A DNA stretch of 64,000 nt, from assembly GCF_000478195.2 (NCBI RefSeq), contig NZ_AUZM01000021.1, positions 1 to 64,000 of the forward strand. The letters are read 5' to 3'. The notes beneath the pieces were generated by a model, which saw only the letters and a program-made list of their open reading frames with translations, had not been told where the DNA came from and ran no database searches. This DNA comes from Lyngbya aestuarii BL J (GTDB lineage Bacteria > Cyanobacteriota > Cyanobacteriia > Cyanobacteriales > Microcoleaceae). Of the stretch, positions 1 to 64,000 are shown piece by piece; position 1 is the first letter of the stretch, and each line of letters starts with the position of its first letter. A program made the translations under genes and the position numbers.

Positions 1-179
1 GGTGATCCGCGTATTTTATATTAATAAAGCTAAACCCCGTTACAATAACGGCAAACAGCGACGAGAAGGCTATAATAATTCTTATTAGATTTCATTAAAT
101 CATCTTTAAAATGCCTCACTTTGATCGGGTTTTGCAGCTTTTGCAAGACCCTTTTTAAGTTGGATTTCATATTCGAGTT

Positions 180-229
180 GGACAGGTTAAACCATTTTTG
201 TTTTTTGTTTAATTTCAGATAACCTGTCC
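180..229. repeat. 10-bp perfect inverted repeat downstream of the RTX gene
   Basis: GGACAGGTTA at 180-189 is matched by its exact reverse complement at 220-229, with a 30-base AT-rich loop. It lies just past the stop of the minus-strand RTX gene, so it could act as a transcript-end hairpin. No T-run follows it, so a terminator role is only a guess. I see no supportable gene in the rest of 1-258. Confidence 0.35.
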
Positions 230-258
230 GCTTCACATCGTCAATTTCTAAAACGGAA

Positions 259-2133
259 TTAAACAAACGTAAAGTAATCTTCTTCAAGCACAACAGGGAA
301 AGATGTTCCCTGAATAATCGCAATCAGTTCATCTTGACCCCCAACAGTATGATAGAGTGCAGTTCCTTGAGGTAAACCCTCGGGTTGAACATCCAGTCGA
401 TAATCTTCCGCATTTCCTGCGAGTTGAATAATATCTTGAGTGCTGTCGAAATCTTGAACTATAGCGTAATCTTCTAAACCGAGGTTATTGAGATCGCCAT
501 CTTCATAATAAACTTGAATCTCATCACCCAGAACAAATGTATCCGCTCCTGTTCCCCCTACTAAAGTATCAATTTCGTTCTGTCCGGCATCAGTTATATT
601 GGGATCGGCACCAATCAAAATATCATCTCCATTATCTCCACTAACAAAGTCATTTCCCGCTTCACCTTCGAGAACATCATTACCTTGTCCTCCGTAGGCT
701 AAATCATCACCGTCTCCTCCTTTAATGGTGTCATTTCCTAAATTACCATTGAGCCAGTCTGCATTTTCTCCACCATAGAGGAGGTCATCATCTTGATCGC
801 CAAATAGACTATCTTCACCTGCATGACCGAGTAATGTGTCATTTTGTTTACCGCCAAATACGGTATCGTTTCCTTCGTTTCCTTCTAGGAAATCCTCATT
901 TTGATTTCCAAACATCAAGTCATTACCCTCACCTCCAAAAAAGTTATCTGGTTGAGCGAAACCAAAGATAATATCGTCTCCAGAAAATCCTCTAAAAATT
1001 TCACTGTCATTGTCACTACCGAGAAGATTATCGCTGAGATCGGTACCATTAATGGTCAAAACTGTGAAACCGGATATATCTGGAGGAGTCGGTTCAAACT
1101 CAGGTTCGGGTGTGAGAACAGGTTCTGTTGGGGTGGGATCATCTAATCCTGTCCCCGATGGAGATTCATCTCCGGTGGTCGGATCATTGGATTCTGTCCC
1201 GGATGAAGACTCCTCTTCGGTGGTCGGTGGAAATTCATCATTTGATGGAGGATCAACAACAGGTATATCCTCACCAGAGGAATTGTCTGGAGTCGAAGGC
1301 GGGTCTACATCCGGGTCGGGTTGAGAATCCGGTTCTTGTTCATTCTCAGGCGTTTCAACGGAAGGTCTGTCATCCGTAATCGGATCGTCGATCTCAGCTT
1401 TTGGAGGAGGATCGACTTCAGTTTCATCGGTTTCTTCTTGTGGGTCTAAATCGGCTTCATTTTTCGATGGGGGAGTCTCGGGAGTTTGAGGTTCGGGTAA
1501 AGCTGCGTTCTCTTGACTGGGAGATTCCGGTTCAACTTCTGTACGAGTTTCAGATTCCTGATTTGAGTCTGAACCCTCATCTGAATTTGAGGGTTCAGAG
1601 GGTTGGGGATCTTCCGGCGGATCTTCCGATGGAGGTCGGGATTCTTCCTCAGTGGGATCAATATCGGCTTTTGGAGGAGGTTCGACTTCAGTTTCATCGG
1701 TTTCTTCTTGTGGGTCTAAATCCACTTCATTTTTCGATGGGGGAGTCTCGGGAGTTTGAGGTTCGGGTAGAGGCGTTTCCTCTTGAGTGGATGGGGATTC
1801 CGGTTGGATTTCTATGCGAGTTTCGGGTTCCATATCTGATTCTGAAGAAGGTTCTATTTCGGAAGGAGATTCCTCGTCTGAATTGACATCAGATTCGGAC
1901 TCGGGTTCAGAAGGTTGCGGATCTTCTGATGGAGGTCGGGATTCTTCTTGAGAGAAATCAATATCGGCTTTTTCAGGAGGATCGACTTCAGCTTCATCGG
2001 TTTCTTGTGGTAGATCTACATCCACTTCATTTTTCGATGGGGGAGTCTCGGGAGTTTGAGGTTCGGGTAGAGGCGTTTCCTCTTGAGTGGATGGGAATTC
2101 CGGTTGGATTTCTATGCGAGTTTCGGGTTCCAT
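259..2133 (-). CDS. Acidic repeat protein with C-terminal RTX calcium-binding domain
   Basis: The protein has 624 residues. Residues 1 to about 355 are a low-complexity, strongly acidic Pro/Glu/Asp/Ser region built from copies of a 100-residue unit starting MEPETRIEIQPE (residues 1 and 101, with a weaker third copy near 194). Residues about 365-535 carry at least ten RTX-type nonapeptides (GGxGxDxxx variants such as GGEGNDLMF and GGDGDDLAY), which bind calcium in a parallel beta-roll. Residues 540-624 form the C-terminal cap common in cyanobacterial RTX proteins. There is no N-terminal signal peptide. RTX proteins are normally exported by type I secretion through a C-terminal signal, so an extracellular or surface place is likely, but no type I transporter lies in this window. 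A TAG stop sits two codons before the ATG, which fixes the start in the middle of a repeat unit. The substrate or partner is unknown. Confidence 0.85.
   Translation of the reverse strand: MEPETRIEIQPEFPSTQEETPLPEPQTPETPPSKNEVDVDLPQETDEAEVDPPEKADIDFSQEESRPPSEDPQPSEPESESDVNSDEESPSEIEPSSESDMEPETRIEIQPESPSTQEETPLPEPQTPETPPSKNEVDLDPQEETDETEVEPPPKADIDPTEEESRPPSEDPPEDPQPSEPSNSDEGSDSNQESETRTEVEPESPSQENAALPEPQTPETPPSKNEADLDPQEETDETEVDPPPKAEIDDPITDDRPSVETPENEQEPDSQPDPDVDPPSTPDNSSGEDIPVVDPPSNDEFPPTTEEESSSGTESNDPTTGDESPSGTGLDDPTPTEPVLTPEPEFEPTPPDISGFTVLTINGTDLSDNLLGSDNDSEIFRGFSGDDIIFGFAQPDNFFGGEGNDLMFGNQNEDFLEGNEGNDTVFGGKQNDTLLGHAGEDSLFGDQDDDLLYGGENADWLNGNLGNDTIKGGDGDDLAYGGQGNDVLEGEAGNDFVSGDNGDDILIGADPNITDAGQNEIDTLVGGTGADTFVLGDEIQVYYEDGDLNNLGLEDYAIVQDFDSTQDIIQLAGNAEDYRLDVQPEGLPQGTALYHTVGGQDELIAIIQGTSFPVVLEEDYFTFV
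1455..2133. repeat. 300-bp-period direct repeats inside the RTX gene
   Basis: About 115 bases at 2021-2135 are nearly identical to 1721-1835 (GGGAATTCC against GGGGATTCC is a visible difference), exactly 300 bp apart. A third, more diverged copy covers roughly 1455-1555. The period keeps the reading frame (100 codons). Such arrays can change copy number by recombination or slippage. Confidence 0.85.
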
Positions 2134-2414
2134 ATTCAGCTATTAAGATGGGTTTTCTGGTCAGTTATATGGAGATTAAAGTCCGAATTGATCTTCTGCT
2201 AGAATTGAGGAAGTTAGAGATTAAATTCTCTCTTGAATCCAATTATAAATTCGCTCTCATTCGATAGATTTATCCAATTAAACCTCATCTTCGATTCAGT
2301 TAAAGAATTGAGAAAATGAGGTAATATTATCAATAAAAACCGGAATGAGATGAAATGATTAATTCGGCTTTTCTCCTGAATATTTTCTGCCGTATAATGC
2401 CCCAAACTGGGGGT

Positions 2415-3488
2415 TTAGACATCAGGAAATATGCTTGCCGTGTAAATTTCCCAGTCATTTCCATCCCAAGCTTCCCAAGTGACATAATTACCTGCAATTT
2501 GAGGGTTAACTTCATCATTGGTACTGTTAACCAAAGTTTGAACCGTTGAACCATCATAAACAGTTGAACCATCATACAGAAGAATATCTGTATCTGAGGA
2601 ATCATATTCATGTTCCCAGACGACAAAACCTAAATCAGAAACTTGGGGATTAATGTCATCTTGAGAATTATTGGTGAGTGGAGTGATCGCGCCTGTGAGT
2701 CGATCATGGAGATAGATCTCCCAGTCATTGCCATCCCAGGCTTGCCAGGTGACATAGTTTCCTGCTATTTGAGGATTGATTTCATCAAAACCACTACTGG
2801 CTAAGGTAAAAGTATTTCCGGTAGAGAAATCACGGAGATAAATATCTGTATCCGTGCTACTAAACTCATACTCATAAACAACATCTCCAAATTCAGAAAC
2901 TTGGGCATTGGTTTCATTGCGTATAAAGTTGGTTGCAACTGGAATTTCGATTCCCGTTAAGTCATTATAGAGGTAAAGATCGGTGTTAGAATTACTATTT
3001 TCTCGTTCATAAACAACGAAATTACCTGCAATTTGGGGATTAATTTCATTAAAAGCCGTCTCTGCGATGGGAGTGTTTGTGTTGGTAAACTCATTATATA
3101 AATAGATGTCTGTATCAGAGGAAGTAAACTCGTATTCATAGGCAATAAGATTCCCTGAAATTTGAGGATTGGTTTCATCCCGTGCTATGCCAATCGGAAG
3201 CAATGTTGTCGTATCAGTATTTACATCATACAAACGGACATCAATATCACCAATGCCATATTCCCACTCATAAACAACGTCACCACCGTCAGAAATTTGA
3301 GGGTTGGATTCATCATTGAAAGTTGAAGCAATGGTTGTTATTTCCTCTGTAATGCCATTGTAATAACCGAGATTAAGATTACCGAAAACCTCAGATTCCC
3401 AAACAACATCACCGTAATCGGCTGCCACTTGAGGATTGGTGTCATCATTAAAATTATCGGTGAGTTGATTAATATTGAGCTTGGCCAT
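2415..3488 (-). CDS. TolB-like beta-propeller repeat protein, probably surface or secreted
   Basis: This 357-residue protein consists almost entirely of about eight repeats of some 45 residues. Each has a core like NPQIAGNYVVYE followed by a Asp/Tyr-rich strand (SSDTDIYLYN, DGNDWEIY). This is the pattern of TolB/WD40-like propeller blades found in many cyanobacterial surface proteins. No signal peptide, transmembrane segment or enzymatic motif is visible. The start is supported by AGGAG seven bases before the ATG. It lies upstream of and parallel to the RTX gene, 281 bp away, so the two may be expressed together and both may be exported without a Sec signal. Binding of a ligand or protein is the usual job of such folds; the partner is unknown. 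Confidence 0.75.
   Translation of the reverse strand: MAKLNINQLTDNFNDDTNPQVAADYGDVVWESEVFGNLNLGYYNGITEEITTIASTFNDESNPQISDGGDVVYEWEYGIGDIDVRLYDVNTDTTTLLPIGIARDETNPQISGNLIAYEYEFTSSDTDIYLYNEFTNTNTPIAETAFNEINPQIAGNFVVYERENSNSNTDLYLYNDLTGIEIPVATNFIRNETNAQVSEFGDVVYEYEFSSTDTDIYLRDFSTGNTFTLASSGFDEINPQIAGNYVTWQAWDGNDWEIYLHDRLTGAITPLTNNSQDDINPQVSDLGFVVWEHEYDSSDTDILLYDGSTVYDGSTVQTLVNSTNDEVNPQIAGNYVTWEAWDGNDWEIYTASIFPDV
2545..2580. repeat. 18-bp tandem duplication in the propeller gene
   Basis: GTTGAACCATCATA occurs at 2545-2558 and 2563-2576, an 18-nt unit present twice. It encodes YDGSTV twice in a row in the seventh repeat. This looks like a recent in-frame slippage event. Confidence 0.8.
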
Positions 3489-3920
3489 CGTGATACTCCT
3501 ATTGGGTAGATGTCGGTTGATTTCAGTCGGGAAATTTGCACAAAAAATCCCCCGAGCAAGCAGAATTTTAAGCTTGACCTTTCGTTTGTTTGTTTCTCAT
3601 TGATCGTCAGCAATTCTCGCAAGCAATGGGACTAGCATTGAAAACAAGAACGGTGCTGACAATATTCGCTTTGATCGAGTTTTAAACCCTCGAACAGCTA
3701 GTAACGGTTAAACCGTTCACTTCCTCTATCAGATGGGGTTGGCGGTTTTTACGGGAATTCTGGAAGAAGTTACAAAACTTTATTATTTTTTGGGAGTTTG
3801 TGGTGCAGCCAACTCGGTCAAATCCCTGAAAATCAATGTATACAGTTGTATGTGGTTTACTCAGACAGCAAGCCATTGACCCGAAGCTAATGACTCTTCC
3901 GACTAGACTCTCAACCTAAA
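3489..3920. other. Gene-free interval of about 430 bp
   Basis: This stretch lies between the starts of the two minus-strand proteins and the end of the acetyltransferase gene. It must hold the promoter of the propeller gene, whose ribosome binding site AGGAG is at its left end. I see no RNA gene, credible small ORF or strong hairpin in it. Confidence 0.5.
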
Positions 3921-4427
3921 TTAAGAGGGTAAACACTTCTCAAACCACTCTACATCCCAATATCGATCAAACTTACGACCCACCTCTCGATGAACGCCAA
4001 CACTCTGAAACCCAAACTTTTGATGTAGCGCAATAGAGGCTGAATTTGGCAACGTAATTCCCGCATAGGCGCGATGCACATCCTCAGTTTTCAAAGATTC
4101 AAATAGAGCCGAATAAAGTAAACTTCCGATTCCTTTTTTGATGGTTTTGGGATGAATATAAACACTGGTTTCTATAGACGTTTCATACGCTGCTTTAGCT
4201 CGAAAACAACTACTACTTGCATAGCCAACGACTTGATCTTCAACTTCAGCGACAAACAACTGATAACGACCTGTAGAAGAATAATGTTCAAACCATTCTT
4301 CCCGGCGACGTTCTACCGTAAACAGTTTGAGATCAAAAGTAATCGCCGTATTGAGAATATAATAATTATAAATTTCAGTTAGCTGAACAATGTCTGAGGG
4401 TTGAGAAAAGCGAATGATAGGAGTCAT
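3921..4427 (-). CDS. GNAT acetyltransferase, phosphinothricin-acetyltransferase-like
   Basis: This 168-residue protein has the length and layout of the Pat/Bar/MddA branch of GNAT enzymes, which acetylate the amino group of phosphinothricin, methionine sulfoximine or related amino acids with acetyl-CoA. The opening RFSQPSDIVQLTEIYNYYI is the family N-terminus. Residues 89-108 (VYIHPKTIKKGIGSLL) are the acetyl-CoA binding motif A, and LPNSASIALHQKFGF (126-140) is motif B with the conserved Asn and Ser. The C-terminus (REVGRKFDRYWDVEWF) is also family-typical. It is transcribed alone. The natural substrate cannot be told from sequence; amino-acid-analogue detoxification is an inference from the family. 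Confidence 0.8.
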   Translation of the reverse strand: MTPIIRFSQPSDIVQLTEIYNYYILNTAITFDLKLFTVERRREEWFEHYSSTGRYQLFVAEVEDQVVGYASSSCFRAKAAYETSIETSVYIHPKTIKKGIGSLLYSALFESLKTEDVHRAYAGITLPNSASIALHQKFGFQSVGVHREVGRKFDRYWDVEWFEKCLPS

Positions 4428-4662
4428 TTGAGCTTTAAAAAATTCACTAGATCATCAATAAAAACACTCAACAAGCACTCAACATCAGTTAAAATCAACA
4501 GAAGTTGAGGAATAATTTCATTATCCGTTATCCTGGAGAGTGTCAAGTCAGTTTTCCGACTGGATATCCGTTCCTTAAGATCAAAATTTGAGCAGATTAT
4601 AAAGATACGATAGGGTGAGAGCGCAGAGAAAGAACCCACTGCGGGGAGTTGAAAGGAATCAG

Positions 4663-6093
4663 ATGAACCTAGACGACGAACTTAACAATACAATTTTAAA
4701 CTTCACCGACATTCAAGCAGAGTTAAACCTGCGGGATGCTCAAGAGGTCATGCGTGAAATTATTGGCCATCTAGATTTAACCCCCGAGGAACGAGCTGGA
4801 CTCGAAACGGAAATACACGGGTTAGAAACGATGATGGATAAACTCGAACAAACTCGCATCCAAATTGCAGTGTTTGGGATGGTAGGACGGGGTAAGTCCT
4901 CGATTTTGAATGCACTTTTAGGTCAAAAGATCTTTGAAACAGGCCCAATTCATGGTGTGACTCAAGCCACTCAAGCCCAAAGTTGGCAAGTTTCTGATAC
5001 GCCTATCCAAACTTCTGATCTGGGAAATGATGTGGTTTCCTATCGCATTTCTCAAGTTGAATTAATAGACACTCCGGGAATTGATGAAGTTGATGGAAAA
5101 ACCCGAGAAAAAATTGCACATCAAGTCGCACAACGGGCAGATTTACTTTTATTTGTGATTGCGGGAGATATTACTCAAGTTGAATATGAGGCGTTATCTC
5201 AACTGCGTGAAGCCGGAAAACCGATGTTATTGGTGTTTAATAAAGTTGATCAATATCCTGAAGCAGACCGTATGGCAATTTATCATAAAATTCGAGATGA
5301 TCGAGTCAAAGAATTGTTGTCTCCTGATGAAATTGTCATGGCTGCGGCATCTCCGTTAATCGCGACCGCAGTTCGTCGTCCTGATGGGAGTATTCAACCT
5401 CAATTAACTCGCTCTGAACCTCAAGTTGAAAACCTCAAACTCAAAATTCTTGAAATTTTAGATCGGGAAGGAAAATCATTAGTGGCACTCAATACAATGC
5501 TCTACGCTGGAGATATTAACGAACAGTTAGTACAGCGAAAGATGGAGATTAGAGAACAAAGTGCTAATCGGGTGATTTGGAATGGAGTGATGACCAAAGC
5601 CGTCGCGATTGCCTTAAACCCAATGACGGTTATTGACTTAGTAAGTGGGGGGATTATTGATATTAGTATGATCCTGACTTTATCTAAATTATATGGAATT
5701 TCTATGACCCAACAAGGTGCTATTGATTTATTACAAAAAATCGCGATTGGTATGGGTGGAATTACGGCGAGTGAATTAGTGGCGAATTTGGGTTTAAGTT
5801 CTTTAAAAGGATTATTAGGAGTGACCGCACCGATGACGGGAGGGGCTACGTTAATTCCTTATATGTCGGTGGCGATTACACAAGCGGGTGTTGCTGGGGT
5901 TTCTTCCTATGGGATTGGACAGGTCACAAAAACTTACCTTGCTAATGGTGCGTCTTGGGGCGATGATGCGCCAAAAGCTGTCGTTAAACGGATTCTTGCT
6001 TCTTTGGATGAGACGTCTATCCTCAACCGCATTAAAGCTGAATTACAAGCCAAACTGGATTTAACTCGCCATTCGACACCCCAAAAAGAATGA
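4663..6093 (+). CDS. Dynamin/Era-like GTPase with hydrophobic C-terminal DUF697-like domain
   Basis: The GTPase motifs are complete, numbered from the ATG at 4663: G1 GMVGRGKS at 72-79, G3 DTPG at 136-139 and G4 NKVD at 193-196. A helical stretch precedes the G domain. The C-terminal 200 residues hold several Gly/Ala-rich hydrophobic segments that resemble the membrane-associating DUF697 region of YcjF/dynamin-like GTPases. An upstream in-frame GTG at 4615 would add 16 residues, but AAAGGA lies just before the ATG at 4663, so I chose that start. Probable role: a membrane-associated GTPase acting in membrane remodelling or ribosome/stress functions, by analogy only. It is monocistronic, as the next gene starts 246 bp downstream. 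Confidence 0.75.
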   Translation: MNLDDELNNTILNFTDIQAELNLRDAQEVMREIIGHLDLTPEERAGLETEIHGLETMMDKLEQTRIQIAVFGMVGRGKSSILNALLGQKIFETGPIHGVTQATQAQSWQVSDTPIQTSDLGNDVVSYRISQVELIDTPGIDEVDGKTREKIAHQVAQRADLLLFVIAGDITQVEYEALSQLREAGKPMLLVFNKVDQYPEADRMAIYHKIRDDRVKELLSPDEIVMAAASPLIATAVRRPDGSIQPQLTRSEPQVENLKLKILEILDREGKSLVALNTMLYAGDINEQLVQRKMEIREQSANRVIWNGVMTKAVAIALNPMTVIDLVSGGIIDISMILTLSKLYGISMTQQGAIDLLQKIAIGMGGITASELVANLGLSSLKGLLGVTAPMTGGATLIPYMSVAITQAGVAGVSSYGIGQVTKTYLANGASWGDDAPKAVVKRILASLDETSILNRIKAELQAKLDLTRHSTPQKE

Positions 6094-6170
6094 TTTGAAT
6101 CCCCCCTACATCTAGCAGGGATGCGAGCGTTAAGACCCTAAAATTTGATTTCTGGGGAGGTGAGGAGGTA

Positions 6171-6194
6171 GGGAGATAGGGAGATAGGGAGATG
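6171..6194. repeat. Short tandem repeat, three 8-bp GGGAGATA units
   Basis: GGGAGATA, GGGAGATA and GGGAGATG follow one another directly in the gap between the GTPase and HAD genes. Similar GGGAGA/TCTCCC tracts recur in other gaps (about 10620). No function is evident. Confidence 0.8.
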
Positions 6195-6339
6195 TTTAAA
6201 ATTAGTCTATCTCCTAACGGGTGATTGTCGGGCTAAAAATATTAAAAAAGGCTTTAATTTTGCGAACTTGAGAACAAAATAGATTTTAATTTTATCAAAT
6301 GTTTAATGATCTAATCTGGCTATAATTTGTGAGTGTTTA

Positions 6340-7065
6340 ATGACGAGTATTCAATTAGTTGTCTTTGACATGGCAGGGACAACCGTTCAAGATAACAACG
6401 AAGTTCAAGACTGTTTTTGTCAAGCTGCTGAAATCACCGGATTAAAGGTAGACTCTGAACGTATTAATTCTATGATGGGATGGTCAAAAAAGTTGGTTTT
6501 TCAAACTTTGTGGTCTGAACAAATGGGTACAGATAATCAGAGTTATGCCCCTCAAGTTGAACAATCTTATACTCGATTTAAACAAATATTAGAACATCAT
6601 TATTTAACTCAATCTGTTGAACCGACTGTCGGTTGTTTAGAACTATTTCACGGGTTAAAACAACAACGAATTAAAATTGCTCTCAACACTGGATTTTATA
6701 GAACTGTTACTAATATTATTTTACACCGCTTAGGTTGGAATCAAGGCTTGAATTCTGACTATGTTGGCTCAGATGATACAATCATTCAAGTTTCAGTTAC
6801 ACCGGATGAAATTTATAATAATGAAGGTCGTCCGGCTCCCTATATGATTCAAAAAGCAATGTATAAATTAGGAATTAAAGACTCAAAAAAAGTGATTCAT
6901 ATTGGTGATACTCCCGTTGATTTGGCAGCAGGAATGAATGCAAATTGTTTATTATCTTTAGCCGTAACAAATGGCACACATACCCGAGAAAAATTACAAC
7001 AATATCCCAATCATGGTTTACTTAATTCCTTGATTGAACTTAAAAATATAATCATTAATTTGTAA
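6340..7065 (+). CDS. Phosphonatase-like HAD hydrolase (TIGR03351-type)
   Basis: This 241-residue HAD-superfamily enzyme begins with the nucleophile motif FDMAGTT (Asp10), where phosphonoacetaldehyde hydrolase (PhnX) has DxAGT and most HADs have DxDGT. The C-terminal acid motif is IGDTPVDLAAG. The cap region holds MGWSKK (Lys50/51), at about the place where PhnX carries its Schiff-base lysine; an alignment is needed to confirm that. In the TIGR03351 family such genes typically sit beside an FAD oxidoreductase of family TIGR03364, exactly as here (25 bp gap to the next gene). The proposed role is cleavage of the C-P bond of an aldehyde made from an aminophosphonate. The exact substrate is not known from sequence. 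Confidence 0.8.
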   Translation: MTSIQLVVFDMAGTTVQDNNEVQDCFCQAAEITGLKVDSERINSMMGWSKKLVFQTLWSEQMGTDNQSYAPQVEQSYTRFKQILEHHYLTQSVEPTVGCLELFHGLKQQRIKIALNTGFYRTVTNIILHRLGWNQGLNSDYVGSDDTIIQVSVTPDEIYNNEGRPAPYMIQKAMYKLGIKDSKKVIHIGDTPVDLAAGMNANCLLSLAVTNGTHTREKLQQYPNHGLLNSLIELKNIIINL

Positions 7066-7090
7066 AATAAAAACAAAAGTCTCAAATATT

Positions 7091-8224
7091 ATGACTCAAA
7101 TTCAATCAACAGAAATTGCAATTGTGGGGGCGGGAATTGTTGGTTTAGCCCATGCTTTAGCCGCAGCTAAACGAGGATTTAAAGTGACTGTTTTTGAACG
7201 CAATCAACAAGCAGTCGGGGCTTCAATTCGCAATTTTGGTATGATTTGGCCGATTGGTCAACCTCAAGGTTTACTGTTTAATCGAGCCTTAAAATCTAGG
7301 GAAATTTGGCTAGAAATTGCCGAAAAAGCTAAGTTTAATACAGATAGTTGCGGTTCGCTTCATACTGCTTATCATCCAGATGAATTAGCGGTTTTAGAGG
7401 AATTTATTGCCACAACAGGTCAACAAATTGATTCAGTCGCTTTGTTAACACCCAAAGAAGTCACTCAAAAAAGTGCAGCCGTCAAGACAGAAGGGTTACT
7501 GGGAACATTGTGGAGTTCAACGGAAGTTATTGTTGATCCGCGAGAAGCGATCGCCAAAATTCCGGCGTTTTTAGCAGCCGAATATGGGGTAGAATTTGAA
7601 TGGGGAACTGTTGTCACCCAGATTAATTATCCTCAGTTGATTGCAGGGGGAAAAACCTGGACAGCTGATCAGATTTTTGTCTGTAGTGGGAGAGATTTTG
7701 AAACCATCTATCGAGAGGTTTATGCTCAAAGTGGGATAACAAAAGTTAAACTACAAATGATGCGGACTATCCCTCAACCCAATCAATTTAAAATTGGGGC
7801 TTCTCTTTGTGGAGGGTTAACTTTAACCCATTATGCGGCGTTTTCTCAACTCCAATCTTTGAGGGCTTTAAAAGATAGAATTCAAGCCGAAACGCCTTAT
7901 TTTCCCGAGTGGGGAATTCATGTGATGGTTTCGCAAAATTCTCACGGTGAATTAATCATCGGAGATTCTCACGAATACGGTTTAACTCCTGATCCGTTTA
8001 ACAAAGCGAAAATTAATCAATATATTCTCGACTATCTCCAAACCTTTGTACAAGTTCCCTCATTAGAAATAGCAGAAACTTGGAATGGAGTCTATGCAAA
8101 AATCCCTGGAAAAACAGAATTAATCGCCCCTGTTGAAAAAGGCGTTACCCTCGTTAACGCTTTGAGTGGGGCGGGAATGACGCTTTCCTTTGGTTTAGCC
8201 GAAGAAGTCTTTGCTTCTCTGTAA
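7091..8224 (+). CDS. FAD-dependent amine oxidoreductase (DAO family, TIGR03364-type)
   Basis: This 377-residue protein starts with a dinucleotide-binding fold: GAGIVG at 13-18 and the ribose-binding acid at the end of VTVFER (Glu36). The remainder fits the D-amino-acid-oxidase/glycine-oxidase fold (pfam01266), ending in NALSGAGMTLSFGLAEEV, the FAD-contacting C-terminal loop. TIGR03364 members are found beside phosphonatase-like hydrolases and are proposed to deaminate an aminophosphonate oxidatively, feeding the aldehyde to the HAD partner. The gene follows the HAD gene by 25 bp in the same direction and probably shares its transcript. No phosphonate transporter is present in the window. Glycine or sarcosine oxidation is the main alternative. 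Confidence 0.8.
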   Translation: MTQIQSTEIAIVGAGIVGLAHALAAAKRGFKVTVFERNQQAVGASIRNFGMIWPIGQPQGLLFNRALKSREIWLEIAEKAKFNTDSCGSLHTAYHPDELAVLEEFIATTGQQIDSVALLTPKEVTQKSAAVKTEGLLGTLWSSTEVIVDPREAIAKIPAFLAAEYGVEFEWGTVVTQINYPQLIAGGKTWTADQIFVCSGRDFETIYREVYAQSGITKVKLQMMRTIPQPNQFKIGASLCGGLTLTHYAAFSQLQSLRALKDRIQAETPYFPEWGIHVMVSQNSHGELIIGDSHEYGLTPDPFNKAKINQYILDYLQTFVQVPSLEIAETWNGVYAKIPGKTELIAPVEKGVTLVNALSGAGMTLSFGLAEEVFASL

Positions 8225-8242
8225 AAGGTCTTATACTCAAAC

Positions 8243-9583
8243 TTAAGCAGACTCAGGTTTGGGTAACGAAGACGGATGAACTAACAACTCCGCCGTTGAT
8301 CGTTTTTCAACCATTTCTTTCGTCACCTGACATCGTTTTACATCCTTGCGAGAGGGTAATTCATACATGACATCAAGCATCAATTCTTCCACAATTCCCC
8401 GCAATGCCCGAGCGCCCGTTTTACGACGAAAGGCTTCTTGGGCGATCGCTTGAATGGCATCTTCTTCAAACTCTAGCTGCACATTATCCATTCGCAGCAA
8501 TTTCTGATATTGTTTAACTAAGGCACTGCGAGGTTCAGTCAGAATCGCCATCAAGGTCTTTTCGTCTAACGGATCTAGAATGGCGACCATCGGAATACGA
8601 CCAATCAACTCTGGAATTAACCCAAATTTCACCAAGTCATCGGGTTCCATTTTCTTCAAGGTTTCAGGCGATTGTTGATCTTTGACTTGTTCCTTTTCAC
8701 CCTGAATAAAGCCCATTGACTTTTTGCCCGTTCTCTGATCGATAATCCGATCTAGCCCGACAAAAGCACCCCCGCAGACAAACAAAATATTACTGGTATC
8801 AATTTGAATACAATCTTGGTAGGGATGCTTACGTCCACCTTGAGGCGGGACATTAGCCACTGTTCCTTCTAACATTTTCAGAAGCGCCTGTTGAACTCCT
8901 TCTCCTGAAACATCCCGTGTAATTGAAGGATTTTCGCTTTTACGGGCGACTTTATCAATTTCGTCAATGTAGACAATTCCTCGTTGGGCTTCTTCGACAT
9001 CAAAATCTGCTACTTGTAACAATCGCAACAGAATATTTTCAACATCTTCGCCCACATATCCCGCTTCTGTTAGCGTGGTTGCATCCGCCACGGCAAATGG
9101 AACTTCCAACATCTTCGCCAGTGTTTCTGCTAACAGCGTCTTCCCGCTTCCGGTAGGGCCAATCAGCAAAATATTAGACTTTTGTAACTCAATATTATCT
9201 TCTGAGGATTGGCGATTTTTCCCTTGAATAAAGCCAAGCCGTTTGTAGTGATTGTAAACGGCGACCGAAAGAACTTTTTTGGCTTCATCCTGACCAATCA
9301 CATGATTATCTAGATGAGCTTTAATTTCTACAGGTTTGGGAACTTGGTTGAGCGCAACTCGACTAGGACGAGGGCGGCGCTTAGGCGGAGGAGCAGCTTG
9401 TGGACGAGCGGGAGGAGGAGAGCTGCTGGGATTGGAGTCGAACAACTCCTCATCTAAAATCTCATTGCATAACTCCACGCATTCATCACAGATATAGACC
9501 CCAGGCCCCGCTATCAACTTCCGAACTTGTTCTTGGGATTTGCCGCAAAAGGAACATTTTAGATGGGAGTCGTACTTAGACAT
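8243..9583 (-). CDS. clpX: ATP-dependent Clp protease ATP-binding subunit ClpX
   Basis: At 446 residues this has normal ClpX length. The N-terminal C4 zinc-binding domain uses Cys10, Cys13, Cys32 and Cys35. A Pro-rich linker (about 52-85) leads to the AAA+ module with Walker A GPTGSGKT at 142-149, the pore loop GYVG, Walker B VYIDEIDK, and the sensor and C-terminal small domain ([10 protein letters not shown]). ClpX unfolds tagged substrates and feeds them to ClpP in the cytoplasm. Its start lies 12 bp after the stop of clpP, so the two are co-transcribed. Confidence 0.97.
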
Positions 9584-9595
9584 AGTTGCCTCGTC

Positions 9596-10312
9596 TTATG
9601 TTGCTGGGACAGATTCTCCAGGAATAGGACGATTCTGTTTAGAGATCACCTGATCTATTAGACCATATTCTTTGGATTCTTCAGCGGACATAAAGAAGTC
9701 CCGTTCAGTGTCCACCTCAATTCGTTCAATCGGTTGGCTTGTATTTTGCGCCAGAATTTCATTAAGAATGCGCTTATGATACAGAATTTCTCGGGCTTGA
9801 ATTTCGATATCTACCGCTTGTCCTTGAGCTCCGCCGAGAGGTTGGTGAATCATCATGCGGGCATTCGGAAGTGACATTCGTTTTCCGGGAGTCCCGGATG
9901 ACAACAAAAATGCTCCCATACTGGCCGCTAAACCATAACAGATTGTCACCACATCAGGACGAACTTGCTGGATAGTGTCATAAATTCCCATTCCGGCGGT
10001 TACCGAACCCCCTGGAGAATTAATGTAAAGTTGAATGTCTTTTTCGGGATCTTCAGCATCTAGAAATAACATCTGGGCGCTGACGGCGTTAGCAATCTCA
10101 TCATCAATTGCGGTTCCCAGAAAAATAATTCTGTCTCTGAGCAACCGGGAGTAAAGATCAAACGCCCGCTCTCCCATACCCGACTGTTCGACGACCATAG
10201 GAATCATTACGTTCGCCGGATTTGTTGAATGGATTTCTTTTTGGCTAACGCTTTGGAGATCACGATTGTTAAAACTCACAACAGGCTGATGAGAAGACTC
10301 AGATGTAATCAT
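9596..10312 (-). CDS. clpP: ATP-dependent Clp protease proteolytic subunit ClpP
   Basis: This is a serine protease subunit of 238 residues. The catalytic triad is visible with the exact family spacing: Ser131 in AASMGA, His156 in MMIHQPLGG and Asp205 in DTERDFF. The N-terminal 35 residues are longer than in most ClpP; an internal ATG at residue 36 ([10 protein letters not shown]) is the start used by many relatives, so the true start is uncertain or the extension is a propeptide. Position between tig and clpX marks it as the cyanobacterial ClpX-partner paralogue (often called clpP2). It forms the barrel protease with ClpX for cytoplasmic protein turnover. Confidence 0.95.
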
Positions 10313-10707
10313 GGGATAGAGAATAGGTTTTCAACAGTTGATTTTAAATTAACCCCTTGATTTTATTAAGTAGTGCCTTCCGCACGTTGGGCAATTATTG
10401 CATTCAAATGAACTTAATACGATCTATTATGCCTTAACTCAACTCAAACGGCTCAAGATTAACTGAGATTCACCTCTAAAAATTGGGCGGGAGTGGGGAC
10501 TCGTCAGTTTGCTGGTGTTGATTGTTGACTCTGTAGGTTGAAAAACTGAAATGTCACCAGTTGGTGACTCGATCGGGTAAAAAGGCAAAACTCAGACCTG
10601 AGAAGTTTTTTTCTTTCCCCATCTCCCTACCTCCGGTCCCGTTGACAGGGGTAAGGGGATGAGAGATTTTTAATCCTTAAATCAAGTTTGGGAATTAACC
10701 CTCAAAC
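10313..10707. other. Gap between tig and clpP with two hairpin-forming segments
   Basis: This 395-bp interval has no gene. A weak stem (ACTCA/TGAG with T- and A-runs either side) lies at about 10590-10612 and could attenuate transcription from tig into clpP. A second imperfect inverted repeat lies at about 10619-10666 (ATCTCCCTACC facing GGTAAGGGGATGAGAGAT). Its TCTCCC/GGGAGA character resembles the short repeat at 6171. The distance suggests clpP-clpX has its own promoter here. Confidence 0.4.
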
Positions 10708-12135
10708 TTACTCCGAGGTTTCGGAGGTCAAGACTTCGACTTCCACTTCCGAGGTGACTTCTTCGGACATTTCAGTTTCTTCAGACTCCTCAGACTCCTC
10801 AGATGGACTTAAAGAACCTTCTGGAACCAATTCCACTGTGGAATTTTCTTCTAACCAACTATAAGTCTTTTTCTTGAGTAAGTTTTCGTTAACCACTTCA
10901 CGCAAACGGTCAGGGTCAACCTCTTGTCCCTGTAATTGCGCCATTGTTTTGGCTTCTTCTGCCTGGATTTCCTCCTCAGAAACCGTGATCGATTCTTGCT
11001 TGGCAATTTCCTTTAACGCTAAGGACTGCTTTAGCTGTTCAATCGCTTGGGGACGAGAACGCTCTCGCATTTGAGGAATCATTTCTTGGGTAAACAGCCG
11101 CTTAATATCGACACCCATCTGACTTAACTGCATGGCTTGCTGAGTCAGAACTTGATCCACTTCCTCTCGAATCATCGTTTCCGGTAATTCGACTTGCAAA
11201 TTTGCAACAATCGCCTCAATTAAAGCTTTGTTTTTGTTCGCTGTTGTTTGTTCGTCGGCTTCCTCTTGAAATCGCTTTTCTAAAGACTCTCGGAGTTCGG
11301 CTAAGGTTTCAAACTCACTGACTTCTTCAGCAAAGTCATCATCAAGTTCTGGAAGTTCTTTGACCTTAAGTTCATTTAAGGTAATCGTAAACACCGCAGC
11401 CTGTCCGGCTAATTCCTCATTACCATAGTCATCGGGAAAAGTCACTTGAAGTTCCTTCGTTTCGCCGGGGTTCATCCCAATCATTCCCTCTGTAAAACCG
11501 GGAATAAATTGTCCCTCAACTAACTCAACTTGGAAATTTTCCGCGCTTCCTCCGGGAATTTCTTGGGGTTCGCCTGCAACGTTAGTTTCCGTCGCAAATA
11601 CGCCTTTGAAGTCTACAAATGCTACATCACCCGTTTGAGCGGGTCGGTTTTCAACGGGAACTAACGTTGCTAGTTTCGTCTGTTCCTGTTCTAACACTTC
11701 CTCTACGCGAGCTGGATTAAACTTCACTTCTTCGGCTTGCACATTTAAGCCTTTATATTCACCGAGTTGAACTTCAGGGGCAACATCAACCGCCGCTTTA
11801 ATGGTTAAAAGCTGTCCGGGTTCGTACAAGGAAACCAATTCTTCAACATCACCCCGGAGTTCAAAACTCCCAATAGCAGGGATATTTTCCTGTTCAACCG
11901 CCTTGGGTAAGCACTGCTGCATCAAATCATCGAGGGCCGCCGCTTTAATACGACCGATTCCTAAGCGTTGGACGAGAATATGACGCGGTACTTTCCCTTT
12001 GCGGAACCCAGGAATATTGACTGAACGAGCATATTGACGAATCACTTGCTCGTAAGCGTTCTTGGACATTTCCGGAGAGATTTCGATATCTAGCCCAATT
12101 TGGCTAGCGGGGAGTTTTTCCTGGGTAACTTTCAT
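10708..12135 (-). CDS. tig: Trigger factor, ribosome-bound chaperone and peptidyl-prolyl isomerase
   Basis: The 475-residue protein has the three trigger-factor parts. The N-terminal ribosome-binding domain carries the signature GFRKGKVP at 43-50. A FKBP-type isomerase domain spans roughly 165-255 (GDVAFVDFKG to VTFPDDYG). The long helical C-terminal chaperone domain follows, and the protein ends in an acidic Ser/Glu tail (about 435-475), as in other cyanobacteria. It binds ribosomes near the exit tunnel and shields nascent chains. It is first in the tig-clpP-clpX order conserved in cyanobacteria and is divergent from asd. Confidence 0.96.
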   Translation of the reverse strand: MKVTQEKLPASQIGLDIEISPEMSKNAYEQVIRQYARSVNIPGFRKGKVPRHILVQRLGIGRIKAAALDDLMQQCLPKAVEQENIPAIGSFELRGDVEELVSLYEPGQLLTIKAAVDVAPEVQLGEYKGLNVQAEEVKFNPARVEEVLEQEQTKLATLVPVENRPAQTGDVAFVDFKGVFATETNVAGEPQEIPGGSAENFQVELVEGQFIPGFTEGMIGMNPGETKELQVTFPDDYGNEELAGQAAVFTITLNELKVKELPELDDDFAEEVSEFETLAELRESLEKRFQEEADEQTTANKNKALIEAIVANLQVELPETMIREEVDQVLTQQAMQLSQMGVDIKRLFTQEMIPQMRERSRPQAIEQLKQSLALKEIAKQESITVSEEEIQAEEAKTMAQLQGQEVDPDRLREVVNENLLKKKTYSWLEENSTVELVPEGSLSPSEESEESEETEMSEEVTSEVEVEVLTSETSE

Positions 12136-12450
12136 AATCGTGGTATTCTGGAATTCAATAACCCCTCAACACATTTTGACTCTGGGGAACTATAATTTGG
12201 GTTGAGTTAGTCGATAGACTAGATGTGCAATTGTATCTTATCTCGCGATCGCTATGGGTTGTGAGCCGCAATTCACCCCGGTGTTTGATCGCCAAGTGGC
12301 TGACCCAAACTAAGATTCAGACGATGTAACGGGGAGAGGAGAGTTTTAGATACAGAGTCTTATTGTAGATTAACGATTTTGTTTGTTATTAATTTTGTTA
12401 TTGAAATTTCAGGTTTATTTTAGAATTGTCTCTGAGGGAGGGTTCTGAGT
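12136..12450. other. Divergent promoter region between tig and asd
   Basis: About 315 bp separates the divergent starts of tig and asd and must hold both promoters. A HIP1 octamer GCGATCGC occurs at about 12245. I see no RNA gene or clear operator. GAGGGAGG about nine bases before the TTG of asd is its probable ribosome binding site. Confidence 0.6.
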
Positions 12451-13491
12451 TTGTCTAAGTCTTACCGAGTTGCAATTTTAGGAGCAACAGGTGCAGTTGG
12501 AACAGAATTAATACAGTTATTGGAAAGTCGCAGCTTTCCAGTGGCCGAATTAAAACTGTTAGCCTCGGCGCGTTCAGCCGGAAGCCAACTGCTGTTTAAA
12601 GGAGAAAATATTACAGTCGAAGCGGTTGATGAACAGTCATTTAACCAAGTAGACATTGTTCTGGCCTCAGCAGGTGGAGAGACGTCCAAACGATGGGCGG
12701 CAAAAGCCGTAGAAGCTGGTGCTGTCTTCATTGACAACTCCAGCGCCTTTAGAATGGATGCTCAGGTGCCGTTAATCGTACCCGAAGTGAATCCCGAAGC
12801 GGCTGCATCTCACCAAGGGATTATTGCCAACCCCAACTGTACAACCATTTTAATGGCGGTTGCCATTTGGCCTCTTTACCAAGTTCAGCCCATACGCCGG
12901 ATTGTGGTTTCGACCTATCAGTCAGCCAGTGGGGCAGGAGCCAGAGCGATGGAGGAAATGATTACTCAGGCTCAAGCCATTTTACAAGGAAAAACACCCC
13001 CGACGGAAATTTTTCCCTATCCCTTGGCTTTTAACTTATTTCCTCATAATTCACCCTTGGATGAATCGGGATATTGCCAAGAAGAACTCAAAATGGTGAA
13101 TGAAACTCGGAAAATATTTGGCGTGGAAGAGTTGAGAATTTCTGCGACCTGTGTGCGGGTTCCCGTACTTCGCGCTCATTCCGAAGCGATTAACCTAGAG
13201 TTTGATCAACCCTTTGATGTGGCAAAAGCACGAGAAGTCCTTTCTCAAGCACCAGGGGTAGAACTCCGAGAAGACTGGAAGGCAAATTACTTCCCCATGC
13301 CCATTGATGCAACGGGTCGTGATCCGGTCTTAGTCGGTCGCATCCGTCAAGATATTTCTCATCGGTGTGGGTTAGAACTGTGGCTGAGTGGGGATCAAGT
13401 TCGCAAAGGGGCAGCATTAAACGCCGTACAAATTGCTGAGTTATTAGTGGCGAATAATCTTTTACGTTCGTCTCTAGTCGCGAGTCATTAA
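12451..13491 (+). CDS. asd: Aspartate-semialdehyde dehydrogenase
   Basis: The enzyme reduces aspartyl-4-phosphate to aspartate semialdehyde with NADPH, the branch point to lysine, diaminopimelate, threonine and methionine. The 346 residues show the NADP-binding GATGAVG at 11-17, the active-site Cys130 in ANPNCTT, and the downstream RVPVLRAH segment with the catalytic His. The start codon is TTG, supported by GAGGGAGG upstream and by the family N-terminus (YRVAILGATG). dapA follows 153 bp later, so two consecutive lysine-pathway enzymes are adjacent. Confidence 0.96.
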   Translation: MSKSYRVAILGATGAVGTELIQLLESRSFPVAELKLLASARSAGSQLLFKGENITVEAVDEQSFNQVDIVLASAGGETSKRWAAKAVEAGAVFIDNSSAFRMDAQVPLIVPEVNPEAAASHQGIIANPNCTTILMAVAIWPLYQVQPIRRIVVSTYQSASGAGARAMEEMITQAQAILQGKTPPTEIFPYPLAFNLFPHNSPLDESGYCQEELKMVNETRKIFGVEELRISATCVRVPVLRAHSEAINLEFDQPFDVAKAREVLSQAPGVELREDWKANYFPMPIDATGRDPVLVGRIRQDISHRCGLELWLSGDQVRKGAALNAVQIAELLVANNLLRSSLVASH

Positions 13492-13644
13492 TGAGAGTGA
13501 GGTTGGCAGTCGGACAGGACAACACCGCTTGGGAACGTGAGTTGAGTCCATCGTCAATTCAAATAGAGAAGGGATTGGAAAAGATTGAGTCCACACCTGA
13601 TGGCAGGCGATGCGAACAGAAACAGCACAACTGATAGAAGGTAG

Positions 13645-14535
13645 ATGGTGAGTTTTGGAAAGGTGATGACGGCGATGATTACGCCGTTTAAAGAGGATGG
13701 TAGCGTTAACTATGAAGTGGCAGAACAGTTAGCCGCTCATTTGGTTGACAACGGTACAGATACCCTAGTCGTCTGTGGAACAACAGGAGAATCTCCCACA
13801 CTCACTTGGTCAGAGGAGTACGAACTGTTTCAAGTGGTGCAGAAAGCAGTTTCTTCTAAAGCCAAGATTATGGCGGGAACCGGATCAAATTGTACTCGAG
13901 AGGCGATCGAAGCCAGCCAAAAAGCTGCTAAACTAGGATTAGATGGATCGTTGCAAGTGGTTCCCTATTACAATAAACCTCCTCAGGAGGGGTTGTACCA
14001 ACATTTTAAGGCGATCGCCCAAGCCAGCGACGATTTACCCATGATGCTCTATAATGTCCCGGGTCGCACCGGACAGAGCTTACAACCCGAAACGGTCGCT
14101 CGTTTAGCAGAAATCTCTAATATTGTTGCAATCAAAGAAGCCAGCGGCAATTTAGACCAAGTTAGCCAAATTCGACGCTTGACACCTCCAGAATTTAAGA
14201 TCTACTCTGGAGATGACTCTCTAACATTGCCCCTATTGGCAGTGGGCGGTATCGGAGTGGTGAGCGTTGCGAGTCATTTAGTGGGAGATCGATTACAGCA
14301 CATGATCAAGGCGTTTGAAGCGGGTCAAGTGCAAGTCGCCACTGAAACTCACCTACAACTCTTCGGATTATTTAAGGCACTTTTCTTAACGACAAACCCT
14401 ATTGCGATCAAAGCAGCCCTCAAACTGCAAGGCTGGAAAGTTGGTCAGACTCGCCCGCCTCTGTGTGACCCTTCTGCGGTCGTAACCCAACAACTACAGC
14501 AAGTGTTAAGTGAACTTAATTTGCTCAAAGCTTAA
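13645..14535 (+). CDS. dapA: 4-hydroxy-tetrahydrodipicolinate synthase
   Basis: The enzyme condenses pyruvate with aspartate semialdehyde, the first committed step to diaminopimelate and lysine. The 296-residue TIM barrel has GTTGES at 45-50, Tyr136 and Arg141 in LYNVPGRT, and the Schiff-base Lys164 in VAIKEASG, matching the E. coli residues with a constant offset of three. It lies downstream of asd in the same direction and is followed by rnj, an order conserved in cyanobacteria. Confidence 0.97.
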
Positions 14536-14739
14536 AAGCAACAACATGGATAGATCGAGTGTGCGCCCGCAGGTGATGCACCCCTATCTTCCAAAAAGCA
14601 AAGTTTCAGACAACTGAATATTGATGAACATTTAATCGTTAGTGGATCAAAGATTTAGTGATCGAGTTTTCGACTCAGATTAACATTCAGCTATCGAAGT
14701 TCATTGTTAAACAATAAACCTTCACACAAAAAGGAAAAC

Positions 14740-16593
14740 ATGGTTAAAAACGGAACAACACCCATCATTAAAAGTAAAAATTCAGTTCGTAAACCCCTCA
14801 GTAAAAGTGACGGGAATGGCTTAAAAATCATTCCTTTAGGTGGCTTACATGAAATTGGTAAGAATACCTGTGTGTTTGAATATGACGATGAAATTATTCT
14901 CCTCGACGCCGGACTTGCCTTTCCCACAGACGGAATGCACGGCGTTAATATTGTTCTCCCGGATGTCACTTATCTACGGGAAAATCGCCATAAAATCAAA
15001 GGCATGATCGTGACTCATGGTCACGAAGATCATATTGGCGGTATCGCGTTTCACCTCAAACAATTTGATATTCCCGTCATTTACGGCCCGCGACTGGCGA
15101 TGGCATTACTTCAGGGGAAATTAGAAGAAGCGGGCGTTTCGGATCGCACTGAGTTAAGAAGTGTTCGTCCCCGAGAAATTGTGAGACTTGGCAAGAGTTT
15201 CCTGGTCGAATATATCCGCAATACTCATTCAATTGCTGATAGTTTCACCGTAGCCATTAATACCCCGGTCGGTGTCGTCATTCATAGTGGTGACTTTAAA
15301 ATTGATCACACCCCAGTCGATGGAGAACACTTTGATTTTCAACGACTCGCAGAATACGGCGAAAAAGGGGTTCAGTGCTTGTTGAGTGATTCGACCAATG
15401 CAGAAGTTCCGGGATTTACACCCTCAGAAAGTTCAGTTTATCCCAACTTAGATCGGATTTTTTCACAAGCACCTGGACGTATTTTAGTCACCACCTTTGC
15501 CTCTTCAGTCCATCGGCTAAATATTATTTTGGATATTGCCCAAAAACAGGGGCGTTCAGTCGCCGTTGTCGGTCGGTCGATGCTGAATGTAATTGCTCAT
15601 GCCCGAAATTTAGGGTATATAAAATGTCAAGATGATCTGTTTATTCCATTGAATACGTTGCGAGATACACCCGATGATCAGGTGTTAATTCTCACCACCG
15701 GGTCACAAGGAGAACCGCTTTCGGCGATGACTCGTATTGCCAATGGCGCTCACCGACAAATTAGCATTAAGCAAGGTGATACAGTCGTCTTCTCTGCTAA
15801 CCCGATTCCGGGTAATACCATCGCAGTTGTCAATACCATTGATAAGCTGATGATGTTAGGCGCTAACGTGATTTATGGTCGTCATCACGGCATTCATGTT
15901 TCAGGTCATGGCTGTCAGGAAGATCACAAATTAATGCTGGCATTAACTCGTCCAAAATTCTTTGTTCCCGTCCATGGTGAACATCGGATGTTGATTAAAC
16001 ATTCTCAAACTGCTCAAAGTATGGGAATTCCTGCCGAAAATATGATCATCATCGATAATGGGGATGTTGTCGAACTGACCAAAGATTCTATTGGTGTGAT
16101 CGACAGAGTGAAAGCAGGGGTTGAACCTGTTGATTCTTCCCGCACAGGTGTCGTTAAAGATGATGTCATGCAGGAACGGCGTCAACTGGCTGAAGATGGA
16201 GTTGTAACCGTGGCAGTGGCGGTTGACTTGGAAGGTAAGTTAATTTCACAACCGAAGATTCATTTCCGAGGTGTCGTCACCTCTGTAGACCAGACTCTGC
16301 TACAGATGTCAATTAATAAAGCGATTGAATCTACTTTGAATAATCGCTGGTCAGAATTTGTACGGTCTTTTGAGGGTCAAAAAGAAGTAGACTGGGTAGG
16401 GGTAGAAACTCAAGTTGAACGTTCAATTGAGCGATCGCTCAAACGGGAACTTAACAGAAGTAATCCGTTAGTCGTGTTGCTGATGAATACCCCAAATGGG
16501 GATACCTCTGATCATGCTGAACAAGAGGAGAAACCCGCACCCAAAACAACCGGACGGCGACGGACTCGCACTGCGGCTAGAGTGGCGTCTTAA
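14740..16593 (+). CDS. rnj: Ribonuclease J
   Basis: This metallo-beta-lactamase/beta-CASP RNase acts as a 5'-exonuclease and endonuclease in RNA turnover. From the ATG at 14740 (617 residues) the zinc motif is THGHEDHIGG (His93, His95, Asp97, His98), followed by the beta-CASP region (DSTNAEVPG, TTFASSVHRLN) and the late motif SGHGCQEDH. The C-terminus ends in a basic Arg/Thr tail. An in-frame TTG at 14704 would add 12 residues, but AAAGGA lies just before the ATG, so the ATG is preferred. It is third in the asd-dapA-rnj series. Confidence 0.95.
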   Translation: MVKNGTTPIIKSKNSVRKPLSKSDGNGLKIIPLGGLHEIGKNTCVFEYDDEIILLDAGLAFPTDGMHGVNIVLPDVTYLRENRHKIKGMIVTHGHEDHIGGIAFHLKQFDIPVIYGPRLAMALLQGKLEEAGVSDRTELRSVRPREIVRLGKSFLVEYIRNTHSIADSFTVAINTPVGVVIHSGDFKIDHTPVDGEHFDFQRLAEYGEKGVQCLLSDSTNAEVPGFTPSESSVYPNLDRIFSQAPGRILVTTFASSVHRLNIILDIAQKQGRSVAVVGRSMLNVIAHARNLGYIKCQDDLFIPLNTLRDTPDDQVLILTTGSQGEPLSAMTRIANGAHRQISIKQGDTVVFSANPIPGNTIAVVNTIDKLMMLGANVIYGRHHGIHVSGHGCQEDHKLMLALTRPKFFVPVHGEHRMLIKHSQTAQSMGIPAENMIIIDNGDVVELTKDSIGVIDRVKAGVEPVDSSRTGVVKDDVMQERRQLAEDGVVTVAVAVDLEGKLISQPKIHFRGVVTSVDQTLLQMSINKAIESTLNNRWSEFVRSFEGQKEVDWVGVETQVERSIERSLKRELNRSNPLVVLLMNTPNGDTSDHAEQEEKPAPKTTGRRRTRTAARVAS

Positions 16594-16728
16594 AGTGTCG
16601 CTATCACTTCAATACCAAAGGATGGGTTGTTAACTGGCCTATCCTTTACCCTTGACTTTACCCTCGGTGATACTCGAAGTCCGCTAAAGCCCAACAACGA
16701 AGCTAAAAAAGATTTTTGGGGAAAGGGG

Positions 16729-16757
16729 TTGACAATCTCGCGAAAGCTCTGTACTAT
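16729..16757 (+). promoter_or_regulatory. Consensus sigma-70 promoter of the 5S rRNA gene
   Basis: TTGACA at 16729-16734 and TACTAT at 16752-16757 are separated by exactly 17 bases. This is the best-matching promoter I noticed in the window. It lies about 85 bp before the 5S rRNA and just after rnj, giving a leader of about 78 nt. No other gene lies between. Confidence 0.75.
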
Positions 16758-16841
16758 TAGTAATTGTCGAAGGTTACAGAAGAACGCGAAACAAAGCAAC
16801 TTCTGATTAACTCAAAGACATAAGAAAGCATTTTAAAGCTT

Positions 16842-16960
16842 TTTTGGTGTCTATGGCTCGATGGAACCACACCGATCCATCTCGAACTCGGATGTGAAAC
16901 GTTGACACGGCGAAGATACTTGGTGGGTAGCTGCCTGGGAAAATAGCTCGATGCCAGGAT
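16842..16960 (+). rRNA. rrf: 5S ribosomal RNA
   Basis: The sequence has the conserved 5S landmarks: TGGTGTCTATGGC at the 5' side, GGAACCACACCGATCCATC, CGAACTCGG, GTGAAAC, TGGGTAG and a 3' end in AGCTCGATGCCAGGAT that pairs with the 5' end (helix I). The length of about 119 nt is normal; the ends are set by the terminal helix and may be off by one or two bases. No 23S or 16S sequence is next to it, so it is an isolated 5S gene between rnj and nadC. Confidence 0.93.
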
Positions 16961-16966
16961 AAATAT

Positions 16967-17016
16967 AAAACTAGAGCTTCTTATCCAGTGATAAACGGAA
17001 AGAGGCTCTAGTTTTT
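16967..17016 (+). terminator. Rho-independent terminator of the 5S rRNA gene
   Basis: AAAACTAGAGC (16967-16977) and GCTCTAGTTTT (17005-17015) form a perfect 11-bp stem with a 27-base loop and end in a T-run. It starts seven bases after the 5S rRNA, so promoter, gene and terminator make a complete unit. Confidence 0.8.
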
Positions 17017-17045
17017 GATGGATCTGTGTTAATCAATCACAAACC

Positions 17046-17933
17046 ATGAACGCAATTTTACCTCCCCCGATTGTTTTAGACCCGCTCCTACAACAATGGC
17101 TTTGTGAAGATATTGGTCGAGGCGATCGCACCACCGCGAGTCTGTTCTTGCAAAATCATCCGTTGGGAAGCGCTCATTGGGTGGTGAAAGAATCAGGAAT
17201 GGTGGCGGGATTAACAGTAGCGGCGCGAGTTTTTGAACTGTTAGACAGAGAAGTAAAGTTTACACCGATGATTACCGAGGGGCAATGGTGTGAAGCTGGC
17301 CAAATGATCGCCCAACTCAAAGGGCCATTAGAAGCCTTGTTAACTGGGGAACGAGTGGCCTTGAACCTAGCGATGAGGTTAAGTGGAATTGCGACCCTGA
17401 CAAACCGATACGCTGAAGCCATTGCTGACTTACCAACACAACTGGTAGATACCCGTAAAACCACGCCAGGACTGCGACTATTAGAAAAATATGCAACCCA
17501 AGTCGGAGGGGCAAAAAATCATCGTCTAGGACTCGATGATGCCGTGATGATCAAAGATAATCATATCGCAGCGGCCGGAGGAATACAAGCAGCGATCGCC
17601 CAAATTCGAGGAAGTATTCCCTATACTCTCACCATAGAAGTTGAAACAGAAACCCTCGAACAAGTTCAGACGGCATTAGAAAATAAAGCTGATATTATTA
17701 TGCTGGATAATATGCCGCTGAAAATGATGTCTGAGGCGGTGGAGAAAATACGCGCTGAAAATGATCGCATTAAAATCGAAGCCTCGGGCAATATTACCCT
17801 AGAAACCATCCGCAGTGTTGCAGAAATGGGTGTTGACTATATCTCAACAAGCGCCCCAATTACCCGTTCAACTTGGCTAGATTTAAGTATGAAATTGGGC
17901 GCGTGGAGATTGGGGAATGAATTATCCGTTTAG
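17046..17933 (+). CDS. nadC: Nicotinate-nucleotide pyrophosphorylase (quinolinate phosphoribosyltransferase)
   Basis: The enzyme makes nicotinate mononucleotide from quinolinate and PRPP in de novo NAD synthesis. The 295 residues fit the family. Visible motifs include EDIGRGDRTT near the N-terminus, TRKTTPGLR, and KNHRLGLDDAVMIKDNH, the substrate-binding signature. IEVETETLEQV and IMLDNM are the C-terminal barrel strands with the phosphate-binding acids. It starts about 30 bp after the 5S terminator. Confidence 0.96.
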   Translation: MNAILPPPIVLDPLLQQWLCEDIGRGDRTTASLFLQNHPLGSAHWVVKESGMVAGLTVAARVFELLDREVKFTPMITEGQWCEAGQMIAQLKGPLEALLTGERVALNLAMRLSGIATLTNRYAEAIADLPTQLVDTRKTTPGLRLLEKYATQVGGAKNHRLGLDDAVMIKDNHIAAAGGIQAAIAQIRGSIPYTLTIEVETETLEQVQTALENKADIIMLDNMPLKMMSEAVEKIRAENDRIKIEASGNITLETIRSVAEMGVDYISTSAPITRSTWLDLSMKLGAWRLGNELSV

Positions 17934-18008
17934 TCGAACCGTTTAAAGTGAGAAACAGACAATTTATTAACAAGTTGATTAATCATTTCCCCCTTTCTCT
18001 CAACAACT

Positions 18009-19046
18009 TTACTTAGAAATAAAATGAACCCAAAAATTACCATCAGGGATACAAAGTCGCCGAATTAATCCATAAGAATAATGTAGATAAGCACCACTTA
18101 AATCGGTACGATATCCCGTAGAAAACCACTCTCCATAGGGATCATGAACAATCAATCCATATTCATCATATCCAACCACGACAACGATATGACCAAAGGA
18201 GGTAAAATAACCGTGAATGACAGAAGGATTTCCTGCCGAAATCCAGTCTAGAACATCTTCAATAATGGCGTATTCTGTAAAATAATCTTGACAGCCATAA
18301 TCTCTAACAATTCGGGCTAAATCATAGGGATTGTGACGACTGTAGCCTCGGTCGAGTGCATACTCATACAGTTCATCTTCAAACTGTCCATAACTGAGCC
18401 GTCTGGATGCTTTTAAATACTCCAAACACATGGCAATTGAAGTCACATTACAGGCACCCGTCGGATTAAACCAATTATCAAGTTGATAACGATAGGGAAA
18501 ATTATTGATTCGATAACTTGTGGGTAAACGCTTAGGATAAACTAACTTATCCTCTTCATAAATTTCGGCATGAGGCCCCCAAATATATAACATCGAATAT
18601 CCACCGAAGCTTTCACTGCGAAGTGCAACTCTCAAATGTCCTCGAATCGGATCATGAGCCAAAATCGCAAACTCTTGACCTCCGGCTAGGGGAAATTTTT
18701 CGGAGTCGCTTAACTGAGAAGAAGCAATCGGTTTTACCTTGAAAACCGTACTTTTAACGGTTCTTAGAATGGGAGTAGGAATGGGAATATCTGCGAGTTT
18801 TGTTTCAATTAACTTCTCAGCAGTGATCGCACCTAAAAATCCCGGTTCACCACATTTCATTAACTTTTGAAACCGATGCAGGGCTGCCGTTGACTTCGGG
18901 CCAAATATTCCATCGGCAGGGGGATCAAGGAGTCCCAAATCAATCAGGCGAATCTGAATCTGACGACTCAGTTCGGGGTCAGCATCAATTTTCTTGACAT
19001 CATACTTGATATCTGTTCCCAGAAAGTCTTGTAATCTCATGCTCAC
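18009..19046 (-). CDS. Peptidoglycan-binding domain plus C39-like cysteine peptidase fold
   Basis: The 345-residue protein joins a PG_binding_1 type repeat (about residues 25-80, with PADGIFGPKSTAALHRFQ) to a C-terminal papain-like Peptidase_C39_2 domain. The likely catalytic residues are Cys199 in PTGACNVTS, His286 in SFGHIVVVVGY and Asp302 in VHDPYG. Between them lies a domain of unknown type (about 100-180). No signal peptide or transmembrane helix is visible. Wall binding plus a cysteine peptidase fold would suggest a wall hydrolase or peptide-cleaving enzyme, yet export is unexplained. The gene stands alone on the minus strand. Confidence 0.75.
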   Translation of the reverse strand: MSMRLQDFLGTDIKYDVKKIDADPELSRQIQIRLIDLGLLDPPADGIFGPKSTAALHRFQKLMKCGEPGFLGAITAEKLIETKLADIPIPTPILRTVKSTVFKVKPIASSQLSDSEKFPLAGGQEFAILAHDPIRGHLRVALRSESFGGYSMLYIWGPHAEIYEEDKLVYPKRLPTSYRINNFPYRYQLDNWFNPTGACNVTSIAMCLEYLKASRRLSYGQFEDELYEYALDRGYSRHNPYDLARIVRDYGCQDYFTEYAIIEDVLDWISAGNPSVIHGYFTSFGHIVVVVGYDEYGLIVHDPYGEWFSTGYRTDLSGAYLHYSYGLIRRLCIPDGNFWVHFISK

Positions 19047-19231
19047 TTACTTAAATTAATCGCGGTTGTAGGGAGAGGAAAGTCATGGTAATTTTACCGA
19101 TATTATCAGCTTTGATGACGACTATTGACAAAGATAACCGGATTTTATACCCGATTTGTCTGTCCACTCGCTGCAATCTCCCGACTCATCCGGTATAGCA
19201 GATAATTTAACTGTGAGAAAATTCAAGATTT

Positions 19232-19266
19232 CAAAAAAAACTAAAAGCCTACACAGCGGGTAGGCT
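19232..19266 (-). terminator. Rho-independent terminator of the PSRP-3 gene
   Basis: Read on the minus strand, AGCCTAC and GTAGGCT form a perfect 7-bp stem (19260-19266 with 19246-19252) over a 7-base loop, followed by TTTTAGTTTTTTTT. It lies about 50 bp after the stop of the PSRP-3 gene. Confidence 0.8.
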
Positions 19267-19317
19267 CAAGTTCAAGGGGCAAGTTCATCGAATCGAAAAT
19301 CAAACCGACTGAACTAT

Positions 19318-19635
19318 TCAGCTACTTCCTGTAAAGATGACTTCAGGAAACTTCGCCTGAGCTTCTGGTAGCGGACGCCCTCTGCCTTCTTCTTGCCAAT
19401 AGTTGATCACTTCGGTTGCTTTGTTGAGCAACTCAACCCGCTCAATATCTGAAATCCAACGTTTAGATTCCATTTCAGTTTTGAGCTGTTCCCAGGCATC
19501 ATTTCTTGGCCAGAAAAAGTAAGAGGTTAAAGGGCTAGAACCTTTGCCCACAATTTGGTCTACGGCTAATGCTACGTTGTCGTCGAGCCACAAAACCTTG
19601 AGTACAAATCGATCCTGCGATACTTCTGTTTCCAT
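19318..19635 (-). CDS. Ribosomal protein PSRP-3 / Ycf65
   Basis: This is the small cyanobacterial/plastid-specific 30S subunit protein (Ycf65, also called cS23). The family core [18 protein letters not shown] and [18 protein letters not shown] is intact, and the C-terminus ends in AKFPEVIF. The long form starts with TTG at 19641; the ATG at 19635 (105 residues) is more likely. It has its own terminator downstream and is divergent from the HAD gene. Confidence 0.93.
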
Positions 19636-19728
19636 CGGCAATTTTAAAAAATATTACAACCTACTACTCTATCACAGTATTCGACTTCTGTGCTATTGAG
19701 TGGATAGTTCATTCTTCAACTGAGATCG

Positions 19729-20553
19729 ATGAAAGCCATTGCAATTTTTGATATTGACGGTGTAATTCGGGACGTGGGGGGTTCCTATCGACGGGCGATC
19801 GCTGACACTGTAGAACATTTTACTCAAAATGCCTATCGTCCCACTCTCCAAGACATCGACAAACTCAAGTCTGAGGGCATTTGGAATAATGATTGGGAAG
19901 CGTCTCGGGAGCTAATCTATCGGTATTTTGAACATCAACCCAATTCCATCCCTTCCCCTGATTCAACGGAGTCTGCGGTGAGTGTAGGCTTGTCTCGTAA
20001 CCCGATTGATCTCAACTATGATGATTTAATTGCATTTTTTCAATCTCGTTATCGAGGGCCTGATCCTAACCACTGGACAGGCTATATTTGCTCAGAACCG
20101 TTGCTGTGTGAACCCACGTATTTTGAACAGTTAACTCAAGCGAATATTGGTTGGGGATTCTTTAGCGGGGCAATGCGGGATGAGGCTTTATATGCGCTGA
20201 CGGGGAAGTTAGGGTTGGTTTCACCTGTGTTAGTGGCGATGGAGGATGCACCGGGAAAACCCGATCCAACCGGACTATTGATGGCAGTTGAACAGCTACA
20301 GCCAGAGAACTCCACAACCATTGTCTATGTCGGTGATACGGTTGGCGATATGTACACCGTTCAACGAGCCTCTGAACAGCAACCTGAGCGGGCTTGGATC
20401 GGTGTGGGAGTGTTACCTCCTCATGTTCAACAAAACTCTCAGCAGGCTCAAGCTTACCGTCAAACCCTGAAAGCCGCAGGTGCAATTCTGGTGATGCCGA
20501 GCGTTGAACAATTAGCTGCTGTTGTGATCGAACAATTGGTTACTGCAAATTAA
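19729..20553 (+). CDS. HAD-superfamily hydrolase, TIGR01548-type
   Basis: The 274 residues start with the HAD nucleophile motif FDIDGVIRD (Asp8 and Asp10). A cap domain with GFFSGAMRDEALYAL and the closing acid motif YVGDTVGDMYTV follow. The overall pattern matches TIGR01548, a HAD subfamily IA group common in cyanobacteria. It is probably a phosphatase; the substrate is unknown. Its 3' end overlaps the convergent TPR gene by 14 bp. Confidence 0.8.
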   Translation: MKAIAIFDIDGVIRDVGGSYRRAIADTVEHFTQNAYRPTLQDIDKLKSEGIWNNDWEASRELIYRYFEHQPNSIPSPDSTESAVSVGLSRNPIDLNYDDLIAFFQSRYRGPDPNHWTGYICSEPLLCEPTYFEQLTQANIGWGFFSGAMRDEALYALTGKLGLVSPVLVAMEDAPGKPDPTGLLMAVEQLQPENSTTIVYVGDTVGDMYTVQRASEQQPERAWIGVGVLPPHVQQNSQQAQAYRQTLKAAGAILVMPSVEQLAAVVIEQLVTAN

Positions 20554-21361
20554 GAAACTTATCCAAGGCATTGACCACTTCAGGCGGCCAACGACGCACT
20601 TGAGTAACCCATTCAAGATCTTTGTACCGCCCATCTAGTCCAATCACCGCAACCCAATTACTTTCAGCTTCTCCGCGTTTGCCTTTTTCCCATAAACACG
20701 CACTTAAAGCGGCTCGCATATCGGCAAAATTCGGATATTTACGAACTAGATTTTTCATCGTGCGAATTGCTTTTTCCGTTTGTCCGTCTTGATAGAGTGC
20801 TAAGGCATAATTTGCCCGAGCAAAGGCATAATTGGGATCAAGTTCTGCTGCGGTTTCATAGTCAATAATGGCGGCTTTCCAATTCCCTAAACCCGCTTCA
20901 GCATTGCCTCGGTTGTTGTAGGCAACGGCATCTTCGCCGGAGAGTTCTAATACATGATTGTAGTCTGCGATCGCCGACGCCCAACGTTCTAAGCGCTCAT
21001 AAGCGACGCCTCGGTTTAAATAGGGATCAGGAGCATTGGGAGCGAGTTCTATGGCTTTATTGTAGTCAGAAAGGGCTGCTTCTATCTTATTTTGACTCAC
21101 ACGAACATTACCCCGATTACTCCACATTGCAGCGTTATCGGGGTACTGTTTAATAATCTGAGTCCAGTAGGTTTCGGCTTCAGCAAATTTTCCGGTTGTT
21201 GTCGCATCAAAGGCTTGGTTGAGAAGGTTCTCGACGTCTTGAACAACTGGTGTTGATTCTGCTAAAGTCTCAGAAGCGGCAAAGGCAGGATTTGAATATC
21301 CTCCCAATGTGTAAAGGCTGAAAACAATCAAAGTGACAATAATCGAGATCAATTGCATCAT
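20540..21361 (-). CDS. TPR-repeat protein with signal peptide
   Basis: The 273-residue protein opens with a hydrophobic signal segment ending near AFA|AS (about residue 28). Four to five tetratricopeptide repeats follow (for example AAMWSNRGNVRVSQNKIEAA, PDPYLNRGVAYERLERWASA, AVAYNNRGNAEAGLGNWKAA). TPR arrays are protein-docking scaffolds, here most likely in the periplasm or thylakoid lumen. Related cyanobacterial TPR proteins are often annotated the same way without a defined role. It overlaps the preceding convergent gene by 14 bp. Confidence 0.85.
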   Translation of the reverse strand: MMQLISIIVTLIVFSLYTLGGYSNPAFAASETLAESTPVVQDVENLLNQAFDATTTGKFAEAETYWTQIIKQYPDNAAMWSNRGNVRVSQNKIEAALSDYNKAIELAPNAPDPYLNRGVAYERLERWASAIADYNHVLELSGEDAVAYNNRGNAEAGLGNWKAAIIDYETAAELDPNYAFARANYALALYQDGQTEKAIRTMKNLVRKYPNFADMRAALSACLWEKGKRGEAESNWVAVIGLDGRYKDLEWVTQVRRWPPEVVNALDKFLNLQ

Positions 21362-21465
21362 TTGAGTGAACCGATAACGGTGATTAGTGTTTAATTCTAA
21401 TCGATTACTGTCTCACTTCAAAGAGAATCTTCTTGATTTTGTCTGTTCCTCTCGACGCTTGAAAT

Positions 21466-22395
21466 TTAACTATCTTTCAGAGCGAGTTGTGTAATCGGAG
21501 TGGCTCGGTTAACAATTCTAATTAATTGTAGAGGGGTTGTATAGCGGTTGACGGGAACTCTAGAAATTTGGAAAGGATTTCTGAGGCGGTTGGGTCGAGA
21601 AATAATTCCATCATATAAGTATCCAGTTAAATGATATTTTGGTAAATATTTTTCGACTTTTTGGCTAACTGAACCATAGGGATAGGCAATATGAGCGGCG
21701 ACCCATTTATTGGGGTCTAAATCTGCCGTACATTCTCTAAGTTTTGTTTTAGATTTTTCTAACTCAAGTTCTAGATTTTTGAGATCTAATTTGCTGAGGT
21801 TTTGATGAGCAAACCCATGAGACTGAATATCATAAAATCCTCGTTTGTAGCCATCTCTGAGATCATTACAACTCATGTGAGGAACAAAATATTTGATATT
21901 AACTCCCATATAACCAGGGTTGATAAAGAGAACAATTTTGACTTTTTCTCTGTAGGTTTTTTCGAGATCTTTTAAGATCGGTAAAACATTTTCATGGACT
22001 CCCAAGTAACCATCATCAAAGGTAATCATAATGGGTTTACGATGCAAATATTCAGGCGGGATAGGTTTGGATTTTTGAATAAAGTAAGTAAACAAATCTT
22101 GACTGGTTAAAAACCAATAGTTATTTTCAACTAAGTAGTTTAATACAGTATAAAGTTCTCGTTTACCATAATCGTGATCAAAGGAAAGGGGTTTAATCTT
22201 TGTCTGTTTTGCGATTTCAAAGTCAATAATATTATGAAAACCGAGGATGGGAACCCGAATTGAGGGTGTTACGGCTGATTTTGTCGCACCTGAAAGACTT
22301 AAACCCAAAACAAACATTAGTAACAAACAGATTAATCTATTTTTGATCAGGGTAGAAAACTTGAGGGGTAGATACTTTTTAAGCCAGTTTATCAT
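21466..22395 (-). CDS. Polysaccharide deacetylase family protein (NodB domain)
   Basis: The 309-residue protein has an N-terminal membrane anchor or signal (about 20-38) and a NodB homology domain. The metal/catalytic motifs are TFDDGY (125-130) and SHGFAHQNL (His193 and His197). The family removes N- or O-acetyl groups from polysaccharides such as peptidoglycan, chitin or exopolysaccharide in the envelope. It lies between the TPR gene and an ArnT-like glycosyltransferase, all minus strand, which fits an envelope-polysaccharide neighbourhood. The substrate is not known. Confidence 0.87.
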   Translation of the reverse strand: MINWLKKYLPLKFSTLIKNRLICLLLMFVLGLSLSGATKSAVTPSIRVPILGFHNIIDFEIAKQTKIKPLSFDHDYGKRELYTVLNYLVENNYWFLTSQDLFTYFIQKSKPIPPEYLHRKPIMITFDDGYLGVHENVLPILKDLEKTYREKVKIVLFINPGYMGVNIKYFVPHMSCNDLRDGYKRGFYDIQSHGFAHQNLSKLDLKNLELELEKSKTKLRECTADLDPNKWVAAHIAYPYGSVSQKVEKYLPKYHLTGYLYDGIISRPNRLRNPFQISRVPVNRYTTPLQLIRIVNRATPITQLALKDS

Positions 22396-22562
22396 CTTAC
22401 ATAAATCTTCACTCCTGATACCGTATCGTTGGATCTTACAGGAGGATTATTTCACAATCCGAATAATTTGTCATCTTTTAAGCTTAGTTTAGAGTTGGCT
22501 GTTTAATGTCACCTAAAAGATGTTATCCTGAAGCCAAAGTCTCAAAAATAACCCTTGCTCAG

Positions 22563-24464
22563 TTAGTAACGAGGAAGTTGATTTCTATCCCTGCTGAAAA
22601 GGCTGAGTTTAGAGACTCGAATAAGTTGATAAATACCCTCTTGATCAAGTTGCTGGTATTGCGGAACTTGTAACCCTGTCTTTAAAATTTCTTGGGGAGC
22701 AGCTAAGATTAAAATAGTATCGGGTTGAGTCTTTTGAATGCGAGGAGTGCGAAGATAGTCAACAGCATCACTAGGATATTGGAAATATTGTACAGGATTT
22801 TGGGTATAAAAAACTAAACTGGGTTTCTTAAAGCCAATCATCACTAATTCTTCTTGAAAGACTCTTTCTATTCTGACGGTTTCCGCGAGTTGTCGTAGGG
22901 GGTGCTGGCGATGAAGATCAAATAATTGATTAGCGGGAATAATTGCAAAGATCAAAAAAGCGACAAACCCGATTAAATTAACGGTTACAATTCGTTGCGG
23001 TTGTTTTTTCAACCAAAAAAATAATATAAATATAGCCGTCATCATCCAAATTAATGCACTAAATTCGAGTAATCCTGAAGTCTGAAGTTGTTCTCGAAAA
23101 TCAGGAATCTCAGGATCATGTCCTATCCAGTGATAACTCCAAAGAATGAGAAAAGAAATTCCAATAACAAAAACAATATTTAAGCCAAATGAAATAGAAG
23201 TTAATAAATATTTTTTTCGAGACTTAGACTGTAAAAAAAATATCTTTTTGTGTTTGAAAATATCATTCCAAAATAAAGCAGTTAGTAAAGCAGCGGCAGG
23301 CATCAAGGGTAAAATATAACTAGGCAATTTAGTAACAGAAATTGTAAAAAACAAGAAAATACATCCAAACCAAAAGCAGGCAAATAATGATAAATGTTCG
23401 ATTCTATGACGATTTTTCCAATATTTTCGCTTCCAAAAATTAGCTTTAACAATAGCAACGGGTAAATAAACAAACCAAGGTGCAAATCCAATAACAACCA
23501 CAATAAAATAAAAATACCAAGGTGCTGCATGATGATTAACAACTTGAGTAAAGCGTTGAAAATTGTGATAACCAAAGAAAGCGTTAAGATAGGTAAACCC
23601 GTGTTTAGATGTGACTAAAATGTACCAAGGTAAAACAATAACAAAAAAAATGATGCTTCCTAAAAATGGATGAATTTCTCGTAAAACTTTCTGAGTATTT
23701 CCGAGATAGAGCGTAAATGATCCAATAATAAAAACAGGTAAAACAAAACCAATCGGCCCTTTAGTTAAAACAGCCAAAGCCAGAAAAATATAAAACGCTA
23801 AATACCAAGGTGAGATTCTTTGATTAGATTTTTGATCAGATTTAATAGACTGAGGTTCAGCATAGCCCCGAAAAAACGCAAATAAAGCCGAACCCATACA
23901 GGCATTTAATAACATATCCGAAACACCAATTCTAGCCCAAGTAATAGTTTCGGGATTCAATGCAATTAAAGTGGCACCGATCCAAGGTAAAGGATGAAAG
24001 AGAATATTGGGTTGAATTAAATTTGGAGAAATTCGGGAATTAATCTTGATATTTTTGACATAAAATAGTAAAATATAAAAACAAAAAACAGTTAGAAAAA
24101 AAGCAGCGATCGCAGAAGGAAGACGCACACCCCACTCATTCACCCCAACAATCCGATAAGCGATCGCCATCAACCAATAGATCAAAGGGGGCTTATCAAA
24201 GCGAGGTACTTCATTAAAGACAGGCGTGATCCAATCTCCCGTGATCAACATTTGACGGGCGGCTTCGGCAAACAGAGGTTCTGTCTCATCGACTAAACCT
24301 GTGTTCCCCAAATTCCAGAAAAAAGCAATCCAACCGATTAAACTTAACCCACTAATCGCCAGCAGACCCCTAAACAGAAAAGACTTGAATTGAGATGGAA
24401 ATTTAGAGGTGAACACAAGTTTAGACTTCAGTTTCATCCCGTCGTTTGTTGATGAATTCGCCAC
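22563..24464 (-). CDS. ArnT/PMT-family glycosyltransferase, integral membrane
   Basis: The 633 residues have about ten to twelve transmembrane segments. The first periplasmic loop shows the GT83/PMT signature: DETEPLFAEAARQML with the conserved acidic residues, then FDKPPLIYWLMA. Such enzymes transfer a sugar from a polyprenyl-phosphate donor (for ArnT, undecaprenyl-phosphate aminoarabinose) to lipid A, glycans or proteins on the outer face of the inner membrane. Acceptor and sugar are unknown here. It is followed by the deacetylase gene in the same direction, 167 bp away. Confidence 0.87.
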   Translation of the reverse strand: MANSSTNDGMKLKSKLVFTSKFPSQFKSFLFRGLLAISGLSLIGWIAFFWNLGNTGLVDETEPLFAEAARQMLITGDWITPVFNEVPRFDKPPLIYWLMAIAYRIVGVNEWGVRLPSAIAAFFLTVFCFYILLFYVKNIKINSRISPNLIQPNILFHPLPWIGATLIALNPETITWARIGVSDMLLNACMGSALFAFFRGYAEPQSIKSDQKSNQRISPWYLAFYIFLALAVLTKGPIGFVLPVFIIGSFTLYLGNTQKVLREIHPFLGSIIFFVIVLPWYILVTSKHGFTYLNAFFGYHNFQRFTQVVNHHAAPWYFYFIVVVIGFAPWFVYLPVAIVKANFWKRKYWKNRHRIEHLSLFACFWFGCIFLFFTISVTKLPSYILPLMPAAALLTALFWNDIFKHKKIFFLQSKSRKKYLLTSISFGLNIVFVIGISFLILWSYHWIGHDPEIPDFREQLQTSGLLEFSALIWMMTAIFILFFWLKKQPQRIVTVNLIGFVAFLIFAIIPANQLFDLHRQHPLRQLAETVRIERVFQEELVMIGFKKPSLVFYTQNPVQYFQYPSDAVDYLRTPRIQKTQPDTILILAAPQEILKTGLQVPQYQQLDQEGIYQLIRVSKLSLFSRDRNQLPRY

Positions 24465-24580
24465 AACTTATAGATTGTATTGCCAATGGGGTTCATTAGC
24501 AGACAATGTTCGGGAAATGGGGTGATAGGGACAGATGAAGTCATCTTTCTGACCTGTCTCCTGTCTCTTGTCATCTGTTT

Positions 24581-25135
24581 CTAGGGTTGGACAAATAACT
24601 GCCATTCCTCAACTTGAGAATTCCACGTGGGTGAGGCTGTTTTCCCAACAATATAAGGCCCCCAGTATCGCCGAGAACCATCTTGTGCAAAGACAATCAA
24701 GATATCTCCCGGTTGCAACGTTAAATCGGTATCTGGAAGCGATAACATCAGTCCATTGACACTTCCTTCTTGAGGGGCAAAATCCCAGTGAACAGGTTCA
24801 GAAGTTGGGGATCGCGATCGCCATGCTATTCTGACGGGATGATTACTCTGGTTACTGACCCGAAAAGCAGCTTCTTGTCCCCTAGAAACAGGCTCAGAAC
24901 TGGGCTTTAATCTATTTTCTGGTGTTGCATTTTCCGTTAAACTCGGAGTCGGAGTCGGATTCGGTGTAGAATCAGGGATTGTAGAAGGAATAAAAACAGG
25001 TACATTGTCGGGATCAAGTGATTGTTCAAATTCTGTTGAACTGATACAAGTGTTTAACCAAAGTTGCCGGAAGCCTAAACTCAAAACGATAATCGCCCCG
25101 GCAACCCAAATTCCAGGGTAAGGTCTAAATTTCAT
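24581..25135 (-). CDS. Conserved hypothetical protein with one membrane anchor
   Basis: The protein has 184 residues. Residues 9-27 (IWVAGAIIVLSLGFRQLWL) form a single membrane helix. A Pro/Thr/Ser-rich linker (about 48-75) leads to a C-terminal beta-rich domain (about 90-180), with AFRVSNQSNHPVRIAWRS and RYWGPYIVGK as notable segments. I do not recognise the family. Topology suggests a periplasmic domain tethered to the membrane. It is divergent from Ycf20, only 48 bp between the starts, so both promoters overlap the partner gene. Confidence 0.65.
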   Translation of the reverse strand: MKFRPYPGIWVAGAIIVLSLGFRQLWLNTCISSTEFEQSLDPDNVPVFIPSTIPDSTPNPTPTPSLTENATPENRLKPSSEPVSRGQEAAFRVSNQSNHPVRIAWRSRSPTSEPVHWDFAPQEGSVNGLMLSLPDTDLTLQPGDILIVFAQDGSRRYWGPYIVGKTASPTWNSQVEEWQLFVQP

Positions 25136-25183
25136 GGTCTTTTTTGTTGAGCGTCTAATTCGATTAATTTCACAAGTTGTTCT

Positions 25184-25516
25184 ATGCAGAACACTCGTCT
25201 AAACCGATTAACAAATGTTCTCAGTGAGCGACTGGGGCGATGGTTACGCAATCCTTGGCGACGGATCTCACTGCTAACGATTAGTGTGCTATTTGGCTCA
25301 TTCTCCGGTATTGTGATTTCTACGATAGCCGGACAGGAAGCAGAGTGGGATGTAACAGCAGCTTTTCTTTTATTATTGATCACCGAAGGCATTAATTGGC
25401 TAACTTATCGCAGCAAACCCCTCCTTCGCCAACCCCTATGGATTGAGAACCTCAATGCCTTTAAAATTGGTGTAGTCTACAGTTTATTTTTACTCGCGTT
25501 TTTACTCGGTTCCTGA
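25184..25516 (+). CDS. ycf20: Ycf20-like protein (DUF565)
   Basis: The 110-residue protein matches the Ycf20/DUF565 family, found in cyanobacteria and chloroplasts. It has an N-terminal basic stretch (TNVLSERLGRWLRNPWRR), two membrane segments around GSFSGIVISTIAG and TAAFLLLLITEGINWLTY, and the tail LNAFKIGVVYSLFLLAFLLGS. Plant relatives are linked to nonphotochemical quenching and thylakoid function; the biochemical role is not settled. The glycerate kinase gene follows 55 bp downstream and may be co-transcribed. Confidence 0.85.
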   Translation: MQNTRLNRLTNVLSERLGRWLRNPWRRISLLTISVLFGSFSGIVISTIAGQEAEWDVTAAFLLLLITEGINWLTYRSKPLLRQPLWIENLNAFKIGVVYSLFLLAFLLGS

Positions 25517-25570
25517 TGATGTTAACGGTTCTCGGTAAAAAGCAAAGTCTCCCAGTCTCCCTATCCGTCA

Positions 25571-26626
25571 ATGCTTGACAGTTATCCAATTATGATTGAG
25601 ATTCTAGAGGCTTGGGCGAGGGGAAATGAACCCTCAGCCGATGAACTCAAACAGTTAGCAATATTAGAACTCAATGATCGCCTGCGATCAACTGCTTTTG
25701 GAATCACAACCGAAAATGTTGAAACTCTCCTGGAAAAGCGATCGCAATTATTTTGCTCTCTACTTCAACACCACTGTGATTTACCTCAAGTAAAAACGGG
25801 TTTAGAACTGTTGTGGAAATTGTGGCTTCCTTTAGCAACTCAACTCACCCAACATTATCAAAGCTTAAATCGGCCAATTATTCAAGGGGTTCTAGGCGGA
25901 CAGGGTACGGGTAAAACGACTTTAGGTAAAGCTTTAACTGCAATTTTAACATTTCAAGGTTATAAAACTCTCAGTTTATCGATTGATGATCTCTATAAAA
26001 GTTATGCTGATCGAGAACATTTGCGACAGCTTGATCCCCGGTTGATTTGGCGTGGCCCACCCGGAACCCACGATGTGGAAATCGGGTTAAAGGTGTTAGA
26101 TGACTTGCGTCAAGGTCAGACTTCTGTGAGGGTGCCTCAATTTGATAAATCATTGCACAATGGATTAGGCGATCGCATTGAACCACAACTCGTTACCGGG
26201 ATCAATATCGTCTTATTTGAAGGATGGTTTGTGGGTTGTCGTCCCGTTGACAATAGCCGATTTGATCAGGCTCCTGAACCGATTATCACAGAAAGCGATC
26301 GCCAATTTGCTCGGGATATAAATCAGACGTTAAAAGATTATCTCCCGTTGTGGGAATGTTTGGATCGATTAATGGTTCTCAATCCCATTGATTATCGCTT
26401 ATCAAAACAATGGCGTCAACAAGCCGAACAAGAAATGATCAAGAGTGGAAAGTCAGGAATGACGGATGCAGAAATTGAACAGTTTGTAGACTATTTTTGG
26501 AAATCTCTGCATCCAGAACTATTCATTTCGCCGTTAGTTGAAAACCCACATTTAGCAGATCTTGTGGTTAATATAAACGCCGATCATTCAGTCGGTCAAA
26601 TTTATCGGCCTGGGGATTTCATCTAA
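25571..26626 (+). CDS. D-glycerate 3-kinase (plant-type GLYK)
   Basis: The enzyme phosphorylates D-glycerate to 3-phosphoglycerate with ATP, closing the photorespiratory glycolate cycle. The 351 residues show a P-loop GGQGTGKTT at 109-117, SLSIDDLYKSY, and the family signatures RGPPGTHD and VRVPQFDKSLHNG plus FEGWFVGCRP. This is the phosphoribulokinase-like type of cyanobacteria and plants, unlike the unrelated bacterial GlxK. It may start at this ATG or at the ATG seven codons on. It lies tail-to-tail with the ArsM-like gene, 7 bp apart. Confidence 0.9.
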   Translation: MLDSYPIMIEILEAWARGNEPSADELKQLAILELNDRLRSTAFGITTENVETLLEKRSQLFCSLLQHHCDLPQVKTGLELLWKLWLPLATQLTQHYQSLNRPIIQGVLGGQGTGKTTLGKALTAILTFQGYKTLSLSIDDLYKSYADREHLRQLDPRLIWRGPPGTHDVEIGLKVLDDLRQGQTSVRVPQFDKSLHNGLGDRIEPQLVTGINIVLFEGWFVGCRPVDNSRFDQAPEPIITESDRQFARDINQTLKDYLPLWECLDRLMVLNPIDYRLSKQWRQQAEQEMIKSGKSGMTDAEIEQFVDYFWKSLHPELFISPLVENPHLADLVVNINADHSVGQIYRPGDFI

Positions 26627-26633
26627 CAAGATT

Positions 26634-27803
26634 CTAACAACATTCTGAGGGATCACAGCAAGAATCACTGTCGGGTGTTGTCGTCAAATGATAGTCAGTT
26701 CCTTTCGTTTCTTTGGGGTTGCGAGTTGCTTTTGGTTTACAGTTGAAGTTTGTGGCATCTTCGAGGGGAATTTCTTGATAGGGTGAAAGGGCTAAAATAT
26801 TCTCAGCATAAGGCCCATTTGCATCCGTATAAAGGTTGAACGTTTGATCACAAACGGCCATCCGTTGGCCTCGACAAAGGGTATGACCATCATCATCAAC
26901 TACTTGCTTCCACGGGCCTTTATAGATTACCGCTTGTTTGCGTTCTAAACAAGGGCCTTCTTTTCCTTTAAAGGCTTGAACCGTTACAGAACGAAATTCT
27001 ATCCCTTCTACAACTTGCCAAGGTTCGGGTTGACGAGCTAAAATTTCAATACCGTAGAACCCCGCTTGTTCAAACATTTCTAAAAAGGTATCTTCTCGAA
27101 ACGCCCCCGAAATACAACCACTCCAAAGTTCGGGATCTTGAATCATTTCTGGGGTCGGATTTTCATCACAAACAATATCAGAAATAACCGCCCGACCTCC
27201 TTTTTTGAGAACTCGATAAATTTCTTGAAACAGTTGCTTTTTGTCTTGGGGTCGAACCAGGTTTAAAACACAATTAGAAATGACAACATCAACGCTATGA
27301 TCAGTGATTAATGGGTTTTCTTGTCGCAGGCGATCGCATTCGGCTTCTAAGGCAGAAATCCCATCGATTGATTGTACAGGATTTTGAGTTAACCATTGTT
27401 GTACTGAGTCTAAGTCTAGAGCTAAGTCTTGAATTTTACCCTTGACAAATTTAGTGTTTTGATATCCTAATTTTGCCGTCATTTCATCTTGATATTTACG
27501 AGCCAGGGAGAGCATTTCATCATTAAAGTCAACCCCAATCACTTCACCCTGTTCGCCGACAATTTGGGCTAAAATATAACAGTGTTTACCCGCACCTGAA
27601 CCGAGATCAACAACCGTTTCACCGGATTTTACATAACGAGTTGGATCACCACAGCCATAGTCTTTCTCAATAATTTCTTGAGGAATTTTTTCGAGATATT
27701 GTTTATTGTAGCTGGTTGGGCAACAGAGGGAAGGTTGTACTTCTTTTGCGCCTTGTTTGTAGCGATCTAGAACAATTGATTCGACTTCGTAGTTAGCAAC
27801 CAT
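26634..27803 (-). CDS. ArsM-like SAM-dependent methyltransferase with Cys-rich tail
   Basis: The 389-residue class I methyltransferase has SAM motif I VVDLGSGAGKHC (about 64-75). The three cysteines used by arsenite methyltransferases to bind As(III) are present: Cys51 in YGCGDP, Cys178 in ISNCVLNL and Cys230 in SGCISGAF. Two extra cysteines lie at 27-28. A C-terminal domain after about residue 270 holds more cysteines, and the protein ends in a cluster (CCDPSECC). ArsM methylates arsenite in the cytoplasm for detoxification. The extended tail is longer than in minimal ArsM, so another soft-metal or metalloid substrate is possible. No arsR or arsB lies nearby. Confidence 0.75.
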   Translation of the reverse strand: MVANYEVESIVLDRYKQGAKEVQPSLCCPTSYNKQYLEKIPQEIIEKDYGCGDPTRYVKSGETVVDLGSGAGKHCYILAQIVGEQGEVIGVDFNDEMLSLARKYQDEMTAKLGYQNTKFVKGKIQDLALDLDSVQQWLTQNPVQSIDGISALEAECDRLRQENPLITDHSVDVVISNCVLNLVRPQDKKQLFQEIYRVLKKGGRAVISDIVCDENPTPEMIQDPELWSGCISGAFREDTFLEMFEQAGFYGIEILARQPEPWQVVEGIEFRSVTVQAFKGKEGPCLERKQAVIYKGPWKQVVDDDGHTLCRGQRMAVCDQTFNLYTDANGPYAENILALSPYQEIPLEDATNFNCKPKATRNPKETKGTDYHLTTTPDSDSCCDPSECC

Positions 27804-27983
27804 TTCTTTTTATCTTTCTGTACAGTTGAATAGGGATTTACTCATTTTATCGCTTATTTTTCAAAGCAACATCCAATGAACAAAAATCCAAAATAAAAAC
27901 CTTAGTTTTTGATTTTCAGATTCAATCTCAACGACCAGTTTAGACTCTCATTAAATCGGAAAAAACTTAAAGTTTCCTGAGAA

Positions 27984-28196
27984 TCATCTAAATTCTTGGC
28001 GGTTGCGTTCTACAATACAAGAATTAAAATGCTTTTCTTCTAAAATCACTGAAACAGTTTTTCCTGAGTAATCGTGAGTAGGATCACTAAAGCGGGAGCA
28101 ACGAAAAATGCTTGTTACTGCTTGTTTAAGACTCAGATCACCAATGAAGTCGGTGTAGGTACTGGAAATGGGATCAAAAAGTTTGCAAAAAAGCAT
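27984..28196 (-). pseudogene. Internally deleted MBL-fold (ETHE1/persulfide-dioxygenase-like) remnant
   Basis: The 70-codon ORF begins MLFCKLFDPISSTYTDFIGD, which looks like the N-terminus of metallo-beta-lactamase proteins of the persulfide dioxygenase (ETHE1/Blh) group. It then jumps to THDYSGKTVSVILEEKHFN, which looks like the C-terminal GHDYKGRTVS region of the same family. The middle, with the HxHxDH zinc motif and about 120 residues, is missing while the frame stays open. No active enzyme can be made. It lies upstream of the ArsM-like gene, 180 bp away. The identification rests on recalled family sequence, not on a search. Confidence 0.55.
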
Positions 28197-28351
28197 CTTT
28201 TATGATATTTAAATCAGACAAAAATCAATCTTCCCAAAGAATATCCTTCCGTTGGAGGAAGTCATCCTCCGAAATATCGCTTATTCTAGAAGTAGAGAGA
28301 CTTAAATACTTTGTCTCAAAAGTTTAGATAAAATCGGGAGGACATTTTAAA

Positions 28352-29005
28352 ATGAGCATCTTCTCCAAAACCACACTCGTAATCGCCAGTTCTGTTTTAT
28401 TCTCTGTCGGTTTATCCAATTCCGCTCAAGCCCAAAACCCGGCTCATATTCAACAGCTAGTTGAAACAGGTACTTGTCAAGGCTGTGATCTGCGGGGAGT
28501 AGATTTAAGCAAACGTCACTTGATCGGAGTAGACTTAAGGAACGCCGATCTCTCAGGGGCGAATCTAGCCTACACAAATTTAGAGGGCGCTGACCTCAAA
28601 GGAGCCAACCTCACAGAAGCAAACTTACAGGGCGCATTCTTAAATAGTGCGGAGTTAAACAACGCTAACCTGTTCGGTGCGAATTTAACCAACGCCAACT
28701 TGATTCAGGCTCAACTCGATGGAACTAACCTGATCAAAGCGGATCTCAATGGTAGCAGTTTCTGGGTACAATCTCTCGAAGAAGCGCGATGGTCTCCAAT
28801 CGGTTCAGCAGAAGAACTTGGGAAGCAAGAACAATTGAGAATTGGGCGAGATGATTCTAGTTTAACCTTTCCAATGGGAGGAGCAGAACCCGGGGAATTT
28901 GAATATTCAAAAGAATATCTTGATGAGCTTTTTGAACCTTTAGAAGCCAATCCTGAGCCGGATGCAGGCATAGATATTCCTTTTCCACCTCGAATTGAGT
29001 TTTAG
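28352..29005 (+). CDS. Secreted pentapeptide-repeat protein
   Basis: The 217-residue protein starts with a signal peptide cut near AQA|QN (about residue 28). GTCQGCDLRGVDL (Cys43 and Cys46) leads into about twenty pentapeptide repeats of the A(D/N)LxG type from residues about 45 to 135, which fold as a right-handed quadrilateral helix. A non-repeat acidic tail (about 136-217) follows. GGGAGG lies ten bases before the ATG. Such exported pentapeptide proteins are frequent in cyanobacteria, probably in the thylakoid lumen or periplasm; the function is unknown. Confidence 0.88.
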   Translation: MSIFSKTTLVIASSVLFSVGLSNSAQAQNPAHIQQLVETGTCQGCDLRGVDLSKRHLIGVDLRNADLSGANLAYTNLEGADLKGANLTEANLQGAFLNSAELNNANLFGANLTNANLIQAQLDGTNLIKADLNGSSFWVQSLEEARWSPIGSAEELGKQEQLRIGRDDSSLTFPMGGAEPGEFEYSKEYLDELFEPLEANPEPDAGIDIPFPPRIEF

Positions 29006-29061
29006 AGAAAATATTGATCGAACTTAAGTTGAAGTTGATGGAAAGTCGAATTCACACAACA

Positions 29062-29124
29062 GGGGTTAATCTTCTATAAGATCTTGAAAGTCTTAACTAA
29101 AACAGAAGATTTCAACCCTTTTAA
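29062..29124 (+). terminator. Probable terminator after the pentapeptide gene
   Basis: GGGGTTAATCTTCT (29062-29075) pairs with AGAAGATTTCAACCC (29104-29118) as two stems of about 6 and 5 bp around an internal loop, followed by TTTTAAAAT. It lies about 55 bp after the stop codon. Confidence 0.5.
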
Positions 29125-29179
29125 AATAATTTCTAGATTTTTGATCGAGTCAGAATTAAATTAATTTAACCTCTAGAAA

Positions 29180-29530
29180 CTACAGAAATTGTCGCAACTG
29201 AAATTCTGCGAGTCGTTTAGCTTGATCAATAGTTTCTTTGGGTTCCCAAATCCCTTGAGCAATTAAGCTACCGTCTGGGGAACGATATTGATAGCTGACT
29301 CGATAATGATGTATTCCACGAATAGGATGGTGGATTTCCTTTTTGATATATAGTTCTATGGTGCCTAACTCATCGGTATAGGCTGCTTGACAAGTGTGAT
29401 CTTTCTCTATCCAGTTGAGTTGAGAAGCGTGATTAACCTCACTCTTTTTGAGAACAGTCCAGGTTGTAGAGAGGGCTGATTGAGTTTTAACAGCATCAGC
29501 GATTTGAGAGAAAATATTCTGAGTCTTCAT
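29180..29530 (-). CDS. Conserved-looking hypothetical protein
   Basis: The ORF is open from a TTG at 29608 (142 residues), but the first ATG at 29530 (MKTQNIFSQIADAV) gives 116 residues and is the better start. The C-terminal part is strand-rich and well ordered: GTIELYIKKEIHHPIRGIHHYRVSYQYR, then a helix ending LAEFQLRQFL. No signal peptide, membrane segment or known motif is seen. I do not recognise the family. Confidence 0.55.
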   Translation of the reverse strand: MKTQNIFSQIADAVKTQSALSTTWTVLKKSEVNHASQLNWIEKDHTCQAAYTDELGTIELYIKKEIHHPIRGIHHYRVSYQYRSPDGSLIAQGIWEPKETIDQAKRLAEFQLRQFL

Positions 29531-30484
29531 AAGTGAGTTCTGAGAATTTGGTAGATGTTGACCACTAATAAAATGGAAATACAGGATTTCAGCCTGCGAT
29601 CGTTGCAACTGACTTCCAATTTTGATTTGATTGAGACTCTAAGCTAAAAAACCACAGATATTTTGACAAAGATCATTCCGTCAAAACATCTAATATTGGT
29701 TATATACACCGTAGAGATGATGAATTCCTGAAGATTCCTCAAGTCAGGCTCCTCATTGAATTTAGAATTTAATCGACAAGATATGCTACCCAGTTAAATA
29801 AGTAATTCGACTTGAAGAAGTTTGACCTGATTAGAATTCTCTCCTGGGACTTCTGGGCTGAATTTAAGCTAGCCCCATTTTCTATGACTGGTTATTTTCA
29901 ATTTGAGAGCACGATCTTTAAGAAACTGAACACACAAGATACTAATACAAAAAAATCATAAAGAGCAACTCATGTCATCTTAGCTTGACCAAATCTTTAC
30001 AATAAAATTGTTACCTAGAACACATCACTTCACATTAGAGGGCGTTATGTAAAGCTGTTCATCTGAATTTGTATCACTTCTAAAGTCAAACCTGTTGATT
30101 TTTACCTCCAATACATTAACTATTATTTTGAGCCATGATTTTTTCCGATTGATGATTGATCGAGGAGGATCTGCATTAACAATTGTGTCAAGCCATAATT
30201 GCATAGTAAAACAATATTGTCAATTTTGCAGCCTATCATGTGAGAAAAAACGAACAACCCTCTTAGGAAAGTTTCTGCTAAAATACTTGCATAGTAGCGG
30301 TTTTAGGGATTTTAGCCACCGAATCTGAGCGTTTTTCACATTCAATTTTCTACCTTTAGATAGAATATTTTTAAAGCCAACCGGGGAAGATTTCGGTCTT
30401 GTCAGATACAGTTCACCTTGAAATGGCTTGCCCCCAATTAGCGTAAGCTGGAGAGGATACTTCACTCTCCATTCACAACTTTCA
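29531..30484. other. Gene-poor interval of about 950 bp
   Basis: This AT-rich stretch has no credible gene; the one longer ORF (30095-30328) has no recognisable product. Minor features are TTTTGAC/GTCAAAA pairing at 29661-29686 and a 10-bp palindrome ACAATATTGT at 30211-30220. The promoter of the following response regulator must lie toward the right end. Confidence 0.5.
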
Positions 30485-31198
30485 ATGAAAATTCTGATTG
30501 TGGAGGATGACGGGGAAATCGCCCAACTCATCCAACAAACATTAGAAAATGAGGGGTTTTCCTGTGAAACCGCCCGTGACGGTTGGGGGGCTTTAGAATG
30601 GTTTCAAAATCAGCAGCCAGACCTTCTCGTTCTTGACTTGATGCTTCCCGGTCTTGATGGCTTAGAAGTCTGCGCCCGTATTCGTCAACAATCGGGTGTA
30701 AAAGATCCCTATATCCTGATGTTAACAGCAAAAGGAGAAGAAATTGATCGGGTGATTGGTTTGTCTACCGGGGCTGACGACTACTTGGTCAAACCCTTCA
30801 GTCCCCGAGAATTAGTCGCCAGGGTTCGGGCTTTGTTGCGTCGTAGTCTGCGTCATGGGGGACAAAGCCAAGTCTACCGCACGACTCATTTTACCATTGA
30901 TCTCGATCAACATTTGGCTTACCGACAACTCGACCCTCAAACTTCAGAACTCCTAGATTTAAGTCCTTTAGAATTTAATTTACTGGTTACTCTGGTGAGT
31001 TATCCGGGTCGGGTTTGGAACCGAACTCAACTAATTGATAAACTTTGGGGAGATGACTTTTTTGGAGATGAACGAGTAGTCGATACTCATATCGCCCGAC
31101 TCCGAAAAAAAATTGAACCCGATCCAACTCATCCTCAGTTTATCAAAACAGTTGTAGGAACAGGATATAAATTTGAAGACTCGACAACAGACAAGTGA
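30485..31198 (+). CDS. OmpR-family two-component response regulator
   Basis: From the ATG at 30485 the protein has 237 residues. The receiver domain shows the acidic pocket (VEDDG), phospho-acceptor Asp51 in LLVLDLMLPG, and Lys103 in LVKPFSPREL. The C-terminal winged-helix DNA-binding domain (about 135-235) ends with the family pattern RVVDTHIARLRKKIE and TVVGTGYKF. A longer reading from 30428 is open, but the N-terminus at 30485 (MKILIVEDDG) is the family start. The partner kinase gene follows 114 bp downstream. The target genes are not known. Confidence 0.93.
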   Translation: MKILIVEDDGEIAQLIQQTLENEGFSCETARDGWGALEWFQNQQPDLLVLDLMLPGLDGLEVCARIRQQSGVKDPYILMLTAKGEEIDRVIGLSTGADDYLVKPFSPRELVARVRALLRRSLRHGGQSQVYRTTHFTIDLDQHLAYRQLDPQTSELLDLSPLEFNLLVTLVSYPGRVWNRTQLIDKLWGDDFFGDERVVDTHIARLRKKIEPDPTHPQFIKTVVGTGYKFEDSTTDK

Positions 31199-31312
31199 TC
31201 AAACTTGGGGAGAGGTTAATGAGTGATCCTCATTCCTTTAAAAAACACTATAGAATTGTGAGTCAGAAATGGTCATCGATTTTTTCTACTGTGATAATGT
31301 CAAGCATCAATC

Positions 31313-32407
31313 ATGCCTAAGCTAAACTTGCGATCGCGTTTACTTTTGTCTCATTTGTTAGTCATGGGAGTCGGACTGGGTAGCTTTATTTTAATGAGTA
31401 AAGTATATTCCCCTCGTTTATTTGTTTTACAACTTGAACGTCTTGAACAAACCCAATTTTTTAACGTTCGTTCTGTGAGAACTTACCTAGTTCGGGGGTT
31501 TGAAATCACGTGGAATCGGAGTACATTATGGTCAGTTGGGGTCGGTGCAACTGCCGCAGGTGCGTTGAGTTATTGGGTCGCTAAACGAATTACTCAACCC
31601 TTGACTCAAATGCGAGAAATTACCCAAAAATTTGCAGCCGGAAACCTAGACGAACGTATGATTAAAAGTGAAATTCCTGAACTCAATCAACTGAGTTTAA
31701 GCTTTAATCGTATGGCAGAAAGCATCGAGGGAATTGAACAGCGACGTCGAGAATTGATTAGTGATATGACTCACGAATTGAGAACACCCTTAACAGTTGT
31801 ACGAGGATATTTAGAAGAAATGGCAGAAGGCCAAATTCAACCTTCTGATGAACTTTATAACCGCTTAATCCGAGAAACACGCCGTTTAGAACGGTTAGTG
31901 AATGACTTACAAGAACTCTCCAAAGCAGAAGCCGGGTATTTAGTGATCAATCCTCAGCCTCTAAATTTACGTCCACTTTTAGAGTGTTTAGTCGCTCGTT
32001 TTGGGGATCAACTGTTAGAAGATGGGCCTGTTATAAACTTAGATTGCCCGTCTAATTTACCAACTGTTTTTGCTGATCTAGATCGCACAGAACAAATTTT
32101 AGTTAATCTTTTAGGAAATGCAATTCGTTATACAGAAATAGGTTCAATTACCCTTAAAGTTTGGCAAAATTTAAACTTTGTTTGGGTAGCAGTTATTGAT
32201 ACAGGAGTAGGAATTTCTGAAATAGATTTACCCCATGTTTTTGAACGGTTTTGGCGAGGAGAAAGATCGCGATCGCGTCAATGGGGTGGAACAGGAATTG
32301 GATTAGCAATTACAAAGCGTTTAGTTGAACTTCAAGGGGGTAAAATAGAGGTTGAAAGTGAATTGGGTAAAGGAAGTATATTTCGCTTTTGTTTGCCGAT
32401 TACTTAA
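31313..32407 (+). CDS. Membrane sensor histidine kinase
   Basis: The 364 residues hold a transmembrane helix near 11-28, a short periplasmic loop of about 40 residues, a second helix (about 72-90) and a HAMP domain (about 90-145). The HisKA box with phospho-acceptor His154 ([10 protein letters not shown]) and a HATPase domain with [11 protein letters not shown] and [13 protein letters not shown] follow. The small loop means the signal is probably sensed in or near the membrane. It forms a pair with the preceding response regulator. The stimulus cannot be inferred. Confidence 0.92.
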
Positions 32408-32638
32408 GTAAAATTTTGTCATTTTTAAAATAAAAAATTATCTCACAAATTTTCAAAAACTTTATTCTTTCCCTTCTCCCTGAAAGACAAACAGTGTTAA
32501 AATCTCAAGTCAATTTTTATAAACATATTCTTCTAAACCTTACGATCTAGCTTAAATTATCATTATTTTTCCTTGATTTGTGTTAATATAATTAGAATTA
32601 TATCTGAATAATGGAATGAGTTTAAGAGCAATAAAGTT

Positions 32639-33214
32639 ATGACAATCTCAGATAGACCCAAAACCGAAAACCTCTCTCTAGATGAGTTTTTAGCTTTACC
32701 TGAAACTACACCTGCTAGCGAGTATATTGACGGAAAAATTTATCAAAAACCCATGCCAAAAGGAAAACATAGTCGTATTCAAAAATGTCTAATTGACGCC
32801 ATTAGCGAAATCGGAGAAGAACAACGGTTAGCCTGTGCTTTTCCCGAGTTACGCTGTTCGTTTAGTGAACGTTCAATTGTGGCGGATATTGTTGTGTTTG
32901 AGTGGGCGAATATTCCCCTTGATGAAGAAGGTGAAATTAGGAATGATGTTAACATCCAACCCGACTGGACAATTGAAATTTTATCACCCGGTCAAAATAC
33001 GACTCGCGTCATTAATAATATCTTATTTTGTCTTAAAAAAGGAACAAAGTTGGGTTGGTTAGTTGATCCCAAAGAACGATTAGTATTAGTATTTAAACCC
33101 GATCAACAACTAGAATCTTTTGAAGGTGAACAAGTTTTACCTGTGCTTGAAGTGTTAGCAGATTTACAACTCTCAGTGAATACTTTATTCAGTTGGTTAA
33201 GTTTTCCCTCCTAA
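32639..33214 (+). CDS. Uma2-family (DUF820) endonuclease-fold protein
   Basis: The 191 residues match the cyanobacteria-expanded Uma2 family: LSLDEFLALPETTPASEYIDG, then KGKHSRIQKCL, ADIVVFEW and PDWTIEILSPGQNTTRVINN. The fold is PD-(D/E)xK nuclease-like, with probable catalytic acids in ADIVVFE and the IEILSP region. Cyanobacterial genomes carry many copies, often as single genes, and their biological role is unclear. It is not in an obvious operon. Confidence 0.9.
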   Translation: MTISDRPKTENLSLDEFLALPETTPASEYIDGKIYQKPMPKGKHSRIQKCLIDAISEIGEEQRLACAFPELRCSFSERSIVADIVVFEWANIPLDEEGEIRNDVNIQPDWTIEILSPGQNTTRVINNILFCLKKGTKLGWLVDPKERLVLVFKPDQQLESFEGEQVLPVLEVLADLQLSVNTLFSWLSFPS

Positions 33215-33384
33215 CAAAGATCGGGAAAATTTCAGTCGGAATCTATAAAAATGAGTTCTTAATAAAATCAATAAAAAACTATAAAACTGCCCTATTCATT
33301 CGGAATAAGACAGTTAGACTCTGGTAAAATAACCAGAAATTGGATTCAATAAGTCAGATCAAAGAATCAAAAGTTAACTGGGAT

Positions 33385-33414
33385 TAAAAATCCCCCTATT
33401 TTTTCAACGGGGGA
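33385..33414 (-). terminator. Terminator of the ABC1-kinase gene
   Basis: On the minus strand TCCCCC (33409-33414) pairs with GGGGGA (33391-33396) over a 12-base loop and is followed by TTTTT (33390-33386). A second imperfect hairpin at 33286-33314 (about 10 of 12 pairs) with a downstream T-rich stretch on the same strand may back it up. Both lie between the convergent Uma2 and ABC1 genes. Confidence 0.65.
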
Positions 33415-33473
33415 GTATATCAATAATTGACCTAGCACTTCTAGGCGAATTAACGATTGAAATCAAACCCTAA

Positions 33474-35585
33474 CTAATAACCCGCAGGTAGAGACACAGG
33501 AGGTAACGGTTTGGTTGGCGGTTGAGACGAAGAACGATGTCCGTTTTTCTGGGTTTCTGGATGATCTTCAGAAATCAAAAGTTCACGAATTAACCGTGCT
33601 GCGGTTTTTTGGGCTAATTCACCCGCCACCTGTTGACCCAGTTGACGAACTTCTGGCTTGGCCAATAAGTCCGGAACTTTCTGCACCAAAATCATCGGGT
33701 CAAACCCTTGAGTCTCTTGCAAAATGGCTACAATTCGCTGAATATGTTCTAAATTACTCTGATTTTGATTTAATGTGGCGACAGGTTTTGTTCCATTCGA
33801 TGAGGAGGGTTTGATCCCCATCCACTCCGCCACCTTCAGTTGTGCGTTTGTCAAAGCATTACGAGAAGCCAAATCGACATTTTTAACAATTTCATTGGCT
33901 AACTTTTCTCGAATAAACTCCCCCCGTTCTGAGAATAAAAAGTCTAATGTCTGATCAAGAACTTGATTAATATCGTAATCATCACTATTCCGAGCATTTT
34001 TTAACAGATTTTCTAGACGATTCCAGCGCAGAGAACCATCTTTAAACAGCAAATCTTTCAGGGAAGTACGCAGTTGAGGAGACGGGTCAGTTAATAGGCG
34101 TTTAGCCACGTAGGGATAAGCTTTACTGAGTACCTTAAAGTTGGGATCAACATTAATCGCAATTCCTTCTAGAGTCACCAATGAACGAATAATCAGCGCA
34201 TAATAAGCCGGAACTTGGAAGGGATATTCATACATCAACGCCGAGAGTTTATCGGTTATACTTTTGAAGTTAAGTTCTGCCACACTCGCACCGAGCGCAT
34301 CATTAAAAACAGAACTTAAAGCGGGAATAATCGGTGTTAGGTCAGTATCAGGGGTTAAAAATTCTAATTTGACATAATCATTGGCTAATCCCTCAAAGTC
34401 TCGATTAACCAAATGCACAACAGCCTCTAGTAAGCCATAGCGTTGATAGGGTTTAACCTCACTCATCATCCCAAAATCGAGATAAACCAACTTGCCATCA
34501 GGACTGGCGAGTAAGTTACCGGGGTGAGGATCAGCATGGAAAAATCCATGTTCAAGTAATTGACGTAGAGAACATTGTACGCCCACTTCAATTAGATAAC
34601 GAGCATCAATTCCTTTGGCTTGAATTTCATCTAAATTGGTTAATTTAGTTCCATTCACCCACTCCATCGTTAGCACTCGTTTTCCGGTATATTCCCAATA
34701 GATTTTAGGAACATAAATGTCGGGTAAATGACCGTAGAGTTCATTAAACCGTTCCGCGTTGTGACCCTCGTGGGTGTAGTCCATTTCTTCAAAAATTCGG
34801 TAGCCAAATTCATCCATAATGGCTACTAAGTCGCTGCGGATTTGGGTAATATTTTTTTGCGCCCAAATTGCCAGGGTTCGCAACAGGTAAATATCGAGTG
34901 CTATCAATTCTGATAAACCCGGACGTTGCACTTTAACGGCGACGGTTTCGCCTGTTTTCAGTTTTCCTTTATAGACTTGTCCCAAAGAAGCGGCTGCTAA
35001 GGGATCGGGCGAAAGTTCAGCGTAGATTTGTTCTGGTTTTCCTCCCAGTTCTTCTTCGATAAAACCATAGGCAATTTCATTAGAGAACGGGGGAAGTTGA
35101 TCTTGAAGTTTGGTTAATTCTTCTAAGAAAGTCGGAGTCACTAAATCGGGTCGTGTAGATAAAGCTTGTCCAACTTTAATAAATGCTGGGCCGAGTTGAG
35201 TCAGTGTGACGCGGAGTTGGGTAGCCCGCTTCCCCTCATTTTTTTCTGCACATCCCCTTTTGCGATCAAGCCAGATTCCTAAAGCGAGGGAGGAAAATTT
35301 CCAGATCACCGTTAATAGCCGTCCCCAGACTTTTAAAAAGCGGGAGCGGTAATAATCGGCAATGGCAAACGGATCGTAACGGAGAGAAACATGGGGATTG
35401 GTATAAGATTGATCCGCCTCGGATTCCCCTGCGGTGGGAATGTCTTCAACGGTTACGAGTTGCGATCGCACATCTACAGTATTAGATGCAACGGGATCAA
35501 CGGGATCTAGCTGTGTGGCTCTCATAGGAGTGGGGGTTTGTGAATCAACCAAGGGCAAAGTCGGCGATACCGTCTTGATATCCAT
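33474..35585 (-). CDS. ABC1/UbiB-family atypical protein kinase
   Basis: The 703 residues fit the large cyanobacterial ABC1K (AarF/UbiB) type. The motifs are FIKVGQALSTRPD (KxGQ), an alanine-rich nucleotide loop AAASLGQVYKG, AVKVQRPG, EMDYTHEGHNAERF, FFHADPHPGN and VYLDFGMM. The N-terminal ~80 residues and the C-terminus after ~560 are variable. Family members act in quinone (ubiquinone, plastoquinone, tocopherol) metabolism at membranes; this one may serve plastoquinone metabolism, by inference. It stands alone with its own terminator. Confidence 0.92.
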   Translation of the reverse strand: MDIKTVSPTLPLVDSQTPTPMRATQLDPVDPVASNTVDVRSQLVTVEDIPTAGESEADQSYTNPHVSLRYDPFAIADYYRSRFLKVWGRLLTVIWKFSSLALGIWLDRKRGCAEKNEGKRATQLRVTLTQLGPAFIKVGQALSTRPDLVTPTFLEELTKLQDQLPPFSNEIAYGFIEEELGGKPEQIYAELSPDPLAAASLGQVYKGKLKTGETVAVKVQRPGLSELIALDIYLLRTLAIWAQKNITQIRSDLVAIMDEFGYRIFEEMDYTHEGHNAERFNELYGHLPDIYVPKIYWEYTGKRVLTMEWVNGTKLTNLDEIQAKGIDARYLIEVGVQCSLRQLLEHGFFHADPHPGNLLASPDGKLVYLDFGMMSEVKPYQRYGLLEAVVHLVNRDFEGLANDYVKLEFLTPDTDLTPIIPALSSVFNDALGASVAELNFKSITDKLSALMYEYPFQVPAYYALIIRSLVTLEGIAINVDPNFKVLSKAYPYVAKRLLTDPSPQLRTSLKDLLFKDGSLRWNRLENLLKNARNSDDYDINQVLDQTLDFLFSERGEFIREKLANEIVKNVDLASRNALTNAQLKVAEWMGIKPSSSNGTKPVATLNQNQSNLEHIQRIVAILQETQGFDPMILVQKVPDLLAKPEVRQLGQQVAGELAQKTAARLIRELLISEDHPETQKNGHRSSSQPPTKPLPPVSLPAGY

Positions 35586-35638
35586 AAAGTACAGGATTAA
35601 GTCTGAGCAGTATTGTTAACTATTGTAACAATATTAGC

Positions 35639-36076
35639 TCATGCACTTTCAATCTCATCTGAACTAGACTTGACCAGGCGATTATAAATCTCAGATAGAT
35701 GTTGTCGTGTATTGGCTGGAAGTCTCGGTTGAGGCACTTCTGAGTTCGGCCAGGTTGGTAAATCAAAGCAAGGACAGCAGCTTGGAGGCATTCCCTTCGT
35801 TCGGAATATGACAGGCATTGAACATCGAGCGCATTGATCAATCTCCCAATTCGAGGTCAATAATTCATTAATGGAGACATCTGTGCCTTCTAAGTAACAG
35901 TCTCCTGACTCTGAAGAGAGGATTTCTTGCCAACATTTTTCAAACTCGGGGCTGTAGTGATCTCCCTCAAATAAGGGTTTCGGTAATAGAGATTGATCTC
36001 CATTATGAATCATCACTTTTTTACCGAGTTGTAACCAGTATGCGAGGTATTGTTTAACTTGACGATATGAAGCCAT
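35639..36076 (-). CDS. Conserved-looking small protein with Cys-rich segment
   Basis: The 145-residue soluble protein has an N-terminal helical part (MASYRQVKQYLAYWLQLGKK) and a possible metal-binding segment: CARCSMPVIF, then PPSCCPCFD about 15 residues later. This looks like a small zinc ribbon, though spacing is unusual. I cannot name the family. It is transcribed toward the ABC1-kinase gene, 53 bp before its start, so the two could be in one transcript. Confidence 0.6.
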   Translation of the reverse strand: MASYRQVKQYLAYWLQLGKKVMIHNGDQSLLPKPLFEGDHYSPEFEKCWQEILSSESGDCYLEGTDVSINELLTSNWEIDQCARCSMPVIFRTKGMPPSCCPCFDLPTWPNSEVPQPRLPANTRQHLSEIYNRLVKSSSDEIESA

Positions 36077-36936
36077 AGGGGTTTTTCTTAGACAGTGAGC
36101 TTTGAGTTGACAAAATTGACCACTAAAGTGGTAATCAAATTTTAAGTTGCAGTTTTCGTTTGTCTTTATTTTATCGAGACTTGGGAATTTCGGGGACGTT
36201 ATCTTCTAGAATAAATCTAAAGTTTATTCGGGCTGAGGAAATACCATAGAAAGACTCAATAAAAAAAATCAGCTTAACTTAATTATCTAGTTTCCAAGTA
36301 TTATGTAGTTATAATATTAATTTAAGTTTCAAGCAATTGCCTCAGACTTTGGATATAAAAATCAATCATTCTATCGAAATAAGTACAAGTTTATAGAATT
36401 ATTCAAATCTCCTAATTGATGAAAAAGATGAATGCAGTTAAAAATCTAACCCCGACCCCACCCGACAAGCAATCGTAGTTCTAAGCGAGGAATATCGCCT
36501 ATCAGTAGAAGCAAACGACTTCTCTGTTGCTTGTCGGTAGTCGGAATTAAGTGTAAAAGGCAAAACGCTGTAAGTCCTTATCTGTCAGTAATTCACCTTT
36601 TCGGATTCAACGTTTATTGATCACCACCTACTCAATTATATTCGGCAAAATCTATGAGATTTCCTGCAATTGGGTCTAAATCGAACTTAAGGTAGGTGAC
36701 AATAACAATCAGGATCTTGACGTTCCCTAGTTCTATGCGAGTAATATGGGGTAAGAATAGATTTGCAACTCATGCAGTCAATCCATTACGATTTTTAAGT
36801 CAGATCGTTGGTTGTACGAGTGCAGAGGGGTGTAAGTGATTTCAGGAAAAACTCGTCCTGATAGTCAAGTCTCAATAGAGATGATTCGATAATCAATTTA
36901 TTGTTTAGTTGTCACTTAGCAGGAGAAATACAATTG
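36077..36936. other. Gene-free interval of about 860 bp before cysC
   Basis: No protein gene is supportable. The notable content is the structured element at 36462-36537, listed separately. The right end holds AGGAG (about 36920) before cysC. The remainder is AT-rich without clear repeats. Confidence 0.5.
36462..36537. ncRNA. Candidate structured RNA or cruciform element with three-way-junction fold
   Basis: An 11-bp perfect outer stem (CCGACAAGCAA at 36462-36472 with TTGCTTGTCGG at 36527-36537) encloses two inner hairpins. One is GCGA/TCGC with a 6-base loop (about 36485-36498). The other is CAG-U-AGAAG/CUUCUCUG with a 7-base loop (about 36503-36526). The paired arms leave little unpaired sequence. 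I know no cyanobacterial RNA family that matches it. It could be an RNA, a REP-like repeat, or a transposon end. Confidence 0.4.
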
Positions 36937-37482
36937 ATGCAGCGCCGAGGTGTAACAGTGTGGTTCACGGGGTTGAGTGGTGCAGGAAAAACCACAATTA
37001 CTCGTGCAATAGCTGAGGAATTACGTGCTAAAGAATGCCAGTTAGAGATTTTAGATGGCGATATCGTGCGCGAAAACCTAACTAAAGGTTTGGGCTTTAG
37101 CAAAGAAGACCGAGACATCAACATTCGCCGGATCGGATTTGTTGCTCATCTTCTCACCCGCAACGGTGTTATTGTGTTAGTCTCAGCAATTTCTCCCTAT
37201 CGCGAAGTTCGCGAAGAAGTTCGTAAAACCGTTGGTGACTTCGTAGAAGTTTTTGTCAATGCTCCCTTGGGAACTTGTGAAGAACGGGATGTCAAAGGCT
37301 TATACAAACGAGCCAGAGCAGGTGAAATCAAACAATTTACAGGAATTGACGATCCCTATGAACCCCCTCTCAACCCAGAAGTTGAATGTCGCACCGACCT
37401 CGAAGAATTATCTGAGAGTGTCGCTAAGGTGATGAATAAATTAGAGGAGTTGGGTTATATTTCCGCCAAGGTTGCCGTTTAA
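36937..37482 (+). CDS. cysC: Adenylylsulfate kinase
   Basis: The enzyme phosphorylates adenosine 5'-phosphosulfate to PAPS in assimilatory sulfate use. From the ATG at 36937 the protein has 181 residues, and the start motif [19 protein letters not shown] carries the P-loop [28 protein letters not shown] and the later [18 protein letters not shown] are the substrate motifs. A longer form beginning at a TTG (36901) is possible, but AGGAG lies before the ATG. It is followed by a terminator-like palindrome. Confidence 0.95.
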
Positions 37483-37519
37483 CCGATTTCCTCAAAACCC
37501 TTTAAAAACTTAAACGATT

Positions 37520-37574
37520 TCTACGCGACACCCAAACCTACAACTTAAGGTTTAAGGTAAAAGTGTCGCGTAGA
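37520..37574. terminator. 12-bp perfect palindrome after cysC, probable terminator
   Basis: TCTACGCGACAC (37520-37531) and GTGTCGCGTAGA (37563-37574) are exact reverse complements around a 31-base loop, followed on the plus strand by TTTGCGTTTTTG. It lies between cysC and the DsbA-like gene, so it could end the cysC transcript. Confidence 0.6.
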
Positions 37575-37605
37575 TTTGCGTTTTTGATCAAAGAGGATAA
37601 ACTCT

Positions 37606-38397
37606 ATGAACATCTCGACCGCTTGGAAACAGTATCGTCAGTTAAAGCTGTGGCTCGCCACAACCGTTTTAACCCTCTGCTTCAGCTTAGGAGGATGCTC
37701 ACAACCCGGAGAGTCCGCCAACACAGTTAAAGTGAGTCCCGAGTTTGAACAGCAGGTGATTCAAGTGATTCGTGACAACCCCGAAGCAATATTAGAGTCC
37801 GTACAAGCTTACCAACAGCAACAGCAACAAAATCTTCAAAGTTCCCGAGAGTCTTTCCTCGAACAGATGAAAACCGATCCGGGTGCGATTATTGGTAGCT
37901 CGCCGACAACCGGAGCATCGAGTCAGGAGATCGTGTTGTTAGAGTTCTCCGACTTTCAATGTCCCTTTTGTTCCCGCGCTCATCAAACCATTAAACAATT
38001 TATGGATAAGCATCAGGGACAAGTCACACTCGTTTACAAGCACCTACCCCTCAGTCAAATTCATCCCGAAGCACTCCCCGCAGCAAAAGCGTCTTGGGCT
38101 GCTCAACAACAAGGAAAATTCTGGGAATACCAAGATGCTTTATTTACTCAACAAGAACAATTGGGTGAAGATCTCTACCTCGAGATCGCTAACAATTTAA
38201 ACCTAGACCTTGAACAGTTTAATCGCGATCGCCAAAGTCAGGAAGCCGCCACTGCCATTCAAAAAGATCTCGAACTGGCTCAAGCTTTGGGAATATCCGG
38301 AACACCCTTTTTCGTGATGAATGGCGAAACCTTCTCAGGAGCAGTAGAACTCTCCAAAATGGAAGAAGTTTTAGCTCAGGTAAGTTCTAAAAGCTAG
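37606..38397 (+). CDS. DsbA-like thiol oxidoreductase lipoprotein
   Basis: The 263 residues start with a lipoprotein signal (LGGC lipobox, Cys31), then a helical Gln-rich linker (about 60-85). A thioredoxin_4/DsbA domain follows with FQCPFCSRAH (Cys119 and Cys122) as the CxxC active site and the cis-Pro loop near GISGTPFFVMNGE. It is probably a membrane-tethered periplasmic or lumenal disulfide oxidase or isomerase. Partner proteins are unknown. It is followed by plsC. Confidence 0.9.
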   Translation: MNISTAWKQYRQLKLWLATTVLTLCFSLGGCSQPGESANTVKVSPEFEQQVIQVIRDNPEAILESVQAYQQQQQQNLQSSRESFLEQMKTDPGAIIGSSPTTGASSQEIVLLEFSDFQCPFCSRAHQTIKQFMDKHQGQVTLVYKHLPLSQIHPEALPAAKASWAAQQQGKFWEYQDALFTQQEQLGEDLYLEIANNLNLDLEQFNRDRQSQEAATAIQKDLELAQALGISGTPFFVMNGETFSGAVELSKMEEVLAQVSSKS

Positions 38398-38484
38398 TAC
38401 CGACTCGATCAATTTCTGTGCGTTAGTTTCAGAACGTTCAAAAACCTGATAGTCTAAATATCATCCGATCAATGTTGATAAGCA

Positions 38485-39120
38485 GTGGCGAATCGAGAAC
38501 CCGTTGAGAGTTTAATTCTCTACTATTTATTTAAGCATTCCGTTGTCAATCCCCTGTTTCGGGTGTACTTTCGGGGAAAAGTTTATGGAGCCGAAAGCAT
38601 ACCCCAACAGGGAAAACTGATTATTGTCAGCAATCATGCCAGTGATTTTGATCCGCCTCTTTTGTCTAGCTGTATGCGCCGACCTGTCGCTTTCATGGCA
38701 AAAGAAGAATTATTTGATGTTCCTGTTCTCAAGGATGCTATCCGCTTGTATGGCGCTTATCCAGTTAAACGGGGATCAGCCGATCGCAGTGCCATTCGAG
38801 CCGCTCTAGCCGCCTTAGAACAGGGGTGGGCAGCAGGTTTATTTTTAGAAGGAACTCGCACCCCCGATGGTCGCATTCACAGCCCTAAATTGGGTGCCGC
38901 GATGATTGCCGCGAAAGCCAACGCCCCGCTATTACCTGTGTGTTTGTGGGGAACTCAAGCCATTGTTCGCAAAGGTTCGACCATGCCCCGACCCGTACCC
39001 GTAACCGTTCGCATTGGGGAACTGATTGATCCGCCTCGTTCAACTCAACGCGGGGAACTCGAAGCATTAACCCGAAAGTGTACTGATGTTATTAACACGA
39101 TGCACGACTTGGGTCGATGA
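38485..39120 (+). CDS. plsC: 1-acyl-sn-glycerol-3-phosphate acyltransferase
   Basis: The 211-residue membrane-associated enzyme has the acyltransferase boxes: HASDFD (HX4D, His51 to Asp56), the FMAKEELF region, LEGTRTPDG (EGTR, 122-125) and LPVCLWGTQ. It acylates lysophosphatidic acid to phosphatidic acid in membrane lipid synthesis. The start is GTG at 38485. It follows the DsbA-like gene by about 90 bp. Confidence 0.92.
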   Translation: MANREPVESLILYYLFKHSVVNPLFRVYFRGKVYGAESIPQQGKLIIVSNHASDFDPPLLSSCMRRPVAFMAKEELFDVPVLKDAIRLYGAYPVKRGSADRSAIRAALAALEQGWAAGLFLEGTRTPDGRIHSPKLGAAMIAAKANAPLLPVCLWGTQAIVRKGSTMPRPVPVTVRIGELIDPPRSTQRGELEALTRKCTDVINTMHDLGR

Positions 39121-39197
39121 AAGTTAATACAATTCGAGATGAAATCTAATCCGAAATCGGGTTCTAATACTTCTCTTATTTTCGGAGCCTAAATTCT

Positions 39198-39295
39198 TAT
39201 AGCACTACGCCGGCGCGGTTAGGACATTAGTAAAAGCGAAAAGTTGAGGCAGTGCGGTCTTGCCTTTTGCCAAATGAGCTGCACGTAGCGCTATA
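39198..39295. repeat. 98-bp hairpin-forming element (MITE- or REP-like)
   Basis: TATAGCACTACG (39198-39209) faces CGTAGCGCTATA (39284-39295), matching at 11 of 12 positions as an inverted repeat. The inside is GC-rich at the left (GCCGGCGCGG). It directly precedes the IS630-like fragment and is flanked by AT-rich DNA, typical of small inverted-repeat elements. Confidence 0.5.
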
Positions 39296-39299
39296 TATA

Positions 39300-39494
39300 A
39301 AAGAGTTTGGATACCTTGGACAGAAGTACCGACAGCCAAAATCAAGTGGCAATATAAATGGGTATGGCTTTATGGTTTCGTTTGTCCCGAATCAGGGGAA
39401 ACAAAAAGAGTGGCTATTGCCAAAAGTTAATACAAAAATATTTAGTCAAGTTTTGGAAGATTTTGCCAAGAACTTTAGTATATCATTAAGATAA
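39300..39494 (+). pseudogene. Fragment of an IS630-like transposase
   Basis: About 65 codons (KEFGYLGQKYRQPKSS, NGYGFMVSFVPNQGK, LLPKVNTKIFSQVLEDF) resemble the middle of IS630-family transposases around the second catalytic Asp region. Most of the transposase is missing and the reading frame then ends. The 16 codons before it are inside the hairpin repeat. No terminal repeats of a full IS are visible. Identification is by recalled family pattern. Confidence 0.4.
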
Positions 39495-39578
39495 CAGTCA
39501 CTAGAGACGGATGTATTTCTTTACTATTGATGCTCGCCTCATCAAGAATACTCCTAGATATGATTTAATAATAAACCT

Positions 39579-39719
39579 ATGACTTCCAAAGAACCACTCA
39601 CCCAAGAACTGGAAAACCTGCCCGATCAACTCATGGATCGAATTTTAGATTATATTGCTTTGATCAAGTCTCGCCATGTTTTAAAGTTGGAAAAACCCAA
39701 TTTAGAATTGAGAGGTTAA
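39579..39719 (+). CDS. Orphan small antitoxin-like protein (DUF2281/VapB type)
   Basis: The ORF of 46 codons starts MTSKEPLTQELENLPDQL and continues ILDYIALIKSRH. This is the pattern of DUF2281 VapB-like antitoxin N-termini in cyanobacteria, where a helix ENLPDQLMDRILDYI is followed by a short tail. No toxin gene follows; the next gene is the diguanylate cyclase 82 bp later. It may be a decayed toxin-antitoxin module. Confidence 0.5.
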   Translation: MTSKEPLTQELENLPDQLMDRILDYIALIKSRHVLKLEKPNLELRG

Positions 39720-39801
39720 ACACTGCGTTGAGTCAATTATTTTATAGAAAGGGTGAAAATACTAACCTGAAAAGTAAGTCTTATTTTGGGGGAATTTAAA
39801 G

Positions 39802-41388
39802 ATGATAGCATATTGTAGATTGATCCTGTTTCTGATCTTATTCGTGGTGCTGTTTGTAGTGCCAGTGAAAGATTATGCCTATGCTGAAAATAGGATAATC
39901 ATCGGGGGTAAACCCGGGTTAATTGAATCGAAGTCACGGGTTACTCTTGAAACCCAAAAAAACGAGGCGATAGGCATCCTTAATAATAAGTTTAAAGGCA
40001 TCGCTTATACAGATAATATCCCCCAAAATTATTCTATCAATTATGAAGTAAATCCCAATTTTAATCAAGAAGAACAAGAATATATTTCTAAAATTGATTT
40101 CATCCCAATTTGCGTTGACCCCGATTGGATGCCTTATGAAAAAGTAGATGAAAAGGGTAATTATTTGGGTCTAGTCGCCGACTATATGAAGATTATTTCT
40201 GATAGCATTGGAAAAGAATTCCGGGTAGTAAAAACAAGTTCTTGGGATGAATCTTTGTCCTTCGCCCGACAACGAGCCTGTGATATTCTTCCGGGGGCTG
40301 TTCCCACACCATTGCGTAAAGAATTTTTGAATTTTAGCGAACCCTATATCTTTTTGCCATTGGTTGTTGCTACCAATTTAGAGGAAATATTTATTCTTGA
40401 TTTCGAGCGGGTTGCAGGCAAAAGTTTTGCCCTAATTAAAGGGTATGCAGCTATTGAATTGCTCCGCAAAAAATATCCTGAGATGATCATAAAAGAAGTT
40501 CCTGACGCCCGGACTGGATTGGAAATGGTGCGGAAAAAGAAAGTGTATGGATATATCGATACTTTACCGACAATTAGCTATCAACTGAAAACGAATAGAA
40601 TGCCCAATTTGAAAATTTCGGGTGAGCTTGATTTGGATTATGATGTGTCAATTGCCGTGAGAAATGATAGACCGCTATTATTCTCGATCATCAACAAAGC
40701 CATTGCTACTATTTCTTCTGAAGAGCGTCAAAAGATATTTTATAACTGGATATCTGTGAGTTATGATAAGGGATTTGACTATGTATTTTTTTGGGAAGTC
40801 GTGGGTGTATCTCTTGTTATTTTATCTTTGCTGTTTTATCGAAACTTGATGATCTCTAGGTATAACAAAAAACTGATTGAAGCGAATAAGAAGCTAGATT
40901 TTCTCTATAAAACCGATAAGCTAACTGGCTTATTCAATAGACATATCATTGATGAAGAAACTGAAAAGGAAGTTCTTCGTGCAAACCGATATAATCTTGG
41001 TTTTTCTGTTGTTCTTTTGGATGTAGATCATTTTAAACAGATCAATGATACCTACGGCCACCATGTTGGGGATTCTGTTCTGGTAGAAATTGCATTTATT
41101 CTGAAGAATAACTTGCGAAAGACAGATGTAGTGGGACGTTGGGGCGGAGAGGAGTTTATTGTGATTTGTCCTGAGACTCAACTAACTAACGCGGCTCACC
41201 TGGCTGAGAAGTTGCGAAGTCAGATTGAGTGTCATCAATTTTCAGGCGTTGAAAAGACAATTACTGCTAGTTTTGGTGTTTCTGCATACAGAGTCGATGA
41301 TACGGTGGAAAGTCTAATCAAAAGAGTCGATAGCGCCCTATACTTTTCTAAGCGTAATAATCGCAATTGTGTGACGGTCAGGGATTAG
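39802..41388 (+). CDS. Receptor diguanylate cyclase: periplasmic SBP domain plus GGDEF
   Basis: The 528-residue protein has an N-terminal signal helix (about 6-27), then a bacterial solute-binding domain of the SBP_bac_3 type (about 100-320, CVDPDWMPYEKVDEKG through FNWI-type end). A transmembrane helix (328-347) and a GGDEF domain follow. The GGEEF active site is at 448-452 with a complete allosteric I-site RKTD (439-442) at the usual five-residue distance. It should make c-di-GMP in response to a small ligand, probably an amino acid or similar. AT content and codon use look normal for the window. Confidence 0.9.
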   Translation: MIAYCRLILFLILFVVLFVVPVKDYAYAENRIIIGGKPGLIESKSRVTLETQKNEAIGILNNKFKGIAYTDNIPQNYSINYEVNPNFNQEEQEYISKIDFIPICVDPDWMPYEKVDEKGNYLGLVADYMKIISDSIGKEFRVVKTSSWDESLSFARQRACDILPGAVPTPLRKEFLNFSEPYIFLPLVVATNLEEIFILDFERVAGKSFALIKGYAAIELLRKKYPEMIIKEVPDARTGLEMVRKKKVYGYIDTLPTISYQLKTNRMPNLKISGELDLDYDVSIAVRNDRPLLFSIINKAIATISSEERQKIFYNWISVSYDKGFDYVFFWEVVGVSLVILSLLFYRNLMISRYNKKLIEANKKLDFLYKTDKLTGLFNRHIIDEETEKEVLRANRYNLGFSVVLLDVDHFKQINDTYGHHVGDSVLVEIAFILKNNLRKTDVVGRWGGEEFIVICPETQLTNAAHLAEKLRSQIECHQFSGVEKTITASFGVSAYRVDDTVESLIKRVDSALYFSKRNNRNCVTVRD

Positions 41389-41594
41389 CAGTTATAACCC
41401 ATCACTTCCCGCTGAAAATACCCGGTTTAAGTCTAAAATAAATAATAGAATCCTTCAACGGAGTAGAATCGATGTCAGCGTTAGATTGTTTGGTGAGGAT
41501 AGATCAATCTGGGTCATCCAAACAAAATTATCCCCATAAACGTTAGACTAATAAAACGTCTTTTAAGACTGTGGTTAAGAACTCAGGAAAGATT

Positions 41595-41888
41595 ATGCCG
41601 GAATTGAGAGAACAACTCGCAGAAAACTTAGATGAAGCTAGATGGGAATGGTTGATTCCTCATCACGAACGAGAAGTGGTTGTAGTGGTCAACGAAGACC
41701 TTGATTTACTCGATGTGGGGGAGGCAATCGCCAACGATAATACATCTTCTGTACAGAGTTGGATCAATGAACAACTCATTTACAAACCTTCTATGGAGCA
41801 GGTCAGTGTGTGGAACAATAACCGATCTCAACGGTTCAATGCACTGATTGTAGATCCATTTGTCTTAGTGCAGGAACTCTCAGCTTAA
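41595..41888 (+). CDS. DUF2288 family protein
   Basis: From the ATG at 41595 the protein has 97 residues. The core matches DUF2288: LREQLAENLDEARWEWLIPH, then LDLLDVGEAIANDNTSSVQSWI, then FNALIVDPFVLVQE. AGGA lies six bases before the ATG; a longer GTG start at 41571 is less likely. Soluble and of unknown function. Confidence 0.8.
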   Translation: MPELREQLAENLDEARWEWLIPHHEREVVVVVNEDLDLLDVGEAIANDNTSSVQSWINEQLIYKPSMEQVSVWNNNRSQRFNALIVDPFVLVQELSA

Positions 41889-41961
41889 ATGCGAAGAATG
41901 GGGGAGGATGAGATTGAGCGGTAGAGCGAGTTTATCCTCCCCGAGCTTCTTCATCAAGACT

Positions 41962-42339
41962 TTAGTCCTCAACCACCTCTAGTCCACACACCTCAGCGAC
42001 TTGTTGGGCTAAACTTTTGTATCTTCTCAGTGAAGATTGAGGGGTATTAAAATCTAAATTAAATCCTTCGACAACCCGTTCTACGAGTTTCTCACGCCAT
42101 TGAGCTTCGATTTCATAATCAGAACTCAAACTCCCTTCTGACAACGCCGCCATTAATTTATCTAGCATCTGAAATTGTCCAAGCAAATAGGCCGCTCTTG
42201 CAACCTCACAGCCGTCTACATCAAGACCATCGAGTTCTCGTAGTACCCGTCGCCATTCAGTTTCAATCAGTTGAGTAATCACAAATCCTGCTCGTGCATA
42301 TCGTCTATCGACTAAAACTTGAAATTGATCTGCCGTCAT
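41962..42339 (-). CDS. Conserved-looking hypothetical protein
   Basis: The 125-residue protein is mainly helical: MTADQFQVLVDRRYARAGFVITQLI, ELDGLDVDGCEVARAAYLLGQFQMLDKLM and LRRYKSLAQQVAEVCGL. It has no signal peptide, membrane helix or catalytic motif that I recognise. It is convergent with DUF2288, 73 bp apart. Confidence 0.6.
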   Translation of the reverse strand: MTADQFQVLVDRRYARAGFVITQLIETEWRRVLRELDGLDVDGCEVARAAYLLGQFQMLDKLMAALSEGSLSSDYEIEAQWREKLVERVVEGFNLDFNTPQSSLRRYKSLAQQVAEVCGLEVVED

Positions 42340-42483
42340 TGCTTCTATTGCTCCTAATGAGAGGTTCTATACAATCCAACTTAATTGAGCTTGATTTTAA
42401 AATCAGGGTTTTTCGGTCAATTTTAGCAATTGGGCGAGTTGGACAATAGAAAAGCAATTCTTCACAACGGCAAAACGATCAAG

Positions 42484-42735
42484 TTAAATCAGACCCAGAT
42501 GAGTGAGGCGAGTGGCGAGTTTAGTGGGGAGGAGAGAGGAATTGGGTAAAGACTCCCATACCAGCAGAGTCCCCCGCAGATGACAAAAATAGATTTCCAA
42601 GACGCTCAAGCCTCGACGACGCATAGAATGAGCATACTGAACATTGGGTGTCGATGATCTGCGAGTACAACACCAGAGACGAATATTGTCCGGGATAGGT
42701 TGAGACGGAAAAAGCTGTGAATGGTCGGGTTGCAT
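42484..42735 (-). CDS. Small hypothetical protein
   Basis: This 83-codon ORF begins MQPDHSQLFPSQPIPDNIRLWCCTRR and includes LSVLEIYFCHLRGTLLVWESL. Composition is plausible for a real protein and no better ORF overlaps it, but I recognise no family. It may equally be a spurious ORF. Confidence 0.35.
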   Translation of the reverse strand: MQPDHSQLFPSQPIPDNIRLWCCTRRSSTPNVQYAHSMRRRGLSVLEIYFCHLRGTLLVWESLPNSSLLPTKLATRLTHLGLI

Positions 42736-42841
42736 AATTTAAGTTTTTATTGGTTCTCTACTCCAACATTAATCTCGGGTTGAGAGAGCTAATGCACACC
42801 ATCACATTACATAGAAGCTATAGTTTGAGCAACTATGAACT

Positions 42842-43660
42842 CTAATTTTTAATTCCAGTCGCCGCAATACCGCGAATAAATTGCCGTTGACCCAGAAGAA
42901 ACAAAACAACGACAGGGATTGTCGAAATCACGACGGCTGCCATCATTAAAGACCAATTACTGGTAAATTGTTCTTGAAATTCAGCGAGGGCTAACTGTAC
43001 AGTTTGGAGTTCAGGCCGAGTGGTAAAAACCAGGGGTTTAAATAGATCGTTCCACTCCCCAATAAAGGTAAACAAAAATAGAGTCACTAATGCAGGTCTA
43101 GCGCAGGGAAGAATCACTTGCCACAAAATTTGCCAACGGTTCGCCCCATCAAGAGCCGCCGCTTCCTCCAATTCCACGGGAATAGTTAGGAAATATTGAC
43201 GGAGGAGAAAAATCCCAAACCCATTAACAGCAGTTGGTAAGATTAAAGCCGCGTAGGTATTGATCAGATGTCCCCACTTAAGAACCAGAAAAATAGGAAT
43301 TACCAACAACTGAAAGGGTATAATCAGAGACATTAAAACAATCAGTAACACCGCCTGTCGTCCACGAAACTGTAAACGAGCCAGCGCATAACCCGCTAAA
43401 GCCGAAGTAAGGATCTGAAATCCAGTTACAGCCAAAGCAACGAGAGTAGAGTTGGCAAAGGCTAACAAAAAATTACCCCGTTCCCATGCCTCTTGGTAGT
43501 TCGCCAGAGTGAACTCTCCGGGATTGTTAACAGAGCCGACGCGAGAAAATGAAGTCAGCACCACAATCACGAGCGGTAGGAGTACGATTACTGCTCCTAG
43601 CAATAGTAAAGCTAAACTTAAGCTTTTGAGAAATTTTGAGGATTGTATCAATTTTATCAT
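42842..43660 (-). CDS. Sugar-type ABC transporter permease, orphan
   Basis: The 272 residues have six transmembrane helices of the MalG-type permease family. The cytoplasmic EAA loop that contacts the ATPase is EEAAALDGANRWQILWQVILPCARPA. The typical C-terminus (VVVLFLLGQRQFIRGIAATGIKN) is also present. The partner permease, ATPase and binding protein are not in the window, so the substrate, probably a sugar or oligosaccharide, is not evident. Confidence 0.9.
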   Translation of the reverse strand: MIKLIQSSKFLKSLSLALLLLGAVIVLLPLVIVVLTSFSRVGSVNNPGEFTLANYQEAWERGNFLLAFANSTLVALAVTGFQILTSALAGYALARLQFRGRQAVLLIVLMSLIIPFQLLVIPIFLVLKWGHLINTYAALILPTAVNGFGIFLLRQYFLTIPVELEEAAALDGANRWQILWQVILPCARPALVTLFLFTFIGEWNDLFKPLVFTTRPELQTVQLALAEFQEQFTSNWSLMMAAVVISTIPVVVLFLLGQRQFIRGIAATGIKN

Positions 43661-44104
43661 AAGTTTTGTATGAGGAATAAACCAAACAATTAAGTGAAAC
43701 TTATATAAATGGGAATTTAGATGAATTTATTGACCAATCCTTCCTCAGAGGGGACAAAATTAGCCAAATCTTCGCTTAAATAGGTAAAGTAACTATAGGC
43801 TCAGTATTTTCTCCTAAGTAGGAAGGGTAATCGGTCAATCAACATTGAGTGTGATTTCAATCCTCTCCGAAGAGGGTGATCAGATCAACAACAGTCTGAT
43901 GTTAGCGCCGAATCACTTCCAGACCTGGTGAACGCTGAATCTAAAAAAAAACGTATGTTTGCGTTAGACTAAGCGTTTGAGATCGAATCCGATCTTAAAC
44001 CATGCCCCAACCCAAAAGCGAACTTGATCCTTCAAGATCTCGCGTTCTGTCAAAATCAATCGTAAACTCATTGAACTCATTTGTGATGAGGAGCTAATAA
44101 ACTT
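43661..44104. other. Upstream region of the alkane genes and ABC permease
   Basis: This divergent 444-bp gap separates the permease from ado and holds the promoters of both. A 5-bp hairpin CCTCT/AGAGG lies at about 43862-43875. Nothing else stands out. Confidence 0.45.
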
Positions 44105-44800
44105 ATGCCACAGCTTGAAGCTATTGCAGAAATCGACTTTAACACCAACACTTACAAAGATGCCTACAGCCGAATTAATGCGATTGTAATCGAGGGGGAA
44201 CAAGAAGCCCACGATAACTACATCAAGCTGGGTGAAATGTTACCCCATGAAAAAGACGAGTTAGTGCGCCTCTCCAAGATGGAAAAGCGTCATATGAAGG
44301 GATTCCAAGCCTGTGGTCGTAATCTAGAAGTGACTCCAGATATGGGCTATGCTCGCCAATTCTTTAGTCAATTGCATCAGAACTTTCAAGATGCAGCCGC
44401 AGAAGGAAAAGTGGTCACTTGCTTACTGATTCAATCTTTGATTATCGAAAGCTTTGCGATCGCAGCTTACAATATCTATATTCCCGTTGCTGACCCCTTT
44501 GCTCGCAAAATCACAGAAGGGGTGGTTCAAGACGAGTATATGCACCTCAACTTTGGTGAGGAATGGCTCAAGGCTCATTTTGAGGAATCTAAGGCTGAAC
44601 TCGAAGAAGCCAACAGCCAAAACTTACCCATTGTGTGGAAAATGCTCAATGAAGTTGAGAAGGATGCACACATCCTGGGAATGGAAAAAGATGCTCTCGT
44701 TGAAGACTTTATGATTGCTTATGGCGAAGCTCTAAACAACATGGGTTTTACCACTCGGGAAATCATGCGGATGTCTGCTTACGGTCTTAAAGGCGCCTAA
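44105..44800 (+). CDS. ado: Aldehyde-deformylating oxygenase (alkane synthesis)
   Basis: This ferritin-like di-iron enzyme turns fatty aldehydes into alkanes plus formate, the last step of cyanobacterial hydrocarbon synthesis. The protein has 231 residues, as in Synechococcus elongatus. All six iron ligands are in place with the same numbering: Glu32, Glu60, His63, Glu115, Glu144 and His147. The two ExxH signatures are MEKRH (60-63) and DEYMH (144-147). The aar gene follows downstream in the same direction, separated by 220 bp of repeats. Confidence 0.97.
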
Positions 44801-44827
44801 ATCCTGAACCATAAGGGACGCATCAAT

Positions 44828-44932
44828 CAGTGAACAGTCAACAGTGAATCACCAATTGTCAACGGTGAACAGTCAATAGTGAATGAAAAACTTGATCACT
44901 GAGAGCTGATAACACTGAAAAACTGTTCACTG
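44828..44932. repeat. Direct and inverted repeats between ado and aar
   Basis: A 20-base unit GTGAACAGTCAACAGTGAAT (44830-44849) recurs with one change at 44865-44884 (period 35). CAGTGAACAGT (44828-44838) has an exact inverted copy ACTGTTCACTG at 44922-44932. The whole forms a possible long hairpin in the ado-aar gap and may affect read-through. Confidence 0.7.
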
Positions 44933-45020
44933 TAAGTTGTAAACAGCCAAAGCGGCTCACCGACATCCAGCCCTCGCTCAAGTTACAATCTAAAATCTAT
45001 TTAAAGTGTAGTGACGGACT

Positions 45021-46046
45021 ATGTTTGGTTTAATTGGTCATCTGACAAGTTTGGAACACGCCCAGTTGGTTGCTAAAGACTTGGGTTATCCAGAATATGC
45101 CGATCAAGGGTTGGATTTTTGGTGCAGTGCGCCTCCCCAAATTGTGGATGAAATTAAGGTGACAAGCGTTACAGGCCAAGTTATCGAAGGCCGTTATGTT
45201 GAATCCTGTTTCCTACCCGAAATGTTAGCCAGTCGTCGCATTAAAGCCGCGACACGCAAGATCATTAATGCGATGGCTCATGCTCAAAAACACGGCATTA
45301 ATATCACCGCCTTGGGTGGATTCTCCTCGATCATTTTTGAGAATTTTAACTTAGAGAAGATTAAGCAAGTCCGCAATATCAAGCTAGAGTTTGAGCGGTT
45401 TACAACCGGAAATACCCACACCGCTTACATTATTTGCAGTCAAGTTGAACAAATGGCGCCGAAGTTGGGAATTGATTTATCCAAAGCGACAGTTGCAGTT
45501 TGTGGCGCGACAGGAGATATTGGCAGTGCGGTTTGTCGCTGGCTTAACCAACGAACTCAGGTGGGAGAATTGTTATTGATTGCTCGCGATCGCGAACGCT
45601 TACAAAACCTGCAAGGCGAACTCGGACGAGGCAAAATCTTAGGGCTAGAAGAAGCACTTCCCCAGGCTGATGTGGTGGTTTGGGTGGCGAGTATGCCCAA
45701 AGGGGTAGAGCTCGATCCGACGACCTTAAAGCAACCCTGTTTGCTAATTGATGGGGGTTATCCGAAGAATATGGCGACTAAACTTCAACACCCCGGCGTT
45801 CACATCTTAGAAGGCGGTATTGTGGAACATTCTCTCGATATTGACTGGAGAATTATGAAAATTGTCAATATGCAAGTTCCCGCCCGTCAACTGTTTGCCT
45901 GTTTTGCAGAGTCGATGTTGCTGGAGTTTGAAAAAATTTACACCAATTTTTCTTGGGGGCGCAATCAAATCACTGTTGACAAAATGGATCTGATCGGTCG
46001 AGTCTCGATTAAACACGGATTTAAACCCTTACTGCTTTCCCTTTAA
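45021..46046 (+). CDS. aar: Acyl-ACP reductase (alkane synthesis)
   Basis: The enzyme reduces fatty acyl-ACP (or CoA) to the aldehyde used by ADO, with NADPH. The 341 residues equal the length of the Synechococcus enzyme. The Rossmann motif is [11 protein letters not shown], and the catalytic cysteine falls at residue 294 (in LFACFAE), matching the known Cys294. Together with ado this is the complete alkane pathway. Downstream lies the inverted-repeat element and the end of argG, not accA as in some cyanobacteria. Confidence 0.97.
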
Positions 46047-46061
46047 AGACAGTAACCCGTA

Positions 46062-46213
46062 TTGTAAGGGCGGGTTCCACCGAGATGTATATTGATCGCC
46101 AATCTGTATCAACCCCTCACCGTCACCCGTGGGAAAGGCTGTTAATGTGTTGAGTGGGTTCAGATCGGTTGTTGCTAAAAACACATACATTTTCGCGGAA
46201 CCCGCCCCTACAA
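46062..46213. repeat. 152-bp MITE-like element bounded by 17-bp inverted repeats
   Basis: TTGTAAGGGCGGGTTCC (46062-46078) and GGAACCCGCCCCTACAA (46197-46213) match as inverted repeats at 16 of 17 positions. The enclosed DNA has no coding capacity. A further GGGCGGGC lies at 46225-46232. GGGCGGGTTC-type palindromes are widespread as dispersed repeats in cyanobacterial genomes, so this is probably a small non-autonomous element. Confidence 0.6.
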
Positions 46214-46279
46214 AATAACGATCAGGGCGGGCTTATTAATGTTGTTTGTCGGAGATCTAAATGTAGGCTGAATTTGCCC

Positions 46280-47482
46280 TTACTGTCTCAGTTTCTCAGA
46301 CCACACTCGTGTCGGTAATCCCCAAATATAGATAAACCCTTCAGCCGCTTTGTGATCGAAGACATCTTCTGATCCATAAGTTGCCAAATCCATGCTATAG
46401 AGGGAATTTGCAGATTGACGCCCAACCATGATTGCATTGCCTTTAAACAATTTCACCCGCACGATTCCAGTCACTCTTTCTTGCGTCTGCTGAACAAAGG
46501 CATCGAGCGCTCCTTTCAACGGGCTAAACCACAAACCATTGTAAACAAGCTGGCTATAGGTTTCTTCAATTCCCCGCTTATAGCGCGTCACATCTGCCGT
46601 TAAGGTTAAACTTTCTAGATCCCGATGAGCATGAATTAACACCGTCATCGCCGGACATTCATAAATCTCGCGAGACTTAATCCCGACTAAACGGTTTTCA
46701 ATCATGTCAATTCGTCCAACGCCATGATTACCTGACATTTCATTCAGCTTGGTAATCAAAGCGACTCCGCCCAGAAATTCTCCGTTTAAACTGACGGGAA
46801 TCCCTTTTTCAAAGCCAATTTCTACATATTCTGGCTCGTTGGGTGTGTCTTCAATGGCTTTGGTGAGGCGATAGACATCTTTGGGGGCTTCTACCCAAGG
46901 ATCTTCAAGTGGCCCGGCTTCGATTGCCATTCCCAACAAATTGCGATCTAAGCTATAGGGAGAGGACTTTTTCACCGGAGACTGAATTCCGCATTTTTCC
47001 CCATAAGCAATGGTTTCTTCCCGACTCATTCCCCATTCCCGGGCGGGAGCGAGAATTTTGAGTTTCGGGTTGAGTGCGGTAATTGAAACATCAAAGCGCA
47101 CCTGATCATTTCCCTTTCCGGTACACCCGTGAGCAATCGCATCCGCCCCATATTTTTCGGCAGCTTCGACTAAAATTTGAGCAATCAGTGGACGAGCCAA
47201 AGCCGTTGAGAGGGGATAGCGATTTTCATAAAACGCATTGGCTTGAATGGCGGGAAAGGCGAACTCGTTGACAAATCTCTCCCGCACATCAATTACAAGA
47301 GATTCCTCGGCACCCGAATCAAGTGCTTTTTGCTTAATCGGTTCGAGTTCATCTCCCTGTCCTAAGTCAGCGGCTAGCGTGATGACTCCTTCGACTCCAA
47401 ACTCATTTTTTAAATAGGGAATACAGACAGAGGTATCGACTCCACCGGAATAGGCTAATACAGCTTTCGTAGCGCGACCCAT
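46280..47482 (-). CDS. argG: Argininosuccinate synthase
   Basis: The enzyme joins citrulline and aspartate with ATP in arginine synthesis. From the ATG at 47482 it has 400 residues, the family length. The ATP-pyrophosphatase motif AYSGGVDTS starts at residue 10, and [14 protein letters not shown] and [11 protein letters not shown] are family signatures. The ORF is open 66 codons further upstream, but AGGAG ten bases before this ATG and the family length mark it as the start. Confidence 0.96.
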
Positions 47483-47625
47483 GAGTTGTTTACTCCTAAC
47501 ACAAGTTAAACTTTCATTATTCACCCATTTTTGGCGAGTGGTTGTCAGAGATGATGCAGATTTTTTAATCTCTGGTTTGTCGAGACAAAAATCAAAGGTT
47601 AAGCTACGGTGATTATCGTCTCGAT

Positions 47626-48693
47626 TTAGACAAACAAATGAATGTCTAAATATACAATCGCTAGATAGGCAACTAACCAAATTATTAAGCTTAATTTAAT
47701 CATCCGATCTTTCAGCACAATCCGATCCGGTTCTTCTCCAATCGCCAGAACTGTCACCATCCATTTATAGTGCATGACGGCATAGTAAACTATCGGCACC
47801 GTGATCACCAGTGAGGGATTTTTATCTGAGGCAATGGTAAACAACGCATAACACATAATCGTCATGGTTGCGGTGCTATTGAGTAAAGAATCTAGGAAAG
47901 GAAGGGTATATTGTTCTAAAACAGGACGTTGTTTATTGGCTTGACCGCGTTGATAAAAGAGTTGGAGATAATGTCGATTAATAAGCGGGGTTTGATGGGG
48001 TTGAAATTCTGATTCTAAATTTGATGTTGATTCAGAATTAATATTTTGATTGAGAAGGGCTAACAGTTCGGCTCGGCGTTTGGCAAATCCTAAAAATAGA
48101 GTTAGAAAAAACGTACAGAGGGTAATCCAAGCCGTAGGAATATCGCCTAAAGCATAAATTCCAGCTAAGAGTCGCAAGACAAAACCAAAGGCAATACAAC
48201 TCACATCAAATAGAGGTTGATTTTTAAGATGGAGAGAATAAAAGATATTATTGATAGCATAAAGTAATACACAGGTTAAAGTTGCCCATCCTAAATGAGA
48301 GGCTCCCACAATTGAAAATGTTGCTAAAAATAACCCAATACAAAAAGCAGTTTTAATCCTAATTTTACCACTCGCAATTGGGCGAAATCGTTTTTTCGGA
48401 TGTCGGCGATCTCGTTCTACATCTTGAATATCATTAAAGATATAAACGGCTGAGGCCATTGCCGAAAATAAAACAACGGTTAACCCACTCAAAATGATAG
48501 ACTGAGGTTCTAATAATCGTTCCCCAAAAATCACCCCCGCTAGACATAAAAGGTTTTTTGTCCATTGATGAGGACGCAATAATTTAATGATCTCTAAACC
48601 TTGACTTTGTTGAGACTCTAGAGAAGAATCACCCTCTTGAATCTCATTGGATTTTGCAGATAAAGAGATTTTTTCTGAATAAGTCTCTTTCAT
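47626..48693 (-). CDS. UbiA-family prenyltransferase, decaprenyl-phosphate phosphoribosyltransferase-like
   Basis: This 355-residue integral membrane protein (ATG at 48693; an upstream GTG would add six residues) has about eight helices. [10 protein letters not shown] and [26 protein letters not shown] match the polyprenyl-phosphate phosphoribosyltransferase branch (DPPR synthase), which attaches ribose 5-phosphate to a polyprenyl phosphate. In mycobacteria the product leads to decaprenyl-phosphate arabinose. The first 45 residues are soluble. The SMR-like gene lies next to it, 62 bp upstream, and may act in the same pathway. Confidence 0.85.
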
Positions 48694-48755
48694 TTTCCAG
48701 TCCTCACTCACACCACTGACATTTCGTTAAGAGAGAATCATAATCCTGGTATTTC

Positions 48756-49106
48756 TTAACGTGACATGATTATAATCCCTGCGAGGATCATTCCTAACCC
48801 TATCCATTGATTAATTTCCAATCGTTCCCCAAAGAACCAAACCCCCGCCAGCACAATTAAACCAAATCCAATTGAAGCAAAAACGGGATAAGCGACAGAA
48901 ACGGGCAATTTTTCTAAGGCTTTGGCGTATAAAATCACGTTAATACCATAAACCCCTAATCCAGCAAGAAACCAAGGAGACAACAGTAAGCCGAGAAGAC
49001 TAGAATCTGTGGCAACTAAACGGGATTTTTTCAGGAGTAAACTCCCCATCGAGTTATTGATCGCAGCGATCAAAACAAAAGCCCAACCACTGAGATTTAA
49101 GTTCAT
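48756..49106 (-). CDS. SMR-like small membrane protein, possible lipid-linked sugar flippase
   Basis: The 116-residue protein has four membrane helices of the small multidrug-resistance/EamA type with typical segments SGWAFVLIAAINNSMGSLLLKK, LPVSVAYPVFASIGFGLIVLAGV and NQWIGLGMILAGIIIM. The essential Glu of drug-exporting SMR proteins in helix 1 is replaced by Asn (AAINNSMG). ArnE/ArnF lipid-sugar transporters also lack it. With the UbiA neighbour, a role in moving a polyprenyl-linked sugar is an inference. Confidence 0.8.
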   Translation of the reverse strand: MNLNLSGWAFVLIAAINNSMGSLLLKKSRLVATDSSLLGLLLSPWFLAGLGVYGINVILYAKALEKLPVSVAYPVFASIGFGLIVLAGVWFFGERLEINQWIGLGMILAGIIIMSR

Positions 49107-49327
49107 ATCATTGCCTCATTTTTAATTAGGTTAGCACTCTTTTTAGTTTTGGTTTAATGAAGTCAAATATCCGATAGAAACAACAGTAAAAAGATTAAAT
49201 CTAGTGAAATTTGATGTCAACCTTAACCCCTTCAGGTGATTCTGACCCTAAAATTAACCTGATAAAAACAGTGAAAAACTGCTGTTAGCCAGAGACTAGC
49301 AGCTAGTAAGACTTTAATGACAATTCT

Positions 49328-52300
49328 CTAACTGGTTATTGGGTTTGAGAAAGGATTCTGAAACATCTCTATTGTTTTATTCAGAAAAGACAAAAGAGAA
49401 TCAGTAGATCTCAAGTTAAAAAAAAAGTTTCCCCGTAAATTTTCTTCCCAAGTGACTGTTCTTTGTTGATAGTCTTCGCGATCTGAAGGATAAATCGGTG
49501 GAACCCGAACATGAAGCGATCGCGCTAACAGTAACCAACGCTGATTATTGGTAATATAACCAATTTCAACCAGATAATCGCGATCACTCATCGGTACAGA
49601 AATATGCCATTCACGCGCCAGTTCATCACACTCATAAAACTCAACACTATAAGGATCTTGAGTATCGAGATCAATCTCTGTCACATCACACACCCGTAAG
49701 GCGAGTTGTTTTCCTCCTTGTTGGCGTAACTTTTCTCGATCTTCATTGGGAATATCCCAATACACATAAATAAAGTTGGGATCAATTGGTAAAAGAACAA
49801 TTTTTGTTTCACCATAACCTTCTGGTAACTTAGGCAACCCTTCATCGACTACTGCCAATTGTTCAGTTGTCTCTGACTGTCCGAGATTAAATTTAGTTGC
49901 CGCAATATTAGACTGAGTTTCATCCTCTGAAAGCGTTTCTGCCGCCGAGGTTGAGGCTTTTTTTGCTGGTTCTTCTACTAACTGAGGACTTTCTATGGAA
50001 AATATTTCCACCTTCTGAACCGACTTCGGTTGTTCTAGTTTTGGAGAACTTATATTCGGTTTTCTTGTCGTTTTAACTGTTTCTGTTGAGGGAATATTTT
50101 GATCTAATTCTTGATGTTTAACTGATGTAGATGGGGGTTCGATCACAGCAGTTTCTTCTGTTGAAATCACGTCTAAACCCGATTGAGTTTGCGGTTGTTC
50201 AACATCCGTAATTGTCTCTGTTTCTTCTGGGTGATCTTCTAGAGAAGGTTCAATTTGATCAGTCGGTTCAGCCGTTTCTTCTTCCGGTTGATCAACGGGT
50301 TCATCCTCAGCTTCATCAGTTGTTTCTGGGGGGGTTTCTGGCCAAGGAAAATCCCAGGGAAAGTGAATATAAGTGGAACGAACTAACTTTAACCAACGAC
50401 CTTCTTCTGTCACGTAGCCGATTTCTGCAATATAATCCCGTTGTTTCATCGGCACATGGATATATAACTCTTTAGCCGACTCCTCACATTCATACTCTTG
50501 TAAGCTGTGAGGCTTTTGAACATCCATGTCGATAAAGGTCACATCGTAGAAACGCAGTGCAAACTGTTGTCCTCCCTGTTGACGGATTTGCTGTCTATCT
50601 TCGTCGAGGATATTCCAATAAGCATAGAGGTTCTCAGGATCATGAAGTTCGAGAACAATCCAGCTTTCGTGATCACTGAGAGAGGATTCTTCCTCTGAAG
50701 CCTCTACTGAAGCCTCTACAATACTAGAAGCAACTTCGGAATGTTTGGGTTGCTTTGGGGGATTAGAAGCGGTCACTGTCGCTGGCTGAGAGGTCCCTGT
50801 CTGTGGTCGAGGAACATCTGTCATTGAACTGATTGTGTCTGTTGTCTGCTTGATGTCTTGGGCGTTGTCTGATTTAGAATCCGAGGCAGAATCTGAACCG
50901 TTGTCAATTTCTGGAAAAGCCATTCCTGCTATTGCTCCGCCAACTCGCGTAGAACTATCTGCTGTTGAGTCTAGAGTATCAGAAGTTGCCGCACTGATGT
51001 TTTCTATTTCTGGAGTTTCAGTGTGTAAAGACTGATCGACAATGGCTTCACTCGCCTCTACTGGGGCTTCTATCTCGTCTGCTTCTTGGGGTTCGTTGAC
51101 AGTATCGAGAGATTCTGTACTCACTCTCGACGCCACTCCACCTGTTAAGGCAACATTTCCGGGTTGTGTTAAATTGTCTGTTAAGTTTTCTGTTAAACTT
51201 TCTGTGGTTTTTTCTTCTTTTTCTGCAAGATTAGTGATGATTTCTGGAGGTTTAATCTGATCTTCTTCTAACGTCTTTACCAGTTCCGCGATCGCAAAAT
51301 CAATGGTAAGTTCTTCAGATTCAATATTTTTGAATTGATCGTCTTGTGTTTCGGTTTCTGAGTCTAATTCTGAGTCTAAAATTATAGGTTCTGAGTCTAA
51401 GATTATCGATTTGGCTAAGGTTTGAGTAGATTTTACCTGATCAATCTGATTCTTGTCTGATTCTGGAGTGACTGATAGTGTTAAACTAGGTTCGGTTTCT
51501 TCAATGTGATTATTTTGTTGTTCTGCTAACGGTTCATTTTCTACTGCTGAAAATATGACTTCTTCTTCCTGAACTTCTGTAAGATTTTTATTTTTTTCTT
51601 GAGTTTCATCAAGATGATTGACTTCTAAGACCTCATTCTCAACTTCTGAAACATCCTCTATTTTTTCTTCTGTATCGTGCCAAAGATCTGCTTCTAAGTC
51701 GTGATCTTGATAACGTTCTATCACTTGATTATCAAGAACAACAAACGGTTCAGCCCTAATGTTTGCAAGGATTGGTTCTTGGTTCTCTTGGGTTGAAACT
51801 TCTTCTAAATTTTCTGGAGTCTCGTTAATCTTCTCGTCTTCTGAGTGATTAAATTGAGAACTTTCTTCTAACGATTTATCCTCGATTTTTGCACTATTCG
51901 TCACTTCTAAAATCGAAGGATATGAAACAGAATCAGTCTCAGAAATCGTTTGTGTTGCTGAATGAGTAGTTTCTAACGCTTGATTTTTCGATTGAGAAGT
52001 GGTGGATAAAGGTTGATTATTTTTAGTAATCGGTTCAGACTTGGAAGAACGATTTCTTAGCATCCAAACTGAAACCCAACCAAATAGAATTAAGATCGGT
52101 ATTAATCCCCATAACCCAATCGGTATTTGTGGAACTTCCGAGTTAGCAGGTTGTTGAGTTTGTGGATATTCTTCGATGGGGCGATTAGACTGTTGAGAGA
52201 TAATTGTCGAGGAAATGTTGATCGGGCGATTCATAACGGGGGAAACAGTCGGACTCATTGCTATTGTATCCGTTAGATGGGTTGAGATTGCCCAATTTGA

Positions 52301-52507
52301 AGTCGATTGTTCAATCTCCAAGAAAGCCAGTTTTGTCTCGACTGCTGACACCGGGGTTATGTGAGTCAACCCTAAAAAAGCTTGAGGTCTAAAAACCAGA
52401 TCTTGATCCGCCAACTCACTGTATTGATCAAGCGGAAAAGAGTCTGCTAAAAAGTAGAGTCGCGTTTGTGGCATCACGGGAAGATTAAGGTGATCGGGGT
52501 TTAGCAC
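49328..52507 (-). CDS. Large protein with two DUF4912 domains
   Basis: The 1059 residues begin with an N-terminal region and a single transmembrane helix (128-150). A long, acidic, low-complexity Glu/Ser/Thr-rich stretch (about 150-605) follows. Two DUF4912 domains lie at about 611-716 and 897-1003, each with a core like VLELHDPENLYAYWN and ALRFYDVT...YIAEIGYVTEEGRW, separated by another low-complexity linker. DUF4912 is found in cyanobacteria, but the function is unknown. The shape suggests a membrane-anchored scaffold or adhesin. Confidence 0.85.
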   Translation of the reverse strand: MLNPDHLNLPVMPQTRLYFLADSFPLDQYSELADQDLVFRPQAFLGLTHITPVSAVETKLAFLEIEQSTSNWAISTHLTDTIAMSPTVSPVMNRPINISSTIISQQSNRPIEEYPQTQQPANSEVPQIPIGLWGLIPILILFGWVSVWMLRNRSSKSEPITKNNQPLSTTSQSKNQALETTHSATQTISETDSVSYPSILEVTNSAKIEDKSLEESSQFNHSEDEKINETPENLEEVSTQENQEPILANIRAEPFVVLDNQVIERYQDHDLEADLWHDTEEKIEDVSEVENEVLEVNHLDETQEKNKNLTEVQEEEVIFSAVENEPLAEQQNNHIEETEPSLTLSVTPESDKNQIDQVKSTQTLAKSIILDSEPIILDSELDSETETQDDQFKNIESEELTIDFAIAELVKTLEEDQIKPPEIITNLAEKEEKTTESLTENLTDNLTQPGNVALTGGVASRVSTESLDTVNEPQEADEIEAPVEASEAIVDQSLHTETPEIENISAATSDTLDSTADSSTRVGGAIAGMAFPEIDNGSDSASDSKSDNAQDIKQTTDTISSMTDVPRPQTGTSQPATVTASNPPKQPKHSEVASSIVEASVEASEEESSLSDHESWIVLELHDPENLYAYWNILDEDRQQIRQQGGQQFALRFYDVTFIDMDVQKPHSLQEYECEESAKELYIHVPMKQRDYIAEIGYVTEEGRWLKLVRSTYIHFPWDFPWPETPPETTDEAEDEPVDQPEEETAEPTDQIEPSLEDHPEETETITDVEQPQTQSGLDVISTEETAVIEPPSTSVKHQELDQNIPSTETVKTTRKPNISSPKLEQPKSVQKVEIFSIESPQLVEEPAKKASTSAAETLSEDETQSNIAATKFNLGQSETTEQLAVVDEGLPKLPEGYGETKIVLLPIDPNFIYVYWDIPNEDREKLRQQGGKQLALRVCDVTEIDLDTQDPYSVEFYECDELAREWHISVPMSDRDYLVEIGYITNNQRWLLLARSLHVRVPPIYPSDREDYQQRTVTWEENLRGNFFFNLRSTDSLLSFLNKTIEMFQNPFSNPITS

Positions 52508-52834
52508 TTCCGAAGCGATCGCACTGCTAATTTTACCATCTAAAGGTCATAAAGTCTTGCCTTCTGGCAATGATTTAGAAATATTTTTCTAGAATCTTAA
52601 CGAAGATACTCAACAGTTATACACCCCGATCTATTGATCTGGGGTGCTTGCTTGATCATTTTTCTGTGGATTCGCCGGATATAGATTGTTCTTGGTTGCG
52701 TCTCTTGTTGGGTGTTGCTGTGTGGAAGATTGTTTTAATATTTTTTTAACAAGTTAAGAACACTAACAAGGGTTAAATATCAACGATGCCAAAAACAACT
52801 CTATAAAGACTTCAACTGGATCAAGTATTGATTT
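52508..52834. other. Gap with a hairpin between DUF2973 and DUF4912 genes
   Basis: This 327-bp gap has no gene. A strong hairpin CACCCC-GATC/GATC-T-GGGGTG lies at 52622-52646. It is not followed by a T-run in either strand, so terminator function is doubtful. Confidence 0.45.
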
Positions 52835-53146
52835 CTATGACTTTTCCTCTGGTGCTTCTTCGCTTGCATTCGGGGAAGATTGATACAAACTATCGAGTTG
52901 AGTACGAGCATCTTGCATTGAGAAAGAACGCATCACCAGTAACGGCTCTCTAACCATATTACCGGAATCATCGAGGAGTTCAGGATGGTCAGCATTTCTC
53001 AAGATACCCGATGAGTCGCGATAGGTATTTCGAGGCATGGGAGGTCGCTGAGATTCCATACCCACAACGATCAAACTGTGAATCAAATTACGCACAGCCA
53101 GAAATGCAAGAATTGTAAAAGCAAGGATGTAGATCAAATGTAACAT
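52835..53146 (-). CDS. DUF2973 family protein
   Basis: This 103-residue cyanobacterial protein has an N-terminal membrane helix (LIYILAFTILAFLAVRNLI). A conserved soluble part follows (RNTYRDSSGILRNADHPELLD, PLLVMRSFSMQDARTQLDSLY). DUF2973 and DUF2605 are often neighbours in cyanobacteria, as here. Function unknown. Confidence 0.85.
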   Translation of the reverse strand: MLHLIYILAFTILAFLAVRNLIHSLIVVGMESQRPPMPRNTYRDSSGILRNADHPELLDDSGNMVREPLLVMRSFSMQDARTQLDSLYQSSPNASEEAPEEKS

Positions 53147-53451
53147 CGTAATTCTCCTTTGAATTTATGAGTCTGCTAGTGGAAGTAACAAAGATTTTTA
53201 AAATGAATAATCAGTAAATCACAATCGGCTTAACGGTCGTCAACTTAAATCGGCACTATATAGATTTTGACATACTCTTACCCTCACAGACCGGGACTGA
53301 GTAATAATATCTATACTCTACAGATCCAGTCAGAAGACTATTTAGATCACGTACAACCCCGAACCTAGTCAAACAGCTAACTACTCACTTCAATGACTTT
53401 GAGTTCATGTCTCCAAAATTGCTAATTCGACAATTTTCTCCCTCTTAATTC
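53147..53451. other. Gap of about 305 bp between DUF2605 and DUF2973
   Basis: No gene or structured element is seen. The length suggests the DUF2973 gene has its own promoter here rather than an immediate operon with DUF2605. Confidence 0.5.
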
Positions 53452-53781
53452 CTAACTTTCCACGCCTTTAGACTGTTCTAAGCGAAAACGAGTAGAAATC
53501 TGCCAGCATTCTGTCAGAAGTTTATGCCAAGGCATTAACACGGTCATTTCCACGCCGACTTGACCATCGGTGGCCTGAAACAAGACTTTAGCCGTTGTTA
53601 CTTCTTGTTGAGCGTGTTTCACCCGCTCTAGCAAATCGATTTGCTGTTTTTCACTCAAAAATGAAATCTCCTCTGTTTCCAGCAGATTCCGTGAACGCTC
53701 AAACCAGTATTGAAAATCTTCTAACAGAGGTTGCAGTATTGTTTTGAGGAGTTCGGGTTCAGGTAGGTTGGGACTGAGCAT
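53452..53781 (-). CDS. DUF2605 family protein
   Basis: The 109-residue helical protein matches DUF2605: LLKTILQPLLEDFQYWFERS, then EKQQIDLLERVKHAQQEVTTAK, then MPWHKLLTECWQISTRFR. No signal or membrane helix is seen. It is adjacent to DUF2973 in the same direction. Function unknown. Confidence 0.85.
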   Translation of the reverse strand: MLSPNLPEPELLKTILQPLLEDFQYWFERSRNLLETEEISFLSEKQQIDLLERVKHAQQEVTTAKVLFQATDGQVGVEMTVLMPWHKLLTECWQISTRFRLEQSKGVES

Positions 53782-54004
53782 GAATCGTTGTTCTGCGACT
53801 TACTAACATCTAATCTTAACACTCTTTAAGTTTTGTAACATTTTTTTTAAGAAATCTTTCATAATACCGACTTTTTTCCAGGAGTCGGGATCACAAGTCA
53901 AGCGTCTATCTGGGGTTGAGTGCAAGCGTCTATCTGTCGATTGTGAGCAAGAATGGTAGGATAAAAGAAAATTGTACCTGTCAAAAACCAGTGAATCGGT
54001 AGAG

Positions 54005-54045
54005 TTGGATGGCTCTCTCTAAAACCCAAACCTAGAGCCACCCAA
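54005..54045 (+). promoter_or_regulatory. Leader hairpin upstream of thrS
   Basis: TTGG-A-TGGCTCT (54005-54016) pairs with AGAGCCA-C-CCAA (54034-54045) in a 4+7 bp stem with one mismatch and a 17-base loop, 35 bases before the thrS start. There is no T-run, so it is not a classical terminator. It might be bound by ThrRS for autoregulation, as in E. coli, but that is speculation. Confidence 0.4.
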
Positions 54046-54079
54046 GCTACAATTTGTCAACAATATACTCCAGTGATCG

Positions 54080-55906
54080 ATGGCTACCGCAGAGTCAAAC
54101 GCTTCTCCCGAACAGCCCGAAAAAATCCATTTACCGAAAACGAGCGAATCTGAAACCCTAAAAAAGATTCGCCACACCGCGTCTCATATCATGGCGATGG
54201 CAGTTCAGAAGCTCTTTCCCAAGGCTCAGGTAACGATCGGCCCTTGGATAGAAAATGGCTTCTATTACGATTTTGACAGTCCAGAACCATTTACCGAGAA
54301 AGATCTCAAAGCCATTCAAAAAGAAATGGCAAAGATCATCAAGCGCAAACTACCTGTAGTCCGCGAAGAACTCTCCCGTGAAGAAGCCAAACGTCGAATT
54401 GAAGAACTCGGAGAACCTTACAAACTAGAGATTTTAGAGGGTTTAGAAGATCCCATTACCATTTATTACCTCGGCGACCAGTGGTGGGATTTGTGTGCTG
54501 GCCCTCACGTAGAAAATACCGCAGAGATTCATCCCAAAGCGATTGCACTCGAAAGTTTAGCCGGGGCTTATTGGCGAGGGGATGAAACCAAAGCCCAACT
54601 CCAACGAATTTACGGGACAGCTTGGGAAACTCCCGAACAACTGGCTGAATACAAACGCCGCAAGGAAGAAGCCTTAAAACGCGATCACCGGAAACTCGGT
54701 AAAGAGTTAGGATTATTTATTTTTGCCGATGTCGTCGGGCCAGGTTTGCCGTTGTGGACTCCCAAAGGAACAATTCTACGAACGGTATTAGAAGATTTCC
54801 TCAGAAAAGAACAGCTTAAGCGGGGATATCTACCCGTCGTTACGCCCCATATTGGCCGAATTGATTTGTTTAAAGCATCGGGACATTGGCAACAATATCG
54901 TGAAGATATGTTTCCGATGATGGCAGAAGATGAGGAAGCTGCCAAGTTAGAACAAGGGTTTGTTCTCAAACCGATGAACTGTCCGTTTCATATCCAAATC
55001 TACAAGAGTGAATTACGCTCTTACCGAGAACTTCCGATCCGACTGGCTGAATTTGGGACAGTCTACCGTTATGAACAGTCAGGAGAATTAGGAGGATTAA
55101 CTCGGGTTCGTGGGTTCACAGTCGATGATTCTCATTTATTTGTGACTCCCGAACAGCTAGAAAGTGAATTCTTAAATGTTGTCGATCTGATCTTGTCTGT
55201 TTTTGGCAAATTAAAACTGAGTAACTTTAAAGCGCGACTGAGTTTCCGTGATCCCGAGTCCGACAAATATATCGGTTCTGATGAGGTTTGGAACAAAGCC
55301 GAATCAGCCATCACAAAAGCGGTAGAAACCCTGGAGATGGATCATTTTCTCGGAATAGGAGAAGCGGCATTTTATGGCCCGAAACTGGATTTTATCTTTC
55401 AGGATGTCCTTGATCGAGAATGGCAACTTGGAACAGTACAGGTCGATTATAATTTGCCGGAACGGTTTGATTTAGAATATGTAGCTGAAGATGGAACTCG
55501 TCAACGTCCCGTGATGATTCACCGAGCGCCTTTTGGTTCTCTCGAACGCTTGATCGGGATTTTGATCGAACAATACGCGGGAGATTTTCCCCTGTGGTTG
55601 GCTCCGGTACAAGTGCGGTTATTAGCAGTCAGTGATGAGTTTTTACCTTATACCCAAGAGGTTGTAGAGAAAATGCGATCGCTCGATATTCGTGCTGAGG
55701 TTGATAGAAGCCGGGAACGGTTAGGAAAACAAATTCGCAATGCAGAAAAGGAAAAAATCCCAGTCATGGCGATTATCGGAGCAAAAGAGGTTGAGGCCAA
55801 TAGTCTGAGTATTAGAACCCGCGCCTCGGGTGAATTGGGGACACTCGCGGTGGATGAGGTTTGTCAACGGATACAAAATGCGATCGCTAATTTTGAAGAC
55901 TTCTAA
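54080..55906 (+). CDS. thrS: Threonyl-tRNA synthetase
   Basis: The enzyme charges tRNA-Thr. The 608 residues lack the N-terminal TGS (N1) domain of E. coli ThrRS: only about 30 residues precede the editing domain. The editing site (HTASH, His32/His36, and CAGPH, Cys139/His143) is intact. The class II catalytic core with MNCPFH and FGTVYRYEQSGELGGLTRVRGFT follows, then the anticodon-binding domain (APVQVRLLAVSDE onward). A TGS-less ThrRS appears usual in cyanobacteria. Confidence 0.95.
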   Translation: MATAESNASPEQPEKIHLPKTSESETLKKIRHTASHIMAMAVQKLFPKAQVTIGPWIENGFYYDFDSPEPFTEKDLKAIQKEMAKIIKRKLPVVREELSREEAKRRIEELGEPYKLEILEGLEDPITIYYLGDQWWDLCAGPHVENTAEIHPKAIALESLAGAYWRGDETKAQLQRIYGTAWETPEQLAEYKRRKEEALKRDHRKLGKELGLFIFADVVGPGLPLWTPKGTILRTVLEDFLRKEQLKRGYLPVVTPHIGRIDLFKASGHWQQYREDMFPMMAEDEEAAKLEQGFVLKPMNCPFHIQIYKSELRSYRELPIRLAEFGTVYRYEQSGELGGLTRVRGFTVDDSHLFVTPEQLESEFLNVVDLILSVFGKLKLSNFKARLSFRDPESDKYIGSDEVWNKAESAITKAVETLEMDHFLGIGEAAFYGPKLDFIFQDVLDREWQLGTVQVDYNLPERFDLEYVAEDGTRQRPVMIHRAPFGSLERLIGILIEQYAGDFPLWLAPVQVRLLAVSDEFLPYTQEVVEKMRSLDIRAEVDRSRERLGKQIRNAEKEKIPVMAIIGAKEVEANSLSIRTRASGELGTLAVDEVCQRIQNAIANFEDF

Positions 55907-55988
55907 ATGGGAAAAAAAAGACCTTAAAAAATGCTGACCAATCGGGATAAATTTGATATCATCGATTTGCAAGTGATGGCAGTTGCTG

Positions 55989-56141
55989 ATGCTAGTATCT
56001 CCCTCTGGGGAAAACTACTCAGTCAACGACCTCCTGCATGGACTACCTTCTAAATCGAGAATTGCAGCCGAACTCTCTAGTTCATTAGGGGTGCAGTATC
56101 ATTTGAGGAATATCAAGTTCCCCATGACTATAAATTTGTAA
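55989..56141 (+). CDS. Small ORF of 50 codons after thrS, unrecognised
   Basis: MLVSPSGENYSVNDLLHGLP then KSRIAAELSSSLGVQYHL is the main part. Its composition and the Ser/Leu pattern look like a real peptide rather than random DNA. No family is recognised and no ribosome binding site is clear. It could be a degenerate gene piece between thrS and the toxin-antitoxin module. Confidence 0.25.
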   Translation: MLVSPSGENYSVNDLLHGLPSKSRIAAELSSSLGVQYHLRNIKFPMTINL

Positions 56142-56229
56142 GGTAATATTACAATTTTTGGGGATAACAATCGCTGGAACATTGCATTTAAAGGACTGTA
56201 TTGTGCATCGTGAAGTTAAGGGGATCGGG

Positions 56230-56235
56230 TATAAT
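56230..56235 (+). promoter_or_regulatory. Perfect -10 element before the toxin-antitoxin genes
   Basis: TATAAT at 56230-56235 lies 34 bases before the antitoxin ATG. No good -35 is found at 16-18 bp upstream, so it may be activator- or context-dependent. The antitoxin probably autoregulates here. Confidence 0.45.
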
Positions 56236-56268
56236 AGACTTAGACGAATTTAATTAAAACAAACTAAT

Positions 56269-56457
56269 ATGAGTGCAACCAAGAAAGAAATAGAGTCTTT
56301 GTTGAAGCATTTACCCGATGACTGTTCCCTGGAAGATGTCCAATATCACCTCTATGTAATTGAAAAATTTCGGCATGGAATTGCTGTTTTGGATACAGCG
56401 CGAAAAATGACACAAGATGAAGCAGAAGGTTTACTGAGTAAATGGATTATCAAGTAG
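56269..56457 (+). CDS. Antitoxin of a ParE-type toxin-antitoxin module
   Basis: The 62-residue protein (MSATKKEIESLLKHLPDDCS and the tail MTQDEAEGLLSKWIIK) is typical of small cyanobacterial antitoxins paired with RelE/ParE toxins. The toxin start overlaps its end by 16 bp, a hallmark of translational coupling. It would neutralise the toxin by direct binding and repress the operon. Confidence 0.8.
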   Translation: MSATKKEIESLLKHLPDDCSLEDVQYHLYVIEKFRHGIAVLDTARKMTQDEAEGLLSKWIIK

Positions 56458-56729
56458 TTTGGTCGCCAAAAGCCTTAGATGATATTGATGCCATTGCTGC
56501 CTATATTGCCAGAGATTCTGTCTCTTACGCAGCGGCAGTTGTGCAACGCATCATTGAGGCAACTCGTGAGTTGAGTGATTGTCCACTATCGGGCAATATC
56601 ATTCAAGAGTTTGGTGATGAAACTATTCGAGAGCAACCTGCTTATAGCTATCGAATTTTATATCAAGTTAAGGATGAGACTGTGACGGTGGCGGCCATCG
56701 TTCATGGAAAACGATTATTAAAGTTATAG
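56442..56729 (+). CDS. RelE/ParE-family toxin
   Basis: The 95-residue protein has the ParE pattern: YQVVWSPKALDDIDAIAAYIAR, then VVQRIIEATRELSDCPLSG, then EQPAYSYRILYQVKDETVTVAAIVHGKR. RelE-type toxins cleave mRNA and ParE-type toxins act on gyrase; ParE is favoured by the -SY.ILYQ- end. It overlaps the antitoxin gene by 16 bp. Confidence 0.85.
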   Translation: MDYQVVWSPKALDDIDAIAAYIARDSVSYAAAVVQRIIEATRELSDCPLSGNIIQEFGDETIREQPAYSYRILYQVKDETVTVAAIVHGKRLLKL

Positions 56730-56861
56730 TTACAGAACAGTTAACCTCTCTCAAATCTATTAGTAAGAGAGAGGGATTTCTCATTCTAAAACTCAATTCT
56801 CAATGCTCAATTAGGGGTACAAATACAGTACCCCTATATTGTTAAAAAAGACAGAAATTAA

Positions 56862-59231
56862 TTAAATAAATGCACCACCATTAACCCGACGAACTCCAAT
56901 CACCGCAGGTTTAGGTGGGCCGTTTGGGTCGCCCTGAATATTACTTGGCCAATTACTCCCCCGAGGGACTAACCGCTCTTGGTTGAATAGAGTTCCATCT
57001 AAACTCAACATCGGAATAGAACGAGCCAGTTTCACACCATCACCGAGGGGAACGCTTTCGCCCGGATGCTGAACCGCCAGAAGTAAAGTATCATCCTGTC
57101 CGGCTGCATTACGAATAAAGTATGGCCCCGTCATTTCACACCGGACTGGGCCGTAGGCAAAGGGAATCACTTCACCTGCCATTGCACCACTCATCGGAAT
57201 GACAAACAGCCAGTTATTGCCAAATACCCCTGACAAGTTACTCGCAGATCCGGTTGTCGTATGGTCGATTTCTCGTGCTTCAGGATTTGCTCCCGTTGTA
57301 AACCCATTGTGACGACTGGTAGACATATCGGTTACGCCCCAAACATTACCCAGGGTGTCAAACTCCAGGTTATCAACGTTGGCATAACCCGCACCACTTA
57401 ATGCTCCACCTTCGCCCCCTTTAGCTACGTTTTGCCAGGTAAACGTCCGGGATGCAGGATCATTGCCATCTTCAACAATTTTGTACAAACCACCAGAAGT
57501 TTGAGGGGCTGTGATGTCAGATAAATACTTACTGACGATAAAAATACGAGAGTCTGGATAACCATCACCACCTGGTTCCCCGTCAGTGTAGGCAACGAAG
57601 ACTTCCCCAGTCATCGGATTGATATCCACATCTTCTGGGCGAGCAGTTGGCGTTCCTCCCACTAAATTAGCAGCTAGGAAAGCATCAACTAAAACAGCCC
57701 CTTGAGAGGTGTAGAAATCGGCTAAAGTCTTGCTTCGATAGTCGGGTAATGCTGTGGCTTCATTGGTGAGGTCAACAATCAAAGAACCGCCATCTTCAGT
57801 TTCTCCGGCAATTCCCGCCCGTTTCGGTAAACGAACTCGACCATCTCGTTGAGCTTCTCCACGGAACTGCAACTCAACGGAGGCAATTTCACTGGGAACA
57901 TTAGGATTTGTGCGAGTTTGCAAGGTTAGGGGAATCCATTCTCCAGTACCATCGGCATCCAGCTTGGCAACATAGAGCGTTCCGATATCAAATAAGGAAC
58001 TGTTAACGGCAGCAGTCGGAGACTCAACGACACCAGAACTGATAAACTTCCAAGTATGTCCACCCCGACGGTCATCTCCCATATATCCAACTGCTGGACG
58101 ACCCGGTTCAATGCGAAAAGCAATATTTTCGTGACGGAAGCGGCCTAAAGAGGTGTGTTTGCGGGGACGGAAATTCGGATCTGCCGGGGCGACTTCCACC
58201 ATCCAACCATACTTCTCACCGACTAAACCAAATTCAGCCCCCGTTGTACCTTCAATGTATTCGGTTTGTGTACCGTTGGGGAAAACCTCTTCTTGAACGC
58301 CTACAAAGAAGTCTTCTGAACCCTGGAAGTTTTCTTCTGCGGTCATAATCGTTCCCCAGGGCGTTGTACCCCCCGAACAGTTATAAGCCGTCCCGATAAT
58401 CCGGTTTCCTAAACCATCGGAACTGATAGGGAAAACATCTGCTGCGGCAGGCCCAGTTCCCACTAAGAAGTTAGTGTCTCCTTGGCGATTTCCCCAAGCG
58501 GTTACATTTTGATAACCATCCGTGCGTTCGGCGTTGATTCCTAAGCCTGAAAGCCCGTGAATACGTCGGTTGAAAGGATTTCTAGACTCTACCGTAAAAC
58601 GACCATCTGCCCCTTTTCTCATAAAGACAATCGATCCGCCCAAGTTATAGAGGAATTCACCCAAAGTTGCTCGGTCCCGAGTGGATAAATCTAAGCCTAG
58701 TACAACTGGAGCCGTTGAACCGAATGCGGCTAAATCTTCATCAGTCCCCGGAGCTACGGGTGAAATCGGATAGGAAACATATTCGTGGTTAACCCACAGG
58801 AAACCTTCAGAGAAGTCTGAACTGGTGGGAATGAAGCTTGTGTAATCGTTGTTGTAACCGAAGTAATCGTTGGAGTCTGGGAAAACGCGATCGCCCCAAC
58901 TGATGATCACATAGCGTTCAAACTCTGGCGGAACGACGACATCATCAAAGACTTCGTAGGCTGATAAGTTCAGATCTTGTCCGGGGGAAAGCATTCCCAT
59001 TCCAGTCGGAGTGGTACTCCCATTTCCACCTGTCGGAACTGCACTCGCCATTTGAGTGTATGCGTTCAGGGGATGGGGTAGCTTGACTGGTGTAAAGGAG
59101 GAGGAAGCTTGAGCTTGAGCAATACTACCGTTTGTACCGAACAAGCCCGATTCGATTTTAGGAGTTAATGTCGCTGCTGCTGCGCTGCTCCCAAAGAAAA
59201 CGAGGAATTGCCGACGAGTGAATTTAGACAT
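56862..59231 (-). CDS. PhoX-like alkaline phosphatase, Tat-exported (DUF839)
   Basis: The 789 residues begin with a Tat signal (FTRRQFLVFFG; Arg6 and Arg7) and an Ala-rich segment to about residue 42. The DUF839 PhoX body carries GGTTPWGTIMTAEENFQ and acid-rich metal sites, as in calcium/iron PhoX enzymes. It hydrolyses phosphate esters outside the cytoplasm during phosphate limitation. A Pho box lies upstream at 59512-59541, which fits PhoB/SphR control. The gene is monocistronic. Confidence 0.88.
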   Translation of the reverse strand: MSKFTRRQFLVFFGSSAAAATLTPKIESGLFGTNGSIAQAQASSSFTPVKLPHPLNAYTQMASAVPTGGNGSTTPTGMGMLSPGQDLNLSAYEVFDDVVVPPEFERYVIISWGDRVFPDSNDYFGYNNDYTSFIPTSSDFSEGFLWVNHEYVSYPISPVAPGTDEDLAAFGSTAPVVLGLDLSTRDRATLGEFLYNLGGSIVFMRKGADGRFTVESRNPFNRRIHGLSGLGINAERTDGYQNVTAWGNRQGDTNFLVGTGPAAADVFPISSDGLGNRIIGTAYNCSGGTTPWGTIMTAEENFQGSEDFFVGVQEEVFPNGTQTEYIEGTTGAEFGLVGEKYGWMVEVAPADPNFRPRKHTSLGRFRHENIAFRIEPGRPAVGYMGDDRRGGHTWKFISSGVVESPTAAVNSSLFDIGTLYVAKLDADGTGEWIPLTLQTRTNPNVPSEIASVELQFRGEAQRDGRVRLPKRAGIAGETEDGGSLIVDLTNEATALPDYRSKTLADFYTSQGAVLVDAFLAANLVGGTPTARPEDVDINPMTGEVFVAYTDGEPGGDGYPDSRIFIVSKYLSDITAPQTSGGLYKIVEDGNDPASRTFTWQNVAKGGEGGALSGAGYANVDNLEFDTLGNVWGVTDMSTSRHNGFTTGANPEAREIDHTTTGSASNLSGVFGNNWLFVIPMSGAMAGEVIPFAYGPVRCEMTGPYFIRNAAGQDDTLLLAVQHPGESVPLGDGVKLARSIPMLSLDGTLFNQERLVPRGSNWPSNIQGDPNGPPKPAVIGVRRVNGGAFI

Positions 59232-59511
59232 TGAAATTTAACTCTCTTTTCTCTCTGTTGCTGTAGAGAGGGTAGATGACTGGTTTCTACTCTCATGGCG
59301 AGTTGAAGTGACTCAAAAAAAACTCATGTTTTCCGGAATGGATTCCCAAGGTTATGAAGGATATATAGAGGTTGCCCTATTGATTGCTAGGTTGAGAATC
59401 CAAGATTGCATCCGTTACTCAGTTTTATTGATTCATTCAACTCGCACGTAAACCTCTAACATCTTATTCCTAGATATTTAAGATTCGTTTAAAAAAGCAT
59501 TAACTAAAAAA
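59232..59511. other. Long leader of the PhoX-like gene
   Basis: This stretch lies between the Pho box and the PhoX start. No other gene is seen. It should include the transcription start and a long 5' untranslated region. Confidence 0.45.
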
Positions 59512-59541
59512 TAGTTAAATCCTGGTAAATAAAAGGTTAAG
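59512..59541 (-). promoter_or_regulatory. Pho box upstream of the PhoX-like gene
   Basis: On the minus strand CTTAACCT, ATTTACCA and TTTAACTA are three octamers at an exact 11-base period (59541 down to 59512). The outer two match the cyanobacterial Pho box PyTTAAPyPy(T/A) fully and the middle at 6 of 8. A further TTTAACTT lies just upstream. The box is about 280 bp before the PhoX ATG, which is far but possible. Confidence 0.6.
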
Positions 59542-59623
59542 TCATCTCAACAAAGTTAAATTTATTTACCTATAATCTTGAATTTTTAAGCTCTATTTCT
59601 AGCAAAATTTCGCTGTCTATGCT

Positions 59624-60238
59624 CTAATCATCTCGAAAGCCGGGATCATTTGCTTGCGGGTTACGACGAGGTGTTGAACGGGGTTCGAGTCGAATAATAT
59701 TGGGGGATTCGCTATCATTGGGTTGAGTTTGGGGAGAAGTAGATTGAGATGTTGTCTGAGTCGGTGGAGAAGGTGGAACTGGGGAAGTTGACGGTTGAGA
59801 ACGAGTTTGTTGCGTGTTGGGTTGAGGACGGGTTCTTGAACCTGAAGCTGAAGGAGAAGCTGACTGGGTTGAAGTTGGTTCGTTGTAACCCAGGAGAGAC
59901 TCTGAAGGAGGGAAGTATCTTGTCAACTCGGAAATATCGCTATTAGCTTGCCATTGACTGCGAGTGACTCTAGCCCTTAAAATCGGTACGGTTTGACCTC
60001 CTCGTTCACCGAGAATCATAATTGTTACAGATTCCAAAGTAGAGTTTTCTTGAAAGGCTTGTTTGATAGATTGTTTGGCTAGAGTTTCTGCTTTTTGTAC
60101 TAACACGTTGTAGGAAGGAGTGTTAGCGTTAATCGTGAAATGACGTTCATCAACTTGAGCAACAGCAATAGAACTCAAGAAGTAACAGTTGACTAGAGTG
60201 AGAAAAGTAATCTTTAACAGGCGATTTAAAACCCACAT
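59624..60238 (-). CDS. Secreted protein with Pro/Ser/Thr-rich tail
   Basis: The 204-residue protein has a signal peptide (about 1-28, ending AVA|QV). A short folded domain (about 30-115) includes ESVTIMILGERGGQTVPILRARVTRSQWQ. A low-complexity Ser/Thr/Pro/Gln tail (about 120-204) completes it. It is likely periplasmic or extracellular. Function unknown. Confidence 0.65.
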   Translation of the reverse strand: MWVLNRLLKITFLTLVNCYFLSSIAVAQVDERHFTINANTPSYNVLVQKAETLAKQSIKQAFQENSTLESVTIMILGERGGQTVPILRARVTRSQWQANSDISELTRYFPPSESLLGYNEPTSTQSASPSASGSRTRPQPNTQQTRSQPSTSPVPPSPPTQTTSQSTSPQTQPNDSESPNIIRLEPRSTPRRNPQANDPGFRDD

Positions 60239-60478
60239 GGAAGCACTAAAATTTTATAAAGCAACACAGGATGAGCATAACAACTCCAAATTAAATTTCT
60301 GTTAAAATTGGGTTAAATTCATAATGAAATGCTCATAGCCTATGCGAATCCTGTTTGATGAATGTGTACCATGACCTTTAAAACTGTTTAATTAACGTAG
60401 TTAATCATGCTACATAACAGTTCATCTAAAATTATAAGTTAGAGCGCTTAAGTTACTGGTTAGAGCAGGGAGTTGGAG

Positions 60479-61036
60479 ATGGAATATTTACCTGATTTAT
60501 CAAAATTACCAATTCCCCAAGATGACGGGGCGTGTAATCACCTGTTGGGTGAAAGATTACCTCAATTAACACTCACTTCTACTGGCGGTAATCAATTAGA
60601 CTTATCAACTCTTTTTGGAAAGGTTGTTCTTTACTGTTATCCCATGACGAAACAACCTAACGTACCCATACCCGATGGATGGGAACAGATACCTGGTGCT
60701 GCGGGTTGTACTTGGCAATCTTGTGCTTTTCGGGATTATCATGCTGAATTACAAACTCTGGGAGTTCAGGTATACGGACTGAGTACACAAGACTCATCAT
60801 CCCAACAAGAAGCAGTTGAACGACTGCACTTGCCCTTTGAACTTCTCAGCGATGCAGATTTTATACTGACAAACTCATTAAAATTACCCACCTTTGAAGT
60901 AGAGGGAAAACGATTAATTAAGCGACTCACCCTAATTGCAGATAATGGAAAAATTGTTAAAGTCTTTTATCCCGTTTTCCCACCCGACAAAAATGCACAA
61001 GAAGTTATGGAATGGCTTGTACAAAAAGCCGTTTAA
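60479..61036 (+). CDS. Peroxiredoxin, PrxQ/BCP-like
   Basis: The 185 residues (ATG at 60479, with GGGAG before it) form an AhpC/TSA thioredoxin-fold peroxidase. The active site is GCTWQSC with Cys77 and Cys82, a four-residue spacing like PrxQ. TLFGKVVLYCYPMT and the C-terminal EVMEWLVQKA are also typical. It reduces hydroperoxides in the cytoplasm. Confidence 0.88.
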   Translation: MEYLPDLSKLPIPQDDGACNHLLGERLPQLTLTSTGGNQLDLSTLFGKVVLYCYPMTKQPNVPIPDGWEQIPGAAGCTWQSCAFRDYHAELQTLGVQVYGLSTQDSSSQQEAVERLHLPFELLSDADFILTNSLKLPTFEVEGKRLIKRLTLIADNGKIVKVFYPVFPPDKNAQEVMEWLVQKAV

Positions 61037-61074
61037 AAAGTCCTTACAATAGAATATAGTTTTAATAAATACGG

Positions 61075-61629
61075 ATGATAGGTACTGTGATACTCATTAA
61101 TTTAAAGGTTAAAAATCAAGAGATGATTGACATTTTTGAAGCGGATCTAAATGTGCCTGCTCATGCAGAGGCTATGATTGAATTAATGGATGCGTATGCG
61201 CTTGATCCAATGGGTGGTGGTCAAGGTCTGTCTAAGGAGGTTAAGGCAAATCTTCCAGCAGAACTTGCCAAAAGAAAATCAGCTCATGTTATTCTTGCCT
61301 TTATCGATGCTAAACCCGCAGGTCTTGTGGTCTGCTTAGAAGGATTTTCTACATTTGCGTGCAAGCCATTACTGAATATCCACGATCTGATGGTTGCTTT
61401 TCCCTATCGTCAAAGAGGTTTGTCCAAACTGCTTCTACAGAAAGCCGAAGATATTGCCTTCGACTTAGGCTGCTGCAAACTTACACTAGAGGTACTAGAA
61501 GGCAATCATATTGCCCAGTCAGCCTACAAGGCATTCGGATTCAGTGGTTATCAGCTCAATCCACAAATGGGCAAGGCATTATTTTGGGAGAAGAAATTAG
61601 CAGAGATGCCGAATTTGCCAAAGAGTTAA
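61075..61629 (+). CDS. GNAT-family N-acetyltransferase
   Basis: The 184 residues hold a GNAT domain: HVILAFIDAKPAGLVVCLEGF, then the acetyl-CoA motif DLMVAFPYRQRGLSKLLLQKAED and LTLEVLEGNHIAQSAYKAFGF. The N-terminal 15 residues may not belong, as an internal ATG at 61123 is also possible. It follows the peroxiredoxin gene by 38 bp. The acetyl acceptor is unknown. Confidence 0.85.
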   Translation: MIGTVILINLKVKNQEMIDIFEADLNVPAHAEAMIELMDAYALDPMGGGQGLSKEVKANLPAELAKRKSAHVILAFIDAKPAGLVVCLEGFSTFACKPLLNIHDLMVAFPYRQRGLSKLLLQKAEDIAFDLGCCKLTLEVLEGNHIAQSAYKAFGFSGYQLNPQMGKALFWEKKLAEMPNLPKS

Positions 61630-61713
61630 TATCTTTAAGTCAATGATCATTTGGGGAGTGATACCAGATTAGTAACTATATTTTCGGGGTTAGTTTACTT
61701 ACTTTTGACTTGT

Positions 61714-62670
61714 TTATTGTTTAGAATTTTGTTTTAAAATTGCTGTGAGGGTTGGATAAGAGGGTTTAACGTTAAAAACAGAAGGATTAATTGGGTTTTG
61801 GTAGGTAAAATGACGATAGCTGATACAAAATCTATCCCAATCTGCGATCTGAATTTTAAAAACTTTAATGATAATATTAGTAAGTGTTGAAGATAAATTA
61901 ATACGAAAATAGATTTTTTTATGATAAAAATGACAAATTTCTTCAACTGCTTGATTAACAGTAATGGCTGGATTTCCGAGAATAATATGTTCAGTGGATA
62001 ATGAATTAGGTGGATGGTTAACTAGATAATAAACGACTTTGGCAATATCTTCTCCGTGAATAAAGTGAAAACTTGCATCGGCTTTTAGCCAGCGAATGAA
62101 ATTAAGCTGTTTGATGACATCCGGTAAACCCGAAGTGAGATGAGAATAGGGTTTATTTGTATCTCCGCCTAATACCAAGGTTGGGAATAAAATTCTTAAA
62201 CGGGGTAAGGTTTGTTCAAGGTCTAGAAGTTGATGCAAACATTCATATTTTGAGCGAATATAATCAGTTCCAATTTCTCCCGCTTCTTTTAACATTTGAT
62301 TATCTCGACCTAAAACACTTGCGGTTGAAAAGTAGAGAATTTGTTCACAAACTTCAGGGTTAAGATGTTTAATTAAGTTTAGGGTACTCTTAACATTAAC
62401 TGCAAAAACTTCTTCAAGTCCGCCCCAAGAAGTCGCCGCTAAAATTGCAATATTAATCGTGGGTAAAAGTTCCCTATATTGTTCAATATCTCGTAAATCA
62501 GCCTTGATCAGAAAAATACCTGAACGGGCTTGATAATCAAACCCCAACTTATCCGGGTTGCGAACTAAAAAATACAGTTCATAATCCGTTTGTTGAATCA
62601 GAATTTCAGCAATATAGTGACCAATACAGCCACTCACCCCAGTGATTAAAATTCGTTTGGTCATAAGCAT
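61714..62670 (-). CDS. NAD-dependent epimerase/dehydratase (extended SDR)
   Basis: The 319-residue protein has a Rossmann start ITGVSGCIGHYIAEIL with the GxxGxxG motif. The catalytic YxxxK appears as YIRSK, with the conserved Ser in YFSTAS. It belongs to the sugar-nucleotide epimerase/dehydratase-like group; the substrate is unknown. ATGs at 62670 and 62664 are both possible; the longer reading uses TTG at 62685. Confidence 0.85.
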   Translation of the reverse strand: MLMTKRILITGVSGCIGHYIAEILIQQTDYELYFLVRNPDKLGFDYQARSGIFLIKADLRDIEQYRELLPTINIAILAATSWGGLEEVFAVNVKSTLNLIKHLNPEVCEQILYFSTASVLGRDNQMLKEAGEIGTDYIRSKYECLHQLLDLEQTLPRLRILFPTLVLGGDTNKPYSHLTSGLPDVIKQLNFIRWLKADASFHFIHGEDIAKVVYYLVNHPPNSLSTEHIILGNPAITVNQAVEEICHFYHKKIYFRINLSSTLTNIIIKVFKIQIADWDRFCISYRHFTYQNPINPSVFNVKPSYPTLTAILKQNSKQ

Positions 62671-62761
62671 AGCGGAGAGAAACAACGGATAGATTTTATT
62701 GATAATCTGAAAAAGCTATCCGTCATTCTTCATCTAGAATCTTTCCAAATTAGATTCAACA

Positions 62762-63826
62762 TTAGACAGAAACCGCTAACAATTGATCTGCTTGTTTTGC
62801 AGTTTCAAAGAAATAAGCCACATTTTCTTCGGGTGTTTTTTGGAGAACGCCATGTCCGAGATTGAGGATATGACCCCGATTTCCAGCTTTTTGAATCGTT
62901 TCTAAAATGCGATCGCGAATCAGTTGTTTTGACCCAAATAAAACACAAGGATCAATATTTCCTTGAACTCCAAGATCATGACCAATGCGACTTCTGGCTT
63001 CCGCCATATCCACAGTCCAGTCTACACTAATCATATCAACGCCGGATTTTGACATCCGTTCTAATATTCCAGAACTACCGTTAATATAAAGAATCAATGG
63101 CGTATCTGGATGCGTTTGTTTGACCAAATCAACCACTCGTTTTTGATAAGGTAACGCAAACGTTTCGTAATCTTGGGGTGCTAATTGACCGGCCCAAGAG
63201 TCAAACATCTGCACAATTTGAGCGCCACAATCAATTTGATAGCGAACATAAGTTGCAATCGAATCTGCCAGTTTTCCGAGGAATTGATGCAGCATTTCCG
63301 GTTCAGAAAATGCCATACTTTTGATAATGCGATAATCCTTAGAACTTTTTCCTTCGATCGCATAAGCGGCTAACGTCCAGGGTGCGCCAACAAACCCTAA
63401 AACCGCAGCGTTATTACCAACTTCTTGGCGTAAAGTTTGTAAAATCTCTCGAATAAACGGCAGAGATTCTTCAGGTTCGAGAGGATAAACTTGTTCAATT
63501 TGAGACAGACTACGAATTGGCGGATCGATAATCGGCCCTTTGCTTTCAACAATATCGAAATTAATCCCCATTCCCGGTAGAGGAGTGAGAATATCAGAGA
63601 ACAAAATCACGCCATCGGGCTTAAAGGCGCGATAAGGTTGCAGAGAAATTTCAACAGCGATATCAGTTTTCTCAGAGCGATCGCGAAAAGAGGGGTATTG
63701 GTCGCGCAAGTCTCGATAGGCTTTCATATAGCGACCCGCCTGTCGCATCATCCACACGGGAGGGCGGTCTAACTGTTCTCCACGCGCCGCCCGCAACAGA
63801 TAGGGAATTTGGGTCGATTCACTCAT
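62762..63826 (-). CDS. hemE: Uroporphyrinogen decarboxylase
   Basis: The enzyme decarboxylates uroporphyrinogen III to coproporphyrinogen III on the path to heme and chlorophyll. The 354-residue TIM barrel shows the signature [13 protein letters not shown] near the N-terminus and [16 protein letters not shown]. Later motifs include [10 protein letters not shown] and [14 protein letters not shown]. The gene is monocistronic; it ends 91 bp past the start of the SDR gene on the same strand. Confidence 0.97.
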
Positions 63827-64000
63827 TTCAACTTCACTTTACTTTATATTAATGATCTGAATTCTTCTATCTAGAGTATCACTGTGGGATCACATCTCAT
63901 CAGATTTGAGCAAGTCGCCAAGGGTAAAGATCAGGCGAAGATAGACCAATTGCAGCCAGCAACGGTATTTCTCCCCTGGAACTCTGAAAGTAACATTTTA
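63827..64000. other. Right end of the window, no gene seen
   Basis: This is the upstream side of hemE and should include its promoter. No ORF or RNA is supportable; a neighbouring gene may start beyond the edge. Confidence 0.5.

Follow-up and report, generated by a model that had tools for sequence, protein, structure and literature searches.

Introduction

5S rRNA is normally co-transcribed with 16S and 23S rRNA, which yields equal amounts of the three molecules without further control. The locus described here lies in a window of 64,000 nucleotides (the whole stretch of DNA analyzed) from the genome of a filamentous cyanobacterium (6.86 Mb in 437 contigs), and its 5S rRNA gene stands alone, which raises the question whether this gene is a spare copy, the remnant of a broken operon or a working source of 5S rRNA. 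An earlier note, made from the sequence of the window, had described a complete 5S rRNA gene with its own promoter, a leader of about 78 nt and a perfect 11-bp terminator, and had considered an independent control of 5S supply or an operon break as explanations. We conclude that the gene is very probably a functional stand-alone unit of a kind conserved in its family, which from the names of the scanned records and from the GTDB taxonomy we take to be the Microcoleaceae. Driven by an rrn-type promoter, it would provide mature 5S rRNA in trans and, together with two further units of the same genome, would form the sole source of this RNA.

Anatomy of the 5S rRNA Unit

The 5S rRNA gene (Table 1) matches the Rfam family RF00001 over the full length of the covariance model and above its curated cut-off, and it is the only Rfam match in the 64-kb window, in which the same search found neither a 16S nor a 23S rRNA gene. 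It is flanked by the gene for RNase J upstream and by nadC downstream, and the elements described in the earlier note were all recovered, the leader length being consistent with the predicted start of transcription. While the plain promoter consensus TTGACA-17-TACTAT occurs at chance level in the window (1 found versus 1.0 expected from shuffled sequences), the extended form GGGTTGACA-N17-TANNNT occurs once in the 64 kb, was absent from 100 shuffles and is found at the equivalent place in relatives. The terminator arms AAAACTAGAGC (16967-16977) and GCTCTAGTTTT (17005-17015) form the outer stem, which is lengthened inward in the predicted fold, and the predicted transcript has a folding z-score of -5.2. 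Equivalents of this terminator lie 3' of essentially every intact relative, with arms that have changed and are still complementary. The conserved promoter and terminator argue strongly, though indirectly, for a separate transcription of the unit.

The end of the leader could also pair with the 5' strand of the 5S rRNA (16814-16855) as an alternative to helix I, and such a pairing is possible in other genera too, outside the Trichodesmium group. The folding z-scores of this hairpin are mostly between 0 and -2, with -3.4, -1.5 and -2.2 for the three units of this genome, and given these modest values we do not claim it as a feature of the unit.

Table 1. Coordinates of the 5S rRNA unit, its neighbours and the two further units of the genome (positions in the window unless a contig is named).
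Feature	Position	Strand	Remarks
rnj (RNase J), upstream neighbour	14704-16593	+	Pfam RNase_J domains
A/T-tract upstream of promoter, UP-element-like	16705-16717	+	also 5' of family rrn promoters and of almost every one of the 49 aligned stand-alone units
Promoter GGG-TTGACA-N17-TACTAT	16726-16757	+	-35 box 16729-16734, -10 box 16752-16757; recurs in relatives
5' leader, about 78-79 nt	16764-16842	+	predicted start, 7 nt past the -10 box
5S rRNA gene	16843-16959	+	RF00001, full model 1-120, 67.8 bits (gathering score 38), E 3.9e-12
Intrinsic terminator hairpin, then T	16967-17015	+	perfect 11-bp outer stem
nadC (quinolinate phosphoribosyltransferase), downstream neighbour	17046-17933	+	Pfam PF01729, PF02749
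C39-like peptidase with peptidoglycan-binding domain	18009-19046	-	
Second stand-alone 5S unit	C15:106843-106959	-	
Third stand-alone 5S unit	C28:13441-13557	+	

5S and rrn Loci of the Genome

A genome-wide count of 5S and rrn loci and a comparison of the 5S sequences, both proposed in the earlier note, gave three 5S rRNA genes in a 5S search of the assembly, all of them stand-alone, the window copy differing by one base from the copies on contigs C15 and C28. Promoter, leader and terminator are present in all three units, and the neighbours of the C15 and C28 units differ from those of the window copy. The individual leaders differ as well, except that their 3' part (16814-16842 in the window, AAAGACATAAGAAAGCATTTTAAAGCTTT, about 30 nt) is almost the same in all three. 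Searches of the genome with the 16S and 23S covariance models gave no match because the operons are broken at contig ends; DNA searches recovered two 16S 5' ends (C39 and C1) and two 23S 3' ends (C93 and C49), so that at least two rrn operons are present.

Both 23S 3' ends lie on contigs other than that of the window. No 5S rRNA gene was found within about 2 kb past either of them in a permissive Rfam scan (E <= 0.5), and both contigs continue past the end, by about 20 kb and 48 kb, into ordinary non-rRNA sequence with no 5S, which leaves no linked 5S copy at the two ends found in this fragmented assembly. At one of the ends the usual spacer (...CTATGCAGTCTTC...) is followed directly by the hairpin CCTCTTTC...GAGGAGGTTTTGG, which looks like the operon terminator. 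Since both readable 23S ends lack a 5S rRNA gene, the cell apparently draws this essential ribosome component from the three stand-alone units alone; in an assembly of 437 contigs that does not span the rrn operons, a further operon with a 5S is conceivable.

The same fragmentation could hide normal operon copies beside which the window gene would be a redundant spare, and collapsed repeats would be expected to leave 16S and 23S unrecovered by covariance models, as is the case here. We regard this as very improbable, since the 23S ends lack a 5S despite the long contig sequence beyond them, since 16S 5' ends and 23S 3' ends were recovered in equal number, two of each, and since relatives of the same clade show no operon 5S. 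The latter include the complete Arthrospira genomes G009 and G015, in which no 5S follows any of the 23S 3' ends found and the 5S genes occupy other sites. Stand-alone copies that are additional to an operon 5S, as they are not in this genome, do occur in the genus g9, in Trichodesmium and Okeania, and in some Microcoleus.

Distribution in the Family

The shared architecture consists of an A-tract, GGGTTGACA-17-TANNNT, a leader, the 5S rRNA and a hairpin. A pattern of promoter, leader and 5S start matched 28 of the 30 sampled genomes of the family and none of the 261 genomes of the other families of the order, and the reversed pattern, used as a control, had no matches. The two family genomes without a match (G008 and G014) do carry the unit, with a leader that exceeds the length allowed in the pattern. 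When 84,980 species genomes were scanned with a stricter pattern, 43 loci were obtained, each of them in a cyanobacterial record, those with names being Planktothrix, Arthrospira, Microcoleus, Tychonema, Lyngbya, Okeania, Trichodesmium, Hydrocoleum, "Oscillatoriales" and "Microcoleaceae". In complete genomes of the other families of the order, the number of 23S genes equals that of 5S genes and all of them are adjacent. The stand-alone unit is conserved family-wide and is not an isolated operon break.

That the gene is a chimera of the assembly, or a 5S fragment inserted recently by chance, is suggested by nothing except its unusual context. This reading has a negligible probability and is already contradicted by other genera and single-contig genomes, whose orthologous units share both the architecture and the downstream gene. 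The earlier note would have given up its reading if a corrected assembly placed a 23S rRNA gene directly upstream; no 23S lies there, and the two other units of the same genome together with the orthologous units of complete genomes leave no room for an assembly error. What that note had missed are the three units of the genome, the two readable operon ends without a 5S and the conservation throughout the family.

Intermediate States and Probable Order of Events

Within the family, operon and stand-alone 5S genes are found in several combinations, for which 23S was located in many genomes by a 300-nt query of its 3' end and for which only part of the operons of G011, G016 and G022 is readable because some comparison genomes contain N-masked stretches. 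In g9 an operon 5S and a stand-alone 5S occur together and are 89-92% identical. Trichodesmium and Okeania have one 23S end with a 5S and another without, in addition to a stand-alone 5S whose identity to the operon copy is 79-85%. In Microcoleus the operon 5S is intact in four genomes (70-76 bits), and in two genomes of the Microcoleus vaginatus type (G016 and G280), which have three or four stand-alone copies, it is a decayed relic that is 71-75% identical to the intact gene and escapes detection by Rfam. Finally, no operon 5S was found at any readable 23S end in Planktothrix, Arthrospira, G004 and the genome studied here, a group in which most genomes have two to four stand-alone copies.

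In a tree of RNase J, Planktothrix, this genome, Arthrospira and G004 form one clade (support 100/99), which is apart from the Trichodesmium/Okeania and Microcoleus/g9 clades; the exact sister of this genome is weakly supported (87/70). Parsimony on this one gene tree, combined with the operon states, suggests one early gain of the stand-alone unit followed by at least three separate losses of the operon 5S. The operon break considered in the earlier note would hold in this evolutionary sense, with the stand-alone copy first and the loss of the operon 5S later, and not as an isolated event.

Local arrangements of the units vary too. In four Planktothrix loci (L072, L091, L097 and L103) two or three 5S units lie 0.4-3 kb apart upstream of nadC, and such close-set units suggest local duplication. 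In the Microcoleus vaginatus type (L083 at G016:C1:4718288-4728256, L116, L141 and L153), three or four units are clustered at a spacing of about 700 nt, and one clustered copy in G016 has neither promoter nor leader.

The nadC Neighbourhood

In seven or eight genera, nadC is preceded on the same strand by a stand-alone 5S rRNA gene, the pair being found in this genome and in Planktothrix, Arthrospira, G004, Trichodesmium/Hydrocoleum, G003, G007 and g9 at distances from less than 100 nt to 2.5 kb. Microcoleus contributes a single weak case, and in Okeania the gene of the C39-like peptidase, the next neighbour, is kept near the stand-alone 5S while nadC is gone. Based on this synteny across genera, the window copy upstream of nadC is probably the founding locus and the copy that best qualifies as the ancestral unit, and the C15 and C28 units would be later copies or arrivals. 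The C39-like peptidase gene is a conserved neighbour that adjoins the 5S-nadC pair in Planktothrix too. The RNase J gene was rejected as a conserved partner of the unit, since among the fetched loci it adjoins the 5S in this genome only.

The start of nadC is 30 bases past the 5S terminator in this genome (17016-17046) and about 68 bases past the 5S end in Arthrospira, and no sigma-70-like promoter was found between the two genes at the threshold used in the four genera with close spacing (this genome, Arthrospira, Planktothrix and g9). It is conceivable, if doubtful, that 5S and nadC form a transcription unit in which the rrn-type promoter drives nadC by read-through of the terminator; NAD synthesis would then be tied to ribosome production.

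Promoter Class, Control and Origin

The rrn promoter of this genome reads ...aaaaaaaagtttagaaaaaagg-TTGACA-17-TACATT-agtaaatg, and the 5S units have the same architecture as this 16S promoter. The family rrn and stand-alone 5S promoters have in common the A-tract, a purine run, TTGACA-17-TANNNT and the first nucleotides past the -10 box. Compared within genomes in a fixed register, the identity of 5S and rrn promoters is 0.60 in the upstream 25 nt versus 0.39 in dinucleotide shuffles (z 14.6) and 0.44 in the first 20 nt past the -10 box versus 0.32 in shuffles (z 7.1), values that are too high since the pairs are related and the shuffles ignore the fixed position of the A-tract. No clear similarity was found in the promoter spacer (z 1.9) or in leader positions 21-40 (z -0.8). 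As judged from these sequences, 5S and rrn promoters belong to the same promoter class.

A separate unit could allow 5S rRNA to be regulated unlike 16S and 23S rRNA, as the earlier note had proposed, and the physically separate promoter, the different leaders of the three copies and the number of stand-alone copies, which is two to four in most genomes of the clade that lacks an operon 5S, are in line with this. We nevertheless consider such an independent control unlikely in view of the similarity between the 5S promoter and the rrn promoters in these genomes. The shared promoter type favours co-regulation, and 5S synthesis is thus probably decoupled in cis and co-regulated with rrn in trans.

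In the stand-alone source that we prefer, the rrn-type sigma-70 promoter would give rise to a pre-5S RNA composed of the approximately 79-nt leader, the 5S and the terminator hairpin, at which transcription would end; leader and trailer would be trimmed by cellular RNases, and the mature 5S rRNA would be assembled in trans into the 50S subunit, alongside 23S rRNA from other loci. Transcription, processing and assembly of the 5S rRNA as well as its co-regulation with rrn are inferred steps of this scheme.

How the unit arose is a separate matter. An internal deletion of an rrn copy, by which promoter and leader start were fused to 5S and terminator, is compatible with a functional stand-alone unit and has somewhat less than an even chance in our judgement. 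Promoter, upstream tract and early leader are common to 5S units and rrn, and AGCTTT(T) is found just 5' of the 5S both in the g9 operon spacer and in stand-alone units; the dissimilar spacer and later leader speak against such a fusion, and members of a shared class of strong promoters would look alike without common descent.

Comparison With Known Systems

Stand-alone 5S rRNA genes also occur in Sulfolobus, other Crenarchaeota and some mycoplasmas, likewise as units of their own apart from 23S; the Microcoleaceae differ in being free-living, in having large genomes and in the survival of intermediate stages. Compared with the canonical cyanobacterial operon 16S-tRNAIle-tRNAAla-23S-5S, gene order through 23S and promoter type are the same here; what differs is the 5S, which is absent, decayed or retained in just one of the operons. 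Unlinked rRNA genes are known from bacteria, mostly as 16S genes apart from linked 23S-5S (PMC4972789; PMC9607299; PMC7761764). Thermus, Helicobacter, Wolbachia and other Rickettsiales, haemotropic mycoplasmas, and Pirellula and other Planctomycetes likewise have an rRNA gene that lies outside the rrn operon and is transcribed separately. While in most of these unlinked-rRNA bacteria the 16S separates and 23S and 5S stay together, it is the 5S that separates in the Microcoleaceae. For Thermoplasma, a stand-alone 5S with its distances is cited in PMC7761764. Francisella also has a 5S outside its rrn operons, an orphan that accompanies three complete 16S-23S-5S operons (PMC2737636), whereas here the units replace lost operon copies.

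The survey in PMC7761764 defines "unlinked" by an ITS length of more than 1,500 bp, and as we read it, a 16S-23S operon without 5S would count as linked, which exposes a blind spot of linkage surveys based on the 16S-23S distance. A literature search, with most subscription journals lying outside it, found no published account of 16S-23S operons that lack the 5S throughout a cyanobacterial family, an absence that does not prove novelty. An entire family of large-genome, free-living bacteria, including spirulina and the bloom-formers Planktothrix and Trichodesmium, appears to have switched its 5S source, with living intermediates for each step. It can now be tested whether rRNA stoichiometry depends on physical linkage or whether a shared promoter type and copy number are enough.

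Within one cell of Trichodesmium or Okeania, two 5S sequences coexist whose positions differ by about 15-20%. The pairs L060/L061, L077/L076 and L098/L099 each combine an operon and a stand-alone 5S with 79-85% identity in one genome, and such coexisting divergent 5S rRNAs may possibly give rise to ribosome heterogeneity.
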